Assembly (NCBI RefSeq): GCF_900114315.1
Contig: NZ_FOSQ01000001.1
Coordinates: 1,032,202 to 1,096,201 of the forward strand
Length of the DNA stretch: 64,000 nucleotides
Direction of reading: 5' to 3'
Source of the DNA: Falsiroseomonas stagni DSM 19981
Lineage (GTDB): Bacteria; Pseudomonadota; Alphaproteobacteria; Acetobacterales; Acetobacteraceae
The translations under genes and the position numbers were made by a program. Shown here piece after piece: positions 1 through 64,000 of the stretch. Within the stretch, counting starts at the first letter, position 1, and each line of letters starts with the position of its first letter. The notes beneath the pieces were generated by a model, which saw only the letters and a list, made by a program, of their open reading frames with translations, was not told the origin of the DNA and searched no databases.

Positions 1-1
1 A

Positions 2-577
2 GCACAGGGCCAGGAAATCCGCCTGCTGATGCTGGGGGACAGCATCACCGCGGGCTTCGGCCTGGCGCGCGGCGAAGGCCCGCCGGCGCGGATCGAGGCG
101 CTGCTGCGGGCCAGGGGCCGCCCCGTGCGCGTGCTGGATGCCGGCGTGTCCGGCGACACCACGGCGGGCGGGCGGGCGCGGCTGGAATGGGCGCTGGCGG
201 ACCGGCCCCATGCGGTGATCGTGGCACTCGGCGGCAATGACGGGCTGCGGGGCCTGACGCCCGCGCAGATGCGGGGCAACCTGGTCGCGATCCTGGATGC
301 GCTGGCCCGGCGCAACCTGCCGGTGCTGCTGGCGGGGATGATCGCGCCGCCCAACCTCGGCGCTGAATACGGCCGCGAATTCGCGGCGGTGTTCAGCGAC
401 CTGGCGCGGGACCGTCCCGATATCGTGTTCTACCCTTTCCTGCTGGAAGGCATCGCCGGCGACCCCGCTCTCAACCAGCCGGACCGCATCCACCCCACCG
501 CACGGGGCGCACAATTGCTGGCGGAGCGCATCCTTCCTGCCATCGAAACGCTACTGGACCGGGTGCGGCCTTTGTAG
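2..577 (+). CDS. GDSL/SGNH arylesterase (TesA-like), 5' end cut by window
   Basis: The reading frame is open from base 2, so the start codon and probably an export signal lie outside the window. The visible part begins just before the block-I motif GDSITAG, whose Ser is the nucleophile. The block-III Asn is seen in GGND and the catalytic Asp/His pair in DRIHP near the C-terminus. This is the SGNH-hydrolase pattern of the TesA multifunctional acyl-CoA thioesterase/arylesterase family, which hydrolyses ester or thioester bonds, usually in the periplasm. The frame ends at the TAG at 575-577. The next gene, thpR, follows on the same strand after 36 bp and could be co-transcribed. The family is clear; the substrate is not. 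Confidence 0.88.
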   Translation, partial: AQGQEIRLLMLGDSITAGFGLARGEGPPARIEALLRARGRPVRVLDAGVSGDTTAGGRARLEWALADRPHAVIVALGGNDGLRGLTPAQMRGNLVAILDALARRNLPVLLAGMIAPPNLGAEYGREFAAVFSDLARDRPDIVFYPFLLEGIAGDPALNQPDRIHPTARGAQLLAERILPAIETLLDRVRPL

Positions 578-613
578 TCCGCTGGGGCTGCCCCGGATTC
601 GGAGCGCCTGCCG

Positions 614-1150
614 ATGCTGCGCCTGTTTGTCGCCCTCTCCCTCCCCCCCCTGGTCAAGGCCCAGATCTCGGCCCTGTCCGGGGGCATACCGGGTGCCCGT
701 TGGGTGCCGCCGGAGAACTACCACCTCACCCTCCGTTTCATCGGGGAGGTGCAGGGCTGGCAGGCGGAGGAGGTGGACGCGGCGCTGGCCGCCATCCGTT
801 GCCCGCGCTTCGACCTGGTCCTGGCCGGCGTCGGCACCTTCGAGAAGGCGGGGCGCATCCAGTCCCTGCATGTGACGGCGGAGCGGTCGGACGCCCTGAC
901 CCGCCTGCAGAACAAGGTGGAAACCGCCATGCAGCGCATCGGGCTGGAGCCGGAGCGCAAGCGCTTCGCCCCCCATGTGACGCTGGCGCGGACGGACCGG
1001 GCGGAGACGCACAAGCTGATCGGCTTCGTCCAGGCCCACAGCCTGTTCCGCACGCCCCCCGTGACGGTGGAGCATTTTACTCTCTTCTCCTCCTTCCTCG
1101 GGAAGGAGGCCGCGCATTACGTGCCGGAGGTGGAATACGAGTTGGCGTGA
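614..1150 (+). CDS. thpR: RNA 2',3'-cyclic phosphodiesterase (2H family)
   Basis: This 178-residue protein has the two HxTx motifs that define 2H phosphoesterases: HLTL at residues 37-40 and HVTL at 121-124. The N-terminal MLRLFVALSLP and the WVPPENYHLTL segment are typical of ThpR (formerly LigT). The family opens 2',3'-cyclic phosphate ends on RNA in the cytoplasm, and older literature describes 2'-5' RNA ligase activity in vitro. Its length matches the family. It sits 36 bp downstream of the esterase gene and converges with cysD, which ends 67 bp further on. Confidence 0.9.
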   Translation: MLRLFVALSLPPLVKAQISALSGGIPGARWVPPENYHLTLRFIGEVQGWQAEEVDAALAAIRCPRFDLVLAGVGTFEKAGRIQSLHVTAERSDALTRLQNKVETAMQRIGLEPERKRFAPHVTLARTDRAETHKLIGFVQAHSLFRTPPVTVEHFTLFSSFLGKEAAHYVPEVEYELA

Positions 1151-1217
1151 TCGACAACGGCTGGTGCGCGTCGCGGGGCCCGGGCGGCCCGCTTCGCAAC
1201 CCGCCTGCGGCAGCCTG

Positions 1218-2138
1218 TCAAAAATACCCTTCGCGTTTCTTGCGTTCCATCGACGCCTCCTGGTCGCTGTCGATCAGGCGGCCCTCGCGTTCGCTCTTCC
1301 GGCTTTCGCGGATTTCGGCCAGGACCTGCCCGATCGTCTCCGCCCGGCTTTCATGGGCGCCGGTCAGGGGCCAGTCGCCCATGGTGCGGAAGCGGACCCA
1401 CATCGGCTCCACGCTCTCCCCGTGCTCCAGGGGCATCCGGTCGTCGTCGCGCATGATGAGGGCGCCGGAGCGGCGGACCATCGGGCGCAGGGCCGCGAAA
1501 TAGAGGGGTACCACGGGGATCTCCTCCGCCGCGATGTAGTCCCAGACGTCGAATTCGGTCCAGTTGGAGAGGGGGAAGACGCGCATGCCCTCCCCGGCGT
1601 TGAGCCGCGTGTTGTAGAGGCCCCAGAGTTCCGGCCGCTGGTTCCGGGGCTCCCAGGCATGGCCGGCGGTGCGGTGGCTGAAGACGCGTTCCTTGGCCCG
1701 TGCCTTCTCCTCGTCCCTCCGCGCGCCGCCCAGGGCGGCGTCGAAGCCATGCGCGTCCAGCGCCTGCTTCAGCGCCTCCGTCCCCATGACGTTCATATGG
1801 AGCTGGGAGCCGTGGGTGAGGGGGCCGATGCCGCGCGCCAGGCCGTCGGGGTTGGTGTGGACGATGCAATGCAGGCCGAGTTCCGCCACGCGCCGGTCCC
1901 GGAATTCCAGCATCGCCTTGAAATCCCAGCCCGTCGCGATGTGCAGCAGGGGGAAGGGCGGCTTGCCGGGCGCGAAGGCCTTCATCGCCATGTGCAGGAC
2001 GACGCTGCTGTCCTTGCCGATGGAGTAGAGCAGGACGGGATTGCGGAAGCTGGCCGCGGTTTCGCGGATGATGGCGATGCCCTCGGCTTCCAGGCGCCGG
2101 AGATGGGGCGACAATCGGCTGGGTTGGGCGTCGGCCAT
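1218..2138 (-). CDS. cysD: sulfate adenylyltransferase subunit 2 (CysD)
   Basis: A 306-residue protein with the PP-loop motif YSIGKDSSV characteristic of CysD, followed by the conserved [24 protein letters not shown] and [12 protein letters not shown] blocks. CysD is the catalytic subunit of the heterodimeric ATP sulfurylase that makes adenosine 5'-phosphosulfate from ATP and sulfate; its partner is the GTPase CysN or the CysNC fusion. The ATG at 2138 is preceded by GGAG with 9 bp spacing; the frame is open further upstream, but residues before this ATG are unlike the family. No cysN lies next to it: downstream is thpR on the other strand and upstream is CarD. Confidence 0.93.
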
Positions 2139-2160
2139 GGGCTCAGGCTCCGGTGAAGGG

Positions 2161-2186
2161 CCCGGGGGCGCGGTGGCGCCCCCGGG
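2161..2186. terminator. GC-rich hairpin between CarD gene and cysD
   Basis: An 11-bp perfect inverted repeat (2161-2171 and 2176-2186) encloses a 4-nt loop. It lies just downstream of the CarD gene and upstream of the cysD ribosome-binding site on the minus strand. There is no U-tract, so it may be a weak terminator or a processing/attenuation hairpin between the two genes. Confidence 0.5.
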
Positions 2187-2194
2187 GCGGGGCC

Positions 2195-2245
2195 TCAGGT
2201 TACGGTCTTGAGACCCGACGTCGCCGTCAGGTGACGGTCTTGAGA
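2195..2245. repeat. 19-bp direct repeat duplicating the CarD gene end
   Basis: Bases 2227-2245 are the last codons and stop of the CarD gene. Bases 2195-2213 repeat them with a single mismatch, 32 bp downstream of the gene end. Read on the minus strand, both copies encode the same tail, LKTVT followed by TGA. It is one of five gene-end duplications in the window. Confidence 0.8.
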
Positions 2246-3306
2246 AACGTCTGCAGCTTGTCGGCCGCGGCGTTCTTGTCCGTGCGGTCGATGGCGGCGA
2301 GTTCAGCCGACAGGCGATCCAGCGCCTGTTCGTAGATCTGGCGCTCGGAGAAGGACTGGTCCGGCTGGCCGGCATTGCGGTGCAGGTCGCGCACCACTTC
2401 CGCGATGGCCAGCGGGTCGCCGGAGTTGATCTTCGCTTCGTATTCCTGGGCGCGGCGGGACCACATGGTGCGCTTGATGCGGGCGCGGCCGCGCAGCACT
2501 TCCAGCGCCTCGTTCATCATCTCCGCGCTGGCGAGCTTGCGGAGGCCGGAGGAGGCGGCCTTGTTGACCGGAACGCGCAGCGTCATCCGGTTCTCCTCGA
2601 AGGTCACGATGATGACCTTGAGGGACATGCCGGCCACCGGCATTTCCTCGATCCCCTGGACCTGGCCGACGCCATGGGTGGGGTAGACGACATGGTCGCC
2701 GGCCTTGAACTCCACCGGCGGGCCCTTGGGCTTCGGCGGCGGGGGCGGGGAGGAAGCGTCATCCCCTTCCTCCACCACCGGCTGGCGGGGCGCGGGACGG
2801 GGGGGATAGACCGGCGGGCGCGCCGAGGCGGCGGCGGCGGCGGCGGGGCGGGGTGGCGTGCTGCGGTTCTGCATCGGGGGTGCCGGGCGCGGTGCGGGAT
2901 CGGGCGCGCGGACGGGCGGCGGGGCGGCTGCCTTGGCTTCGGCCGGGGCGGCCTTGGCCGCGGGGGCATCGGCGGCGGGCGCCTTGGCGGCGGCGGATTT
3001 GCCGGCCGGGGCCTTGCCCGCGGCGGCCTTGCTGGTCGGGGCTTTCGCAGCCGGGGCCTTGGCCTCCGGCGCCGTCGGGGCTGGGGTCTTGATGGTCGGG
3101 GCCTTGCTGTCAGGGGTCTTCGGGGTGGGCGCTGCCGGCTTCGCCGGGGAGGCTGCCTGGGACCTGGCGGCGGGCGGCGCTGCGGCCGCCTTGGCGCCCG
3201 CCTTGCCGGGCTGCTTCGCCACGGCGGCGGCCTGGGCCCTGGGAGCGGCCTTCGTCAGGGCGCCGGCCTTGGCGGCGCCCGTCTTGGCCTGGGCGGTTTG
3301 CTTCAT
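2227..3306 (-). CDS. CarD/CdnL-family RNA polymerase-binding regulator with Ala/Lys/Pro-rich N-terminal tail
   Basis: The C-terminal 160 residues (about 200-359) form a complete CarD/CdnL protein. It begins with the RNA-polymerase-interacting, Tudor-like segment [17 protein letters not shown] and continues with a helical DNA-binding part. Such proteins bind the RNA polymerase beta subunit and stabilise open promoter complexes. The first roughly 200 residues are low complexity: repeated KAPA/KAAA units and then a Pro/Arg-rich stretch, resembling histone H1-like tails. The ATG at 3306 was chosen because GGTGG lies just upstream; an in-frame ATG at 3339 is possible. The tail is very GC-rich but the frame is intact. 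cysD lies downstream. Confidence 0.88.
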
Positions 3307-3552
3307 CACGCCACCCGCTTTCCATGCCGCATCCGGCACAACCTGGCACGCGGCCTTCCCCGCCGGGGAAGGGCACCGCGGGCGAGGCCCGGTCGCGGGC
3401 TTGTCATGAACCCGATGAGGGGGAAACGCGCGGCAGGCCGTGCCGTTTTCCCGATCTCATTGATAACATAACACAAAGCGGCGCGCGTTTCCACCCCCGC
3501 CCCGCCGGGGGGCGAAGGGGCGTGCCTTTCCGCGGCCCGCGGCGATCCGGTG

Positions 3553-3885
3553 TCAGGGCGAGCCGGGATTGGGGTCGAAAAGCTCCTTCTTCCCCGGCTT
3601 GTCCTTCCATTCATCCGCATCGGCCGGCGCCTGTCCCTTGCGGGTGATGTTCGGCCATTGCGTGGAATAGGTGCGGTTCAGCTCGACCCAGGGCGTCGCC
3701 TTGTCATCGCTGTCGGGCAGGATGGCCTCCGCGGGGCATTCCGGTTCGCAGACGCCGCAATCGATGCATTCGTCGGGATGGATGACGAGCATGTTCTCGC
3801 CCACGTAGAAGCAGTCCACCGGACAGACCTCCACGCAGTCCATGTACTTGCACTTGATGCAGTTCTCGGTGACGACGTAGGTCAA
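3553..3885 (-). CDS. fdxA: 7Fe (3Fe-4S/4Fe-4S) ferredoxin FdxA
   Basis: A 110-residue ferredoxin with the Cys pattern of the FdxA/FdII family: [19 protein letters not shown] followed by [12 protein letters not shown]. The long C-terminal extension ([15 protein letters not shown]) is usual in this family. It carries electrons in the cytoplasm; its partner cannot be read from context. The start is a TTG at 3883-3885: translation from there gives LTYVVTENC, matching the usual MTYVVTENC start. A GGAGG lies 5 bp upstream. The ATG 19 codons further upstream would add residues foreign to the family. Confidence 0.93.
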
Positions 3886-3895
3886 CTGCGCCTCC
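3886..3895 (-). promoter_or_regulatory. ribosome-binding site fixing the TTG start of fdxA
   Basis: On the minus strand GGAGG followed by CGCAG leads directly into the TTG codon at 3885. This strong Shine-Dalgarno sequence is the reason for preferring TTG over the upstream in-frame ATG at 3942. Confidence 0.75.
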
Positions 3896-4036
3896 GGCGG
3901 AGATGCGTGCCGCGCCCCAGCGGCGGCGGTCAGCCGCGCCATGCCAAGGGCGCGGAGATGACGACATGGCCCGGCGCGCGACGCAAGGCAAGCGGGGTAT
4001 GCCGCAGCGCGTCATGCCACGCCGTCCCGGCAGTGA

Positions 4037-4321
4037 TCAGGCGGGATCGGACAGGTCGTCGTAGAGGCCCCGCGCCTCGGTCGCCGGGCCGCGGCGCTCC
4101 GCCAGTGCCAGCACCCGCCAGACGCGCACGCGGTCGCCGATCGTCAGCGTCAGCACATCGCCGACGCGCAGCTTCGCATGGGGCTTGTCGGTCGGCAGGC
4201 GGTTGATGCGCACCCGGCCGGCCGAAACCTGCCGAGCGCATTCCCCCCGCGTCTTGGCCAGGCGCGCGCACCAGAGCCAGAGGTCGAGACGCTGGAAATC
4301 GCGCCCTTCCCCTGCCTCCAT
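4037..4321 (-). CDS. S4-domain RNA-binding protein (HslR/Hsp15-like)
   Basis: A 94-residue protein that is essentially one S4 domain: RLDLWLWCARLAKTRGECARQVSAGRVRINRLPTDK in two blocks, then the GDVLTLTIGDRVRVWRVL strand region. This matches the Hsp15 (HslR) family, which binds stalled 50S subunits or structured RNA. It starts 7 bp after the stop of the helicase gene on the same strand, so the two are probably translated from one mRNA. The pairing of an S4 protein with the Suv3-like helicase suggests a shared role in RNA metabolism, which is inference. Confidence 0.88.
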   Translation of the reverse strand: MEAGEGRDFQRLDLWLWCARLAKTRGECARQVSAGRVRINRLPTDKPHAKLRVGDVLTLTIGDRVRVWRVLALAERRGPATEARGLYDDLSDPA

Positions 4322-4328
4322 GCCGCGA

Positions 4329-7300
4329 TCAGTCCTTCTTCAGCTTGAGCTGCGCCAGGACGGCGAAGGGCGAATCGGGCTTCGGCGCCGCGATCACCTC
4401 CCGCGGCCGGTCGCGCGGGCCGAAGCGGTCGCCGCCCCGGTCGCCACCGCGATCGGGGCGCGGGCCATCGAAGCGGGGGCGGTCACCGCGCGGGCGGTCG
4501 CCCTGGGGCCGATCCGGGCGCGGCCCATCGGGGCGGCGGTCCGGGCGGGGGCCGTCGAAGCGCGGCCGATCACCCTGGGGCCGGTCCTGGCGCGGACGAT
4601 CGCCCTGCGGGCGGTCCGCCTGGGGCGCTGGCGGCTGGTCGCCGGAAGGCGCGGCATCCCGGGGCGGGCGCGGGCCGGAGTCGCGGCGCGGACCGGAATC
4701 GCGGCGCTGGCCGTCCCTCGGCGGGCCGTCCCGGCGCTGACCCTCCCGCGGGGGGCCATCCCGGCGCGGGCCGCGATCCGGCCGTGGCTGGCGCAGCTCC
4801 GGCGGGATGGGCGGGCCGAAATAGACGGGGCGCGGCGCGCCATCCGGCGTGGCGTCCGGGCGGGGGCCGCGGGGGCGGTCATCGCGCCGATCATCGCGAC
4901 GGGGACCGCGCGCCTGCTCGGGACGCCCCTCCTGACGCCCCTCATGACGTCCCTCATGACGTCCCTCTGGCCGGCCTTCCGGACGGCGCGGCCCGCGCTG
5001 CCCCTGGCGTTCGGGCCGGTGGACGCTGATTCGGGGCGGCGCCGGCGGGCCGAACTGGCCCTCCTCCAGCTCGCCGCCCGGGATCAGCCGGAAGCCCATC
5101 GCCTCCAGCGCCATGGGCAGCGTGTCGCCCTTCACGCCGAGGCGCGAGGCCAGCCCTTCCGGCACCGGCGCGGGGGCGCGGCGGGTCAGGTAGCCGAGCT
5201 CGCCCGCGATGCGCTCCGCGACGTCGAGGCGCAGCAGCACGCGTCCCGCCGGCAGCCAGCCCGCCATGATGGCGAAGCCGGGCGGCCAGCCTTCCGGCCC
5301 GCGCGGCGTGTTGGGATCGGCCGGCGCCGGCAGCGGCACTTCCGGCAGCGTCACCGCCACCAGGCCGGGATTGGGCAGCAGCGGCGTCGGGATGTTGCGG
5401 CGGAGCGCCCAGAGCTGGGCGCGCAGCTGCATCGCCCGCGGCTTCAGCACATCGGGCATGTAGAGCGCATAGCGCCCCGCCCGGATGCCGATGGCCTTGA
5501 GGCGCGCCCGGAGATCGGCCGGCACCTCCCGGTCCGTCGCACCAGGGGCAAGGCCCATATTCTCCCGCAGCCGGAAGGCGGGGCCGCGCAGCGTGTTGTC
5601 CTCGGCGGCCTTGGCCTCCATGGCCTCCAGCCCGCCGAGTTCCTTCTTCACCAGTGCATCGAGCCAGAGGGCGAGCTTGGCCCGCACCCTCTCCCGCTGG
5701 GTGTTGTCGAGGAATTCGGTGGCGATGACGTCCACATGGGGCTTCAGCGGTTCCGGCCCCGGGCGCAGCCGCGCGACCTCCGCATTGTCCCACATCACGC
5801 GGTGCTGCGGCGTCAGGGTGAAGGATTCGTCCTTCGCCATCTCCAGCGCGGCGAGGCGCCTCGGCATCTCCTCCCGCAGCGCACGGCGGGCGGCCCGCAG
5901 GACGAGGCGCTTCTCCTCCTCCTTCGTCGCATCCGGGTCGGGGTGGAAGTGGAAGCCCTGCACCTTGCCGACGGAATGGCCTTCCACCAGCACGTCGCCC
6001 TGGCGGGTGACGGCGGAGAGCAGTTCCTTCTCCGTATCGTCCAGGCTGCGGATCAGGTGGGCGGCGCGGCGGTCCACGAAGCGGGCGATCAGGCGTTCAT
6101 GCAGCGCGTCGCTGACCGCTTCCTCGGCGCGGCGGGCCTCGGCCTGCTGCGTCTCGGCGTCCGCCAGCCAGTCGCCACGGGCGGCGATGTAGGCCCAGAT
6201 GCGGATATGGGCGAGGCGCGCCATCAGCGTGTCGAGGTCACCCTCCACATTGCCGAGTGCGGCGATGTTGCCCGCCACCCAATCCGTCGGCAGGCGGCCT
6301 TCCTGCGCGAGATGCGTGAAGATCTTGCCGCAGAGCCTCGTGTGGCTGTCATCCGACATCTTGCGGAAATCGGGCACCTGGCAGGCTTCCCACAGCAGCC
6401 GCACGCGGGCGCGGCCCTGCGCCAGGCCGCGCGTCTCCGCTTCCCGCGACAGCGCGTTCAGCGTGATGTGGTCGACCGCGTCATTGCCCTTGGCGAGGCC
6501 CGGCTGGGGCGGCGGGGCGGCCAGGCTGTCCAGCAGCCCGTCGATGCTGCCGAAATCGAGGTCGCTGTTCCGCCAGGCGATCTGGGACAGGGCCTCGAAG
6601 TGATGGCCCTCGATCTGGTGGGCGAGTTCGTCGGGCAGGGGCGGGCATTCGGCTGTCGTGCCGAAGGTGCCGTCGCGCATGCCGCGGCCGGCGCGGCCGG
6701 CGATCTGCGCCGCTTCCTGCGCGTTCAGGGCGCGCAGGGTGTGGCCATCGAATTTTTTCAGATCGGCGAAGGCGACATGGTCCACATCCATGTTCAGGCC
6801 CATGCCGATGGCATCCGTCGCCACCAGGAAATCGACTTCACGATTCTGGTACAGCGCGACCTGCGCATTCCGCGTGCGCGGCGACAGGCGCCCCATCACC
6901 ACGGCGCAACCGCCCCGGCGACGGCGCACGGCTTCCGCGATCGCGTAGACCTCCGTCGCGCTGAAGGCGACGATGGCGGAACGCGGCGGCAGCTTCGTCA
7001 GCTTGGCCTGACCGGCGTGGGTGAGCTGCGAGAGGCGCGGGCGCGTCTCGATCTCGGCCTGGGGGACCAGGCGCTGCAGCAGGGGGCGGATGGTCTCCGC
7101 GCCCAGGAACATCGTCTCGACCAGGCCGCGGGCATGCAGCAGGCGGTCGGTGAAGATGTGGCCGCGATCGGCATCGGCGCAGAGCTGGATCTCGTCCACC
7201 GCCACGAATTCCGCGCGGCGGTCGAGCGGCATGGCCTCCACCGTGCAGGCGAACCAGCGGGCCTCCGGGGGGACGATCTTCTCCTCCCCCGTGATGAGGG

Positions 7301-7517
7301 CGACGTATTTCTCCCCCTTCGCGGCGACCATGCGGTCGTAATTCTCGCGCGCCAGCAGGCGCAGCGGGAATCCGATGATGCCGGAGGCATGCGCCAGCAA
7401 TCGCGTGATGGCGAGGTGGGTCTTGCCGGTATTGGTGGGGCCGAGCACGGCGCGAACCCGGGGAGCGAACATCTGGCCGTGTGACCTTGTGGTATCGGAC
7501 ATCTGGTTGGTCGGCAT
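4329..7517 (-). CDS. Suv3-like superfamily 2 RNA helicase with Arg/Asp/Pro/Gly-rich C-terminal tail
   Basis: A 1062-residue helicase resembling the mitochondrial SUV3 family. Visible motifs are Walker A GPTNTGKT (26-33), DEIQ (108-111), SATE in the SAT position, and motif VI QIAGRAGRG. The middle region holds the helical Suv3 C-terminal domains. Residues 829-1062 form a low-complexity tail of RPD, PQGDRP and RRDG units, ending in a plain SPFAVLAQLKLKKD segment; it is probably disordered and may bind RNA. Start candidates are ATGs at 7517, 7502 and 7472; none has a strong ribosome-binding site. Relatives take part in RNA decay. The frame stays open for another 1.7 kb upstream, which is a GC-rich artefact antisense to other genes. 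Confidence 0.87.
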   Translation of the reverse strand: MPTNQMSDTTRSHGQMFAPRVRAVLGPTNTGKTHLAITRLLAHASGIIGFPLRLLARENYDRMVAAKGEKYVALITGEEKIVPPEARWFACTVEAMPLDRRAEFVAVDEIQLCADADRGHIFTDRLLHARGLVETMFLGAETIRPLLQRLVPQAEIETRPRLSQLTHAGQAKLTKLPPRSAIVAFSATEVYAIAEAVRRRRGGCAVVMGRLSPRTRNAQVALYQNREVDFLVATDAIGMGLNMDVDHVAFADLKKFDGHTLRALNAQEAAQIAGRAGRGMRDGTFGTTAECPPLPDELAHQIEGHHFEALSQIAWRNSDLDFGSIDGLLDSLAAPPPQPGLAKGNDAVDHITLNALSREAETRGLAQGRARVRLLWEACQVPDFRKMSDDSHTRLCGKIFTHLAQEGRLPTDWVAGNIAALGNVEGDLDTLMARLAHIRIWAYIAARGDWLADAETQQAEARRAEEAVSDALHERLIARFVDRRAAHLIRSLDDTEKELLSAVTRQGDVLVEGHSVGKVQGFHFHPDPDATKEEEKRLVLRAARRALREEMPRRLAALEMAKDESFTLTPQHRVMWDNAEVARLRPGPEPLKPHVDVIATEFLDNTQRERVRAKLALWLDALVKKELGGLEAMEAKAAEDNTLRGPAFRLRENMGLAPGATDREVPADLRARLKAIGIRAGRYALYMPDVLKPRAMQLRAQLWALRRNIPTPLLPNPGLVAVTLPEVPLPAPADPNTPRGPEGWPPGFAIMAGWLPAGRVLLRLDVAERIAGELGYLTRRAPAPVPEGLASRLGVKGDTLPMALEAMGFRLIPGGELEEGQFGPPAPPRISVHRPERQGQRGPRRPEGRPEGRHEGRHEGRQEGRPEQARGPRRDDRRDDRPRGPRPDATPDGAPRPVYFGPPIPPELRQPRPDRGPRRDGPPREGQRRDGPPRDGQRRDSGPRRDSGPRPPRDAAPSGDQPPAPQADRPQGDRPRQDRPQGDRPRFDGPRPDRRPDGPRPDRPQGDRPRGDRPRFDGPRPDRGGDRGGDRFGPRDRPREVIAAPKPDSPFAVLAQLKLKKD

Positions 7518-7691
7518 GGTCCGTGGGGGAGGTGACGGGTGGCACGCCGCCGCGGGCTTGGCAACCTTTGGGGCCGGATTGGGCCGAGGTAGGGGCTCCG
7601 GCGGGGTTGGCAACGAAGCGTCAATCTTCCTGCGGGAGGGTGGGGGCCTGGCCGGTCCCCCCGCCGTGCCAGCTGGGGCAGGAGGCCCTGC

Positions 7692-8015
7692 ATGTCCGAC
7701 CCGCGAAGCCCGGCAGCCCTGCCGCGGCGGATTCCGTGGCTCATCGGCCTGGCCGTCGGCGCGCTGTCGCTGGCCATCGCCTGGGTTGCCGCCGGCATCA
7801 TGCCGTCGGACTTGCCCGACCCAGCCCCGATGGCCGAAGCCGAACGCCTGGCGCTGACCATGCTGGCCGTGGCGGTCGCGGCGCTGGCGATCCTGGCCGG
7901 CATCGCCGCCTTCGCCCTGGAATCCAGCCTGGAGCCGCCTGTCGCGCCCCGGCGGCCCCTGCCGGCAACGCCGGCGCGACGGCCGCAGGTTGTCACCCTG
8001 CGGGAAGCGGCCTGA
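7692..8015 (+). CDS. small membrane protein, two predicted helices, unknown function
   Basis: A 107-residue protein with two hydrophobic segments, roughly residues 15-35 (WLIGLAVGALSLAIAWVAAG) and 53-75, and a short Pro/Arg-rich C-terminus. I do not recognise a family. The ATG is supported by GGAGG with 6 bp spacing. It lies 174 bp from the divergently transcribed helicase gene and 48 bp upstream of a transporter gene on the same strand. Confidence 0.65.
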   Translation: MSDPRSPAALPRRIPWLIGLAVGALSLAIAWVAAGIMPSDLPDPAPMAEAERLALTMLAVAVAALAILAGIAAFALESSLEPPVAPRRPLPATPARRPQVVTLREAA

Positions 8016-8063
8016 CCCCCTTTCGCGCCAGCCCTCTTCCGCCGCTGACGCGCAGCGGTCAGG

Positions 8064-9215
8064 GTGCGCGCCGTGACCCTCGCCGCCCGCCATGCCCTGG
8101 TCTTCGCCACGCAATTCGCCGCGGTGGGCGTCATCCTGCCCTTCCTGCCGGCGGTGCTGGCCGGGCATGGGCTGTCGGCGGAACAGGTGGCGGTGGTGCT
8201 GGCCGTGGGGTCTGCCGTGCGGCTGGTGGCGGGGCCGCTCGGCGGACGGATCGCGGATGCCATCGGCAATGCGCCGGCGGTGCTGGCGGCCTCGGCGGCG
8301 ATCTCCGCGCTGGCGGCCTGCGGGTTCCTGCTGCCGGCGGGATTTCTCGCCCTGCTCCTGGTGCAGGCCGTGCACAGCGCGGCCATCGCGCCGATCGTGC
8401 CGCTGACGGATGCCGTGGCGGTCACCGCGGCGCGCGGGAAGCCGGGCTTCGACTACGCCCGTGTCCGCGCCGCCGGCAGCATCGCCTTCATCCTGGCCGC
8501 GCTGGCGGGCGGGCAGGCGGTGGCGCTGGCGGGGATTCAGGGCGCGGTGGTGGTGCTGGTGCTGTGCCTGGCCGGCACCGCCGTGGCGGCGCTGCTGCTG
8601 CCGCGGCCACCGGCCGGGGCGTCCCGCGCCGCGCGGGGCTGGGCGGGGTTCCTGGCGCCGCTGCGCATCCGGGCCTTCCGGCGGCTGCTCGCGGTCTCCG
8701 CCCTGATCCAGGCCAGCCACGCGATGTACTACGCCTTCGGCACGCTGCACTGGCAGGCGGCGGGGCTGGGGCCCGGGCTGATCGGCGCGCTCTGGGCCAC
8801 CGGGGTGGTGGCGGAGGTCGCGCTGTTCCTCTGGGGCCGCGGCATCGTCGCGCGGCTGGGGCCGACCGGCCTGTCCCTCGTCGCCGCCGGCGCCGGCGTG
8901 CTGCGCTGGGCCATCACGGCCGCCACGGTGGACCCGCTGTTCCTCTTTCCCGCCCAAATGCTGCATGCCGCCACCTTCGGCATGCAGCACCTGGCCGCCA
9001 TGGCCGTGCTGGCGCGGGTGGTGCCGCCGGCGGAGGCCGCGACGGCGCAGACGCTGCATGCGGCGCTGGGCGTCGGGCTGTGGATGATGCTCGTCACCCT
9101 GGCCTGCGGCCCGGCCTATGCGGCGCTGGGGGGGCTGGGCTTCTGGGGCATGGCGGCGCTCAGCCTGGCGGCCATCCCGGCCTCCCTCGCGCTCGGCCGC
9201 GCGCTCAGGCGGTGA
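8064..9215 (+). CDS. MFS transporter (HcaT/MFS_1-like)
   Basis: A 383-residue integral membrane protein with about 12 hydrophobic segments. A loop with the MFS signature-like GPLGGRIADAIG follows helix 2, and the FDYARVRAAGSIAF motif is typical of the phenylpropionate-permease-like MFS_1 group. The start is GTG at 8064, or more likely GTG at 8073, which has AGGG at a better distance. Its 3' end overlaps the convergent phosphoesterase gene by 11 bp. The substrate is not predictable. Confidence 0.82.
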   Translation: MRAVTLAARHALVFATQFAAVGVILPFLPAVLAGHGLSAEQVAVVLAVGSAVRLVAGPLGGRIADAIGNAPAVLAASAAISALAACGFLLPAGFLALLLVQAVHSAAIAPIVPLTDAVAVTAARGKPGFDYARVRAAGSIAFILAALAGGQAVALAGIQGAVVVLVLCLAGTAVAALLLPRPPAGASRAARGWAGFLAPLRIRAFRRLLAVSALIQASHAMYYAFGTLHWQAAGLGPGLIGALWATGVVAEVALFLWGRGIVARLGPTGLSLVAAGAGVLRWAITAATVDPLFLFPAQMLHAATFGMQHLAAMAVLARVVPPAEAATAQTLHAALGVGLWMMLVTLACGPAYAALGGLGFWGMAALSLAAIPASLALGRALRR

Positions 9216-9978
9216 GGGGGGCGGGCGAGTCCCGCCAGGCGCTGCCATCCCAGGCCCGGATGAGGACCCGCGCCCGGCCATCCTCCACGATGATGCGGTT
9301 ATAGGCGTTCGGCGTGCCGCGCAGGCGCGTGGAGGTCGCCGTCGCCGCCTGCACCAGCAGCATGCCGCCTTCCGCCATCGGCCGGATGTCGCCGAGGTGA
9401 AGGTGCCCCGTCAGCACCAGCCCCACGCCCTGCCGCGCGAAGGCCTCCAGCGCCGGCGCCGCATTGCCGACCAGGCGCGCCGCCGGTGCCAGGGCCGGGG
9501 CGACGAAGGGGTGGTGCGCGACGACGATGCGGAACAGCCCGTCGGGCAGCGCCGCCAGCTTCGCCTCCGCCCGCGCGAGGCGGGAGCGGGAGACGCGCCC
9601 GCGCGCCCAGTTGAGGGAGAGGCCGCCGCGCCGCGCGGTGTTCAGCCCCACCACCGCGATCTCCGCGTCGGTGAAGACCGGCTCCGTCTCCGGCGCGACA
9701 TGGCGGCGCCAGCGGCCATAGGGGTCGGTGAAGCGCTCGATGATGTCGTATGGTGTCATGTCGTGGTTGCCGGGCACGGCCAGCATCGGCACGGGGATGG
9801 CGCGGAGGAAGGTCATCGCCGCGATGAACTCCCGATGCCGCGCCTGCTGCGTCAGGTCGCCGGAAATCGCCAGCAGGTCCGGCGGGTTCAGCGACAGGTC
9901 GGCCGCCAGCGCGGCGACCACGGCGGGGTCCTCCGCCCCGAAATGCAGGTCGGAGAGATGGGCGATGCAGCGGGCCAT
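9205..9978 (-). CDS. calcineurin-like metallophosphoesterase (CpdA-like)
   Basis: A 257-residue protein with the full set of metallophosphoesterase motifs: DLHFG near the N-terminus, SGDLTQ, GNHD, the VAHHPF motif and TGHLHLG. The arrangement resembles CpdA-type class III phosphodiesterases, which hydrolyse cyclic nucleotides or other phosphodiesters with a dinuclear metal centre. The start lies 2 bp after the stop of the lipid kinase gene, so the two form an operon, which may point to lipid or phosphate-ester metabolism rather than cAMP. Confidence 0.85.
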   Translation of the reverse strand: MARCIAHLSDLHFGAEDPAVVAALAADLSLNPPDLLAISGDLTQQARHREFIAAMTFLRAIPVPMLAVPGNHDMTPYDIIERFTDPYGRWRRHVAPETEPVFTDAEIAVVGLNTARRGGLSLNWARGRVSRSRLARAEAKLAALPDGLFRIVVAHHPFVAPALAPAARLVGNAAPALEAFARQGVGLVLTGHLHLGDIRPMAEGGMLLVQAATATSTRLRGTPNAYNRIIVEDGRARVLIRAWDGSAWRDSPAPLTA

Positions 9979-9980
9979 GG

Positions 9981-10934
9981 TCAGGCGAGCGCGGCGCCGG
10001 GGGGCACGGCGTCGGCCACGGGCGCATCGACGGTGGCGGGGGCGGGCCGCGGCGCGATGACGCGCAGCGCGCCGGGATGGGTGCGGTAGATCAGCGGGGG
10101 TGGCAGCAGCACGGCCTCCCCGTCATTCATCACCCGGAGCGCGGTGCGGGGCGTGTGGATGGTGACTTCGCGGGCGGCGCGTTCATGCACCAGCCTGTCG
10201 CCGCGCCAGGTGCCGAGCGCCATGCCCAGCGTCAGCCGCACCCACCACCAGGCGCCGTAGCGCCGCGCGACATAGAGGCCGAGTTCCCCCGCATCCAGCC
10301 GCGGCTTCGCCATCACCTGGCCGAAGCCCTCGGCGTAGCGGTTGTTCGCCACCGAAAGCGCCCGGGTCCACAACCGCACGCCGCGCCCGCCATCCAGCGA
10401 GACGCTGAGCCGCATCGGCCGGTGGTGCCAGCCGGACCGCAGCGCGGCCAGCGCGAAGGCGACCCGCGTGCGGAGCGAGGCGCGGCCCCGGTGCTTCTCC
10501 CGATGCCGGCCGAGCCAGGACGGCGAACCGATGACGGAGGAGCAGAGGAAGACATGCCCGTTCACCGCCGCGACATCGATCCTGCGGATCGTGCCCTGCG
10601 CCAGCGCCGCCGCCGCCTGGCCGAGGTCCATGGGGATGCCGAGGTCCTTGGCGAGCATGTTCATGGTGCCGAGCGGCAGGATGCCGAGCGCGGCCGGCCC
10701 GCCCATGAGTCGCGCCGCGGCGGCCGCGATGGTGCCGTCGCCGCCACCGACGACCACGGCATCGGCCCCGCGGGAGACGGCATCATCAAGGCGGGCGAGC
10801 AGCCCCTCCGGATGATCGGGGATGAGGACGGCGTCGAGGCCCGCGGCCTCCAGATGGCCGGCCACCTCGGCCGCGATCTGGTCGCGGCCGAGGGCGGAGC
10901 CGGAGGCGGAGTTGATCACGACGGCGATGCGCAT
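9981..10934 (-). CDS. diacylglycerol/lipid kinase family protein (YegS/DgkB-like)
   Basis: A 317-residue protein with the DAGK catalytic signature VVVGGGDGTI near residues 60-70 and the ILPLGTMNMLAKDLGIP block, both typical of the NAD-kinase-like fold of bacterial lipid kinases. It probably phosphorylates a lipid alcohol such as diacylglycerol with ATP at the inner membrane surface. A metallophosphoesterase gene follows after 2 bp. A short Pro/Ala-rich tail ends the protein. Confidence 0.85.
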   Translation of the reverse strand: MRIAVVINSASGSALGRDQIAAEVAGHLEAAGLDAVLIPDHPEGLLARLDDAVSRGADAVVVGGGDGTIAAAAARLMGGPAALGILPLGTMNMLAKDLGIPMDLGQAAAALAQGTIRRIDVAAVNGHVFLCSSVIGSPSWLGRHREKHRGRASLRTRVAFALAALRSGWHHRPMRLSVSLDGGRGVRLWTRALSVANNRYAEGFGQVMAKPRLDAGELGLYVARRYGAWWWVRLTLGMALGTWRGDRLVHERAAREVTIHTPRTALRVMNDGEAVLLPPPLIYRTHPGALRVIAPRPAPATVDAPVADAVPPGAALA

Positions 10935-10973
10935 GACGGCCGGAACGGATGCCGCAGGGTTTGGTTCGCCCAG

Positions 10974-11309
10974 TCAGGACGGAAGGTGCTGCGTGGGGTC
11001 CATGCCGGCGTGGAGGATGCGGAGGATCGCGATGCCGTCGCCCTCCCGCGTGTAGAACAGGATGTGGGGGGAGGCGCCGCGCCGGCGGGCGGCGATCCAG
11101 AGGGGGTAGGCGCGGAGCCCCTCGGCGATGTCACGGCGATCGACGCTGCCGATCCGGTCAGGCTCCGCTGCGACCAGAAGAGCGGCCCGGTGGATCAGGG
11201 CGGCATGGCTGTCGTGCTGGATGGTGCCGAAGTGGCGCAGGGTATGGGCCAGGATGGCGCGCAGATCCTCGGCCGCCCCCGGGGCAAGCCGGTAGCCGGG
11301 CACGGTCAC
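10974..11309 (-). CDS. ParE/RelE-type toxin
   Basis: A 111-residue protein matching the ParE/RelE toxin fold: YRLAPGAAEDLRAIL at the N-terminus, a central RIGSVDRRDIAEGLRAYP segment, and the C-terminal strand HILFYTREGDGIAILRILHAGMD. Its start overlaps the antitoxin stop by 4 bp, the usual antitoxin-first order. ParE toxins poison DNA gyrase. Nothing in the sequence suggests inactivation. Confidence 0.85.
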   Translation of the reverse strand: MTVPGYRLAPGAAEDLRAILAHTLRHFGTIQHDSHAALIHRAALLVAAEPDRIGSVDRRDIAEGLRAYPLWIAARRRGASPHILFYTREGDGIAILRILHAGMDPTQHLPS

Positions 11310-11575
11310 GCGATGCGTTCGGCTTCCGCGCGGACCTGCCGGGCGATGTCCTCGACCGTGAGGTCGGAGAACTGCCCCGCATCAGCCTCGATGGCGCCAC
11401 GCCGGACTTCCCGGCGCAGGATCGCCAGCTTCTCCCCATGCACCTGGTTCTCCTGGCGCAGGACGAAGAGGGCGTCGCGCAAGGCGGCGCTGGCGTCGGG
11501 ATAGTCGCCCCGCGCCACCGCTTCCTCGACGAAGCGGGCGAGGGGTTCGGTCAATTCCACGGTCAGGCTCGGCAT
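11306..11575 (-). CDS. ParD-type (ribbon-helix-helix) antitoxin
   Basis: An 89-residue protein whose N-terminus PSLTVELTEPLARFVEEAV followed by GDYPDASAALRDAL is the ribbon-helix-helix pattern of ParD antitoxins. It would dimerise, bind its own promoter and neutralise the ParE-like toxin encoded directly downstream. The ATG at 11575 has a purine-rich GGAGGAGGG upstream at normal spacing. An in-frame start 7 codons earlier is less likely. Confidence 0.85.
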   Translation of the reverse strand: MPSLTVELTEPLARFVEEAVARGDYPDASAALRDALFVLRQENQVHGEKLAILRREVRRGAIEADAGQFSDLTVEDIARQVRAEAERIA

Positions 11576-11745
11576 CGCGCCCTCCTCCGCCGCCACTGTC
11601 CCGAAGCCGGGCTGGCGGTGTCAACGCAGATGGCGATGTGCCGCCGGACGCGAAAGGGGCGTGGCCCTTGCGGACCGCGCCCCTTCCAGCTTCGTGGCAC
11701 CGGCGAACCCTGCCTGTGCCCTGACCCCTGGGAGCCCCCCGATGC

Positions 11746-11770
11746 CCTGCCGCGGCTTTGCCGCGGCAGG
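11746..11770. terminator. hairpin downstream of acnA
   Basis: A perfect 11-bp inverted repeat (11746-11756 and 11760-11770) with a 3-nt loop lies about 70 bp beyond the aconitase stop codon and before parD. There is no T-tract on either strand. It is a plausible terminator or mRNA 3'-end stabiliser for acnA. Confidence 0.55.
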
Positions 11771-11842
11771 CGGCGCCGACCGTCGAGGATCAGCGCCAAA
11801 CCGGGGCCCCCACGGCAACGCCGAAGGCGTCGCCGCGGGGAA

Positions 11843-14539
11843 TCAGGCCGCCTTGGCCATGCCGCGCAGCACGTAGTGCAGGATGCCGCCGTTCTTGTAG
11901 TACTCGACCTCATCCGCCGTATCGACGCGGCACATCAGCGTCGTGCTGTGCGTCGTGCCGTCCGGGCGATGGATCACCATCGTCACGTCCATGCGCGGCG
12001 ACAGGGCCTCGATCCCCAGCAGGTCGATCGTCTCCGCGCCGGTGATGCCGAGGGACTTGCGGTCCTCGCCATTCTTGAAGACCAGCGGCAGCACGCCCAT
12101 GCCGACCAGGTTGGAGCGGTGGATGCGCTCGAAGCTCTCCGCGATCACGGCCTTGGCGCCCAGCAGGAAGGTGCCCTTGGCCGCCCAGTCGCGGGACGAA
12201 CCCGTGCCGTATTCCTTGCCGCCGAAGATAACCAGCGGCACGCCTTCCTTCTGGTACTTCATGGCGGCGTCGTAGATCGGCATCACCTCGCCCGAGGGGT
12301 GGTGCTTGGTCACGCCACCCTCGGTGCCCGGCGCCAGTTCGTTCTTGATGCGGATATTGGCGAAGGTGCCGCGCATCATGACTTCATGGTTGCCGCGGCG
12401 GGCGCCGTAGCTGTTGAAGTCGGCCTGGCGGACCTGGTGTTCCAGCAGGTAGTCGCCCGCGGGGGACGCCTTCTTGATGGAGCCGGCCGGGGAGATGTGG
12501 TCGGTGGTGATGCTGTCACCCAGGCTCGCCAGGATGCGCGCGCCGTGCACGGACTTGATGTCCGCCACATCCATCGTCATGCCCGTGAAGTAGGGCGGGT
12601 TCTGGACGTAGGTAGACCCGCTGTTCCAACGGTAGGTGTCGCTGTCCGCATCGACGCGGATGGCCTGCCACTGCGCCGGTCCCTTGAAGACGTCGCCGTA
12701 GCGTTCCATGAACATCTTGCGGGTGACGACGGCGTGGACGGTGTCGTTCACCTCCTGCGTCGTCGGCCAGATGTCCTTCAGGAACACGGGCTGGCCGTCG
12801 CTGCCGGTGCCGATCGGGTCGGTCGTCAGGTTCAGCTTCACCGTGCCGGCCAGCGCATAGGCCACGACCAGCGGGGGCGAGGCCAGGTAGTTGGCGCGGA
12901 CATTGGCATGCACGCGACCTTCGAAGTTGCGGTTGCCGGACAGCACGCTGGCGACCACCAGCTTGTTGTTCTCCACCGCATCCACGATCGGCTCCGCCAG
13001 CGGGCCGGAATTGCCGATGCAGGTCGTGCAGCCATAGCCGACCGTCTGGAAGCCGAGCGCATCGAGGTCGGCGGAGAGGCCGGCCTTGTCCAGATACTCC
13101 GTCACCACCTGGGAGCCGGGCGCCAGCGAGGTCTTCACCCAGGGCTTCGGCTTCAGGCCCTTGGCCCGCGCCTTGCGGGCCACGAGGCCGGCGGCGACGA
13201 GGACATAGGGGTTGGAGGTGTTGGTGCAGCTCGTGATGGCCGCGATCACGACATCGCCGTGGCCGAGGTCATAGTTGCTGCCTTCCACCGGAACGCGCAG
13301 ATCGGCCTTGTCGCCCGGCACGCCCATCGTGCCCGCCGCCAGGTCCTTGGAGAAGGAGGAGGCGATGTTGGACAGCGCCACGCGGTCCTGCGGCCGCTTC
13401 GGGCCGGCCATGGAGGGTTCGACCGTCGACAGGTCGAGTTCCATCGTATCCGTGAAGACCGGGTCGGGCGTCGTGGCGTCGCGCCACATGCCCTGTGCCT
13501 TCGCGTACGCCTCGGTCAGCGCGATGCGGTGTTCGTCGCGGCCGGAGATGCGCAGGTAGTCGATGGTGGTCTTGTCCACCGGGAAGAAGCCGCAGGTGGC
13601 GCCGTATTCCGGGGCCATGTTGCCGATCGTCGCGCGGTCGGCCAGCGGCAGGACATCGAGGCCCGAGCCGTAGAACTCCACGAACTTGCCGACGACGCCC
13701 TTCTTGCGGAGCATCTGCGTCACCGTCAGCACCAGGTCGGTGGCGGTGATGCCTTCCTTCAATTCACCGACCAGCTTGAAGCCGATGACATCGGGGATGA
13801 GCATGGCGATGGGCTGGCCGAGCATCGCGGCCTCGGCCTCGATCCCGCCGACGCCCCAGCCGAGCACGCCGAGGCCGTTGACCATCGTCGTGTGGCTGTC
13901 GGTGCCGTAGCAGCTATCCGGGAAGGCGTAGGTGTCCGGCCCGTCCTGCGACGTCCAGACCACCTGCGCCAGGTATTCCAGGTTCACCTGGTGGCAGATG
14001 CCGGTGCCCGGCGGCACCACGCGGAAATTCGCGAAGGCGGACTGGCCCCAGCGGAGGAATTCGTAGCGCTCCCCGTTCCGCTCGAACTCGATGTCCACGT
14101 TCTTCTGGAGAGAATCCTTGGTGCCGGAGACGTCGACCATGACGGAATGGTCAATGACGAGATCGACCGGTACCAGCGGGTTAACCTTGCGCGGATCGCC
14201 GCCGAGGGTGCTGAGCGCATCGCGCATCGCGGCGAGGTCCACCACCGCCGGCACGCCGGTGAAATCCTGCAGCAGGATGCGCGCCGGGCGGAAGGGGACC
14301 TCCTTGGTGGAGCTGCCCTTCTCAAGCCAGCCGGCGACGGCCTTGGCGTCATCCACCGTGTAGCTGCGGCCATCCTCGAAGCGCAGCACGTTCTCCAGCA
14401 GCACCTTGAGGCTGTAGGGAAGGCGCGTGACGTCGCCGATCTTGGCCGCCGCCTCGGGCAGGCTGAAGTAGTTGTAGTCCTTGCCGTCCACCGTGAGGGT
14501 ACGGCGGGTCTTCAGGCTGTCCTGCCCGATCATCCGCAT
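11843..14539 (-). CDS. acnA: aconitate hydratase A
   Basis: An 898-residue aconitase of the AcnA/IRP1 type, which isomerises citrate to isocitrate in the TCA cycle using a [4Fe-4S] cluster. The cluster cysteines are visible in the TSCTNTSNP segment and in [11 protein letters not shown]. The substrate-binding regions [37 protein letters not shown] and the swivel-domain GAKEYG-type segment ([17 protein letters not shown]) are intact. Length matches the family. The start is ATG at 14539, with an alternative ATG two codons in. It is transcribed divergently from ccmA across 183 bp. Confidence 0.97.
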
Positions 14540-14722
14540 GGTCCGGTTATCCCCGTCGTGGCACCGGGACCGGTGCGACCCCGGAAACGGGGCGCCTTCC
14601 GCCGACCCAGGCGCGGTTTCGCCCGCGGCGCTTTCGCGACCGCAGCATTGGGCTTAAACCACAGGGAAGGGGGCCGGTCCATCCGGTCGGGCGGGCTTAT
14701 GGACCCGGTTCGAGGGGGGTGA

Positions 14723-15313
14723 ATGCTGGAAGGTCGGGACCTCGCCTGCTGGCGGGGGGAACGCGCGGTCTTCGCCGGCCTGTCCTTCACGCTGCCCCCT
14801 GGCGGCGCGCTGCTGCTGGTGGGCGCCAATGGCGCGGGCAAGTCATCCCTCCTCCGGTTGCTCGCGGGTCTCGTGCCTCTCGCGGAGGGCGAGCTGCTCT
14901 GGCAGGGGCAGGATGCGCTGGCGGATCGCGTCGCCCATGCCGCCAGGCTCCGCTACCTCAGCCACCAGGACGCGCTGAAGCCCTCCCTCAGCGCGCGGGA
15001 GAATCTGTCCTTCTTTGCCCGGCTCTGGGGCGGCGATGTGGAGGCGGCGCTGGAGGCGGTGGGGCTGGCGGAGCTGGCGGAACTGCCGGCGCGGGTGCTG
15101 TCCTCCGGCCAGAAGCGACGCCTCGCCCTGGCCAGGCTCGCGCTGGCGCCGGCGGCCTTGTGGCTGCTGGACGAACCGACGGTCGGGCTCGATACGGCCT
15201 CCGTCGAAAGGCTGGGCGTGCTGCTGGCGGCCCATCGCGCGGCCGGCGGCGCGGTGCTGGCGGCGACGCATCTGCCGCTGCCCCTGCCCGGCGCGCAGGA
15301 GCTGCGCCTGTGA
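14723..15313 (+). CDS. ccmA: cytochrome c biogenesis ATP-binding protein CcmA
   Basis: A 196-residue ABC ATPase with Walker A GANGAGKSS, signature LSSGQKRRLALARL and Walker B WLLDEP. The short size, the GQ-variant signature and the downstream ccmB identify it as CcmA, which powers release of holo-CcmE during cytochrome c maturation. The ATG has AGGGGGG just upstream. The stop overlaps the start of ccmB by 4 bp (GTGA). Confidence 0.93.
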   Translation: MLEGRDLACWRGERAVFAGLSFTLPPGGALLLVGANGAGKSSLLRLLAGLVPLAEGELLWQGQDALADRVAHAARLRYLSHQDALKPSLSARENLSFFARLWGGDVEAALEAVGLAELAELPARVLSSGQKRRLALARLALAPAALWLLDEPTVGLDTASVERLGVLLAAHRAAGGAVLAATHLPLPLPGAQELRL

Positions 15314-15969
15314 AGGGCTTCATGGCCGTGCTGGGGCGGGAGGTGCGCCTGGCGCTGCGCCACCCCGGGGATGCGCTGGCGGCGGTGCTGTTCTTCGTCC
15401 TGGTCTGCGCGCTCTTCCCCTTCGGCATCGGGCCGGAGCCGCAGATCCTGGCCCGCATCGCGCCCGGCGCCCTGCTGGCGGCGGCGCTGCTCGCCGCGCT
15501 GCTGCCGCTTGACCGGCTGTTCGGGGCGGAGGCGGAGGACGGGTCGCTCGACCAACTGCTGCTGTCCGGCCTGCCGCCGGCGCTGCTGGCCGCGGCCAAG
15601 GCGGCGGGGCATTGGGTGGTGACGGGCCTGCCCCTGCTGGCGGCGACGCCGGTGGCGGCCGCCATGCTGAACCTGCCGGTGGAGGCCTGGGGCACGGCCA
15701 TGGTGGCGCTGGGGCTGGCCACCGCCATCCTGTCCCTCTTCGGCGTGGCCGGCGCGGCGCTGACGCTCGGCGCCCGGCGGGGGGGCGTGCTGCTGCCCCT
15801 TCTCGTCCTGCCGCTGTCCATCCCCGCCGTCATCTTCGGCGCCGCCGCCATCGAGGCCGCCGCCGCCGACATGGCCGCACGCCCCTACCTGCTGCTGCTG
15901 GGCGCCCTGCTGGCCCTGGCGGCCCCCCTGGCGCCGATCGCGGCGGGCGCTGCGTTGCGAGGCGAGTAG
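15310..15969 (+). CDS. ccmB: cytochrome c biogenesis membrane protein CcmB
   Basis: A 219-residue membrane protein with about six hydrophobic segments. The N-terminal FMAVLGREVRLALRHPGDA and PLDRLFGAEAEDGSLDQLLLSG segments are characteristic of CcmB, the membrane partner of CcmA. The GTG at 15310 overlaps the ccmA stop; ATG at 15322 is a possible alternative. ccmC, the usual next gene, is not here: the following gene belongs to a polysaccharide locus. Confidence 0.92.
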   Translation: MKGFMAVLGREVRLALRHPGDALAAVLFFVLVCALFPFGIGPEPQILARIAPGALLAAALLAALLPLDRLFGAEAEDGSLDQLLLSGLPPALLAAAKAAGHWVVTGLPLLAATPVAAAMLNLPVEAWGTAMVALGLATAILSLFGVAGAALTLGARRGGVLLPLLVLPLSIPAVIFGAAAIEAAAADMAARPYLLLLGALLALAAPLAPIAAGAALRGE

Positions 15970-16132
15970 ATCGCCGGGTCTCTGCAACCGCAGATCGCTT
16001 GTTTTGACGCGGATGTGAATTTAGTACGAAGGGGTGCGCCAATTCGCTAGGCGCTGTCTCAAAATTTATGCCGCGTTCGGGGGCCGCCGTGATGGCACGG
16101 GGTCCTGGCGCGCCGAGGGGGCCAAACCCCGC

Positions 16133-17881
16133 ATGCGGATGTGGGGCTACCCGCGCAAAGCCGCGCGGCCGGCAGGCACGGACGTCACGTCGGCCGCGGG
16201 TGATGCCGCGCCGGGGCGTGATCCGACACGTCCTGGCTCCGCCGCCGCCGCCGCACGCTTTCCCTGGGAGACCGCCGCGCCGGCTGGCGACCGGCCCGGG
16301 CCCGGCCGCCGGCATGAACCGGTCGCGCCCCGGCCGAGTCCCGCTGCGCCGCAGCCCATCTTCCTGGATGAGGCCGCCACCCCCGGCTTCGGCGATGCGC
16401 CGCCCCGCCCGGATGCCGGGTCGCCGGACACCGCCCTGCACGGACCGGCCGCCGCCCCGCCCGCGCCGGAACCGCCCGCCCCCCATCCCCGCCCCTGGCG
16501 CGATGCCGCGGAGGCGCTGCTGCATCGGCTCGATCCGCCGAGCCTGGCCGAATTGCGGGCCCATTGGCCGGCCTGGACGCTGCGCGCCGTCACCTATTCC
16601 GGCGCCATCATGCTGGCGGGCAGCCTGCTGCTGGCCACCCTGCCGCCGATCCTGTCCGACACCTCCACCCGCGCCGTAGTCAACGCGCCCATCGCCCTGG
16701 TCACGGCGCCGATCGATGGCGAACTCGACCGCCTGCTGGCCCAGCCGGGGGAAGCCGTGGGGCCCGGCCAGGTGCTGGCGCATCTGCGCAACGAACGGCT
16801 CGACCGCTCCACCCTGATCGGCCTGCAGAACCAGACCGCCGGCACGCGCGTCGCGCTGTCGGGGCTGGAGCAGCGGCTGGCCATCGCGGAATCCTGGGTG
16901 GTGACGCTGGAAGCCGCCCTGTCCACCCACCGCGCCCATGCCCTCCGCATGGCGCAGGAGGGGGAGCGCGAGGCCCGCGCCAAGGTCGCCGCCGCCGCCG
17001 CCGCCGCCGCGGAGCAGGCGGCGCTGGCCAACCGCCAGCGCATCCTGTTCGAGCGGGGCGTGGTCACGGAAACCGTCTTCCGCATCGCCCAGATGCGGGA
17101 GCGTGGCGCGCGGGAGGAACTGATCGCCGCCGAGGCCACGCTGGCGCGCCGCGTCGCCGAGCATATCGCGGTGGAGACCGGCAGCTATGTCGGGGACGGC
17201 CAGGGCGCGCTGGGCGCGCTGGTGGAAAGGCGGCGGGACACCATCCTCGAGATCAACCGCATGAAGGTGGAACGCCAGCAGCTCGCCAGCAGCCTGGCCA
17301 GCCTGGAAGCGCAGACGCGGGTGGAGGAGGAGCGCTTCAACCAGCAGCGCGCCGCGCAGGCCGTCTCCTCCAATGGCGGCCACATCCTCCGGGCCTTCGC
17401 CAGCCCTGGCCAGCGCCTGGCGGCGGGCGACACCATCGCGGGCACCGTCGAATGCGGCCGCGCCTTCGTCGTCGCCATCTTCTCCGTCCGCCAGGCGCAT
17501 CGGCTCGGCCTCGGCACCCGTGTGCGGATCGAGGCCGATGGCTGGCAGGAGACGCGCCACGGCGTCGTGGTGCAGGTGCTGCCGCGCACCACGGACCGCG
17601 TGGATACCGGCTACGCGGTTCCCTTCCCGCCGATGGAGCGGCGGGAGATGTACGTCCTGGTCGAATTCGACGACCGGTCGCCGCGGCGCTGGTCGCGCGG
17701 CTATGAAAGCCGGCTTGCGCCCACCGTTCCCTGCGACATCGGCCGCTGGGTCAGCGTGGAGGTGGATGGCAGCTTCTTCAGCGACGCCACCTCCACCGCC
17801 TGGCGCTGGACGCGCGGCCTGGTGGCGATGATCTTCGGCCGCGCGGAAGCATCGCCGGCGCAGGACGCCTCAACCCGTTGA
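16133..17881 (+). CDS. HlyD-family membrane-fusion protein of a glycan synthase locus (BgsB/Alg44-like role)
   Basis: A 582-residue protein. The first 125 or so residues are a cytoplasmic Pro/Ala/Arg-rich low-complexity region, followed by one transmembrane helix (about 151-173). A biotinyl-lipoyl-like segment (VTAPIDGELDRLLAQPGEAVGPGQVLAHL), a long coiled-coil hairpin, a second lipoyl half (GGHILRAFASPGQRLAAGDTIAG) and a beta-barrel domain follow. This is the layout of periplasmic adaptor proteins. Its stop overlaps the start of a processive glycosyltransferase by 4 bp, so it probably carries that enzyme's product across the periplasm. The start is uncertain: ATG at 16133 or 16139, with GTG at 16034 also open. 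Confidence 0.8.
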   Translation: MRMWGYPRKAARPAGTDVTSAAGDAAPGRDPTRPGSAAAAARFPWETAAPAGDRPGPGRRHEPVAPRPSPAAPQPIFLDEAATPGFGDAPPRPDAGSPDTALHGPAAAPPAPEPPAPHPRPWRDAAEALLHRLDPPSLAELRAHWPAWTLRAVTYSGAIMLAGSLLLATLPPILSDTSTRAVVNAPIALVTAPIDGELDRLLAQPGEAVGPGQVLAHLRNERLDRSTLIGLQNQTAGTRVALSGLEQRLAIAESWVVTLEAALSTHRAHALRMAQEGEREARAKVAAAAAAAAEQAALANRQRILFERGVVTETVFRIAQMRERGAREELIAAEATLARRVAEHIAVETGSYVGDGQGALGALVERRRDTILEINRMKVERQQLASSLASLEAQTRVEEERFNQQRAAQAVSSNGGHILRAFASPGQRLAAGDTIAGTVECGRAFVVAIFSVRQAHRLGLGTRVRIEADGWQETRHGVVVQVLPRTTDRVDTGYAVPFPPMERREMYVLVEFDDRSPRRWSRGYESRLAPTVPCDIGRWVSVEVDGSFFSDATSTAWRWTRGLVAMIFGRAEASPAQDASTR

Positions 17882-19875
17882 TCGGCGGCGCGCCCTGGGA
17901 CCTGCAGGCCGCGCTGTCCTGGGGTGCCGGCTTTGCCCTGGCGGCGCTGCTGCTGGCGCTGCTGCTGAACCGCGCCCGGCCCTTCGACCGCCTGCTGTTC
18001 ACGGGCTGCGCCATGCTGCCCATCCTGATCTATCTGCATTGGCGCATCACCCAGACGCTGCCCGCCTTCGACATCGCATTCGAACCGCTCTGGGCGCGGT
18101 TCTTCCTGGTCTTCGAGACCATCTCCATCGCCTATACGCTGGGCGCCGCGCTGATCATGACGCGCTGCTCCGCCGAGCGTGTCCGCGCCCAGGCCAATGC
18201 GGCGGAGGCGCTGCTGGAAGCGCGCGGCGACTGGCCGGCCGTCGACATCTTCATCTGCACCTACAATGAGAAGCTGGAGGTGCTGGAGAAGGCGATCGTC
18301 TCCGCCCTGGCCCTCGACTACCCGCGCGACCGCTTCACCGTCTGGGTGCTGGACGATACCCGCCGCGCCTGGCTGCGCGAATACTGCGAGGAAGTGGGCG
18401 CCAGCTACCTGACGCGGCCCGACAACAAGGGCGCCAAGGCCGGCAACCTCAACAGCGGCTACCGGCAGACGGCGGCGACCACGAAGGCGCCGCTGATCCT
18501 GGTGCTGGACGCGGATTTCGCGCCGCAGCGGCAGATGCTGAAGCGGATGGTGGGGCTGTTCCTCGATCCCAAGGTCGGCGTGGTGCAGACGCCGCAATTC
18601 TACTTCAACCCGGATCCCATCCAGCACAACCTCGGCATCGCCGGGTCCTGGGTGGATGACCAGCGCGTCTTCTTCGACCTGTTCCAGCCGGCCAAGGATG
18701 CCTGGGGCTGCGCCTTCTGCGTCGGCACCGGCTTCATCGTGCGGCGCGACCTGCTCGACCGCATGGGCGGCTTTCCCGAAGGCGCGGTCAGCGAGGACAT
18801 CTACCTCACCTATTCGCTGCTCCGCCGGGGTTTCGAGACCCGCTGGCTGAACGAACGCCTGTCGATCGGCCTGTCGGCGGAGGACATGGCGGAATACTGC
18901 ACCCAGCGCGCGCGATGGTGCCTCGGCACCATCCAGGTGGCGCTGCTGCGGGACGGGCCCTTCGTCGGGCGCGGCTACACGCTGGGCCAGCGGCTGCACT
19001 ACCTGCACGGCCTGCTGCACTGGCTGTCCAAGCCCTTCCTGCTGCTGCTGCTGATCGGCCCGGCCATCTACTGGGTCTTCGGCGTGCCGGCCTTCCAGGC
19101 GGACCATGTGGACTTCGTCACCTACGGGGTGCCGGCGCTCGCCTGCTTCTGGGTCCACAGCGCCTGGATCTCCGGCGGCCGTTCGCTGCCCCTGTTCACG
19201 GAGGTCTCCCACGCGGTCGCCGCGCTGCCGGTGACGATGTCGCTGGTGGCCGCCGCGCTCCGTCCCTTCGGGCGGCCCTTCAAGGTCACGGCCAAGGGCA
19301 GGTCCCGCACGGCGATGACCTTCAACCGTGGCTTCGCGCTGGGCTTCGGCGCCATCCTGGCCGCCAACCTCGCCGGCATCGCCTGGTCCCTGATCGGGCC
19401 CGACAACCCGGTGGAGGTGGCGGCGGAGGATGTGATGAACATCGTCTGGGCTTCCATCGCCATCGTGCTGGCGCTTGTGTGCCTCCTCGTCTGCTGCGAA
19501 TTGCCGCGGCCGCGGGGGGAGGAGCGCTTCGACGTCTTCTGGCGCCTGCCGGGCCTGGTGGTCGAGGATTGTTCCGTGAGCGGCGCGCGGCTGCGCTATG
19601 GCGACCCTGCCGCGGCCCCCGCCGCCGGCGCCGTCGTGGACCTCGTGCTGCCCGAAGCCGGGCCGGTGCGCGGGGTGGTGGTGCGGCAGGGCGCGCCCGG
19701 CGTGGTCGGCATCACCTGGCAGGTCGATCCGGTGGCGCGCCTGCGCATCATCGCGCTGCTCTTCTCCCGCGCGCCCGACAACATCGCCCGCGCCGGGCGC
19801 CTGGGCGTGGCGCTGCGGGGGCTGTGGGCGCGCGTGCGCAACCCCGATGGCCGCCAAAGGCCGAAGGCCGGCTGA
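17878..19875 (+). CDS. cellulose-synthase-superfamily glycosyltransferase 2 with C-terminal PilZ domain (BgsA/BcsA-like)
   Basis: A 665-residue inner-membrane processive glycosyltransferase. N-terminal helices precede a GT2 domain with CTYNE (127-131), DAD (211-213), SED (305-307) and QRARW (343-347). C-terminal helices follow, with the gating-loop motif FKVTAKG (468-474) of the BcsA class. A PilZ-type c-di-GMP site is visible as R546-x3-R550 and DCSVSG (564-569). It should polymerise a beta-glucan from a UDP-sugar under c-di-GMP control. The start is TTG at 17878, overlapping the upstream adaptor stop. No bcsB or bcsZ is present, so mixed-linkage glucan or another glucan is more likely than classical cellulose. 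The stop lies inside a tandem repeat. Confidence 0.87.
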   Translation: MIGGAPWDLQAALSWGAGFALAALLLALLLNRARPFDRLLFTGCAMLPILIYLHWRITQTLPAFDIAFEPLWARFFLVFETISIAYTLGAALIMTRCSAERVRAQANAAEALLEARGDWPAVDIFICTYNEKLEVLEKAIVSALALDYPRDRFTVWVLDDTRRAWLREYCEEVGASYLTRPDNKGAKAGNLNSGYRQTAATTKAPLILVLDADFAPQRQMLKRMVGLFLDPKVGVVQTPQFYFNPDPIQHNLGIAGSWVDDQRVFFDLFQPAKDAWGCAFCVGTGFIVRRDLLDRMGGFPEGAVSEDIYLTYSLLRRGFETRWLNERLSIGLSAEDMAEYCTQRARWCLGTIQVALLRDGPFVGRGYTLGQRLHYLHGLLHWLSKPFLLLLLIGPAIYWVFGVPAFQADHVDFVTYGVPALACFWVHSAWISGGRSLPLFTEVSHAVAALPVTMSLVAAALRPFGRPFKVTAKGRSRTAMTFNRGFALGFGAILAANLAGIAWSLIGPDNPVEVAAEDVMNIVWASIAIVLALVCLLVCCELPRPRGEERFDVFWRLPGLVVEDCSVSGARLRYGDPAAAPAAGAVVDLVLPEAGPVRGVVVRQGAPGVVGITWQVDPVARLRIIALLFSRAPDNIARAGRLGVALRGLWARVRNPDGRQRPKAG

Positions 19876-19958
19876 GGGAACCCGGCCGAAGGCCGGCTGG
19901 GGGAACCCGGCCGAAGGCCGGCTGGGGGAACCCGGCCGAAGGCCGGCTGGGGGAACCC
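19859..19958. repeat. four tandem 25-bp hairpin repeats at the glycosyltransferase stop codon
   Basis: Four contiguous 25-bp units (19859-19883, 19884-19908, 19909-19933, 19934-19958) are identical except for one base: the first has TGA, the glycosyltransferase stop at 19873-19875, where the other three have TGG. Each copy contains GGCC-GAA-GGCC, which extends to a 6-bp stem (CCGGCC/GGCCGG) across unit junctions. The array would fold as a row of small stem-loops at the mRNA 3' end. Confidence 0.92.
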
Positions 19959-19974
19959 GCGGCGGGCCGCCGCG
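19958..19974. terminator. hairpin closing the 25-bp repeat array
   Basis: CGCGGCG and CGCCGCG (7 bp) flank a 3-nt loop immediately after the last tandem unit and 31 bp before the next start codon. No T-tract follows. It may act with the tandem hairpins as a transcript end. Confidence 0.4.
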
Positions 19975-20005
19975 TCTTGCCCCGCAACACCGCGTGAGGC
20001 GCGCC

Positions 20006-20434
20006 ATGGCGTTCAAGGGGAAGCCGCCGGGGTCCGGATCGGGGGAGATGTCGCACCGCACGGCGGCGCTGCGCCCCGCCATCGCACTCGACCCCGCCGC
20101 CGCGACGCGGGCGCGGTCGCTCCGCCGCCAGGGCATGGCGCCCGAGGCCATCGCCGCCCGCTTCGGCGTGAAGCTGGAGGAGGTGGAGAAGGCGCTGGTG
20201 CAGATGCGATCGCCCCGGCCGGAGACGACGCGCGGCACGCTGAACGTGACGCTGGACGCGCATCGCCTGGTCATGGCGGAACGCCGCGGCGACGAACCGC
20301 TGTGGCGGACCATGGACCGGATGCTCGACGAATTGCTCCGGCTGCGCGCCGCCGCCGCCCGCCGCGGCCATGCGCGGCGGCGCCAGGGCGTGGCCCCGGC
20401 GCTGCCGCTGCTCGACCCTATGCCGGAACGATGA
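20006..20434 (+). CDS. small basic protein with helix-turn-helix-like segment, unknown function
   Basis: A 142-residue basic protein. The central region, ATRARSLRRQGMAPEAIAARFG followed by VKLEEVEKALVQM, looks like a sigma-factor-like or transposase-like helix-turn-helix. The C-terminal half contains DRMLDELLRLRAAAARR, a likely amphipathic helix. I cannot name a family. The ATG at 20006 has GAGG at 7 bp. It lies downstream of the glucan synthase on the same strand, separated by the hairpin array, and its end overlaps the convergent isocitrate-lyase-like gene by 17 bp. Confidence 0.6.
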   Translation: MAFKGKPPGSGSGEMSHRTAALRPAIALDPAAATRARSLRRQGMAPEAIAARFGVKLEEVEKALVQMRSPRPETTRGTLNVTLDAHRLVMAERRGDEPLWRTMDRMLDELLRLRAAAARRGHARRRQGVAPALPLLDPMPER

Positions 20435-21281
20435 AGGGCTTCGCGGCCTCGTCATAGGTGCCGTAGCCCAGCGTCGCGTTGTGCACGGCCGGCGGCAGGG
20501 CCAGGTCGCTCGCGGCCTTGCCGGCCTTGAGGGCGGCCAGGCCCGACTGGATGCCGGCGATGGCGGGGGACAGCATCGCGGTCGGGTAGGTGCCGATCTT
20601 CAGGCCGAGCTGCTCCGCCAGGTTGCGGTCCGGGATGATCCGCGTGCCGCCGGGCGAGAGCACGGCGAAATGCGGCCGGCCCTTCGATGCCTCCACCGCA
20701 CGACGGATCTCGGTCTCATCCGCCGGGCTGTCGAGGAAGAGGATGTCGGCGCCTTCCTCCACATACATCTCGATCCGCGCCACGGCTTCGTCGATGCCGC
20801 GCGTCGGGCGGCAATCCGTGCGGGCGCAGATCAGGATGCCGCTTTCCTTCGCGGCCTGGACGGCGGCGCGGATCTTCATGCGCGCTTCCTCCCGCGGGAT
20901 GCAGGGCTTGCCGGCGGCGGTCAGGGCGCGGGGCGTCACCTTGTCCTCGATCAGCACGGCGGCGGCGCCGGCGCGGCCATAGGCGCTGACGGTGCGCTGC
21001 ACGTTCATGGCGTTGCCGTAGCCATGGTCGCCATCGGCCAGGATCAGCGTCTTCGGCGCCGCGTTGCGGACCATGGTGAAGCTGTCGAACATCTCCCCGA
21101 AGGAGATGAGGTCGAGGTCCGGGCCGCCGAGCCGGCTGGCGGCGACGCAGGAACCCGAGAGGAAGGCCGTCTCGAACCCGGCTTCGGAGGCGAGGCGCGC
21201 GGAAATCCCGTCCCACACCGCGGGCATGGTGAGCAGGCCTGGCTTGGCGAGCAGGGCGCGCAGGCGATCGGGCGGCGTCAT
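20418..21281 (-). CDS. isocitrate lyase/PEP mutase superfamily enzyme
   Basis: A 287-residue protein of the ICL/PEPM superfamily: MPAVWDGISARLASEAGFE at the N-terminus, a metal-binding ADGDHGYGN segment, IEDKVTPRALT and ICARTDCRP. The loop normally holding the KKCGH of isocitrate and methylisocitrate lyases reads differently here (TAAGKPCIPREEARMKI). A carboxyvinyl-carboxyphosphonate mutase-like or oxaloacetate decarboxylase-like role therefore fits better than true isocitrate lyase. The ATG at 21281 has GAGGAA at about 7 bp. Substrate unknown. Confidence 0.8.
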   Translation of the reverse strand: MTPPDRLRALLAKPGLLTMPAVWDGISARLASEAGFETAFLSGSCVAASRLGGPDLDLISFGEMFDSFTMVRNAAPKTLILADGDHGYGNAMNVQRTVSAYGRAGAAAVLIEDKVTPRALTAAGKPCIPREEARMKIRAAVQAAKESGILICARTDCRPTRGIDEAVARIEMYVEEGADILFLDSPADETEIRRAVEASKGRPHFAVLSPGGTRIIPDRNLAEQLGLKIGTYPTAMLSPAIAGIQSGLAALKAGKAASDLALPPAVHNATLGYGTYDEAAKPFIVPA

Positions 21282-21354
21282 GGCGGCTTCCTCAACGATT
21301 GATTGGGGGAAGCCTATCCCCGGCACGGGCCCGGACCAAGCCGGGCGGTGGGCC

Positions 21355-21389
21355 AAAAAAAAGGCCGCCAACCCCTGGGGGTAGCGGCC
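21355..21389 (-). terminator. Rho-independent terminator
   Basis: On the minus strand a GGCCGC/GCGGCC stem with an inner CCCC/GGGG extension is followed directly by eight T residues. It is the clearest intrinsic terminator in the window and one of few with a real T-tract. It lies 265 bp beyond the LysR gene end, so it more likely ends a separate small transcript than the LysR mRNA. Confidence 0.85.
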
Positions 21390-21545
21390 TAGTCAAACAG
21401 GGAGGCTTCACGTCTGGGAGACGAAGGGGTTCGGGAAAGTGTCCCGAGTGACCCTGAGCCAGCGTCGCCGCCGGCACACCCGGAACATAGTGCTGCGCTG
21501 CGGTATGGAGGATTGATGAATTGGCGGTAGCCGACATGCGCAGGA
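21355..21545 (-). ncRNA. candidate small RNA with anti-Shine-Dalgarno motifs and intrinsic terminator
   Basis: The 372-bp gap between the isocitrate-lyase-like gene and the LysR gene holds a chain of structures on the minus strand. These are a TCGGGA/TCCCGA stem (21431-21447), a CGTCT-CCC-AGACG stem-loop (21411-21423), then GGCCGC...GCGGCC (21363-21389) followed by eight Ts (21355-21362). Unpaired segments hold AATCCTCCATACC and GAAGCCTCCCTGTTT, both anti-Shine-Dalgarno-like. The 5' end is not defined; an AT-rich stretch at about 21560-21620 could hold the promoter. An 81-codon frame (21292-21537) overlaps but does not look like a known protein and runs through the terminator. The class resembles CCUCC-type regulatory RNAs of alphaproteobacteria. 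Confidence 0.5.
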
Positions 21546-21604
21546 CGCATGGGTAAGCGGGAGGCCTGCGCGATTGGAAAAATACCGATGAGTTATCTCA
21601 GTCC

Positions 21605-21621
21605 GCGGAATTTTTCTCCGC
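21605..21621. other. AT-loop hairpin downstream of the LysR gene
   Basis: GCGGA and TCCGC enclose a 7-nt A/T-rich loop, 33 bp beyond the LysR stop codon and upstream of the candidate small RNA. It may separate the LysR transcript from the small RNA promoter region. No T-tract follows the stem. Confidence 0.35.
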
Positions 21622-21653
21622 CATGGCGCCCCCGTCCCATGCGGCGGAAAGGC

Positions 21654-22562
21654 TCAGGCCGCGCCGTTGATCCGGGATGGGGAAGCGAGCTCCGCCACCA
21701 GGAAGTCGCGGAACACCGCGACGCGCTTGGAATGGCGCAGCTCCTCCGGATAGACGAAGTAGGCCTCGATCCGCGGTGCCTTCAGCTCCGGCAGCACATG
21801 GACCAGCCCGTCCAGCTCCTCCCCCATGTAGTCGGGCAGGGCGGCCAGGCCGAGGCCGCTGCGCACCGCGGCCAGGATGCCGGGCAGGGAGTTCATCTCC
21901 AGCACCGCACGGCGGGAGGAGCCTGGGCGGCGCCCCGCCTCGCTCAGCCAGTTCACGCTCTCCACCGGCGGGCGGTAGTCGCCATAGACGATCATGCGAT
22001 GGGCATCCAGGTCCTCGGCCCGTTGCGGCATCCCGGCCGTCTTCAGGTAGTCCGGCGCGCCGCAGACCCGCCAGCCGAAGGTGCCGAGGTTCCGCTGGAT
22101 CAGGTCCGGCTGCCGCGGCGGGTGCATGCGGATGGCGACATCGGCTTCCCGCATCGCGAGGTCGAGGTCCGCATCGTCCAGCAGCACCGTCAGCGTCACG
22201 TCCGGGTGCATGGCCATGAAGCGCCGCAGCCGCGGCGCCAGCCACACGCTGCCGAAGCCCGTCGTGGTCGTGACCTTGAGGCGCCCGGTCGGCCGTTCCC
22301 GGCTCTCGGTCAGCAGCGCCTCGGTCATCGCCAGCTTGGCGAAGACCTCCCGCACCGCGCGGTTCAGGGTCTCCCCCTGCTCGGTCAGGATCAGGCCCCG
22401 CGCGTGGCGATGGAACAGCGGGACCTGCAGGGCCTCCTCCAGCGCCTGGATCTGGCGCGAGACGGCGGATTGCGAGAGGTTCAGCGTCTCGCCGGCATGG
22501 GTGAAGGACCCGGCCTCGGCGACGGCGTGGAAGACCCGCAGCTTGTCCCAGTCCAGCGGCAT
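21654..22562 (-). CDS. LysR-family transcriptional regulator
   Basis: A 302-residue LysR-type regulator. The winged helix-turn-helix occupies residues 1-60 (KLRVFHAVAEAGSFTHAGE, LNLSQSAVSRQIQALEE), followed by the periplasmic-binding-like effector domain. The ATG at 22562 has GGGAG upstream; an in-frame TTG six codons earlier is also possible. Such regulators often control a divergent neighbour, but nothing starts divergently nearby: upstream is the end of trxB on the same strand. Target unknown. Confidence 0.9.
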   Translation of the reverse strand: MPLDWDKLRVFHAVAEAGSFTHAGETLNLSQSAVSRQIQALEEALQVPLFHRHARGLILTEQGETLNRAVREVFAKLAMTEALLTESRERPTGRLKVTTTTGFGSVWLAPRLRRFMAMHPDVTLTVLLDDADLDLAMREADVAIRMHPPRQPDLIQRNLGTFGWRVCGAPDYLKTAGMPQRAEDLDAHRMIVYGDYRPPVESVNWLSEAGRRPGSSRRAVLEMNSLPGILAAVRSGLGLAALPDYMGEELDGLVHVLPELKAPRIEAYFVYPEELRHSKRVAVFRDFLVAELASPSRINGAA

Positions 22563-22692
22563 GCCCGCGCGTTCTCCCAAGCTCTCGATTCGGTGGGCAG
22601 GCTGCCATGCAATGATGGCGCTTGAGTAGGCTCAGCCTGACTTCCGCGACAGGTTTTTTCCATCCAGCCGTCAGATCGGGCGAAAGCGGGCC

Positions 22693-22769
22693 TCAATCCC
22701 CGGCGGCCAGGGCCGCCCTTCAATCCCCGGCGGCCAGGGCCGCCTCAATCCCAGGCGGCGAGGGCAGGC
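22693..22769. repeat. triplicated trxB gene end (25-bp units)
   Basis: Two identical 25-bp copies (22693-22717 and 22720-22744) lie immediately downstream of trxB. They match the actual gene end (22745-22769) at 21 of 25 positions. On the minus strand each encodes a closely related tail, ALAA then G or W, Asp, and TGA. The gene end thus appears three times in a row. Confidence 0.9.
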
Positions 22770-23725
22770 GCATCGGCCGGCACATGGGCCAGGAACTTCT
22801 CCGCCTCCAGCGCCGCCATGCAGCCCGTGCCGGCCGCGGTGACGGCCTGGCGGTAGATGCGGTCCTGCACATCCCCGGCCGCGAAGATGCCGGCGATGCT
22901 GGTCTGCGTGGTCCCGGGCTTCGTGACGATGTAGCCATCCTGGTCCATGCCGAGCTGGCCCTTGAACAGCGCGGTCGCGGGGTCATGCCCGATCGCGACG
23001 AAGACGCCGTGCACCGCCAACTCCGACGTCGCCCCGGTCTTCAGGTTCCGCAGCGCCAATCCGCGCGCGACGGGCACGCGGCCGGACGGATCGGCCAGCA
23101 CGCTCTCCACCGCCGTGTCCCAGACGCAGGTGATGTTCGCCTTGGCGAAGAGACGCTGCTGCAGGATCTTCTCGCTGCGCAGCGAGTCGCGGCGGTGGAT
23201 CAGCGTCACGTGCCGGGCGAGGTTGGAGAGGTAGAGCGCCTCCTCCGTCGCCGAATTGCCGCCGCCCACCACGGCCACATCCTTGCCGCGGTAGAAGAAG
23301 CCGTCGCAGGTGGCGCAGGCGGAGACGCCGAAGCCCGACAGCTCCTTCTCCCCGGGGATGCCGAGCCAGCGGGCCTGCGCGCCGGTCGCGATCACCAGCG
23401 CCTCCGCCACATAGGTCACGCCGCTGTCGCCGATGCAGCGGAAGGGGCGGCGGGAGAGGTCGACGGAGACGATCACGTCCTGCTCGATCCGGGCGCCGAC
23501 ATGCAGCGCCTGCGCCTGCATCTGCTCCATCAGCCATGGCCCCTGGATGGGGCCGGCAAACCCAGGAAAATTCTCGACATCCGTCGTGATGGTCAGCTGC
23601 CCGCCCGGCTGCATCCCGGCGACCACCAGCGGCTCCAGCCCGGCGCGGGCGGCATAGATCGCGGCGGTGTAGCCGGCGGGGCCTGCGCCGAGGATCAGCA
23701 GGCGGGTCTTGATGGTCTGGGACAC
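22745..23725 (-). CDS. trxB: thioredoxin reductase
   Basis: A 326-residue low-molecular-weight thioredoxin reductase. The FAD-binding motif GAGPAG lies at 13-18, the redox-active CATC at 137-140, the NADPH-binding VVGGGNSATEEAL follows, and the GIFAAGDVQD FAD motif is near the C-terminus. It reduces thioredoxin with NADPH. The start is probably GTG at 23725 (VSQTIKTRLLILGAGPAG), which gives the usual N-terminus, although no clear ribosome-binding site precedes it. It is divergent from the Lrp-family gene across 153 bp. Confidence 0.95.
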   Translation of the reverse strand: MSQTIKTRLLILGAGPAGYTAAIYAARAGLEPLVVAGMQPGGQLTITTDVENFPGFAGPIQGPWLMEQMQAQALHVGARIEQDVIVSVDLSRRPFRCIGDSGVTYVAEALVIATGAQARWLGIPGEKELSGFGVSACATCDGFFYRGKDVAVVGGGNSATEEALYLSNLARHVTLIHRRDSLRSEKILQQRLFAKANITCVWDTAVESVLADPSGRVPVARGLALRNLKTGATSELAVHGVFVAIGHDPATALFKGQLGMDQDGYIVTKPGTTQTSIAGIFAAGDVQDRIYRQAVTAAGTGCMAALEAEKFLAHVPADAPALAAWD

Positions 23726-23813
23726 GGGCAGGGAATCCGTTGCGGTCGGGGGTCTCGGGGCAGGGATATCGGCGCCCGCGACCGAATGCTCAACCTCCCC
23801 CTCATCAGCCATC

Positions 23814-23842
23814 TTGCCGACACGGTTTCCCGCAAGGATATT
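23814..23842 (+). promoter_or_regulatory. sigma70-type promoter of the Lrp-family gene
   Basis: TTGCCG (23814-23819) and GATATT (23837-23842) are separated by exactly 17 bp, each matching 4 of 6 consensus bases. They stand out in an otherwise very GC-rich region, with the start codon 36 bp downstream of the -10 element. Confidence 0.5.
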
Positions 23843-23878
23843 GCGCCGACAGCCCGAAACAGGACATTCCGCCCCACC

Positions 23879-24373
23879 ATGCCGGACTCCGCTGCCCAGG
23901 ACATCGACCAGGTCGACCGCCACATCCTGGCGGAACTGCAAGGCGATGGCCGGATGACCAATGTGGAACTGGCGCGGCGCGTCGGCCTTTCCGCCCCCCC
24001 CTGCCTTCGCCGCGTGCGGCGGCTGGAGGAACAGGGCGTGATCCGCGGCTACCACGCGGACCTCGACCCGCATGTGCTGGGGTGGGAGATCACCTTCTTC
24101 GCCCTGGTGGGGCTGGAGACGCAGAAGCAGGCCGTGCTCCAGGCCTTCGAGGCGATGGTCTGCGAATGGCCGGAGGTGCGCGAATGCCACATGATCCGCG
24201 GCGGCGGCGACTTCATGCTGCGACTCGTGGCCCGCGACACGGCGCATGAGAACCAGCTGACCTCCCGCCTGACCGGCGCGCCCAATGTGCTGCGGGTGCA
24301 GACCCTGCAGACCATCCACACGGCCAAGGACGTGACCGGCGTGCCGATCGACCGGGAAGGCGCCGCCGGGTGA
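23879..24373 (+). CDS. Lrp/AsnC-family transcriptional regulator
   Basis: A 164-residue protein with an N-terminal helix-turn-helix (DIDQVDRHILAELQGDGRM, ELARRVGLSAPPCLRRV) and a C-terminal RAM ligand domain with GGGDFMLRLVARD. This is the leucine-responsive regulator fold and most resembles amino-acid-responsive local regulators. A candidate promoter lies directly upstream. The stop overlaps the next gene's start by 4 bp, so it is co-transcribed with a secreted hydrolase. It is divergent from trxB, where autoregulation and control of trxB are possible. Confidence 0.92.
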   Translation: MPDSAAQDIDQVDRHILAELQGDGRMTNVELARRVGLSAPPCLRRVRRLEEQGVIRGYHADLDPHVLGWEITFFALVGLETQKQAVLQAFEAMVCEWPEVRECHMIRGGGDFMLRLVARDTAHENQLTSRLTGAPNVLRVQTLQTIHTAKDVTGVPIDREGAAG

Positions 24374-25683
24374 CCTGGCTGCGCCGCGCGTCTGTCGCGC
24401 TCGCGCTGCTGCTGCCCGGGTTCGCGGCGGCGGAGGTCAGCCCCGCCGACTGCCCGCCAGGCCTGCCCGCCGGCACCACCTGCCTGCGCGGCCGGGACGC
24501 CAATGGCGCCTGGCTGCTGCTGGCCCGCCCCGCCAACTGGCATGGCGGGCTTGTCACCCACATCTTCGGCGGCCCCCGCATGGCGCCGCCCGCCCGCGAC
24601 ACGACGGATGAGGACCTGATCCGCTACCAGGAATTCCTGGCGGAGGGCTGGGCCTGGGCCTCCACCAGCCGCCGTCGGGAGGGTTTCGGCCTGCGCCGCG
24701 CGGGGGAGGACACGCTGGCCGCCACCCGCGCGGCGGAAGCCGCCTTCGGCCGTCCGCGCCTGTCCGTGCTGCATGGCCAGTCCTGGGGCGGGGCCGTGGC
24801 GGCCCGCGCGATCGAGACGCTGAACGAGCCTGACGCGGAAGGCCGCCGCCCCTGGCAGGCGGCGCTGCTCACCTCCGCCGTGCTGGCCGGGCCGACACGG
24901 GCCTATGACATGCGGGTGGACCTCCGCGCCGCCTTCCAGGCGGTCTGCGGCACCCATCCCGCGCCGGAGGAGCCGCAATACCCCGTGACGCTCGGCCTGG
25001 CGCGGGGCCAGGTGATGGAGCGCGAGGCGCTGATGGCCCGCTACCTCGCCTGCACCGGCGCCGACCTGGCGCCGGAGGCGCGGACGCCGGCGCAGCGCCA
25101 GGCGCTGGGCGACCTGGTGGCGGCCAGCCGCATCACCGAATGGGCCATCCCGGGGCATCTGGCCTGGGCCACCACGGTCTTCGCCGATATCGCCTGGCGG
25201 ATGATGGAGGGGCGCAGCGCCTTCGGGAATGCGGGGGTGCGCTACAGCGGCACCAGCGACGACGCGGCCTTCAACGCCCGCGTGCCGCGCATCACGCCCG
25301 ACCCCGATGCGCGGGCGAAGCTGGCGCGGGATGGCGACCCCACCGGGGCCATCGCCATCCCCGTGCTGACCCTGCATGGCATCGCGGACAGCACCGTCTT
25401 CGTGGAACATGCGGCGGCCTACCGCGCCACGCTGGAGGCCGCGGGCACCGCGCATCTGCTGGCGCAGGTCTTCGTTGATGACGGGGAGCACAACAAGCTC
25501 TCCGCCGCGCTCTACCCGGCCGCCCTGGCGGCGCTGGCCGATTGGGCGGAGACCCGCCGCCGCCCAACGCCGGGCGAGGTGCGGGGCCGCTGCGAGGCGC
25601 TGCGCAGCCGCTATGCCGGCGAATGCCGGGTACTGTCCGGCTACACGCCGCCGAGCTGGGAGTCGCGGGTCAACCCCCGTTGA
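24370..25683 (+). CDS. exported alpha/beta hydrolase
   Basis: A 437-residue protein with an N-terminal signal peptide (basic LRR, hydrophobic core, AAA-E cleavage region near residue 21). The nucleophile elbow GQSWGG lies at 136-141 (Ser138), a likely catalytic Asp in GIADSTV, and the His in DDGEHNKL near the C-terminus. Several Cys residues may form disulfides. Substrate unknown; peptide or ester hydrolysis are the obvious options. The GTG start overlaps the Lrp stop (GTGA). The end overlaps the convergent GFA gene by 14 bp. Confidence 0.78.
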   Translation: MTWLRRASVALALLLPGFAAAEVSPADCPPGLPAGTTCLRGRDANGAWLLLARPANWHGGLVTHIFGGPRMAPPARDTTDEDLIRYQEFLAEGWAWASTSRRREGFGLRRAGEDTLAATRAAEAAFGRPRLSVLHGQSWGGAVAARAIETLNEPDAEGRRPWQAALLTSAVLAGPTRAYDMRVDLRAAFQAVCGTHPAPEEPQYPVTLGLARGQVMEREALMARYLACTGADLAPEARTPAQRQALGDLVAASRITEWAIPGHLAWATTVFADIAWRMMEGRSAFGNAGVRYSGTSDDAAFNARVPRITPDPDARAKLARDGDPTGAIAIPVLTLHGIADSTVFVEHAAAYRATLEAAGTAHLLAQVFVDDGEHNKLSAALYPAALAALADWAETRRRPTPGEVRGRCEALRSRYAGECRVLSGYTPPSWESRVNPR

Positions 25684-26149
25684 GGGAGGCCGCGTCGAGC
25701 ACCGCCTGCCGCCGGGCCAGGCTCTCCGCCGGCCAGTACTGATCCCGGTCGTAGTATTCGGGCACCGCCGGCACGCCTTCCGGCAGCACCACCCAGGGCT
25801 GCTTCGAATCGGTGAAAATGTGGATGTCCGGCGGGCAGGCGTCCGGGTCTTCCAGCGTGCCGACCCGCAGGAAGGCGAAGCGCTGCCCGGCGCCGGGATA
25901 GTGGCTCCACAGCGCCACGCGGCAGGTCGGGCAGCGCATCACCTTCTGGCCGCGACCGCTGTTCGATGGCGTATCGACCAGCTCCGGCGCATCGGCGGTC
26001 AGGACGATGCGGTCGGTCTCGATCATCGCGTTGATGGCGAAGGCCGACCCCGTCTCCCGCTGGCACCAGCGGCAATGGCAGCAATTCACGAAAAGCGGCT
26101 TCGACGTGATCTCGTAGCGGATGCGGCTGCAGGTGCAGTGCCCGCGCAT
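25670..26149 (-). CDS. GFA-family (glutathione-dependent formaldehyde-activating enzyme-like) protein
   Basis: A 159-residue protein with the cysteine pattern of the GFA family: GHCTCSRIRYE, NCCHCRWCQRETGSAF and MRCPTCRVALWSHY. The Cys residues bind structural and catalytic-site zinc. The family is named for Gfa, though most members have unknown function. It lies 4 bp downstream of ilvA on the same strand and probably belongs to that operon. Confidence 0.88.
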   Translation of the reverse strand: MRGHCTCSRIRYEITSKPLFVNCCHCRWCQRETGSAFAINAMIETDRIVLTADAPELVDTPSNSGRGQKVMRCPTCRVALWSHYPGAGQRFAFLRVGTLEDPDACPPDIHIFTDSKQPWVVLPEGVPAVPEYYDRDQYWPAESLARRQAVLDAASLNGG

Positions 26150-26153
26150 CGCG

Positions 26154-27404
26154 TCAGCCCCGCCGCACGACGTAGGAGGCGGCCTGCAGCGCCGCGATGA
26201 TGGCGTTGCCCTGCGCGCCGTCGCGCACCTCCACCATCAGGTAGAGCTCCGTGGACTGCACCGTCGGCGCGCCGAAGAGCTGCTGGTGGTTCACCTCGAT
26301 GACGTTGCCGCCAAGGGCCGAGATGCGCGCCGCGATATCCGCCAGCATGCCTGGCCGGTCCGGGATGTCGAAATGCAGGCGCAGGATGCGGCCATCCCGC
26401 AGCAGCTGCCGCAGCAGGACGTTGGACAGCGCCCGCGCATCGATGTTGCCGCCGCAGACGGGAATGCCGACGGCCTTGCCCGCGAAACGCTCGGGATAGG
26501 CCAGCACGGCGGCGAGGCCCGCGGCGCCGGCACCTTCCGCCACCAGCTTGGCACCTTCCGCCAGCATGGCGATGGCCTGTTCGACGGCGCGTTCCGGCAC
26601 CACCAGCATTTCGGTGCCCAGGCGCTTCAGCATGGCATAGGGCACTTCGCCGACATCACGCACGGCGATGCCTTCCGCGACGGTCGGCCCGCCCACCGCC
26701 ACGGGCTGGCCCGCCAGGCGCTGCGCCATGGCGGGATAGCCCTCGACCTCCACGCCGAAGACCCGGATGCCGGGCTTCAGTTCCAGCGCGGCGGTGGCGC
26801 AGCCCGCCAGCAGGCCACCACCGCCGACCGGGATGGCCAGGGTGTCCAGCTGGGGAAAATCCTCCAGCATCTCCAGCGCCGCGGTGCCCTGGCCGGCGAT
26901 CACGCCGGGATCGTCATAGGGGTGGACGAAGGTCAGGCCATCGCGCAGCGCCAGTTCATGCGCATGGGCCGCGGCTTCCGCCAGCGTCTCCCCATGCAGG
27001 ACCACCTTGGCGCCCCAGCCTTCCGTCCGCGTCACCTTCGTGGCCGGCGTGAAGCGCGGCATGACGATGGTGGCGTTGATGCCGGCGAGCGAGGCATGGC
27101 GCGCCACGGCCTGGGCATGGTTGCCGGCGGACATGGCGATGACACCCGCCGCCCTCTCCCGCGCCGTCAGCAGCGCGATGCGGTTGGCCGCGCCCCGTTC
27201 CTTGAAGGCGCCCGTGGCCTGGAGATTGTCGAGCTTCAGGTGGATGGTCGCGCCGGTGGCGCGCGACAGCGCGTCGCAGCGGATCGTTGGCGTGCGGATG
27301 ACCGCGCCGGCGATCCGCGCCGCCGCCGCCCGCACATCCGCCAGGGTGATGGAGGGGGAGGGAGCGGCTTCCATCACCGGGGCGAGCGCGCGGACGGGCG
27401 ACAT
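26154..27404 (-). CDS. ilvA: threonine ammonia-lyase with C-terminal ACT domain
   Basis: A 416-residue PLP enzyme. The Schiff-base Lys is in TGAFKERGA, the glycine-rich phosphate loop is PVGGGGLLAG, and SAGNHAQAVA is conserved. Residues from about 335 onward form one ACT-like domain (ILRLHFDIPDRPGMLADI), as in the shorter TdcB/IlvA-type deaminases that convert threonine to 2-oxobutanoate. The ATG at 27404 has GAGGG at 7 bp; ATG at 27374 is the alternative. It starts 10 bp after the greA stop. Confidence 0.93.
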   Translation of the reverse strand: MSPVRALAPVMEAAPSPSITLADVRAAAARIAGAVIRTPTIRCDALSRATGATIHLKLDNLQATGAFKERGAANRIALLTARERAAGVIAMSAGNHAQAVARHASLAGINATIVMPRFTPATKVTRTEGWGAKVVLHGETLAEAAAHAHELALRDGLTFVHPYDDPGVIAGQGTAALEMLEDFPQLDTLAIPVGGGGLLAGCATAALELKPGIRVFGVEVEGYPAMAQRLAGQPVAVGGPTVAEGIAVRDVGEVPYAMLKRLGTEMLVVPERAVEQAIAMLAEGAKLVAEGAGAAGLAAVLAYPERFAGKAVGIPVCGGNIDARALSNVLLRQLLRDGRILRLHFDIPDRPGMLADIAARISALGGNVIEVNHQQLFGAPTVQSTELYLMVEVRDGAQGNAIIAALQAASYVVRRG

Positions 27405-27414
27405 GCGAAGACCC

Positions 27415-27888
27415 TCAGACGAAGCGGACGCTCGCGATCTCATACACCCGGGCGCCGCCGGGGGCCGGGACTTCCACGCTGTCACCGACCTTCTTGCCGA
27501 TCAGCGCCTTGGCGAGCGGCGAGGAGATGGAGATGGTGCCCTTCTTCATGTCGGCCTCATGCTGGCCGACGATCCGGTAGGTCTTCTCCCCGTCCGTCTC
27601 CTCATCCACCACCGTCACATGCGCGCCGAAACGCACCTGGTTGCCGGTGAGCTTCGAGGTATCGATGACTTCCGCGGAGGGAATCACGGATTCCAGTTCG
27701 GCGATGCGGCCTTCGATGAAGGACTGCTTCTCGCGCGCCGCGTGGTACTCCGCATTCTCCGACAGGTCGCCATGCGCCCGCGCTTCCGCGATGGCGCGGA
27801 TGACGGCGGGGCGCTCTTCGGCCTTGAGCTGACGGAGTTCCTCCTCCAGCCGGGCGAGACCTTCGGCGGTCATGGGGAACTTCTGCAC
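27415..27888 (-). CDS. greA: transcription elongation factor GreA
   Basis: A 157-residue GreA. The N-terminal coiled coil carries the catalytic acidic tip [18 protein letters not shown], and the C-terminal domain ends [21 protein letters not shown]. It stimulates transcript cleavage in backtracked RNA polymerase. The start is a GTG at 27888 giving the family N-terminus [10 protein letters not shown], with GGAGG 11 bp upstream. It follows carB, as in many alphaproteobacteria, but a strong hairpin separates them. Confidence 0.95.
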
Positions 27889-28033
27889 GTCGCGTCTATC
27901 CTCCAGGCAAACGAAAGCGGTGACAGACCAGCGGACCCCACCCGGCCCGGCACCGATCCCGCCGGCGGCGCCGCGCCCGGGGAAGGGGGCCGGCACCATG
28001 CAAGCATGTTCTGATCGGGGCTGGAACAGGCAA

Positions 28034-28065
28034 GGCGGGGCGGGGGCTGTCACCCCCGCCCCGCC
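28034..28065. terminator. strong hairpin between carB and greA
   Basis: A perfect 13-bp all-GC inverted repeat (28034-28046 and 28053-28065) encloses a 6-nt loop, about 30 bp after the carB stop on the minus strand. It lacks a T-tract but is the most stable simple hairpin I found here. It probably reduces read-through from carB into greA. Confidence 0.65.
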
Positions 28066-28068
28066 CGG

Positions 28069-28109
28069 TCAGCATGAACGGGCGAACCCGTTCAGAATGA
28101 ACGCGCAAA
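28069..28109. repeat. 18-bp duplication of the carB gene end
   Basis: Bases 28092-28109 are the carB 3' end including its stop; 28069-28086 match at 15 of 18 positions, 23 bp downstream. On the minus strand both encode FARS, then F or C, then TGA. A GAACGGG/CCCGTTC stem (28076-28082 with 28087-28093) links the two copies. Confidence 0.7.
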
Positions 28110-31100
28110 ATAGGACTGGAGGGGCGCCACATCAAGGGTTCCGCCCTTCAGCGCCGCGATGGCATGCACCGCGGCCCGGGCACCGGCCAGGGTGGTGTAG
28201 TGCGGGATGCCATGCGTCAGCGCGCTGCGGCGGATGTCGAAGCTGTCCGTCACGGATTGCCCGCCACTCGCGGTGTTGATCACCAGCTGGATGGCGTCCG
28301 ACTTCATGGCGTCCACGCAATGCGGCCGGCCCTCGGCCACCTTGTTGACGACGGAACATTCGATGCCGACTTCCCGCAGCCGGGCCGCGGTGCCGCGCGT
28401 CGCCATCACCTTGAAGCCCATCTCCACCAGGCGCCGCGCCATGGTCACGGCGCCGGCCTTGTCGCTGTCCTTCACGGACAGGAAGGCGGTGCCGGATTCC
28501 GGCAGCTTCACGCCCGCGCCGAGCTGGGACTTCAGGAAGGCGCGTTCGAAGGACAGGTCGAGGCCCATCACCTCCCCGGTCGACTTCATCTCCGGCCCGA
28601 GGATCACATCGACATTCGGGAAGCGGTTGAAGGGGAAGACCGCTTCCTTCACCGCGACATGGCGCGACACCGCCGTGTCATCCAGCCCGAAGGCCTTGAG
28701 CCGCGCGCCCGCCATGACCAGCGCGCCGATCTTGGCCACCGCCACGCCGGTCGCCTTCGCCACGAAGGGCACGGTGCGGCTGGCGCGGGGGTTCACTTCC
28801 AGGACGAAGATCTCCCCGTCCTTCACGGCGTACTGGACATTCATCAGGCCCTTGACCTTGAGGGCCTTGGCCATCGCCTCCGTCTCCGCCTTCAGCTCCG
28901 TCACGATGGCGGGCGGCAGGGAATAGGGGGGCAGGGAGCAGGCGCTGTCGCCGGAATGGATGCCGGCTTCCTCGATATGCTCCATCACGCCGGCGACATA
29001 GACATCGCCCGTTTCGTCGCAGATGCAGTCCACATCCACTTCGATGGCATCGGCCAGGTACTGGTCGATCAGGATCGGGTTCTCGCCGGAGACCTTCACG
29101 GCTTCCGCGCCGAAGCGGCGGAGCTGTTCCTTGTTGTAGGCGATCTCCATCGCCCGGCCGCCGAGCACGTAGGAAGGCCGCACGACCACGGGGTAGCCGA
29201 TGCGCTCCGCCTCGACGAGGGCTTCGTCGAGATCGCGCGCGATCCCGTTCTGCGGCTGCTTCAGGCCAAGCTGCTTGAGCAACAGCTGGAAGCGTTCGCG
29301 ATCCTCCGCGATGTCGATCGCCTCGGCGGAGGTGCCCAGGATGGGAATGCCCGCCTTGTGCAGCGCCTGGGACAGCTTGAGCGGCGTCTGCCCGCCATAC
29401 TGCACGATGCAGCCCAGCAGTTCCCCGCTCTCCTGTTCCTTGCGGATGATGGCGATGACGTCCTCGCCCGTCAGCGGCTCGAAATACAGGCGGTCGCTGG
29501 TGTCGTAGTCGGTCGAGACCGTCTCCGGGTTGCAGTTCACCATGATGGTCTCGTAGCCGGCATCGCGCAGGGCGTAGCAGGCATGGACGCAGCAATAGTC
29601 GAACTCGATGCCCTGGCCGATCCGGTTCGGCCCGCCGCCAAGGATGATGACCTTCTGGCGCGTCGTCGGCCGGCTTTCGCATTCCGGCGTGCCGAAGCCG
29701 CCTTCATAGGTCGAGTACATGTAGGGCGTGTCGGAGGCGAATTCGGCGGCGCAGGTATCGATGCGCTTGAACACGGCATGGACGCCGAGCTTGTCGCGCG
29801 CCGCGAAGACCGCGGCTTCCGTCATGCCCGCCAGCTTCGCCAGCCGCTTGTCGCTGAAGCCCAGCGCCTTCAGCGCGCGGAACGCATGTGCCGTCTTCGG
29901 CAAACCCTCGGCCTTCACCTTGGCCTCGGCATCCACAATTCGGGAAATCTCGCGGATGAACCAGGGATCGAAGCGGCAGGCCTCGTGGATCTCCTCCACG
30001 CTCATCCCCGACCGCAGCGCCTGCGCCACGACCAGCGCGCGATCGGGCTTCGGCGTGGCCAGCGAGGTGCGGATGGCGGCATGCGATCCATCGCCCGGCA
30101 GCTCGATCTCATCGAGGCCGGAGAGACCCGTCTCCAGCCCCCGCAGGCCCTTCTGCAGGGCCTCGGCGAAGGACCGGCCGATGGCCATCGTCTCGCCCAC
30201 CGACTTCATGGAGGTCGTCAAGGTCGCCGGCGTGCCGGGGAACTTTTCGAAGGTGAAGCGGGGAATCTTCACCACGACATAGTCGATGGTGGGCTCGAAG
30301 GAAGCGGGCGTGACCTTGGTGATGTCGTTCGACAACTCGTCCAGCGTGTAGCCGACCGCCAGCTTCGCGGCGACCTTGGCGATGGGGAAGCCCGTGGCCT
30401 TCGACGCCAAGGCGGAGGAGCGGGAGACGCGCGGGTTCATCTCGATGACCACCATGCGGCCATCAACGGGGTTGATGCCGAACTGGACGTTCGAGCCACC
30501 GGTATCGACGCCGATCTCCCGCAGGCAGGCGATGCTGGCATCGCGCATCCGCTGGTATTCCTTGTCCGTCAGCGTCAGCGCCGGCGCGATCGTCACGCTG
30601 TCGCCGGTATGGACGCCCATCGGATCGAGGTTCTCGATGGAGCAGATGATGATGCAGTTGTCCGCGCTGTCGCGGACCACCTCCATCTCATACTCCTTCC
30701 AGCCCAGCACGCTTTCCTCGACCAGCACCTCGGTGGTCATGGAGGCATCGAGGCCGGAGGCGACGATCTGCTCGAACTCCTCCCGGTTATAGGCGATGCC
30801 GCCGCCGGTGCCGCCGAGGGTGAAGGAGGGGCGGATGACGCAGGGCAGGCCCACGAGTTCGAGCCCCGCGCGCGCTTCCTCCATGGAATGGGCGATGGCG
30901 GAGCGGGGGCTCTCGATGCCGATCTTGCTCATGGCATCGCGGAACTTGAGGCGATCCTCCGCCTTGTCGATCACCTCGGCCTTGGCGCCGATCAGCTCGC
31001 AATTGTACTTCTTCAGCGCGCCGGAGGCATCGAGCTTGAGGGCGGTGTTCAGCGCGGTCTGCCCGCCCATGGTCGGCAGCAGCGCGTCCGGCCGTTCCTT

Positions 31101-31337
31101 GGCGATGATCTTCTCGACGATCTCGGGCGTGATCGGCTCGATATAGGTCGCATCCGCGAGCCCCGGATCGGTCATGATGGTCGCGGGATTGCTGTTGACC
31201 AGGATGACGCGATAGCCCTCCGCCCGCAGCGCCTTGCAGGCCTGCGCGCCGGAATAGTCGAACTCACAGGCCTGGCCGATGACGATCGGGCCCGCGCCGA
31301 TGATGAGGATGGACTTGATGTCGGTGCGCTTCGGCAT
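28092..31337 (-). CDS. carB: carbamoyl-phosphate synthase large subunit
   Basis: A 1081-residue CarB that makes carbamoyl phosphate from ammonia, bicarbonate and two ATP for arginine and pyrimidine synthesis. The N-terminal half ([19 protein letters not shown]) and the second half ([19 protein letters not shown]) each carry an ATP-grasp domain (for example [17 protein letters not shown]). The C-terminal MGS-like allosteric domain ends with the FARSF tail. Full length, no damage. It starts 1 bp after the stop of a small membrane-protein gene and is separated from carA by two membrane-protein genes. Confidence 0.97.
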
Positions 31338-31338
31338 G

Positions 31339-31605
31339 TCAGGCTCCGGTCGATTTTGCTTGGCGCCGCGCGCTCATCAGCAGCAGCGGCAGGATCAGGG
31401 CGTGGGGCACGGCCCAGAAGAAGAAGGCGAGGGTGGCGGCATCGCCCATCATCAGCGTCGTCGCGCCATGCACGGTGACGGAGAGCGCGAAGGCGGAGAC
31501 GGCGGCGCGCACCGGCGGGAACAGCCGGCGGAGCGAGGAGGCGACGGTGAACAGCACCAGCCCCGAATAGGCCAGCGCGAAGATGCCAAGCGCGATGTCC
31601 ATCAT
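31339..31605 (-). CDS. small three-helix membrane protein inside the car operon
   Basis: An 88-residue protein with three likely transmembrane segments (about 4-24, 34-52 and 58-80) and a basic C-terminus. I do not recognise a family. The ATG at 31605 overlaps the stop of the LysE-family gene, and the stop lies 1 bp before carB, so it is translationally packed into the carA-carB run. Its position suggests a link to the exporter next to it. Confidence 0.75.
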
Positions 31606-32234
31606 GCCTTGCTCTCCGTCGCGAGTTTCACCGCCAGCAGCGCCAGCGCGCCGCCCAGCACCCAGCGCTGCACCGCCATCCAGAAGGGCTTGGTGGACAG
31701 GAACCGCGCCGTGCCCGCCGCACCCCAGACCAGCACCGCATCCCACAAGGTGCAGACCAGGATCTGCACCAGGCCGAGCATCGCCGCCTGCATGAACAGG
31801 CTGCCGCGATCGGGGTCGAGGAAGGGCGGCAGCACCGCCATGTAGAACAGCGCCACCTTCGGGTTCAGCGCGGCCGTCGCGAAGCCCACGATGAACAGGC
31901 GCGCCGCCGGTTCGCGCGGCATCGGCCGCGGGCTGAACAGGGGCTGCCCGCCGGGCCGCACACATTGCCAGGCCATGAACATCAGATAGGCCGCGCCACC
32001 CAGCCGCAGCACGTCCCAGGCATAGGGCACCGCCAGCAGCGCCGCCGTGATGCCGGCCGCGGCGCAGACCATGATGGTCAGCGATCCCGCCTGGCACCCC
32101 GCCAGCGACACCATCCCCGCCCCCGTCCCCTGCGCCAGCGAACGCGAGACGAGGTAGAGCATGTTCGGCCCCGGCGTGACCGCCAGGCCGAGCGACAGCA
32201 GCGCGAAGACGAGGATGGTGTCGGCGGAGGGCAT
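31602..32234 (-). CDS. LysE/RhtB-family amino-acid exporter
   Basis: A 210-residue membrane protein of the LysE superfamily with about six helices and the signature VTPGPNMLYLVSRSL near residues 19-33. The LNPKVALFYMAVLPPFLDP block is also typical. Members export amino acids such as lysine, arginine, threonine or homoserine lactone. It sits 8 bp downstream of carA and overlaps the next gene, so an export role connected with the arginine/pyrimidine branch point is possible but unproven. Confidence 0.9.
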   Translation of the reverse strand: MPSADTILVFALLSLGLAVTPGPNMLYLVSRSLAQGTGAGMVSLAGCQAGSLTIMVCAAAGITAALLAVPYAWDVLRLGGAAYLMFMAWQCVRPGGQPLFSPRPMPREPAARLFIVGFATAALNPKVALFYMAVLPPFLDPDRGSLFMQAAMLGLVQILVCTLWDAVLVWGAAGTARFLSTKPFWMAVQRWVLGGALALLAVKLATESKA

Positions 32235-32242
32235 GGCCCGCC

Positions 32243-33631
<1,389 letters not shown>

Positions 33632-33644
33632 GGGCCGTCCTATG

Positions 33645-33661
33645 TGGGAAAAAACTTCCGC
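33645..33661. promoter_or_regulatory. 17-bp pseudo-palindrome 1 in the carA/yqeY intergenic region
   Basis: TGGGAAAAAACTTCCGC lies 14 bp upstream of the carA start codon. Its inverted half-sites (GGAA and TTCC) flank a 5-bp A-rich centre. It matches the reverse complement of the second site in 14 of 17 positions, so the two are related elements in opposite orientation. Confidence 0.55.
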
Positions 33662-33681
33662 CCGCAACCTGAGTCTGCCTC

Positions 33682-33698
33682 TGGGAAGATTTTTCCCA
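33682..33698. promoter_or_regulatory. 17-bp pseudo-palindrome 2 in the carA/yqeY intergenic region
   Basis: TGGGAAGATTTTTCCCA has 6-bp perfect inverted arms (TGGGAA/TTCCCA) around a 5-bp centre. Its centre is 37 bp from that of site 1. It could overlap the -35 region for yqeY on one strand and lies upstream of carA on the other. A 17-bp dyad is the usual size of operators for Cro-type helix-turn-helix dimers. Confidence 0.6.
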
Positions 33699-33742
33699 AT
33701 CGCTCCCCCATGCTACAGCCATCCGATCAAGGAGGATTTCCC

Positions 33743-34207
33743 ATGGCCGACGATCTCCGCAGCCGTTTCACCGAGGCTCTCAAGGCCGCCATGATCGGCA
33801 AGGATGCGCCGAAGACCTCTGCCATCCGCATGATCACGGCCAAGCTCAAGGACATCGACATCGCCGCCCGCCCATCGGGCGTGGACAAGGTGCCGGACGA
33901 CCAGATCGTCGCCATGCTGCGCGGCATGGTGAAGTCCCGGGCGGAGAGCGCCACCATGTATCGCCAGGGCGGCCGCCCGGAACTGGCGGAGAAGGAGGAG
34001 TTCGAGATCGCGACGATCGAATCCTTCCTCCCGTCGCAGATGGACGCCGCCGCCATGGAGGCGGCCGTCGCCGATGCCGTTGCGGAATCCGGCGCGACCT
34101 CGGTGAAGGAGATGGGCAAGGTCATGGCAGTGCTGCGCGCGAAGCACGGCGCGGTGCTGGACATGGCCAAGGCCGGGCCGCTGGTGAAGGCCAAGCTGGG
34201 GGGCTAG
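33743..34207 (+). CDS. yqeY: GatB/YqeY domain protein
   Basis: A 154-residue protein of the YqeY family: RFTEALKAAMIGKDAPKTSAIRMI at the N-terminus and the FLPSQMDAAAMEAAVADAV and KEMGKVMAVLRAKHG blocks near the C-terminus, related to the tail domain of GatB. Its role is not well established; a link to tRNA-dependent amidation is presumed. GGAGG lies 8 bp before the ATG. Its gene commonly stands next to dnaG and rpoD; here a reversed pentapeptide-repeat gene lies between. Its stop is inside the first copy of a 53-bp duplication. Confidence 0.93.
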   Translation: MADDLRSRFTEALKAAMIGKDAPKTSAIRMITAKLKDIDIAARPSGVDKVPDDQIVAMLRGMVKSRAESATMYRQGGRPELAEKEEFEIATIESFLPSQMDAAAMEAAVADAVAESGATSVKEMGKVMAVLRAKHGAVLDMAKAGPLVKAKLGG

Positions 34208-34310
34208 CCCTCCCGCCCCGGCAGCACCAGGCCCTCGGCGCCCACCAGCACGCTGGTGGGGCTAGCCCTCCCGCCCCGGCAGCACCAGGCCCTCGGCGCC
34301 CACCAGCACG
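34200..34310. repeat. 53-bp exact direct duplication at converging gene ends
   Basis: Bases 34200-34252 and 34258-34310 are identical, separated by 5 bp. The second copy is the true 3' end of the pentapeptide-repeat gene (stop at 34262-34264). The first copy holds the yqeY stop (34205-34207) and repeats the last 15 codons and stop of the pentapeptide gene on the minus strand. The palindromic core GGGCTAGCCC supplies a TAG to both strands. Confidence 0.95.
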
Positions 34311-35647
34311 GCGCCGCGCAGGTCGGCGCGGCGCAAATCCGCCATGGTCAGCGTGGCGTCGGTCAGGTCGGCGCCCGCCAGCCCCGCTTCCCGCAGATCG
34401 GCCTGCGTCAGGTCGGCATCGGCCAGGCGGGCCTCGGCCAGTTCCGCTCCCACCAGCTTCGCCCGCACCAGCCGGGCGCTGGTCAGGTTGGTGGGCCAGG
34501 TCTGGCCGTGCTTCAGCGCCATCGGGCCGGCTGCGGCCCGCGTCAGGTCGGCCTCGTTCAGCGATGCCCTGACCAGGCTCGCGCCGCGCAGGTTGACCCG
34601 CGCCATCTTCGCCCCGCGGAGGTCGGCGGTGTTCAGATCCGCCATGGCCAGCACCGTGCCGGTCAGGTCGCAGCCGCGCAGCACGGCATGCTTCAGCACC
34701 GCCGCCGCCAGATTCACCCCGGACAGGTCCAGCCCGGTCAGGTCGCAGGCCGAGAGGTCGGCGCGCTGCCCCGCCCGCCCATTCGTGCGGATCCAGTCCT
34801 GGTGGAGCGCCACGGCCTGGCTCACCGCATCCTCCAGATTCTCCAGCCGGCGCGTCATCGCCGCGCCATCCAGGATGGCGGAGCCCAGATCCACCTCGTC
34901 CAGCAGCGCGCCCAGCAGGTTGGCGCCGGACAGGTTGGTGGCGCGCAGCAGCACCCGGCTGAGGATCGCCCCCTCCAGCACCGCGCCTTCCAGATTCGCC
35001 TCCGACAGGTCGGCCCCTTCCAGGTTGCAGCCGCTGAGGTCGGTGCGGCTGAGATCGGCCCGCACGAAGACCGCCTCCCGCAGGTTGGAATCACGCAGGT
35101 CGGTCTGCACGATGAAGGCGTTGGAGAGCTTGGCGCGGGTCAGATTCGCATTGGCGGCCGATGCCTCCGACAATTCGCCGCGCCCGCCCATGGCGGTGGC
35201 CGGCACCAGTTCGCCGCCCTTGCTGCGCACCAGATGGCCGTCCCGCAAATCGGCGCCCGTCATGTCGGCGCGCACCAGCCGGGCGCCGAGCAGCGAGGCG
35301 CCGCGCAAATCCGCCTTGTTCAACCTCGCCCGCGTCAACTCCGCCTTGCGGAGATTGGCGCCGAACAGGCAGGCGTCGCGCAGATCCGCCTCCGCCAGCA
35401 TCGCGCCCTCCAGCCTGGCGCCGGTCAGGTCCGCGCCGGCGAGCACCGCGCCGCGGAGATCGGCATGGGCGAGGTCGGCAAACTTGAAGGCAGCCCGCTT
35501 GCCGCCGCGTTCCCCACGCAGGTGGCGGGCATGAAGGGCCAGCGCGGCCGCGATCTCCGCCGGGGAAACGGGGTGGTAGTCGATCGCCAAGGCCTCTCGC
35601 CAACTGCTGCCATGGCGGGGCGGGGGTGGGGAGGGGGCATGGGTCAC
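34262..35647 (-). CDS. pentapeptide-repeat protein
   Basis: A 461-residue protein. Most of it after residue 55 is A(D/N)Lxx pentapeptide repeats (for example ADLRGAVLAGADLTGARLEG), which form a right-handed quadrilateral beta-helix. The repeats are interrupted at about 140-160 and by a helical stretch near 257-293 (LENLEDAVSQAVALHQDW). Some relatives protect gyrase by mimicking DNA, but most have no known role. The start is GTG at 35647 behind AGGGGG. It is transcribed against yqeY, dnaG and rpoD and looks inserted into that conserved order. Confidence 0.9.
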   Translation of the reverse strand: MTHAPSPPPPRHGSSWREALAIDYHPVSPAEIAAALALHARHLRGERGGKRAAFKFADLAHADLRGAVLAGADLTGARLEGAMLAEADLRDACLFGANLRKAELTRARLNKADLRGASLLGARLVRADMTGADLRDGHLVRSKGGELVPATAMGGRGELSEASAANANLTRAKLSNAFIVQTDLRDSNLREAVFVRADLSRTDLSGCNLEGADLSEANLEGAVLEGAILSRVLLRATNLSGANLLGALLDEVDLGSAILDGAAMTRRLENLEDAVSQAVALHQDWIRTNGRAGQRADLSACDLTGLDLSGVNLAAAVLKHAVLRGCDLTGTVLAMADLNTADLRGAKMARVNLRGASLVRASLNEADLTRAAAGPMALKHGQTWPTNLTSARLVRAKLVGAELAEARLADADLTQADLREAGLAGADLTDATLTMADLRRADLRGAVLVGAEGLVLPGREG

Positions 35648-35732
35648 GCGCCCCCTGCATGGGCCAGAAGCCCTGAAGAATTCGCTACGCCCTTCCTCGT
35701 CCCCGCGCGCGGCGTGCTAAGGGGCCAGGGCC

Positions 35733-37607
35733 ATGGCCCTGCCCCCGCAATTCCTGGACGAGCTTCGCGCCCGGACGCCGCTGGCGCCGCTGATCCAGCG
35801 CAAGACCAGGCTGACCAAGTCAGGCCGGAACTGGAAGGGCTGCTGCCCCTTCCACGGGGAGAAGACGCCAAGCTTCTACGTCTATGACGACCATTTCCAC
35901 TGCTTCGGCTGCGGCGCGCATGGGGATGCCATCACCTTCGTCATGAAGGCGGAAGGCCAGGGCTTCCCGGAGGCGGTGGAACGCCTGGCGCAGGAAGCGG
36001 GGCTGGAAGTTCCGAAAGCCACCCCCGAAGCCGCGGCGCGGGAACGCGCGGCGCGGGACCTCTATGGCGTGCTGGAAGCCGCCGCCCAGGCCTTCCAGCG
36101 GCGGCTGCGCCTGCCGGAAGGGGCGGAGGGCCTGGCCTATCTCCGCCGCCGCGGGCTGACCGAGGAGACGATCGCGCGCTTCGGCCTCGGCTGGTCCGGT
36201 GGCGGCCGCGGCGCCATCGCCGCCGACCTGAAGTCGGACGGCATCACCCAGGAACAGCTGGCGGAAGCCGGGCTGATCCGCGAACGCGAAAGCGGCGAGG
36301 GTTATTCAGACCTTTACTTCAACCGGGTCATCTTCCCCATCCGGGACCGGCGCGGGCGCGTCGTGTCCTTCGGCGGGCGCATCCTGGGGGATGGCCAGCC
36401 GAAATACGTGAACGGGCCGGAAACGGCGGTCTTTTCCAAGCGCCGCAACCTGTATGGCGTGGACATGGCGCGGGAAGCCGCCTTCCGGGGCGCGGCGGTG
36501 GTGGCGGTGGAGGGCTACATGGACGTGATCGCCCTGCACCAGGCGGGCTTCGGCGGTGCGGTGGCGCCGCTCGGCACGGCCCTGACGCCGGAACAGATGG
36601 AGGAGCTGTGGCGCCTCAGCCCCGAACCCGTGCTGTGCTTCGATGGCGATGGCGCCGGCGCCCGCGCGGCGGCCCGGGCGGCGGAAGCCGCGCTGCCGCT
36701 GCTGACCACGGAGCGCAGCCTGCGGCTGGCGACCCTGCCGGCGGGGGAGGACCCGGACACCCTCGTCTCCCGCCGCGGGCAGGCCGGTTTCCAGGCGGTG
36801 CTGGATGGCGCGCGGCCGCTGTCGGAAGCGCTCTATGGCCTGCTGACGGAAGGCCGGCCGGCGGCGACCCCCGAACAGCGCGCGGGGCTGCGCAACCGGC
36901 TGGTCGAGGTGGCGAACCAGATCGCCGACAAGTCGCTGGCCGCCGAATATCGCCGCGCCCTGCTGGACCGGTTCTTCGAAAGCACCCGGGCGCAGAAGCC
37001 CGCCTTCGGCGGCGGCGGCGGCGGAGGCGGGCGCCCCGGGGTCCGCAAGGTGGCGGTGGCGCGGACGCGCCCCGCCATCACGCCGGGCCGCGCCCGCATC
37101 GCCCAGTCCCGCGCCCTGCTGGCCATCACGCTCCGCCACCCCTGGCTGCTGCCGGAGGTGGAGGAGGTCTTCGCGGGGCTCGACCTGGGGGACCCGCAGC
37201 TGGCGGATTGCCGGGCCTGCACGCTGCGGTGGTTCGCCGGCGGCCATGAACTTGACTCCATCGGCCTGATGGACCAACTCGCCCGGGACGGGTGGGGGGA
37301 GCTGGTATCGGCCTTGCTGCGGGACCCGGGCCTGCCGGAGGCAGCCAGCCCCGACGCCCAGCCGAAGGACGCGCTCGACGCCTGGTGGCACTTCTTCGGG
37401 TTGCTGCGGGGCGAGGCGGAGCTGGAGGAGGACCGGGTGGCGGCACAGCGCGACTGGGACGCGGCCAGCGATCCAGCGGTGCAGGCCAGGGCGCAGCAGC
37501 GCCTGATCCGGCTGTCGCAAACCCTGGCTGCCATACGGCGCGGCGAGTGGGCGGAAATGGATGGAGCCGAGGCCGCGGGCGACGCGGCCGCCGGCAGTAG
37601 GCATTGA
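35733..37607 (+). CDS. dnaG: DNA primase
   Basis: A 624-residue primase. The N-terminal CHC2 zinc finger reads CCPFHGEKTPSF...HCFGCGAHGD. The TOPRIM catalytic core has VVAVEGYMDV and FDGDGAG, and the C-terminal DnaB-interacting region is helical. A glycine run (GGGGGGGG) marks the linker before that domain. It makes RNA primers at the replication fork. AAGGGG lies 8 bp before the ATG. rpoD starts 78 bp downstream, the remains of the classical macromolecular-synthesis operon. Confidence 0.97.
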   Translation: MALPPQFLDELRARTPLAPLIQRKTRLTKSGRNWKGCCPFHGEKTPSFYVYDDHFHCFGCGAHGDAITFVMKAEGQGFPEAVERLAQEAGLEVPKATPEAAARERAARDLYGVLEAAAQAFQRRLRLPEGAEGLAYLRRRGLTEETIARFGLGWSGGGRGAIAADLKSDGITQEQLAEAGLIRERESGEGYSDLYFNRVIFPIRDRRGRVVSFGGRILGDGQPKYVNGPETAVFSKRRNLYGVDMAREAAFRGAAVVAVEGYMDVIALHQAGFGGAVAPLGTALTPEQMEELWRLSPEPVLCFDGDGAGARAAARAAEAALPLLTTERSLRLATLPAGEDPDTLVSRRGQAGFQAVLDGARPLSEALYGLLTEGRPAATPEQRAGLRNRLVEVANQIADKSLAAEYRRALLDRFFESTRAQKPAFGGGGGGGGRPGVRKVAVARTRPAITPGRARIAQSRALLAITLRHPWLLPEVEEVFAGLDLGDPQLADCRACTLRWFAGGHELDSIGLMDQLARDGWGELVSALLRDPGLPEAASPDAQPKDALDAWWHFFGLLRGEAELEEDRVAAQRDWDAASDPAVQARAQQRLIRLSQTLAAIRRGEWAEMDGAEAAGDAAAGSRH

Positions 37608-37685
37608 GGGTCTTAACGCGCTTCCGCCTGCCACGGGCAAAACCCCGCGGCCTGTCGTTGCGCCGTTGACGGAGCGGATGAAGGC

Positions 37686-39608
<1,923 letters not shown>

Positions 39609-39609
39609 C

Positions 39610-40188
39610 GTGTCCACCATCGCCGTGGCGCGCGAACCGGTCCAGCGCATCGCGGTGGATGTGACCTTCCTGCGCATGGACAGCCCGCCGGAGGATGCGC
39701 CCCCGGCCCTGCCGCGGGGCAGCGTGGTCCAGCGCGTGGCGCAATGCTCCGTGCCCTTCTACCGCTACCTCTACGACACGGTCGGGCACGACTATGTCTG
39801 GTGGCTGCGCCGCACCGTGCCGGACAGCGAGATCGCGTCCCTGCTGGCGCGGCCGGAGATCAGCATCCATGTGCTGTATCACGGCGGCGAACCCGCGGGG
39901 TTCTACGAGCTGGAACGCCGCGGCGAGCATGGCACGAACCTGGCGTATTTCGGCCTGATGCCGCATGCCATCGGCTTCGGCGCCGGCCGCGCGCTGCTGC
40001 GCCACGCGATCGACGAGGCCTGGGGCGAACATGCCCGCGCACTGACGGTGAACACCTGCACCGCCGACCACCCCCGCGCCCTGCCCAACTACAAGTCCGC
40101 CGGCTTCCGCGTGATCCGCACGGTGCGGGAGGTATGGCCGGTGCCGCTGCGACTGGGGTTGGCGATCCCGGACCGGCTGAAGGTCTGA
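39610..40188 (+). CDS. GNAT-family N-acetyltransferase
   Basis: A 192-residue GNAT protein. The acetyl-CoA-binding region ([26 protein letters not shown]) and the following [19 protein letters not shown] block are characteristic. The acceptor substrate is unknown. The GTG start lies 1 bp after the rpoD stop, so it is translated from the rpoD transcript. A hairpin follows the stop codon. Confidence 0.87.
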
Positions 40189-40196
40189 GGGAGGCC

Positions 40197-40216
40197 CCCC
40201 CGACTGTCCTCGGGGG
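40197..40216. terminator. hairpin after the rpoD-acetyltransferase unit
   Basis: CCCCCGA (40197-40203) and TCGGGGG (40210-40216) flank a 6-nt loop, 8 bp after the acetyltransferase stop. No T-tract. It probably ends the dnaG-rpoD-acetyltransferase transcript before the lower-GC insert. Confidence 0.5.
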
Positions 40217-40368
40217 TGGCACGCCCGGTCGTCGATCCGGCGCGCCAGGCCTCATCGTTGGGCAGCCCCGCGGTTGTGGCCGGACGCCTGAAAGCCCACG
40301 ACAGCGGTCGCCTTCAGGACGAATGATATCGACCCGAGGGGCGGCTACGAAACGGCCAAGAAATTTTC

Positions 40369-40398
40369 TTGACGGTTGCCCGAAAAGAACGATGCAAT
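40369..40398 (+). promoter_or_regulatory. sigma70-type promoter for the lipoprotein gene
   Basis: TTGACG (40369-40374; 5 of 6 consensus) and TGCAAT (40393-40398; 4 of 6) are separated by 18 bp within an unusually A/T-rich stretch, 63 bp upstream of the lipoprotein start codon. Confidence 0.55.
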
Positions 40399-40461
40399 AC
40401 CGACCCGATGCGCGGATCCCGCTTTTCCGGTCCGCGAATGGCAGGGTGGGAGTTGTGGATC

Positions 40462-41301
40462 ATGGTGTCGCAGCGGCTGTCCAGCATCGTTGCAGCGATC
40501 GCATTCCCGCTATTCATCGCCGCCTGTACGGATCTCAGCGCGGTTCGCGACTTCGCGAAGACATCGTCGGCGGTCGTTGAATCACGGGCGGTCATTGATG
40601 GCTACGTTGCGCATCCAAGCCGCATGCGTGCGTTCTTTCCGCCGGACAGGCTGGCACTGCTCGAAGAACAGTCGCGGCTTCGCCAGAATCAGAAGGCAGG
40701 TCTGGAGGGCCTTCAGCAGGCGATCGGGACCTACATGACAACCCTGGGCTCGCTCGCTGCCGACGAGACCGTGTCCTTCAATACGAATCCGCTTGTCAGC
40801 CAGGCGAGCAAGGTTGGCGTCATCGCGCCTGACCTAGTTGGAGTCGTCACGGCTGCGGGCGACCTGTTGCTGCGTGCCGCGTCATCGGCCTGGCGTCAGC
40901 GGGAGACAAGCCGCTTGATCGGCGACGTCCATCCGCATCTCGTGCGAATGACCGATGCGCTGCGCCAGTTCGTGACCGAAGCCGCTGCGGCCGATGACGC
41001 GCAGGCGCTATCCGCGATTGACGCGCACTACAGCCTGCTGATCCGCCGGTCGCGGGATCCGGCTGGCATGGCGGCGCTCGGTGAATGGCGCATCGTCAGG
41101 GAGGAGGCTGTGCGGAGCCGGGAAGCCGCCCGCACCGCGTATCTCTCGGCGCTCGCCAAGGTCAGGGACGGCCACCAGATCCTGTTCGACCGCCGGAACG
41201 ATCTTTCGCTGGGCGACACCATCCGCCAGTTGCGCGCGGCGGAAGCGGCGCTGCGCGAGCTCGGCAAGGTGCTCGAGCCCCTCGTCGCCCGAGCGCTGTA
41301 A
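40462..41301 (+). CDS. predicted lipoprotein of unknown function
   Basis: A 279-residue protein with a lipoprotein signal: MVSQRLSSIV, a hydrophobic core, and lipobox FIAAC with the lipidated Cys at 22. The rest is largely helical, with coiled-coil-like stretches (LLEEQSRLRQNQKAGLEGLQQAI, and the C-terminal DTIRQLRAAEAALRELGKVL). I recognise no family. The ATG at 40462 has GGGAG at 9 bp; ATG at 40438 and further upstream codons are in frame. The gene has visibly lower GC and more varied codon use than its neighbours, suggesting recent transfer. It is followed by another unknown gene on the same strand. Confidence 0.75.
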   Translation: MVSQRLSSIVAAIAFPLFIAACTDLSAVRDFAKTSSAVVESRAVIDGYVAHPSRMRAFFPPDRLALLEEQSRLRQNQKAGLEGLQQAIGTYMTTLGSLAADETVSFNTNPLVSQASKVGVIAPDLVGVVTAAGDLLLRAASSAWRQRETSRLIGDVHPHLVRMTDALRQFVTEAAAADDAQALSAIDAHYSLLIRRSRDPAGMAALGEWRIVREEAVRSREAARTAYLSALAKVRDGHQILFDRRNDLSLGDTIRQLRAAEAALRELGKVLEPLVARAL

Positions 41302-41360
41302 CCCAGCGCATCGCGCTGGCAACGCATGACGGCACCCGTTCGCAGATCCGGAGATAAGGC

Positions 41361-41768
41361 ATGAGCGCGAGCCACAGTGGATTCCAGTTGGCGAAAGCAT
41401 TGGATGCGGCCGCCGATGCAATCAAGGCGCGACTCTACCGGGACTGGGATAGTCTTTCACCGGTGCAGCGGAAGGCGCTTGAGGACGCATTCTGGGATAC
41501 CATGGGCAATGCAATGCGGATCAGAACAGCGTCCGTGGATGCGCTGCTGATCGAAGCGAGGACGAGCCTGGAGGCTGTTGAGGACGTCACTCGCAGGGCC
41601 GCGGCACTCATGGCCACGCTTGATGATATCCGCAAAGCCATCAAGGTCGCGACGGCGCTCTTCGGCCTTGCCGCCAGCGTGGCAGCGGCGGTCGCCGCAC
41701 CGAATCCCGCCGCCGTTGTCGGTGCGCTCAAGGCTCTCAAGAAAGTCGTGGATGCCGCCGAAGCGTGA
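41361..41768 (+). CDS. small helical protein with hydrophobic C-terminal half, unknown function
   Basis: A 135-residue protein. The N-terminal part is helical and charged (LAKALDAAADAIKARLYRDW, LSPVQRKALEDAFWDTMGNA). Residues about 90-125 are Ala/Val-rich and could insert into a membrane (VATALFGLAASVAAAVAAP). I recognise no family. It follows the lipoprotein gene after 59 bp, shares its lower GC content, and probably belongs to the same imported module. It converges with hppA. Confidence 0.7.
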   Translation: MSASHSGFQLAKALDAAADAIKARLYRDWDSLSPVQRKALEDAFWDTMGNAMRIRTASVDALLIEARTSLEAVEDVTRRAAALMATLDDIRKAIKVATALFGLAASVAAAVAAPNPAAVVGALKALKKVVDAAEA

Positions 41769-41806
41769 GCCTTGGCGGCCCTGGCCCCTTCGCCAGGCCG
41801 CATGAA

Positions 41807-41836
41807 GAAGGCCGGCGGATCGCTCCGCCGGCCTTC
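41807..41836. terminator. bidirectional terminator hairpin
   Basis: A 13-bp perfect inverted repeat (41807-41819 and 41824-41836) with a 4-nt loop lies midway between the convergent ends of the small helical protein gene and hppA. It is followed on the plus strand by CTCGTTT and preceded by A residues. It fits a shared terminator. Confidence 0.75.
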
Positions 41837-41856
41837 CTCGTTTCAGCGGTCGTGGC

Positions 41857-43989
<2,133 letters not shown>

Positions 43990-44391
43990 CAAGGCAGCCT
44001 CTCCCCCTCTGCTCCCAGGTTTCCTGGGTTTGCTGAATGGCCTGGCCGGGGGCCGGGGCGGGGGCGCGAAAGCCCCTTGCCTTGGCCCGGGAGCCGGGCT
44101 GGGGAAAGCTTGCCGGGGGCGCAGGGCCCTGGCAACGCCGCATGGTTGCCGCGCGACAGAAAAAGTCGCACGGCCGCGCCACGGCGTCATTCCAACGGCC
44201 GCTTTCAGCGACTCGTTGGTATCTTTTTCGTGCCCTCAGGTGCCGGGCGCGCGCTCCGCGCGCTTGGCTCGCCGCACTGGCGGCGGGCCGCGTTCGCGGC
44301 CTCGGCCGACTGCGCCGACCGCAGGTCACTCCATCGAGCCGTTGGTGTCATTCCAGCCGGAAGGGGACGCCCCCGGAGGGGCGGAGGAGTC
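43990..44391. other. 402-bp intergenic region between hppA and ppa, no gene seen
   Basis: I see no convincing gene here. Several GC-rich inverted repeats are present: CCCAGG/CCTGGG with a 3-nt loop (44014-44028) in the hppA leader, and a 7-bp GCGCGCG/CGCGCGC hairpin (44247-44263). Two related degenerate segments share GTCA(T/C)TCCA and CGTTGGT words, near 44185-44222 and 44323-44350. It probably serves as the ppa 3' end and hppA leader. Confidence 0.5.
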
Positions 44392-44928
44392 TTATTCCTT
44401 CGAATCGTCCTTGTAGGCGGCCATGGACTTCAGGATGATCTCCGCCGCCTCGCTGGCCGGGCCCCAGCCGCGCACCTTCACCCACTTGTCGGACTCCAGG
44501 TCCTTGTAGGTGGCGAAGAAGTGCTCGATCGTCGCGCGCGTGATCTGGGGCAGTTCCTCGGCGCTGGTGATGCCCGAATACATCGGGTGCACCTTGTCGT
44601 GCGGCACACAGACCAGCTTCTCATCCGACCCGGCCTCGTCCTCCATGTGCAGGACGCCGATCGGGCGGGCGCGGATGACGCAGCCCGGCACGACCGGGGC
44701 CGGGGTCAGCACCAGGGCATCGGCGGGGTCGCCATCATCGGCCAGCGTGCCGGGGATGAAGCCATAGGCAGCCGGATAGGCCATGGGGGTGAACAGGAAG
44801 CGGTCCACCACCACCGCGCCGCTGTCCTTGTCCAGCTCGTACTTCACCTGGCTGCCCTGGGGGATCTCCACCACCACATTCACGTCGTGCGGCGGGGCCT
44901 TGCCGGTCGGGATCTTGGCCAGGTTCAT
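44392..44928 (-). CDS. ppa: soluble inorganic pyrophosphatase, family I
   Basis: A 178-residue family I pyrophosphatase with the signature DDGDPADALVLTP (metal-binding Asp residues) and the usual AYGFIPGTLADDGDP context. The N-terminal VVVEIPQGSQVKYELDKDSG and FLFTPMAYPAAYGFIP blocks are conserved. It hydrolyses PPi in the cytoplasm. It lies upstream of hppA, so two enzymes that use the same substrate, one wasting and one conserving the energy, are neighbours. The start is ATG at 44928. Confidence 0.96.
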   Translation of the reverse strand: MNLAKIPTGKAPPHDVNVVVEIPQGSQVKYELDKDSGAVVVDRFLFTPMAYPAAYGFIPGTLADDGDPADALVLTPAPVVPGCVIRARPIGVLHMEDEAGSDEKLVCVPHDKVHPMYSGITSAEELPQITRATIEHFFATYKDLESDKWVKVRGWGPASEAAEIILKSMAAYKDDSKE

Positions 44929-45085
44929 GGGGCTGGGACCTTCGGGGAGCTGTTGGTGCCGGCCTTGTAGCGCAAGGCCAACCGGCGCGGTAGCGGACCC
45001 TTGCCCCTTCCGCGGCAGCGGGCGCTTGCACGACCCCGCGGGGCGGGATCACCATGCCGGCAACCCTTGGGGAGGGACCCGTCCG

Positions 45086-46273
45086 ATGAAGCGTCGCCTG
45101 CTGCTTGCCGCCACCCTGGCCCTGGCCGCCCTGTCACAGGCGCCGGCCATCGCCCAGCCCGCCGCGACGGAGATCGTGGAGAAGAAGGTCTTCGAGACCA
45201 CGGGCTATGTGACGCGCGGCGGCGCCACGATCCCCACCATCCGCATCGGCTACCAGACCGCCGGCACGCTGAACGCCGCCGGCGACAATGCCGTCATCGT
45301 CACGCATTTCTTCTCCGGCAACAGCCATGCCTTCGGCCGCTACGCGGAAGGCCAGCCCGCCGGCTACTGGGACGCCATCATCGGCCCCGGCCGGGCGATC
45401 GATACCAACCGCTACTTCGTCATCTCCTCCGACACCCTCGTGAACCTGAATGTCCGGGATGGCCGCACGGTCACCACCGGCCCGGTCTCCATGAACCCCG
45501 CCACCGGCCGGCCCTGGGCGCTCGACTTCCCCGTCATCGCCATGCGCGACTTCATCGAGGTGCAGAAGCGGCTGCTGGACAGCCTGGGCGTGCGGCGCCT
45601 GGCGCTGGTGACGGGGGCGTCGATGGGCGCGCTGCAGGCCATCGAATGGGCCGCCGCCTATCCGCAGATGATCGACCGCGTGATGCCGGTGATCGGCAGT
45701 TCCGAGTTCGATCCCTGGGCCATCGCCTGGCTCGACATCTGGGAAAGCCCCATCCGGCTCGACCCCAATTTCAACAATGGCGACTACTACGCGCAGGGCC
45801 GCGAACCGCCCACGCGCGGCCTGGCGGAGGCGCTGAAGATCGTCACGGTCCAGGCGCAGGACCGCCCCGCCCTGGCGCGCTTCGGCCGCCGTGCCGCGGA
45901 AGGGCAGGACCCGCTGCGCCGCATCGGCGACCGGTTCGAGGTGGAACGCTTCCTGGACGAGGCCGCCCTGGCCCGTGCCCGGGTTTCCGACGCCAACCAC
46001 TTCCTCTACCTCGTCCGCGCCAACCAGCTGTTCCTGCATGAATACGCCAGCAGCGAGGCCGCCCTGTCCCGCAGCCAGGCGCGCTGGTTCGTCGTGGCAT
46101 CGCCCACCGACCGCGTCTTCATGCTGGACTACAATACGGAGATGGTGGCCCTGCTCCGCCGCCTCGGCCGCCCGGTCGATTTCGCGGAGGTGACGGGCCC
46201 GCTTGGCCACCTCAACGGCGTGGTCGGCATGGCGCCGCTGGCCGACCGCATCCGGGCTTTTCTCCAGAACTGA
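45086..46273 (+). CDS. exported alpha/beta hydrolase of the homoserine O-acetyltransferase (MetX-like) family
   Basis: A 395-residue protein with a clear signal peptide (MKRRLLLAATLALAALSQAPAIAQ). The rest resembles MetX: IRIGYQTAGTLN, the nucleophile elbow GASMGA (177-182, Ser179) where MetX has GGSMGG, the Asp in VASPTDRVF, and the C-terminal His in GPLGHLNGV. Cytosolic MetX makes O-acetylhomoserine; an exported version cannot reach acetyl-CoA, so a hydrolytic role in the periplasm is more likely. GGAGG lies upstream at about 10 bp. It stands alone on its strand before the ABC operon. Confidence 0.82.
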   Translation: MKRRLLLAATLALAALSQAPAIAQPAATEIVEKKVFETTGYVTRGGATIPTIRIGYQTAGTLNAAGDNAVIVTHFFSGNSHAFGRYAEGQPAGYWDAIIGPGRAIDTNRYFVISSDTLVNLNVRDGRTVTTGPVSMNPATGRPWALDFPVIAMRDFIEVQKRLLDSLGVRRLALVTGASMGALQAIEWAAAYPQMIDRVMPVIGSSEFDPWAIAWLDIWESPIRLDPNFNNGDYYAQGREPPTRGLAEALKIVTVQAQDRPALARFGRRAAEGQDPLRRIGDRFEVERFLDEAALARARVSDANHFLYLVRANQLFLHEYASSEAALSRSQARWFVVASPTDRVFMLDYNTEMVALLRRLGRPVDFAEVTGPLGHLNGVVGMAPLADRIRAFLQN

Positions 46274-46435
46274 TTTTCGGCGGCCGGCCGCGTTGTTCCG
46301 ATTTCTTCCGCCGGACGGAAGGGCGGCGGCGCGGCGGCAGGCTTTCTTCCATCCAGCGGGCGCCAGGGCTTTGCCCTTGGCAGCGCCCGCGCTTCGGGGC
46401 GATGCTCCCGGCACCCACCTGCCGGGAGCCCCCTG

Positions 46436-47476
46436 ATGCGCATCCTCGCCTACGCCGCCGCGGCCTTCCTTGCCGCCAGCCCCGCCCTGGCGCAGGGCGG
46501 GGGGCGCGTGACGCTCCAGGCCTATGCAGGCATCTTCAAGGACAACTACACCCAGACCGTGCTCGCCCCCTTCACCACCGCCAGCGGCACGGCGGTGCAG
46601 TATTTCGAGGGCGGCACCAGCGCGCAGATGCTCGGCACGCTCCGCGCCCAGCGCGCCGATCCGCAGATCGACGTCGTCATCATGGATGTCACCACGGCCG
46701 CCATCGCCTGCGCGGAAGGCTTGGTGGAGCGCATCGACGCCGCGACCCTGCCCGTGATCGCGGAACTGGACGACCAGGCCCGCAGTTCCGGCGGCGCCTG
46801 CGGCCCGGCCGTCACCTATGACCACCTGGTCATGGTCTATGACACCCGCGCGGTCACGCCGGCGCCGACGCGCTGGGCAGCGATGTGGGACCCCGCGCAT
46901 CGCGGCCGCATCGCGCTTTCCTCCCCCCCCAACATCCAGGGCCTGGCCATCACGGCGATCCTCGCCCATGCCAATGGCGGGTCCTGGCAGAACCTCAACG
47001 CCGCCATGCCGCGGCTGCGGGAGATCGCGCCGGCGGTGCAGACCTTCGATCCCAACCCCGATGGCTACACGCTGATCCTGAACGACCAGGTCCGCTTCGC
47101 CACCGGCTGGAACGCCCGCGCGCAGCTCTACCGCGACCAGTCCCAGGGCCGCATCGGCGTGGTGCTGCCGGAGGAAGGGACGGTGTTCCAGATCAACACC
47201 ATCAACATCGTCGCCAACAGCAGGAACCGCGCCCAGGCGCTGGCACTCGCCGCCCATGCGCTGTCCGCCGACGCCCAGAAGGCCTTCACGGAACGCATGT
47301 TCTACGGCCCCACCAACAGCCGCGCCCAGGTCTCCCCGGAAGCCATGGCCCGCACGGCGCTGGCCCCCGAATTCCGCAACCGCGTCATCCCGCTGGACTG
47401 GAACGAGATGGTGCGGTTGCGCGATGGCTGGAACCAGCGCTGGCGGCGAGAGGTGATCGCGGCGTCCGGCCGCTGA
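46436..47476 (+). CDS. ABC transporter periplasmic substrate-binding protein (PotD/iron-type)
   Basis: A 346-residue exported binding protein with a signal peptide ending ASPALAQ near residue 20. VTLQAYAGIFKDNYTQTVLAPF and the QRADPQIDVVIMD block are typical of the family that binds polyamines, iron or small anions (type-2 fold). It is the first gene of a four-gene transporter operon; the ATPase follows after 19 bp. The ligand cannot be read from sequence. Confidence 0.87.
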   Translation: MRILAYAAAAFLAASPALAQGGGRVTLQAYAGIFKDNYTQTVLAPFTTASGTAVQYFEGGTSAQMLGTLRAQRADPQIDVVIMDVTTAAIACAEGLVERIDAATLPVIAELDDQARSSGGACGPAVTYDHLVMVYDTRAVTPAPTRWAAMWDPAHRGRIALSSPPNIQGLAITAILAHANGGSWQNLNAAMPRLREIAPAVQTFDPNPDGYTLILNDQVRFATGWNARAQLYRDQSQGRIGVVLPEEGTVFQINTINIVANSRNRAQALALAAHALSADAQKAFTERMFYGPTNSRAQVSPEAMARTALAPEFRNRVIPLDWNEMVRLRDGWNQRWRREVIAASGR

Positions 47477-47495
47477 GCCCGGCGCCCGCTGTCGC

Positions 47496-48548
47496 ATGAG
47501 CCACCTCACGCTCGAAGCCCTGACGCGCCGCTTCCCCGGCGCGCCGCACCCCGCCGTGGATGGCGTCTCCCTCGAACTCGGGCAGGGCGCGCTGCTGGCG
47601 CTGCTTGGCCCCTCCGGCTGCGGCAAGACCACCACGCTGCGCATGATTGCGGGGCTGGAGGTGCCGGATGCCGGGCGCATCCGGGTCGCGGGCCGCGACG
47701 TCACGGCGCTGCCGCCGCACCGGCGGAACATGGGCGTGGTGTTCCAGTCCTACGCGCTGTTCCCGCACATGACCGCCGCGCAGAACGTGGCCTTCGGGCT
47801 GGAGATGCGCGGCACCCCGCGCACCGACCGCCCAGCCCGGGTGCAGGAGGCGCTGGACCTCGTCGGCCTCGGCAAGCTCGCGGCCCGGAAGCCGCGGCAG
47901 CTCTCCGGCGGCCAGCAGCAGCGCGTCGCCCTGGCCCGCGCGCTGGCCCCGCGCCCCGATTTGCTGCTGCTGGACGAACCGCTCAGCGCCCTCGATGCCA
48001 AGCTGCGGGAGGAGGTGCGGGACGAGATCCGCGGCCTGCAGCAGCGCCTCGGCACCACCGCCGTCTTCGTCACGCATGACCAGACGGAGGCGCTGGCCAT
48101 GGCGGACCTGGTTGCCGTGATGAACGAAGGCCGGATCGAGCAACTCGCCACGCCGGAGGCGATTTTCGAACGTCCCGCGACGCGCTTCGTCGCCACCTTC
48201 GTCGGCCGCGCCGCGCGCCTGCCCGCGACCGTCGTGCGGCCGGGCCTGCTGCGCGTGGGCGATGCCGAACTCCACGCGGCCGAGACGCCCGCCGCCGGTG
48301 CCGCGGAGGTCTTCATCCGTCCCCACCATGTCCGCCCGCTGCGGGATGGGGAGAGCGCGGAGAACACGCTGCCCGCGACGCTGTCCCGCCGAACCTATAC
48401 GGGGGATCTGGTGACGCTCGATTTCACCACCCCCGCCGGCCGCCTGATCGCGGACCTGCCGGGCGGGTCGCAGGGTTCCGATCTGCGCGTGGGGGACACG
48501 CTCCGCCTCGGCTTCCGGGCGGCCGATGTCCGGGTCTTCGCGGCGTGA
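47496..48548 (+). CDS. ABC transporter ATP-binding protein (PotA-like)
   Basis: A 350-residue importer ATPase: Walker A GPSGCGKTT, Q-loop VVFQSYALFPHM, signature LSGGQQQRVALARAL, Walker B LLLLDEP and switch His THDQTEAL. A C-terminal TOBE domain begins around residue 245. This is the spermidine/putrescine/iron type. Its stop overlaps the next start by 4 bp (GTGA). Confidence 0.93.
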   Translation: MSHLTLEALTRRFPGAPHPAVDGVSLELGQGALLALLGPSGCGKTTTLRMIAGLEVPDAGRIRVAGRDVTALPPHRRNMGVVFQSYALFPHMTAAQNVAFGLEMRGTPRTDRPARVQEALDLVGLGKLAARKPRQLSGGQQQRVALARALAPRPDLLLLDEPLSALDAKLREEVRDEIRGLQQRLGTTAVFVTHDQTEALAMADLVAVMNEGRIEQLATPEAIFERPATRFVATFVGRAARLPATVVRPGLLRVGDAELHAAETPAAGAAEVFIRPHHVRPLRDGESAENTLPATLSRRTYTGDLVTLDFTTPAGRLIADLPGGSQGSDLRVGDTLRLGFRAADVRVFAA

Positions 48549-49372
48549 TCGGGCTGCTGCTCTGCCTGCCGGCGGCGCTGGTGCTGGGGGTGGGCTTCGT
48601 CTGGCCCGTCGCGCTGCTGGCGCGCATCAGCCTGAACCGCACCACCGACATGGGCGCGATGGAGGAGGCACTCAGCCTCGAGACCATGGCGAAGCTGGTG
48701 GAGGATGACTTCACCTGGGAACTCGCCTGGAACACCGCGACGCTGTCGGCCACCTGTGGGGCCATCGCCGTGGCGCTCGCGCTGCCCGTCGCGCTGCTGA
48801 TCCGCAGCGCGCCGCCGCAATGGAGGGGGCTGCTGTCCTTGATGGCCGTGGCGCCGCTGCTCGTCTCCTCCACCGCCCGCGTCGTGGGGTGGATGGCGAT
48901 CCTCGGCGACCGGGGGATGATCAATGCGATGCTCGCCTTCGCCGGCCTCACCGACGATCCCGTCAGGCTCATCAACAACTGGACCGGCGTGCGGATCGGG
49001 CTGACGGAAAGCCTGATGCCCTATGCCTGCCTGGTGCTGATCGCGGGCCTCGGGCGGCTGGATTCGCGGCTGGAGGAGGCCGCGGCGACGTTGGGGGCGA
49101 CTCGCACAAGAACCTTCCTGCGCGTCACGCTGCCCCTGGCGGCGCCTGCGCTGGCCGCGGCCTTCTTGCTCGTCTTCGTGCTCGGCGTCTCCGCCTTCGT
49201 CACGCCGCGGCTGATGGGGGGCGGGCGCGTCTTCGTCGTGGCGACGGAAATCTTCGACCTGGCGCTGGAGACGGTGGACTGGCCCGCGGCGGCCGCCATG
49301 GCGATGCTGCTGCTGGGATCGCTGGCGCTGGCCATGGCACTGCGCGCCGTGGTCGCGAGGGTGCCGCGATGA
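48545..49372 (+). CDS. ABC transporter permease (PotB-like)
   Basis: A 275-residue membrane protein with about six helices. The EAA-type loop reads LEEAAATLGATRTRTFLRVTLPLAAPAL. It is one of the two permeases of the transporter. The GTG start overlaps the ATPase stop and its own stop overlaps the next permease start by 4 bp. Confidence 0.9.
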   Translation: MIGLLLCLPAALVLGVGFVWPVALLARISLNRTTDMGAMEEALSLETMAKLVEDDFTWELAWNTATLSATCGAIAVALALPVALLIRSAPPQWRGLLSLMAVAPLLVSSTARVVGWMAILGDRGMINAMLAFAGLTDDPVRLINNWTGVRIGLTESLMPYACLVLIAGLGRLDSRLEEAAATLGATRTRTFLRVTLPLAAPALAAAFLLVFVLGVSAFVTPRLMGGGRVFVVATEIFDLALETVDWPAAAAMAMLLLGSLALAMALRAVVARVPR

Positions 49373-50157
49373 GGCCGGGCTGGGTGCTGCGCCTGGCTGC
49401 GATCTGCGGCTACGGGCTGCTGCTGGCGCCGGCGGTGCTGGTCTGCGCCATTTCCTTCTCCGCCGGCGATTTTCTCAATTTCCCACCGCCGGGCCTGTCC
49501 TTCCGCTGGTATGCCGCGCTGGTCTCCAATGCCGAGTTGATGGCGGCCTTGCGCAATTCCGCCGTGCTCGCCGCGCTCGTCGCCGTCATAGCCCTGCTGG
49601 CTGGCGGGCCGGCGGCCTATGCCATCGCGCGGCTCGAATTCCCGGGGCGCAGCGCCATGGCCGCCTTCCTGGCGGCGCCGCTGCTGCTGCCGACGCTGGT
49701 GCTGGGCCTCGCGCTGCTGCTGGCGCTGCAACCGGTGAAACTCGCCGCCACCTGGCCCGGCCTGGTGCTGGCCCATGCCATGGTCGCGATCCCCTTCGCC
49801 GTCCGCATCATGACCACCGCCTTCGGCGCCGTGCCGCAGGACCTGGAGGAAGCCGCCTGGACGCTCGGCGCCACGCCCTTCCAGGCCGCGCTGCGCGTCA
49901 CCCTCCCGCTCGCCGCCCCCGGGGCCATCGCGGCCGGGGCGCTGTGCTTCCTGGTCTCCTTCGACGAGACGGTGATCAGCCTGTTCCTGGTCGGCCCGCG
50001 CCTCTCCACCCTGCCGGTCGAGATGTTCCGCTATGCGGAGAACCGCACCGATCCCCTCGTCGCCGCGCTGGCGATGACGCTGATCGTCGTCGCTCTTGCC
50101 GTTGTCCTGCTGGTGGAACGCCTGGTCGGCTTCACCCGCGCCGTTGGAAGGAACTGA
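49369..50157 (+). CDS. ABC transporter permease (PotC-like)
   Basis: A 262-residue membrane protein with about six helices and the EAA loop LEEAAWTLGATPFQAALRVTLPLAAPGA. It pairs with the preceding permease. The ATG at 49369 overlaps the upstream stop (ATGA). The RraA-fold gene begins 4 bp downstream and appears to belong to the same operon. Confidence 0.9.
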   Translation: MRPGWVLRLAAICGYGLLLAPAVLVCAISFSAGDFLNFPPPGLSFRWYAALVSNAELMAALRNSAVLAALVAVIALLAGGPAAYAIARLEFPGRSAMAAFLAAPLLLPTLVLGLALLLALQPVKLAATWPGLVLAHAMVAIPFAVRIMTTAFGAVPQDLEEAAWTLGATPFQAALRVTLPLAAPGAIAAGALCFLVSFDETVISLFLVGPRLSTLPVEMFRYAENRTDPLVAALAMTLIVVALAVVLLVERLVGFTRAVGRN

Positions 50158-50161
50158 ACCC

Positions 50162-50827
50162 ATGGCCCGCTACGTCGTCGAACCCATGCCCGGGCAACTC
50201 AGCGCGGAGGTCGTCGAACTCCTGGAGAAGACGGAGACCGCGACCGTCGGCCATTGGCGCCACTGGGGCTTCTGCGACCGCAAGATCCAGGGCCTGCTGC
50301 GCCGCCGCGTCGCCGGCACGGCGGTGACGGTCCAGATCCCCGGCCCCGACTCGACCATCCTGCACCACGCGCTCGGCCTGCTGCGGCCGGGGGACATCCT
50401 GGTGGTGGACCGGCTCGGCGATGACCGCCACGCCTGCTGGGGCGGCGGCGTGACGGTCGCCGCCAAGGCCGCCGGCGCCAAGGCCGGCATCGTGGACGGC
50501 GCCTGCACGGATATCGAGGAAGTGGAGGCCAGCGACTTCCCCCTGTGGTGCCGCGGCCTGGCCCCCATCACGACCCGCATCTACGACCTGGGCGGGCGGA
50601 TGAACGTGCCCGTCTCCATCGGCGGCGTCGTCGTCATGCCCGGCGATGCCGTGCTGGCCGACGAATCCGGCGTGCTGATCCTGCCGCCGGGGGAGGCCGA
50701 GGCCGAGGCCCGCGCGGCCATCGCCCGCCAGGAACGCGGCCTGACCGTCCAGGCGCGCTGCGCGGCCGGCGAGAAGCTGGGCGACATCAGCGGTGCCACG
50801 GCCAAGGTCCTCGCCGGGCTTGCATGA
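50162..50827 (+). CDS. RraA/HMG-aldolase-fold protein lacking the usual Arg
   Basis: A 221-residue protein of the RraA family (LRPGDILVVDRLGDDRHACWGGG, then AKAGIVDGACTDIEEV). In RraA-type aldolases and RraA itself the second motif normally ends Arg-Asp; here position 116 is Thr, so only the Asp (117) remains. Standard 4-hydroxy-4-methyl-2-oxoglutarate aldolase activity is therefore doubtful. AAGGA lies 9 bp before the ATG. It is the last gene of the ABC transporter operon, which suggests a role in handling the imported compound. Confidence 0.82.
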   Translation: MARYVVEPMPGQLSAEVVELLEKTETATVGHWRHWGFCDRKIQGLLRRRVAGTAVTVQIPGPDSTILHHALGLLRPGDILVVDRLGDDRHACWGGGVTVAAKAAGAKAGIVDGACTDIEEVEASDFPLWCRGLAPITTRIYDLGGRMNVPVSIGGVVVMPGDAVLADESGVLILPPGEAEAEARAAIARQERGLTVQARCAAGEKLGDISGATAKVLAGLA

Positions 50828-50866
50828 GGGCGCCGCCCTTGCGATGCAGGGGAGGCCCGCGGTTCC

Positions 50867-50939
50867 GGGCCCGTAGCTCAATGGTCAGAGCGGGCCGCTC
50901 ATAACGGCTTGGTTGCAGGTTCGAGTCCTGCCGGGCCCA
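50867..50939 (+). tRNA. tRNA with CAU anticodon, elongator type (Ile2 or Met)
   Basis: A full cloverleaf can be drawn. The acceptor stem is GGGCCCG/CGGGCCC, the D arm GCTC-8 nt-GAGC, the anticodon stem GGCCG/CGGCT with loop CTCATAA (anticodon CAT at 50900-50902), and the T arm GCAGG-TTCGAGT-CCTGC. The discriminator is A and CCA is not encoded. The first acceptor pair is G-C and the anticodon stem lacks the three G-C pairs of initiator tRNA, so it is not fMet. The CTTGG stretch after the anticodon stem resembles the lysidine-modified tRNA-Ile2 more than elongator Met, but I cannot settle this by eye. Confidence 0.93.
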
Positions 50940-50989
50940 TTTTCGCCGCCCGCGTAGCGGCGCGGGGCACTGCCCCGCGAGGCGAAAAT
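50939..50989. terminator. nested hairpin immediately after the tRNA
   Basis: ATTTTCGCC (50939-50947) and GGCGAAAAT (50981-50989) form a 9-bp outer stem. An inner 8-bp CGCGGGGC/GCCCCGCG hairpin (50961-50979) has a 3-nt loop. Position and shape suggest the tRNA transcription end or processing signal. Confidence 0.55.
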
Positions 50990-51011
50990 CCGCCGGAGCG
51001 GGATTTCTGCC

Positions 51012-51036
51012 ATGGGGAAGGCGCTGCCTTCCCCAT
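51012..51036. terminator. second hairpin downstream of the tRNA
   Basis: A perfect 11-bp inverted repeat (51012-51022 and 51026-51036) with a 3-nt loop follows the nested hairpin. The remaining sequence up to the next gene at 51220 shows no gene. Together these make a double-hairpin 3' region for the tRNA transcript. Confidence 0.5.
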
Positions 51037-51219
51037 ACCCCATCCGCCAGGGCCCATCCGCTTGATTCCGCTATGAAACCGCCTGGTCGCAGCGGGCCAC
51101 GGCGCCGGAACCAGGGCGGCCTGGAGAAACCGTCTTCCCCCAAGGGCAATCGCCAGCCGCCTCCCCCTACACGCGCCGGTAGTCTATGCTTGCATCATGA
51201 CGAGCACGGAAGGCCAGGG

Positions 51220-52236
51220 ATGAGCGACGCGCTGACCGAGGCCCGATCCCTCAGCGCGGAATACGGGGAGGCCTTCGCCAACCACACCCCCATGGTGCTG
51301 CACGCCCAGAAGCGCCTCGGCGGCACGGAAGCCGATGCCCGCCGCTTCCTCGACGCGTATCTGCGCCAGAACCACCTGGCCCCCACGCCCCCCTCCGACG
51401 TCACGATCACCCAGCTCAACTGGACGCTCCGCCTCGGTGAACGCCCGGCCCAGGCCGCCTACCGCGCCTTCTTCCGCGCCGAACTCGCCCGCCTCGGCAC
51501 GGCCGAAGCCCTGGCCAGCCGCTACCTGCCGCGCCTTCTGCCGGGCCTCGCCGCCAGCGCGCTGCACGCGCTGATGCGGCTCGCCTACGCGCGGGATGCC
51601 GGGGATGCGGAGGAAGTGGCGGAAAGCCTCGGCTACTGGGCCGCCACCTACCTGCCGCTGGGCGAGGGCGTGGGCCAGAAGCCGGTCACGGCTGAACCGC
51701 TCGGCGTGCTGGCGCGCGTGGCGGCGGAACCGACCCTCGCCGCCCTGACTTTCGATGACGGCCTGCTCTGGCACGCCATGCGCAAGGTGGCCCGGATGCC
51801 CGCCTTCTCCCCGGTGCATGACTGGCTGGAGGTGCGGGACGACACGCTCGACCTCATCGCCCGCGATTCGCTGCTGGTGCTGGCGCATACCATGGAATTC
51901 TGCGCTATCCACGCCGTGACCGGCACGCATTGGCTGCGCCTGGTGCTGCCCCTGCTGAAGACGGAAGACCAGAAGCGCGCCATCCGCTTCTTCTGGCAGG
52001 CCATCGCCTCCGTCCGTCCCAAGATGGGCTTCCCCCGCCCCCTGACAGCCGCGGAGGCGGAGGCCATGCGCGCCCTGCCCGCGCCGGGGTGGGAGGAGAT
52101 CGCCGCCGCCGCCCGCGCGTCGGATGACGAACACGACGTCTCCCTGGCCTATTCCGCGCGGTGCGAGGAGGAATTCCGCGGCGACCGCCTGTACCGCGTG
52201 GTCGCCGCGAAGCGCCTGGGGCTGATCCCGGCTTGA
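51220..52236 (+). CDS. questin oxidase-like family protein
   Basis: A 338-residue, mostly helical protein resembling the questin oxidase-like family: NHTPMVLHAQKRLGG near the N-terminus, SALHALMRLAYA, EFCAIHAVTGTHWLR and the C-terminal DDEHDVSLAYSA. The fungal namesake performs Baeyer-Villiger-type oxidation of questin; the bacterial role is unknown. Conserved His residues could bind a metal. The ATG at 51220 has AAGG at 6 bp. Confidence 0.75.
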   Translation: MSDALTEARSLSAEYGEAFANHTPMVLHAQKRLGGTEADARRFLDAYLRQNHLAPTPPSDVTITQLNWTLRLGERPAQAAYRAFFRAELARLGTAEALASRYLPRLLPGLAASALHALMRLAYARDAGDAEEVAESLGYWAATYLPLGEGVGQKPVTAEPLGVLARVAAEPTLAALTFDDGLLWHAMRKVARMPAFSPVHDWLEVRDDTLDLIARDSLLVLAHTMEFCAIHAVTGTHWLRLVLPLLKTEDQKRAIRFFWQAIASVRPKMGFPRPLTAAEAEAMRALPAPGWEEIAAAARASDDEHDVSLAYSARCEEEFRGDRLYRVVAAKRLGLIPA

Positions 52237-52377
52237 CCCGCGAAGACCGCCCCCTGCACCGCCCCCGCGCATAGGCGAAGGGCGCGGGCTTCGCCGGATC
52301 TTGGGCCCGGCGGGTCCGCGCCACTCGCGGTTCACGGGTCGTCCGCCCGCCGCTCCGGTCCGGCGGGCCTGCGCGCG

Positions 52378-53154
52378 TCACTCGTCCAGTATGGCGACCG
52401 CCCGGCACCAGCCGCCCGAGGCCGCCCTGATCTTCACCGGGAGGCAGGAGACGGTGAAGCCCGTGGCCGGCAAGAGGTCGAGGTTGGTCAGCTTCTCGAT
52501 CTGGCAGTAGCCGGCTTCCCGCCCGGCCTTGTGGCCTTCCCAGATCAGGCTGGCATCGCCGGTCTCCGCCACGCGCGCCTTGGTGTGGATGAAGGGCGCG
52601 TCCCAGGACCAGCCATCGGTGCCGACCACCCGAACGCCCTGGCCGGTCAGCCACAGCGTCGCCTCCCGACCGAAGCCGCAGCCCCGCGCGACATAGTCCG
52701 GGCGGCCATAGCAGGCGCCGGCCGCGGTGTTGGCCAGCACGATGTCGCCGGGCCGCAGCACATGGCCGATCCCGGCCAGCGCGGCCTGCACCTCCGCCGC
52801 ACTCACCACATGGCCATCCGGCATGTCGCGGAAATCGAGCTTCACGCCAGGGCCGATGCACCAGTCCAGGGGCACCTGGTCGATCGTCAGCGCGGGCGCG
52901 CCGCCATCCATCGTGCTGGCGTAGTGCCAGGGTGCATCCAGGTGGGTGCCGTTATGGGTGGTCAGCTGGATCATCTCGATCGCCCAGCCCTCCCCATCCG
53001 GCAACTGGTCCGGCCGGATGCCGGGGAAGAAGCCCAGCAGCTGGCTCACCGTCTCCTTGTGCGTCCGATATTCGATCTGCGGGCCGAGGCCCGGCGGGTC
53101 CGCCGCCACGTCATTCTCGAGCGCGAGGGACAGGTCGATGATCCGGCGCGGCAT
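52378..53154 (-). CDS. cyclase family protein (kynurenine formamidase-like fold)
   Basis: A 258-residue protein of the cyclase/KynB-like superfamily with the metal-binding signature HNGTHLDAPWHY and the LSLALENDV start typical of the family. Such enzymes are metal-dependent amidases or cyclases. The ATG at 53154 has AAGGA at 9 bp. It lies downstream of, and on the same strand as, two outer-membrane barrel genes, 79 bp away. Substrate unknown. Confidence 0.83.
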   Translation of the reverse strand: MPRRIIDLSLALENDVAADPPGLGPQIEYRTHKETVSQLLGFFPGIRPDQLPDGEGWAIEMIQLTTHNGTHLDAPWHYASTMDGGAPALTIDQVPLDWCIGPGVKLDFRDMPDGHVVSAAEVQAALAGIGHVLRPGDIVLANTAAGACYGRPDYVARGCGFGREATLWLTGQGVRVVGTDGWSWDAPFIHTKARVAETGDASLIWEGHKAGREAGYCQIEKLTNLDLLPATGFTVSCLPVKIRAASGGWCRAVAILDE

Positions 53155-53233
53155 GCCAGCGATTCCTTCCGGGACGTGGACGGAGCCTATTCCTTCCGCG
53201 TCCCCGCGCCAGCCCGCCCTTACTTGGCGCGCG

Positions 53234-54451
53234 TCAGAAGCCCTGCCGCCACCCCAGCAGCACCAGCGCGGCATCCGTGCTGCCGCGCCCGCCTTCCTCC
53301 GTGCCCGCGCGGGTGCGGGACCAGCCGATGTCCGCGGTGAAGCCCAGCCCGAGTTCCCGCCCGACCGTCGCCTCCAGGTAGCTGGACCGCGCCACCCCGT
53401 TGGCGCTGCGGTTCCGGTCCTCCACCTGCCAGCCGATCGATCCCCGCCAGGGGCCATAGGTGGTCTGTGCCGCGAGCGTCGTGACGGTGCGGCGTTCGGC
53501 GATCGGCGTGGGCACGCCATCCACATCCTCCACCGGCCGGCCGCCGGCGTTGCGGAAGCGCACGGCTTCCGCGAAGAGCGTGGTGGAGATCTCCTCCGTC
53601 CAGGGGATCTCCCAGCTGGCGCCGATCGCCGTGCCCCATTCCCGCGCGCGCCCATCCGAACCGGCGCCGCGCGACAGCACCGCCACCTGGTAGGTGAAGC
53701 CGGGCAGGGCGCCGATCCGCTCCCCCTCCAGCGCCAGCGCGGCATTGTCGAGGTTCCCGGTATTGCCCGCCCCGCCCAGCCCGCGGCTGTTGCGGCGATA
53801 GCGATCGGCCTCGTCCCGCCCGAAGCGCTTGCGGGTCACCGCCGTGGAGGAGAGGGAGGTGGTGTCGAAGGTGAAGACCGCCGCCGACAGCCGGTGTTCC
53901 CCCCAGCCATCGGCATCGTCGACCACCGTTGCCCGCGCCATGACGCCGATGCTCTCCGTGATCTCGTACATCGAGACCTGGTCGGTCAGGCGGATGCCCG
54001 GCAGATTGTCCCAGCCTCGGCCGAAGGGGGCGGTGAACTTCCCGGCCGTCAGCGTCAGGCGCGGATCGGCCCGCCATTCCGCATACAGCGCATCGATCCA
54101 GGCGCCCTGGTCCTGGAAGGCGCGGTCCTGCCCCCCGGTCGGGCCGCCCGCCACCGGTTCGAATTTCAGCACGCCCTGGATGACGACGTTCTCCGCCAGG
54201 TGAAGCCCGGCGCTGAGCGCCGCCTTGGCGTAGAGGTCGCGGAAGCGATCATTCCGCGACGGCGCGCGATAGGTGGAGACCCCGTAGAGGTCCACCGCCA
54301 GCTCGCCGCTGACATGCGGCACGAAGCCGGCCCCAAGCCGGACCTCCGGGGCCGGCGCCTCCTGCGCCCAGGCCGCCTGGGTCCAAGCCACCGGGGCCAT
54401 CCCGCCGAGGGCCAGCAGCCCCATCGCCAGCCGGGTCATCCGTTGCCGCAT
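53234..54451 (-). CDS. outer-membrane beta-barrel (porin-like) protein, paralogue 2
   Basis: A 405-residue exported protein. A signal peptide ends near AAWAQ (about residue 30), followed by alternating amphipathic strands and a C-terminal aromatic residue (WRQGF) typical of outer-membrane barrels. It is clearly paralogous to the next gene upstream: both contain a QGVLxFEP segment, ALYAEW, an APFGRG segment, and similar ends. No TonB box or plug domain is evident, so it is likely a porin. It lies 102 bp downstream of its paralogue in the znuA-like operon. Confidence 0.78.
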   Translation of the reverse strand: MRQRMTRLAMGLLALGGMAPVAWTQAAWAQEAPAPEVRLGAGFVPHVSGELAVDLYGVSTYRAPSRNDRFRDLYAKAALSAGLHLAENVVIQGVLKFEPVAGGPTGGQDRAFQDQGAWIDALYAEWRADPRLTLTAGKFTAPFGRGWDNLPGIRLTDQVSMYEITESIGVMARATVVDDADGWGEHRLSAAVFTFDTTSLSSTAVTRKRFGRDEADRYRRNSRGLGGAGNTGNLDNAALALEGERIGALPGFTYQVAVLSRGAGSDGRAREWGTAIGASWEIPWTEEISTTLFAEAVRFRNAGGRPVEDVDGVPTPIAERRTVTTLAAQTTYGPWRGSIGWQVEDRNRSANGVARSSYLEATVGRELGLGFTADIGWSRTRAGTEEGGRGSTDAALVLLGWRQGF

Positions 54452-54553
54452 CCAGCCAATCCTTCCCGTGCGTGACGTCCAGGATAGCTGAACGTCTCAC
54501 GACGGGGCAGGATCGCACAGCCTGGCGAACGGATGGTTGCGGCGAGGCCCCGT

Positions 54554-55777
54554 TCAGAACCCCCGCCAGCCCAGCCGGAACAGCACGGCATGGGCGGTGC
54601 CGAGGCCGCCCGCCTCCTCCCGCGCATAGCGCGCATACTGGTAGCCGGCATCCAAGGAGACGTTCGGCAGGATGTCCCGCCCGACGGAGGCTTCCACATA
54701 GTTCTCGGTCGGCACCGCCTCCACGCTGCGCTTCCGCTGGTCCCGCTGCCAGGCGATGGTGCCGCGCCACTCGCCGATCCGGTGCCGCAGGCCGAGTGTG
54801 GTGAAGGTGCGGCGTTCGCGGATGCTCGTCTCCAGCGCCGTCTCGACCTCGTCGCCCGTGTCGGGATCGACGCCGAGCAGCGTGATCTCCGTGCGCGGCC
54901 GCGCGGCGGCGTTGCGGAACTGCACGCCTTCCGCGAAGAACAGGGTGGATTGGTCGGCTGACCAGTCCAGCTGGTAGCGCGCGGCGGCGGCATAGCCCCA
55001 TTCGCGCGCCGTCCCGTCATCCCCCGCGCCGCGCGTCAGCACGCCGAGGTGGTAGGAGAAGCCTGGCAGCAGGCCGAAGCGGTCGCCATCCAGCGCGATG
55101 GTCGCGTTGTCGAACTGGCCCGTATTGCCCGGCCCGCCCTGCTGGCGCGTGTTCCGGTTGAAGCGCTCATACCGTTCGTCGCAGCAGGATCGCCGCGTCA
55201 TCAGCGTGGAGGACAGGAACGTCCGGTCCAGCGTGAAGACGGCGGCGGAAATGTCGTGTTCCCCCCACCAGGGATCGACGAAGGCGGTACGCGTCGCGGC
55301 CAGGCCCAGGCTGTCCGTGATCGCATAGACCTCATGCGCCCGGACGCTGGCGAGGATGCCGGGGAAGTCGTGATGCCCGCGCCCGAAGGGCGCCACGAAG
55401 CGCCCGGCCTGCAGCGTGGTGTCGGCATCCGGCTTCCATTCGGCGTAGAGCGCCTCGAGGAAGGCCGATTGCCGGCGGAAGAAGGTGGTGCTGCCGCCCG
55501 GCGATCCGCCGGTGCTGTCGCCCTCGCCGATCGGCTCGAAGGTCAGCACGCCTTGCAGGGAGAAGTTCGGCGTCAGGTGCAGCCCCGCCGCGATCTCCCC
55601 GAAGCTGTAGACGCTGGTGCCGCCCCGCGCGCGATCCGTCGCGCTGGTGGTGCCGACGCCGTAGAAGCCGATGTCGATCTCGGTCGAGACATGCGGCGTG
55701 AAGCCCGTGGCGGGCGCCTGCGCGGCCGCGATGCCAGGCAGCAGGGCGGCGGTGGCCGCCAGCAGCAGCGCCCTCAT
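54554..55777 (-). CDS. outer-membrane beta-barrel (porin-like) protein, paralogue 1
   Basis: A 407-residue exported protein with signal peptide MRALLLAATAALLPGIAAAQ. Barrel-like strands (FTPHVSTEIDIGFYGVG, LHLTPNFSLQGVLTFEPIG, AGRFVAPFGRGHHDFPGI) follow, with terminal Phe (LGWRGF). A CC pair (RRSCCDERYE) lies in a presumed loop. Its start overlaps the stop of the zinc-binding-protein gene by 4 bp (ATGA), so it is translated with it and presumably shares the Zur-type control. It may admit metal or a metal chelate across the outer membrane, which is inference. Confidence 0.8.
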   Translation of the reverse strand: MRALLLAATAALLPGIAAAQAPATGFTPHVSTEIDIGFYGVGTTSATDRARGGTSVYSFGEIAAGLHLTPNFSLQGVLTFEPIGEGDSTGGSPGGSTTFFRRQSAFLEALYAEWKPDADTTLQAGRFVAPFGRGHHDFPGILASVRAHEVYAITDSLGLAATRTAFVDPWWGEHDISAAVFTLDRTFLSSTLMTRRSCCDERYERFNRNTRQQGGPGNTGQFDNATIALDGDRFGLLPGFSYHLGVLTRGAGDDGTAREWGYAAAARYQLDWSADQSTLFFAEGVQFRNAAARPRTEITLLGVDPDTGDEVETALETSIRERRTFTTLGLRHRIGEWRGTIAWQRDQRKRSVEAVPTENYVEASVGRDILPNVSLDAGYQYARYAREEAGGLGTAHAVLFRLGWRGF

Positions 55778-56733
55778 GCCGCGCCACCCCGCATCGCGGG
55801 CACCAGCTGCCCGACATTGTGCCGGAACATCGCCTCGTAGCTTGCGGCCGGTCCGCCCGGCTCGCTCAGCGCATCGGCATAGAGCCTGCCCCGCACCGTG
55901 ACCCCCGCCTCCCGCGCCAGGCGTTCCAGCGTGGCGGGGTTGCCCATGTTCTCCAGGAAGACGGCGGTGATGCCCTCGGACCGCACCTGGCGGATCAGCC
56001 GCGCCACATCGCCGGCGCTCGGCTCCGCCTCGGTGGACACGCCCTGCGGCGCCAGGAAGGTGATGCCATAGGCCGCGCCGAAATAGCCGAAGGCGTCATG
56101 GCTGGTGATGACCTTGCGCCGGGCTTCCGGCACGGCGGCGATCTGCGCCCGCACCCAGCCGTCCAGCGCCTCCAGCCTCGTGGCGTAGCTGCCGGCCGCG
56201 GCCTGGATGGCGCCGGATTGCGCCGGCAGCGCGGCGGCCAGGGCGGCGGCGATGCCGCGGACATAATGGATGCCGTGCCGGAGGTCCTGCCAGGCATGGG
56301 GGTCCGGCACCTGCCGAGACCCCACCGAGTGGTTCTGCCGCCGCTCCGCGCCGCCGCCATGGCTGTGGTTATGGGCATGGCCCGCCATCATCCGCGGCGT
56401 GATGCCATCCGTCGCCGTCGCCACCGCGCCGCGATAGCCCGCCGCGCGGACCATGCGGTCCATCCAGCCATCGAAGCCCAGGCCGTTGCGCACCACCAGC
56501 GCCGCGCCGCGCAGCGCCTCCGCATCGCTCGGCCGGGGCTGGAAGCTGTGCGCGTCCACATTCGGCCCCGCGATGGTGCGCAGCCGCACCTGGCTGCCCG
56601 CGACCTCCCGCACCAGGTCGCCGAGGATGGAGAAGGAGGCGACGACCAGCGGCGCCTCCTGCGGTGTCACCTGGGCGCGCGCCAGGCCAGGCAACAGCAG
56701 CGCCGGCAGGGCGAGGAGGGAACGCCGTTGCAT
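55774..56733 (-). CDS. zinc/manganese ABC transporter substrate-binding protein (ZnuA-like)
   Basis: A 319-residue cluster A-I metal-binding protein with a signal peptide (about residues 1-20). The metal ligands expected of the family are visible: His62 (DAHSF), His146 (DPHAW), His212 (SHDAF) and Asp288 (YADALSEP). A His-rich loop, HAHNHSHGGG (119-128), is typical of zinc-specific ZnuA proteins. GGAG lies 8 bp before the ATG. A Zur-type palindrome sits 20 bp upstream of the start. The permease and ATPase genes (znuB, znuC) are not in this window. Confidence 0.88.
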   Translation of the reverse strand: MQRRSLLALPALLLPGLARAQVTPQEAPLVVASFSILGDLVREVAGSQVRLRTIAGPNVDAHSFQPRPSDAEALRGAALVVRNGLGFDGWMDRMVRAAGYRGAVATATDGITPRMMAGHAHNHSHGGGAERRQNHSVGSRQVPDPHAWQDLRHGIHYVRGIAAALAAALPAQSGAIQAAAGSYATRLEALDGWVRAQIAAVPEARRKVITSHDAFGYFGAAYGITFLAPQGVSTEAEPSAGDVARLIRQVRSEGITAVFLENMGNPATLERLAREAGVTVRGRLYADALSEPGGPAASYEAMFRHNVGQLVPAMRGGAA

Positions 56734-56752
56734 GAAGGGGTCTCCGCAGTAA

Positions 56753-56767
56753 CGTTATAATATAACG
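56753..56767. promoter_or_regulatory. Zur-type operator (zinc uptake regulator box)
   Basis: CGTTATAATATAACG is a 15-bp palindrome (symmetrical around its central base) and the most A/T-rich stretch of this region. It matches the GTTATA-n-TATAAC pattern of proteobacterial Zur boxes. It lies 20-34 bp upstream of the ZnuA-like start codon and would overlap the -10 region (TATATT/TATAAC on the minus strand), the expected place for zinc-dependent repression. Confidence 0.8.
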
Positions 56768-56812
56768 ATAGCGGGGCAGGGCAGGGGCCGCAAGGTCGGT
56801 GGTCGCCTGTGC

Positions 56813-57565
56813 CTATGGCCCGCCGAACAGCCGCTTCAGCCGGGCCCAGAATCCCTCGCCCCGCGCCGCGATGCGCTGGTGGCTGACATGCGGGCGCCGC
56901 GATGGCGGGGGCAGGGCGCTGGCCACGGTGTGGCGGCCGGAATCCTGCGCCTCGATAAGCCGCCGCTCCAGCGCCACGACCTGCGCCACCGCTTCCGCCG
57001 GGTCGGTCAGGCCGAGGCTTTCCGCCGTGCTCGCCGCATCCTCCCAGGCCTCCGCCCGGCGCAGCGCATCGATGATGCGCACGGTCTGCTCCGCATCCAG
57101 CGGCGGCCCGCCGCGCCACAGCGCGACGGCATCCAGCCGCCAGGCCCGCGCCAGGTCCGGCCGCCCGAGGTCATCCGCCACCCAGGCCGCATGCAGCGTG
57201 GCCTCGGCGGCCGCGTGCAGCGCGCCTGTCTCCTCCAGCACCAGCGCCCAGGCCAGGAAGCGCCGGGCGAGGGGGGGCGTCGTGCTGTCCTGCAGCAGGG
57301 CGCGGAAGGGCGCGGCGCGCACCGCCTCCGCCGCCGCCGGATGGGCACGGGTGATGTCGGGCGCCGCATAGCCGCAGGCCGGGCATTGCTGCAGCCATCG
57401 CGCCATGGAGGATCGGACCGGCTCCCCCGGGCGGAGGTCCAGGTCCGGCGCCTGTTCCGGCGGCGCGGGGCGGAAGGGCGGGTGCCGGCTCTCCGTCCCG
57501 CAGACCCCGCAGCGCAGGGCGCCGGCGGCGGCGGATCGGGAGCCGGCCGAGGGTGTCTCGGCCAT
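56813..57565 (-). CDS. zinc-ribbon protein with helical repeat region, unknown function
   Basis: A 250-residue protein. The N-terminal CGVCG (about residues 19-23) and CPACG (61-65) form a likely zinc ribbon. Residues 90-210 are Ala/Leu-rich helices resembling TPR repeats (FLAWALVLEETGALHAAAEA, LRRAEAWEDAASTAESLGL). I do not recognise the family with certainty; it recalls DUF2225-type proteins. Its stop lies 46 bp before the Zur box on the same strand, so it is probably not part of the zinc operon. Confidence 0.65.
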   Translation of the reverse strand: MAETPSAGSRSAAAGALRCGVCGTESRHPPFRPAPPEQAPDLDLRPGEPVRSSMARWLQQCPACGYAAPDITRAHPAAAEAVRAAPFRALLQDSTTPPLARRFLAWALVLEETGALHAAAEATLHAAWVADDLGRPDLARAWRLDAVALWRGGPPLDAEQTVRIIDALRRAEAWEDAASTAESLGLTDPAEAVAQVVALERRLIEAQDSGRHTVASALPPPSRRPHVSHQRIAARGEGFWARLKRLFGGP

Positions 57566-57680
57566 CCTCCCAAACTAGGCACGAACCGGCCCGGGGCGAA
57601 GGGTGAAAAGCCATAAATCCGTCGCCGCACCCGCAACGGACCCATGGACTCCGCCGCCCCCGCCCCCTTAAAGGGCGTTC

Positions 57681-58631
57681 ATGCCGCGCGGCGACCTGTT
57701 TCCCGACATCGCACCCTATGAGACCGGCCTGCTGCCGCTCTCCGCGGGACACGTCATGTATTGGGAGCAGGTGGGCAACCCCCGCGGCCAGCCCGTGCTG
57801 TTCCTGCATGGCGGCCCGGGCGCCGGGGCCGGCGCCATCCATCGCCGCTTCTTCGACCCCGCGCATTTCCGCGTCGTGATCTTCGACCAGCGCGGCGCCG
57901 GCCGCTCCCGCCCCCTCGGCGACCTGCGGGAGAATACGACCCCCCATCTGGTGGCCGACATCGAATCGCTCCGCCGCTTCCTCGGCATCGAGCGCTGGCT
58001 GCTGTTCGGCGGTTCCTGGGGCAGCACCCTCGCGCTCGCCTACGCCCAGGCCCATCCCGACCGCGTCACGGGCTGCGTGCTGCGCGGCGTCTTCCTCGGC
58101 CGGCCGTCGGAGGTCGAGTGGTTCCTCTACGGGCTCCGCCGCGTCTTCCCCGATGCCTGGAACGCCTTCGCCGAGCACATCCCGCCCGCCGAGCGCGGCG
58201 ACCTGCTGAGCGCCTATCTCAAGCGCCTCTGCGATCCCGAGCCGATGGTCCATCAGCCCGCGGCGCGCGCCTGGAGCCTTTATGAAGGCTCCTGCTCCAC
58301 CTTGCTGCCGAGCCCGGAGACGGTCGCGAGCTTCGCGCAGGACCGCACCGCGCTGGGCCTGGCACGGATCGAGGCCCACTACTTCAAGCACGACCTTTTC
58401 CTGCCGCCCGGCGGGCTGCTGGGCGGCATGGACCGCATCGCCCATATCCCGGCGGAGATCGTGCAGGGCCGCTACGACATGGTCTGCCCCTGCGACACGG
58501 CCTTCGACCTGGCCGCCGCCTGGCCCCGCGCCCGGCTGACCATCATCCCGGATGCGGGCCATTCGGCGCTGGAACCGGGCGTGCGGACGGCGCTGGTCAG
58601 CGCGGTGGAGCGCTTCCGCCGCCGGGGCTGA
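57681..58631 (+). CDS. pip: proline iminopeptidase
   Basis: A 316-residue alpha/beta hydrolase of peptidase family S33: VLFLHGGPGAG (oxyanion region), FDQRGAGRSRPLG, the nucleophile motif GGSWGS (Ser112), catalytic Asp in GRYDMVCP and His in DAGHSALEPG. These match proline iminopeptidase, which removes N-terminal proline from peptides. It converges with the HWE sensor kinase gene, which ends 7 bp away. Confidence 0.93.
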   Translation: MPRGDLFPDIAPYETGLLPLSAGHVMYWEQVGNPRGQPVLFLHGGPGAGAGAIHRRFFDPAHFRVVIFDQRGAGRSRPLGDLRENTTPHLVADIESLRRFLGIERWLLFGGSWGSTLALAYAQAHPDRVTGCVLRGVFLGRPSEVEWFLYGLRRVFPDAWNAFAEHIPPAERGDLLSAYLKRLCDPEPMVHQPAARAWSLYEGSCSTLLPSPETVASFAQDRTALGLARIEAHYFKHDLFLPPGGLLGGMDRIAHIPAEIVQGRYDMVCPCDTAFDLAAAWPRARLTIIPDAGHSALEPGVRTALVSAVERFRRRG

Positions 58632-58638
58632 GGCCCCC

Positions 58639-60456
58639 TCAGCAGGCCGCCGCCATCGCCTCCGCCGCCGCCGCGTTCCGCCGCGGCAAGAAGCGCATGG
58701 TTGCCCGCACGCCCTCCGGCTCGAAGTCCAGCGTCACCTGCGATCCCGGGCCGAGATCCTTCGCCAGCGCCCGCTCCAGCAGCCTGGTCCCGAAGCCGCG
58801 CCGCGCCGGCGGGCCCGGCACCGGCGGCCCGCCGCTTTCCTGCCAGGTGATGATCCCGACCGCGCCGCCCTCCTCCGCCCAGCAGGTGACGGCCACACGC
58901 CCCCCCGGCCGCGACAGCGCGCCATGCTTCACCGCATTGGTCGCCAGTTCATGCAGCGCCAGGACGATGGCCTGCGCCTGGCCGGGTGACGCCGGGGGTG
59001 GCACCGGCGAACAGGCACAGTGGAAGGAAAGGCGCGGGTCCGGCGGTTCCAGCCACGGCGCCAGCCCCGCCCGCACCACGTCGCTCAGCGCCGCCGGTTC
59101 CCAGGACATCGCCGTCAGCAGGTCATGCGCGCGGGACAGCGTCTGCAACCGGGCGCCGAATTCGCTGGCGAAGCGCGCGGGGTCCGACCCGGCCTCCCCC
59201 CGCGCGGTCTGCAGGGCGAGGGCCTGCACCGTCGCCAGCGCGTTCTTGGCGCGGTGGTTCAACTCCGCCACCACCAGCCGCAGCCGCCGCTCGCTGTCCT
59301 TCAACCCCGCCGTGGCGTCGATCCGCCGCCGAGCCTCCTCCCGCAGCGCCGCCGCCACCTCATCCGTCTCGGCCAGCCCGGTCGCCCGCGCCAGCTTCCC
59401 CTGGTCGCTGTCCGGCGCGGCGGCCAGGCGGCGCAGCGCGGCGATCGGCCGCGTGACACTCAAGGAGACGCGGTGCGCCACCCCCAGCCCCACCAGCAGC
59501 AGCGCCAGCCCGACGCCGGTGGAGGTCAACGCGGATCGCCAGGCCGGCCGCGTCAGCTCCGCCATCGGGACGGCGACGACCACGCCCCAGCCCGCACCCG
59601 GCAGCCGCGCATGGGCCGCCAGCAGGGCCTCACCCTTCGGTGTCGTGGTGGTGACGATGCCGTCGCCCCCCATCGCCCAGGCCGGCATGAAGTCCCGTGG
59701 CATCGGCGCGCCGCGCAGTGAGTCGTTCTCCGGTGCGCGGGCGATCCGGCGCCCGCCGCGGTCCAGCAGCGTGATGATCCAGCCATTGCCCTGGTGCTGG
59801 CGCCGCAGCACCTCGTCGAAGGTGGCCAGCGACGGGTTCATCGCCAGCACCGCCCGCACCCGCCCGGCGGCGTCGCGCACCGGCACGTCGATCGCCACCA
59901 CCAGCCGCCCCGGCACCGATCCCCCATAGAGATCGGAGACCGAGGCCTGCCCCGTGGCGAAGACCCGCCGCTGGTTGTCGAGCGTGCCGCGCACCGGCAA
60001 GGGGGCGTCGGCGGGCAGGTCGGTGTTCAGCCATTGCTGCCCGTCCTCCGACAGCAGCAGGATCGTCGCATCGGTGGCGTGTTGCGCGACCACCGCCTCC
60101 GCCATCGCGCGCAGATCCGCCAGATCCCCCCGCCGCGCCGCGCGGGACAGGGCCAGCACCTCCAGCGAGGCCATGCGCGTGCGAAGTTCTCCCTCCACCG
60201 CCAGCGCCAGGCCGCGCGCCAGTTCCAGCGCCTGCCGCCCGGCGCGGTCGCGTTCGTGCCGGAAATCCGCGTGGATGCTGCCGAGGTTGAAGGCCAGCAG
60301 CGGCAGCGTGCCGGCCAGGACCAGCAGCGCCATGCGACCGCGGAGCGGCAGCCTGGCCGCGCGCGCCAGGGTCCAGGCCGCGTCGCGGGGCCGGGGCGGC
60401 AGGTCCGCCTGGCCTGGGGTTGCCTCGGCACGTCCCGATCCGGCGGCATCAGTCAT
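58639..60456 (-). CDS. HWE-family sensor histidine kinase with periplasmic sensor domain
   Basis: A 605-residue sensor kinase. TM1 is at about 41-58, a periplasmic Cache-like region at 59-305, TM2 at about 310-328, and a HAMP-like linker follows. The HWE dimerisation/phosphoacceptor segment is ELNHRAKNALATVQ (His401), and the ATPase domain has HELATNAVKHGAL (Asn507). The family-defining Trp-x-Glu (ITWQES, 538-540) is present. No response regulator is adjacent. The ATG at 60456 has no ribosome-binding site, but a TATATT element lies 7 bp upstream, suggesting a leaderless mRNA; a GTG 26 codons upstream is the alternative. Confidence 0.88.
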   Translation of the reverse strand: MTDAAGSGRAEATPGQADLPPRPRDAAWTLARAARLPLRGRMALLVLAGTLPLLAFNLGSIHADFRHERDRAGRQALELARGLALAVEGELRTRMASLEVLALSRAARRGDLADLRAMAEAVVAQHATDATILLLSEDGQQWLNTDLPADAPLPVRGTLDNQRRVFATGQASVSDLYGGSVPGRLVVAIDVPVRDAAGRVRAVLAMNPSLATFDEVLRRQHQGNGWIITLLDRGGRRIARAPENDSLRGAPMPRDFMPAWAMGGDGIVTTTTPKGEALLAAHARLPGAGWGVVVAVPMAELTRPAWRSALTSTGVGLALLLVGLGVAHRVSLSVTRPIAALRRLAAAPDSDQGKLARATGLAETDEVAAALREEARRRIDATAGLKDSERRLRLVVAELNHRAKNALATVQALALQTARGEAGSDPARFASEFGARLQTLSRAHDLLTAMSWEPAALSDVVRAGLAPWLEPPDPRLSFHCACSPVPPPASPGQAQAIVLALHELATNAVKHGALSRPGGRVAVTCWAEEGGAVGIITWQESGGPPVPGPPARRGFGTRLLERALAKDLGPGSQVTLDFEPEGVRATMRFLPRRNAAAAEAMAAAC

Positions 60457-60463
60457 GGTATTT

Positions 60464-60469
60464 AATATA
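60464..60469 (-). promoter_or_regulatory. -10 element of a probable leaderless promoter for the sensor kinase
   Basis: On the minus strand TATATT is followed by AAATACC and then the ATG, so transcription would begin at or next to the start codon. No Shine-Dalgarno sequence is present. The -35 region is not convincing. Confidence 0.4.
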
Positions 60470-60570
60470 CGAAAAACCAGGCGCGCCGAAAGGGGCCCTT
60501 CCCCGTCAATGTGAGTCGTTGCGCAGGCTGACACGCCAGGATTGCAGGCCCGGCCGCCCTTGGCCCCCGG

Positions 60571-61212
60571 CTAGAGGTGATGCCGCACGGCAGCCAGGCC
60601 CTCCAGTGCCGGCACCGCCGCCGGCAGCCAGCCCGGCCGGCCTTCCCGCGACATGTCGGGCAGCAGCGCCACCACCCGCATCCCCGCGGCCAGCCCGGCC
60701 ATCACCCCCGCCTCGCTATCCTCCACCACCAGGCAATCGGCGGGGGGCAGGCCGAGCGCCGCCGCGGCGTGCAGGAACAGCCCCGGATCGGGCTTCCAGG
60801 CGCCCACGTCATAGGCGCTGAAGATCCGCTCCCCGACGAAAGGGCGCAGCCCCGTCAGCGTCAGGGCCAGCTCCGTCTTCGACCGTGGCGCGTTGGAGGC
60901 GACGCAGAAGGGCAGGGGCATCGTCGCCAGCAGCGCGCCCGCGCCATCGATCGCCCGCAGCCTCTCCCGGAAGGCGGCCGCCGTGCGGTCGCGCACCATC
61001 GCCTCGAAACCCGGCGGCAGGGTCCGGCCCAGCATCGCTTCCGCCATCGCGACGCAGAGCGCGAAGCGCCGCCCGCGGAAGGCCTCCAGCGCCGCCGCCG
61101 GCGTGATGTCCAGGCCCTGTTCGGCCAACGCCTCCGCGAAGACGAGGGCGGAGAGCGGTTCGCTGTCCACCAGCGTGCCGTCGCAATCGAAGATCACGCC
61201 CCGCGGCGGCAT
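60571..61212 (-). CDS. HAD-superfamily hydrolase (beta-phosphoglucomutase/phosphatase-like)
   Basis: A 213-residue HAD protein: motif I FDCDGTLVDSEP with the nucleophile Asp, motif II CVASNAPR, and Lys/Asp motifs in GAWKPDPGLF and VVEDSEAGVMAG. The cap domain is the small helical C1 type, as in phosphoglycolate phosphatase and sugar-phosphatase relatives. GGAGGAGGAGG precedes the ATG at 61212, which overlaps the glycosyltransferase stop by 1 bp, so the two are co-translated. A sugar-phosphate substrate is plausible. Confidence 0.87.
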   Translation of the reverse strand: MPPRGVIFDCDGTLVDSEPLSALVFAEALAEQGLDITPAAALEAFRGRRFALCVAMAEAMLGRTLPPGFEAMVRDRTAAAFRERLRAIDGAGALLATMPLPFCVASNAPRSKTELALTLTGLRPFVGERIFSAYDVGAWKPDPGLFLHAAAALGLPPADCLVVEDSEAGVMAGLAAGMRVVALLPDMSREGRPGWLPAAVPALEGLAAVRHHL

Positions 61213-62876
61213 CACGCCTCCTCCTCCGCCATCCGCAGCACATCGACCTTCACCAGCCAGGCCAGGGCGCGCGCCAGGCGGCGGGCGCGCGCGGGCGGCA
61301 GCGCGGCCACGATGGCGGCGACGCTGGCCGGCCCGGCATCCAGCACGCGGAGCGCGGTGCGGAAGCTGTCCTCCCCGGGCAGAAGCTCCCGCCGCGGCGC
61401 GATGCCGGGAATGGCGACCAGCGCCATCAGCCGCGCCACCGCCGCCGCCGCATCCGCGATGCCCGGCGCCAGGCGGAGCCGCGTCTCGGGGCCGAGCCGC
61501 CTTGTCGGATATTCCGCGAAGAGCCGGGCGGGGTCCGCCCGCCGGGGGGATTCGCCCGGCGTCGGCGCGGCGGCGCCGCGGATCGCCGCCAGCTCCGCCC
61601 ACAGCGCCCGGTACTGGCCGATGACGGTGGACCAGTCGAACAGCGACGCGGCCCGCTGCCGCCCGGCCTCCCCCATCCGCGCGCGCAGCCCGGCATCAGC
61701 GACCAGCGCGCGAAAGGCGTCCTCCGTCGCCCCGACATCGACGGCGGTGAACTGCGCCGCGCCCCCGATATAGCTGTCATAGCTGTCGAGCGCGGCTTCG
61801 TGCCGCGCCGCCAGATCGGCCATCGGCCCGCCCATCAGCGTGGGGATGCGGAAGCCCGTGACGCGGTGCTCCACCGTGTCGCGCAGCCCGTCCCAATCCG
61901 TCGCCACCACCGGCAGGCCCGCCGCCATCGCCTCCACCGGCGCCAGGCCGAAGGTCTCCTGGATGTTGTCGGACAGCAGGGTGAAGGCATCCGCCGCCGA
62001 CCAGATCTGCTGGCGGACCGCCGGCAACCGCCCATCCACGTGATGGATCGCGAGCATCGGGCACAGCGCCTGCGCCATGGCCTGGAAGGCCCCGCGCTGC
62101 ACCTCATCCGCGAACCAGCCGGACAGCACCAGGTGAACCCGCGCCCCGGCGGGCGCGGCGGCGGCGGCGCGGCCCAGCCCGAGGAACATCGGCAGCGGAT
62201 GCGCCTTCGCATGGAAGGACAGCCGCCCGTGATGCAGCACCACCACATCGGCCGGCCCGACGCCGAGGCGCTGCCGCCAGTCCGCCCGCGCGGCCTCGTC
62301 CCGCGCCAGCGCGGCCACATCGACACCGAGCGGGATGACCGGCAGGGCCGGGGTGACGAAGCGGGTCGCCCCCAGCCGCTCGGCCAGCCAGGCGGCCTCC
62401 CCCTCCAGCAGCCGCGTGACGGAGGCCCGCACCGCGGCGGAGGTGCAGATCAGCGCGTCCCAGGGGCGGAGCGGACCCGTCAGCAGCTCCGCGATGTTGT
62501 CCATGGCGCCGTGGGAGGCGGTGGTATGGGTGATCCCCACGAGGGAGAAATGCGCCGCGCCGAAGCGTTGCCGCCGCCATGCCAGCCCTGCCATGCCGGG
62601 CCCCGGCAGCATCAGGCAGCCGGTCTCCGAGACCCGGTGCAGCTCCGCCTCCGGTACCGCCTCCAGCGCCATGGTGGCGCCAAGGTCGCGCGCCTGCGCC
62701 TGGAAGGCCGCGGCATCGGCGGGCTGCGGCACCAGCGCCACCAGCCGGTCGAAGCCGGAATGGCGGATCATGCCGCGCAGGAAACCCTCCCCCGCCGCAT
62801 GGCGGCCCATCAGCCGGGGGCGGGAGGTGTCGTAGCCATCCTTGGCATACAGGAACGTGGCGGTCGGTTCGGACAT
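61212..62876 (-). CDS. glycosyltransferase family 4-like protein
   Basis: A 554-residue GT-B enzyme. The C-terminal donor-binding domain shows VVLHHGRLSFHAKAHP, DAFTLLSDNIQETFGLAPVEAMAAGLPVVATDWDG (the E-x7-E region) and TVEHRVTGFRI. About 100 extra helical residues follow the core. It transfers a sugar from a nucleotide donor; the acceptor is unknown. A HAD-family gene overlaps its end. It is divergent from zapE across 98 bp. Confidence 0.85.
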   Translation of the reverse strand: MSEPTATFLYAKDGYDTSRPRLMGRHAAGEGFLRGMIRHSGFDRLVALVPQPADAAAFQAQARDLGATMALEAVPEAELHRVSETGCLMLPGPGMAGLAWRRQRFGAAHFSLVGITHTTASHGAMDNIAELLTGPLRPWDALICTSAAVRASVTRLLEGEAAWLAERLGATRFVTPALPVIPLGVDVAALARDEAARADWRQRLGVGPADVVVLHHGRLSFHAKAHPLPMFLGLGRAAAAAPAGARVHLVLSGWFADEVQRGAFQAMAQALCPMLAIHHVDGRLPAVRQQIWSAADAFTLLSDNIQETFGLAPVEAMAAGLPVVATDWDGLRDTVEHRVTGFRIPTLMGGPMADLAARHEAALDSYDSYIGGAAQFTAVDVGATEDAFRALVADAGLRARMGEAGRQRAASLFDWSTVIGQYRALWAELAAIRGAAAPTPGESPRRADPARLFAEYPTRRLGPETRLRLAPGIADAAAAVARLMALVAIPGIAPRRELLPGEDSFRTALRVLDAGPASVAAIVAALPPARARRLARALAWLVKVDVLRMAEEEA

Positions 62877-62974
62877 GGCATGGCAGGCTGCGGGCCCGGC
62901 CCGGGCGCGTCAACCGCGGGGGGCGGGGCCGCACCCCGTTGCCCGATGCCGAGGCGCGGGTTAGTCCCGCCCTC

Positions 62975-64000
62975 ATGGATGCGAAGATGAGCCCCGCCGG
63001 CGGGGAGGGCCCGCTGCCCGCCTACCGCGCCCGGATCGCCGCCGGCGCCCTGGCGGCCGATCCCGCCCAGGCCCGCGCGGCGGAGGTGCTGCAGGACCTC
63101 TGGCGCCGCACCCGCGGCTATGACCCCCATCCGGAGGAGCCGGAACAGGGCGGCTTCTTCGCCCGCTTCATGCGCCGCAAGCCCGTGGCGGCGGAGGAAG
63201 CGCCGGCCGGCACGCCGATGGGCCTCTACCTCGTGGGGGAGGTCGGGCGCGGCAAGTCCATGCTGATGGACCTGTTCTTCGACTGCGCGGAGGTCCCCCG
63301 CAAGCGCCGCATCCACTTCCACCAGTTCATGCAGGATGCCCACCAGCGCATCCATGCCTGGAAGAAGCAGCACGGCGACACGACGGACCCGATCCCGCCG
63401 CTGGCCGACAGCATCACGGCGGAAGCGGCACTGCTCTGCTTCGATGAATTCCAGGTGCATGACATCGCCGATGCGATGATCCTCGGCCGGCTGTTCCAGG
63501 CGCTGTTCGCCCGCGGCACGGTGGTGGTGGCGACGTCGAACACCGCGCCGGCCGACCTGTTCAAGGGCCGCCCGGGCCGCGACGCCTTCCTACCCTTCAT
63601 CGCCCTGATCTCCCGGCGGCTGGAGGTGCTGACGCTGGAAGCGGCCCGCGACTACCGCCGGGACCGCATCCGCGCCATGCCGACCTGGCACGTGCCCGTG
63701 GACCACCGGGCCGAACAGGCCCTCGACGCCGCCTTCGCCGAACTGACCGGGCAGGCGCATGGCGCGCCGGAACGCCTGACCCTGCTCGGCCGTAGCCTGG
63801 AAGTGCCCCAGGCCGCGCGCGGCGTGGCGCGATTCGATTTCGATTCGCTCTGCGGCCGGCCGCTCGGCCCCGCGGACTACCTGGCGGTCGCGACCCACTA
63901 CCACACCGTGCTGCTGGACGGGATTCCGCGCCTGGGGCCGGAGAATTTCGACCGCGCGCGCCGCTTCATCACCCTGGTCGATGCCCTCTACGAGCATCGG
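62975..64000 (+). CDS. zapE: cell division protein ZapE / AFG1-like ATPase, 3' end cut by window
   Basis: The first 342 codons of an AFG1/ZapE-family P-loop ATPase. Walker A is GEVGRGKS (88-95), Walker B LLCFDEFQVHDIADAM, and the flanking FDCAEVPRKRRIHFHQFMQ and ATSNTAPADLFKGRPGRDAFLPFI blocks are characteristic. E. coli ZapE acts at the division septum; the yeast relative AFG1 serves mitochondrial protein quality control. The frame is still open at the window end. The start is ATG at 62975 or 62987; neither has a strong ribosome-binding site. Confidence 0.93.
   Translation, partial: MDAKMSPAGGEGPLPAYRARIAAGALAADPAQARAAEVLQDLWRRTRGYDPHPEEPEQGGFFARFMRRKPVAAEEAPAGTPMGLYLVGEVGRGKSMLMDLFFDCAEVPRKRRIHFHQFMQDAHQRIHAWKKQHGDTTDPIPPLADSITAEAALLCFDEFQVHDIADAMILGRLFQALFARGTVVVATSNTAPADLFKGRPGRDAFLPFIALISRRLEVLTLEAARDYRRDRIRAMPTWHVPVDHRAEQALDAAFAELTGQAHGAPERLTLLGRSLEVPQAARGVARFDFDSLCGRPLGPADYLAVATHYHTVLLDGIPRLGPENFDRARRFITLVDALYEHR

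What the first reader, a model, noticed from the sequence alone, without database searches (positions are those of the whole stretch)
33645..33698. Two related 17-bp palindromes between carA and yqeY, candidate operators of the CarA HTH
TGGGAAAAAACTTCCGC and, in opposite orientation, TGGGAAGATTTTTCCCA match at 14 of 17 positions with centres 37 bp apart, directly upstream of carA. Cro-type HTH dimers typically bind 17-bp dyads. Together with the HTH on CarA this suggests enzyme-mediated autoregulation, which I have not seen described.
Basis: partly seen in the sequence, partly recalled or inferred. Interest (0 to 1): 0.75.

Follow-up and report, generated by a model that had tools for sequence, protein, structure and literature searches.

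The report
Self-regulating carbamoyl phosphate synthase gene
Bacteria of one family appear to have a phage-type DNA-binding domain fused to a key enzyme of arginine and pyrimidine synthesis, and the paired DNA sites in that enzyme's own promoter match this domain so closely across species that the enzyme most likely switches down its own gene.

Summary
Two 17-bp dyads (33645-33661, 33682-33698; centres 37 bp apart, 14/17 match) lie between carA and yqeY and are not chance. CarA carries an N-terminal Cro-family HTH. The fusion is in 141 of 150 sampled Acetobacteraceae genomes. Upstream, 133 of 141 have a TGGGAA-N5-TTCCCA dyad (>=10/12 arm positions), 121 have two at >=9/12; downstream control 0 of 141. 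In 84 loci the proximal dyad is exactly the 17-bp spacer between a conserved TTG -35 and TATAnT -10: a repressor position on a probably leaderless promoter. Dyads track the HTH: none at 15 outgroup carA genes, none at three family carA genes without HTH. Operator half-site position 2 varies most with HTH residue 33 (Q:G, S:C), mainly through one clade. New here: the HTH-CarA linker often holds an in-frame start with Shine-Dalgarno site (62 of 63 named, 58 of 110 family loci), so carA probably makes both HTH-CarA (repressor) and HTH-less CarA (enzyme). Binding, repression and effector are inferred, not shown.

The parts
33645..33661 (-). proximal operator dyad O1 (TGGGAAAAAACTTCCGC on +), centre -22 from the carA ATG; fills the spacer of the carA promoter
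33682..33698 (.). distal operator dyad O2 (TGGGAAGATTTTTCCCA on +), centre 37 bp upstream of O1
33662..33667 (-). carA -35 element (TTGCGG), directly 5' of O1; TTG conserved at 99/94/95% in 84 relatives
   Evidence: sequence; profile
33639..33644 (-). carA -10 element (CATAGG here; TATAnT in relatives), directly 3' of O1, 7 nt before the ATG, so a probably leaderless transcript
   Evidence: sequence; profile
32243..33631 (-). carA long form: HTH-CarA, 462 aa, stop included
33464..33622 (-). Cro/carph-isopro HTH domain of CarA (residues 4-56)
   Evidence: (NF046037, 64.5 bits against cut-off 38)
33530..33559 (-). recognition helix (residues 25-34 in the model); residue Q33 is encoded at 33533-33535
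   Evidence: helix 25-34; covariation
33386..33463 (-). linker between HTH and CarA (residues 57-82); model confidence under 50 at 59-77
33419..33422 (-). putative internal Shine-Dalgarno GGAG in the linker
33407..33409 (-). putative internal GTG start (residue V75) of HTH-less CarA, 9 nt after GGAG
33743..34207 (+). yqeY, divergent neighbour; found adjacent in 125 of 141 relatives and in 13 of 15 outgroup loci that have no dyad
28092..31337 (-). carB (named by eye from its translation), same strand downstream of carA; no dyad of its own found in the window

Best explanation
The two dyads are operators of the Cro-type HTH that is fused to the N-terminus of CarA. A dimer of HTH-CarA binds the proximal dyad, which is the 17-bp spacer between the -35 and -10 elements of carA's own promoter, and shuts out RNA polymerase; a second dimer on the distal dyad about 38 bp upstream strengthens binding. 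The result is negative autoregulation of carA, and of carB if it is co-transcribed. The transcript is probably leaderless, so the HTH start codon is at or next to the transcription start. A second start inside the linker, with its own Shine-Dalgarno site and near where carA starts in relatives without the HTH, probably makes ordinary CarA enzyme, so one gene gives both repressor (long form) and enzyme (short form). Shown by sequence: the fusion, the conserved dyads, the promoter geometry, co-absence with the HTH, the association of residue 33 with operator position 2, the internal start signals. Inferred: binding, repression, cooperation of the two sites, leaderless start, two products, and any control by UMP, ornithine or complex state.
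For: Fusion in 141 of 150 Acetobacteraceae genomes, one match each, with an open frame of 189 aa or more around the HTH in all and 442 or more in all but four. Dyads: 80 of 80 named loci with >=1 and 75 of 80 with >=2 at >=10/12 (controls 0, 0 and 1 of 80); 133 of 141 with >=1 at >=10/12 and 121 of 141 with two at >=9/12 in the family sample, downstream control 0 of 141. Promoter: TTG at 99/94/95% directly before and TATAnT directly after the dyad, in 84 loci. Specific to this gene: 67 of 75 listed exact sites lie within 300 bp upstream of HTH-carA. Co-absence: 0 of 15 outgroup carA genes have a TGGGAA-type site >=9/12 or a GGAA-N5-TTCC core >=7/8, against 141 of 141 with the HTH; the family carA genes without the HTH (G067 and G153 of one genus, G506 of another) have no site >=10/12, and G067 and G153 keep divergent yqeY. 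Half-site position 2: Q33 471 G / 48 C, S33 5 G / 73 C; highest mutual information with position 2 is residue 33. HTH nearest to phage Cro proteins. Internal start: 62 of 63 named and 58 of 110 family loci.
Against: No binding or expression data. The residue 33 association rests mostly on one clade; independent pairs on the tree are too few for significance, and there are exceptions (L397, L399 with Q33 and mostly C2; L391 with S33 and mixed sites; T33 pair L392/L393 and Q33 loci L376, L384, L398 mixed). In lambda/434-type HTHs, as recalled, the N-terminal end of the recognition helix faces the outer bases, so contact of residue 33 with outer position 2 is not the obvious geometry. In the window the proximal dyad is degenerate and the -10 is poor. 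In 49 of the 133 loci with a >=10/12 dyad the one nearest the start is not at -20 to -24, so the leaderless geometry is not universal. In 52 of 110 family linkers no start with Shine-Dalgarno core was found. G506 without the HTH still has two weak sites at 9/12 and two GGAA-N5-TTCC cores at 7/8 in an AT-rich region.
Confidence: 0.82

Rival explanations
1. The dyads are bound by a separate regulator (for example of pyrimidine or arginine synthesis), and the HTH on CarA is unrelated to them.
For: No binding data; the dyads look like ordinary repressor sites; the divergent neighbour yqeY could share control.
Against: The dyads are found with the HTH and not without it: 0 of 15 outgroup carA genes and 0 of three family carA genes lacking the HTH at >=10/12. 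67 of 75 listed exact sites sit at HTH-carA, so a wider regulon is not seen. The operator base varies with an HTH residue.
Confidence: 0.08
2. The dyads serve yqeY, or both divergent genes, and carA only happens to be next to them.
For: yqeY is found divergently adjacent in 125 of 141 relatives; in the window the distal dyad is close to yqeY.
Against: 14 of 16 loci in which no adjacent yqeY was found still have a dyad at >=10/12; the proximal dyad is locked into the carA promoter whereas no element lies at a fixed distance from the distal dyad on the yqeY side (109 contexts); 13 of 15 outgroup loci and G067, G153 have divergent yqeY but no dyad.
Confidence: 0.04
3. HTH-CarA binds the dyads but activates, or only shapes DNA, rather than represses.
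For: The distal dyad lies at an upstream distance also used by activators (recalled); no expression data.
Against: The proximal site fills a 17-bp spacer, the standard length (recalled), so binding there should exclude polymerase and no spacer correction is needed.
Confidence: 0.06

Closest known systems
PutA and BirA (enzymes that repress their own operon)
   Same: One chain holds a metabolic enzyme and a DNA-binding function and acts at an operon of its own pathway. PutA and BirA are described so in PMC6978683 (passages seen).
   Different: Different enzyme and DNA-binding fold (Cro family); here an internal start probably also makes enzyme without the DNA-binding domain; ligand control unknown.
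E. coli carAB control (ArgR, PurR, RutR, IHF, PepA, PyrH)
   Same: Same enzyme step; enzymes (PepA, PyrH) also take part in control there (PMC6245113, passages seen).
   Different: In E. coli separate proteins control carAB; in Acetobacteraceae the regulator would be CarA itself through a fused HTH.
Phage Cro proteins (Xfaso 1, N15, P22)
   Same: HTH sequence and fold; 17-bp two-fold symmetric operators (Cro operator length recalled).
   Different: A domain fused to a cellular enzyme with apparently one target; not linked to a lysis-lysogeny switch.
NCBIfam NF046037 carph-isopro domain
   Same: The CarA HTH scores 64.5 bits against a cut-off of 38.
   Different: The model's description as returned gives no function or operator; no paper holding the name was found in the library searched.

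Membership tests
CarA, glutaminase subunit of carbamoyl phosphate synthase | CPSase small-chain domain plus class I glutamine amidotransferase domain | tested here: met
   TIGR01368 456.5 bits (cut-off 307); PF00988 and PF00117
CarA, glutaminase subunit of carbamoyl phosphate synthase | conserved Cys-His-Glu of the amidotransferase | tested here: met
   C351, H435, E437 invariant in 29 aligned sequences; triad roles recalled
Cro / carph-isopro HTH | NF046037 model above its cut-off | tested here: met
   64.5 bits, cut-off 38
Cro / carph-isopro HTH | Pfam P22_Cro or YdaS_toxin above gathering score | tested here: not met
   28.7 against 30.2 and 29.2 against 30: just below
Cro / carph-isopro HTH | Cro-like fold | tested here: met
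   model pLDDT 81.8; best Foldseek hits Xfaso 1, N15 and P22 Cro, probability 0.95-1.0 but E 0.1-0.4
Cro / carph-isopro HTH | binds operator DNA as a dimer | not testable with these tools
   needs gel shift or footprint
Enzyme that represses its own operon (PutA/BirA kind) | enzyme and DNA-binding domain in one chain | tested here: met
   one frame through HTH, linker and CarA in 29 of 29 aligned sequences; long open frames in the family sample
Enzyme that represses its own operon (PutA/BirA kind) | conserved operators in its own promoter, overlapping core elements | tested here: met
   (as sequence; binding not tested)
Enzyme that represses its own operon (PutA/BirA kind) | repression of the promoter by the enzyme | not testable with these tools
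   needs reporter assay
Enzyme that represses its own operon (PutA/BirA kind) | DNA binding responds to ligand or enzyme state | not testable with these tools
   UMP, ornithine, CarB effects unknown here

The most novel reading that the evidence does not exclude
In a whole bacterial family carA is a two-product gene. A leaderless transcript gives HTH-CarA, a single-target repressor that carries the enzyme as its sensing part; the internal start gives plain CarA. Because CPSase changes its oligomeric state with UMP and ornithine in E. coli (PMC6245113), incorporation of HTH-CarA into the enzyme could tie carA transcription directly to the abundance or allosteric state of carbamoyl phosphate synthase, replacing the many-protein control seen in E. 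coli. HTH residue 33 and operator position 2 have changed together in at least one clade.
Probability: 0.45. Interest if true: 0.87.

Novelty: new variant of a known kind. Interest (0 to 1): 0.77.

Why it matters
Carbamoyl phosphate feeds both arginine and pyrimidine synthesis, and control of carAB in E. coli needs several proteins. A family in which the enzyme carries its own repressor domain would be a simple solution to the same problem and a clear case of a phage-type regulator taken over by a core metabolic gene. The conserved operator pair and the natural residue 33/position 2 change make binding and specificity directly testable with short DNA probes. The internal start would show how a gene can gain a regulator without tying every enzyme molecule to it.

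Tried and rejected
Rejected: chance; yqeY as the target of the dyads; a general regulon. Eight of the 75 listed exact sites were not at HTH-carA; I looked at four of them: L345 (G159) and L078 (G029) lie inside long open frames, L346 (G103) lies 26 nt before a start in a frame that looks like nuoB, L347 (G068) lies between open frames near a resolvase-like gene. The other four (in G099, G072, G011, G183) were not examined. The one-mismatch sites of the window's own genome (L002, L003, L004) lie inside long open frames.

G110's 11 exact sites are a dispersed repeat (9 TGGGAAGGTGTTTCCCA, 2 TGGGAAGGTTTTTCCCA); its carA has AGGGAAAAAACTTCCCA. G027 first looked like an exception (130 bp scanned) but has dyads at -162 (11/12) and -121 (9/12).

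Spacing in strict helical phase was considered: most pairs are 37-41 bp (100 of 121), a few 48-50, but 43-44 also occur, so I do not claim it. Residue 24 as specificity residue: weaker, since S24 with Q33 still has G2 (48 G, 5 C). Phylogenetic independence test of the association: not significant; its tree left out 24 loci of 107 whose catalytic part was too short or not recognised (12 of them S33), one locus without HTH and 3 duplicates.

Errors of mine: searches used wrong coordinates; one search did not turn minus-strand loci (redone); one search used a wrong frame of YqeY and missed 13 HTHs (redone; its yqeY counts are void); one region (L385, 100 bases) was a useless fetch. In one search the printout for L241 and L242 failed; they were read and checked. 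Genomes without the HTH in which carA was not found or is cut by a contig end were not counted as losses (G033, G064, G077, G107, G113, G147, G183; 10 of 11); 4 more HTH-less genomes were not listed and not examined.

Literature: searches listed no paper; one search listed three, of which I saw passages of PMC6245113 and only the listing of PMC4357382 and PMC13328217. None of what I saw reports an HTH fused to CarA or CarA autoregulation. Subscription journals are mostly outside the library.

Full report
Observation. A degenerate pattern finds only these two sites in the window; shuffles give 0.10 on average and 0 of 100 reach the observed count. The whole genome has one exact TGGGAANNNNNTTCCCA, the distal dyad.

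The protein. The long carA frame (32243-33631, minus strand, 462 aa) is a full CPSase small subunit with an N-terminal HTH: NF046037 carph-isopro 64.5 bits against a cut-off of 38; Pfam Cro and YdaS models fall just below their cut-offs. The nearest solved structures are phage Cro proteins by sequence (E 1e-4 to 0.01) and by fold (probability 0.95-1.0, E only 0.1-0.4). The model has helices 4-11, 14-21, 25-34, 39-49 and a low-confidence linker at 59-77 in the full protein.

Distribution. HTH-CarA is in 141 of 150 Acetobacteraceae genomes, one match each, and an HTH of this kind in 373 of 397 with a second query. In 289 genomes spread over the class only 10 match at all; four are Acetobacteraceae HTH-CarA (87-116 bits), and the other six score 31-43 bits. 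Two of those six that I read (L220, L223) are short separate HTH frames; the other four were not read.

Dyads in relatives. In 80 named loci chosen by HTH similarity only (the best 80 of 345), 80 of 80 have a site with >=10 of 12 arm positions within 250 bp and 75 have two; the same scan gives 0 of 80 downstream, 0 of 80 on reversed and 1 of 80 on shuffled sequence (in 3 of the 80 the frame ends before the CarA part could be recognised). In all 141 family loci, 133 have >=1 at >=10/12, 94 have two at >=10/12, 121 have two at >=9/12; downstream 0 of 141, reversed 1 of 141, shuffles 25 of 2820 (for >=9/12: reversed 15 of 141, shuffles 284 of 2820). The two sets overlap in species. A GGAA-N5-TTCC core is present at 8 of 8 positions in 135 and at 7 or more in 141 of 141, including the 8 loci without a >=10/12 site.

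Promoter. Aligning 84 distinct loci on a proximal dyad at -20 to -24 shows TTG at 99/94/95% in the three positions that open the hexamer directly before the dyad and T61 A93 T56 A55 n T42 directly after it. There the dyad is therefore the 17-bp promoter spacer. The start codon follows the -10 by 6-7 nt, which implies a leaderless transcript; this is inference. In 49 of the 133 loci with a >=10/12 dyad the one nearest the start lies elsewhere. In the window the elements are TTGCGG (33662-33667) and CATAGG (33639-33644).

Which gene and which protein. Divergent yqeY was found in the fetched upstream DNA in 125 of 141; of the 16 others 14 keep a dyad at >=10/12. No element is at fixed distance from the distal dyad on the yqeY side (109 contexts). 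Fifteen outgroup carA genes have no TGGGAA-type site >=9/12 (12, three) and no GGAA-N5-TTCC core >=7/8 in 400 bp, although 13 of the 15 have yqeY divergently upstream. Three family carA genes lack the HTH. G067 and G153 (one genus) have no site >=9/12, no core >=7/8, and keep divergent yqeY. G506 (another genus, whose other sampled members have the HTH) has none >=10/12, but two weak sites at 9/12 and two cores at 7/8 in an AT-rich region. Of 75 listed exact sites in 57 genomes, 67 lie within 300 bp upstream of HTH-carA (the list was cut).

Association of protein and operator. In 171 distinct loci (enriched on purpose for S33 types), half-site position 2 is G 471 / C 48 with Q33 and G 5 / C 73 with S33; A33 C 4 / G 0; H33 3/3; T33 G 5 / C 3. 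Residue 33 has the highest mutual information with position 2 (0.318; next 0.206 residue 35, 0.177 residue 24). On a CarA tree of 79 rows the non-Q state needs 5 changes, 17 of its 22 rows fall in one clade, and the independent-pairs test cannot reach significance. I take this as strong but not phylogenetically independent support.

Internal start. The linker varies in length and sequence, yet an in-frame ATG/GTG/TTG with a Shine-Dalgarno core 4-11 nt before it is present in 62 of 63 named and 58 of 110 family loci (17 of 80 and 31 of 141 were dropped because the start of the CarA part was not recognised or the fetched stretch was too short). By codon: 60 of 142 in-frame start codons in family linkers and 66 of 113 in named ones, against 1 of 82 and 1 of 32 in the +1 frame, 3 of 179 and 0 of 92 inside the HTH, 2 of 134 and 10 of 133 inside CarA. 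In the window it is GTG 33409-33407 with GGAG 33422-33419. carA genes without the HTH have start codons near this place. The shared Glu codon could in part reflect protein constraint, so two products are likely, not shown.

Mechanism. HTH-CarA binding to the spacer should exclude RNA polymerase; the second dyad should help by cooperation. Effector control is open: in E. coli UMP favours the heterodimer and ornithine the tetramer (PMC6245113, passages seen), but which state would bind DNA here is unknown.

Known or new. Enzymes that repress their own operon are known (PutA, BirA; PMC6978683, passages seen). E. coli carAB uses separate proteins (PMC6245113, passages). Seven full-text searches gave no account of HTH-CarA in what I saw. 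I rate it a new variant of a known kind.

Noticed in passing
window 34200-34252 and 34258-34310: A 53-bp stretch occurs twice, identical, 58 bp apart, at the end of yqeY and the end of the convergent gene (34262-35647, pentapeptide-repeat-like by eye); looks like a recent local duplication.
   Followed up: partly
genome handle G110 (L173, L176, L178, L180, L182, L184, L186): A dispersed palindromic repeat TGGGAAGGTGTTTCCCA / TGGGAAGGTTTTTCCCA occurs 11 times exactly; it mimics the operator arms and may be a REP-like element.
   Followed up: partly
L123 (Siccirubricoccus sp. G192) and L210 (G126, same coordinates): The HTH-CarA frame ends early (189 aa from the start used, open frame 220): a frameshift in carA or an assembly error.
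   Followed up: no
L192 (G027), about -162 and -121 from the carA ATG: The dyads lie far upstream in this AT-richer genome, implying a leader in place of a leaderless start.
   Followed up: partly
L058 (G000:C24:222420-222560, minus): Second, weaker carph-isopro-like HTH in the window's genome (32.6 bits, below cut-off) in a small separate frame without CarA.
   Followed up: partly
L220, L223: Short separate HTH frames in other Alphaproteobacteria with the same PPRHW ending as many CarA HTHs; possible kin of the source of the fused domain.
   Followed up: no
window 31602-32234: A 210-aa frame that looks like a LysE-type exporter by eye lies between carA and carB on the same strand, so carA and carB are not directly adjacent.
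   Followed up: no
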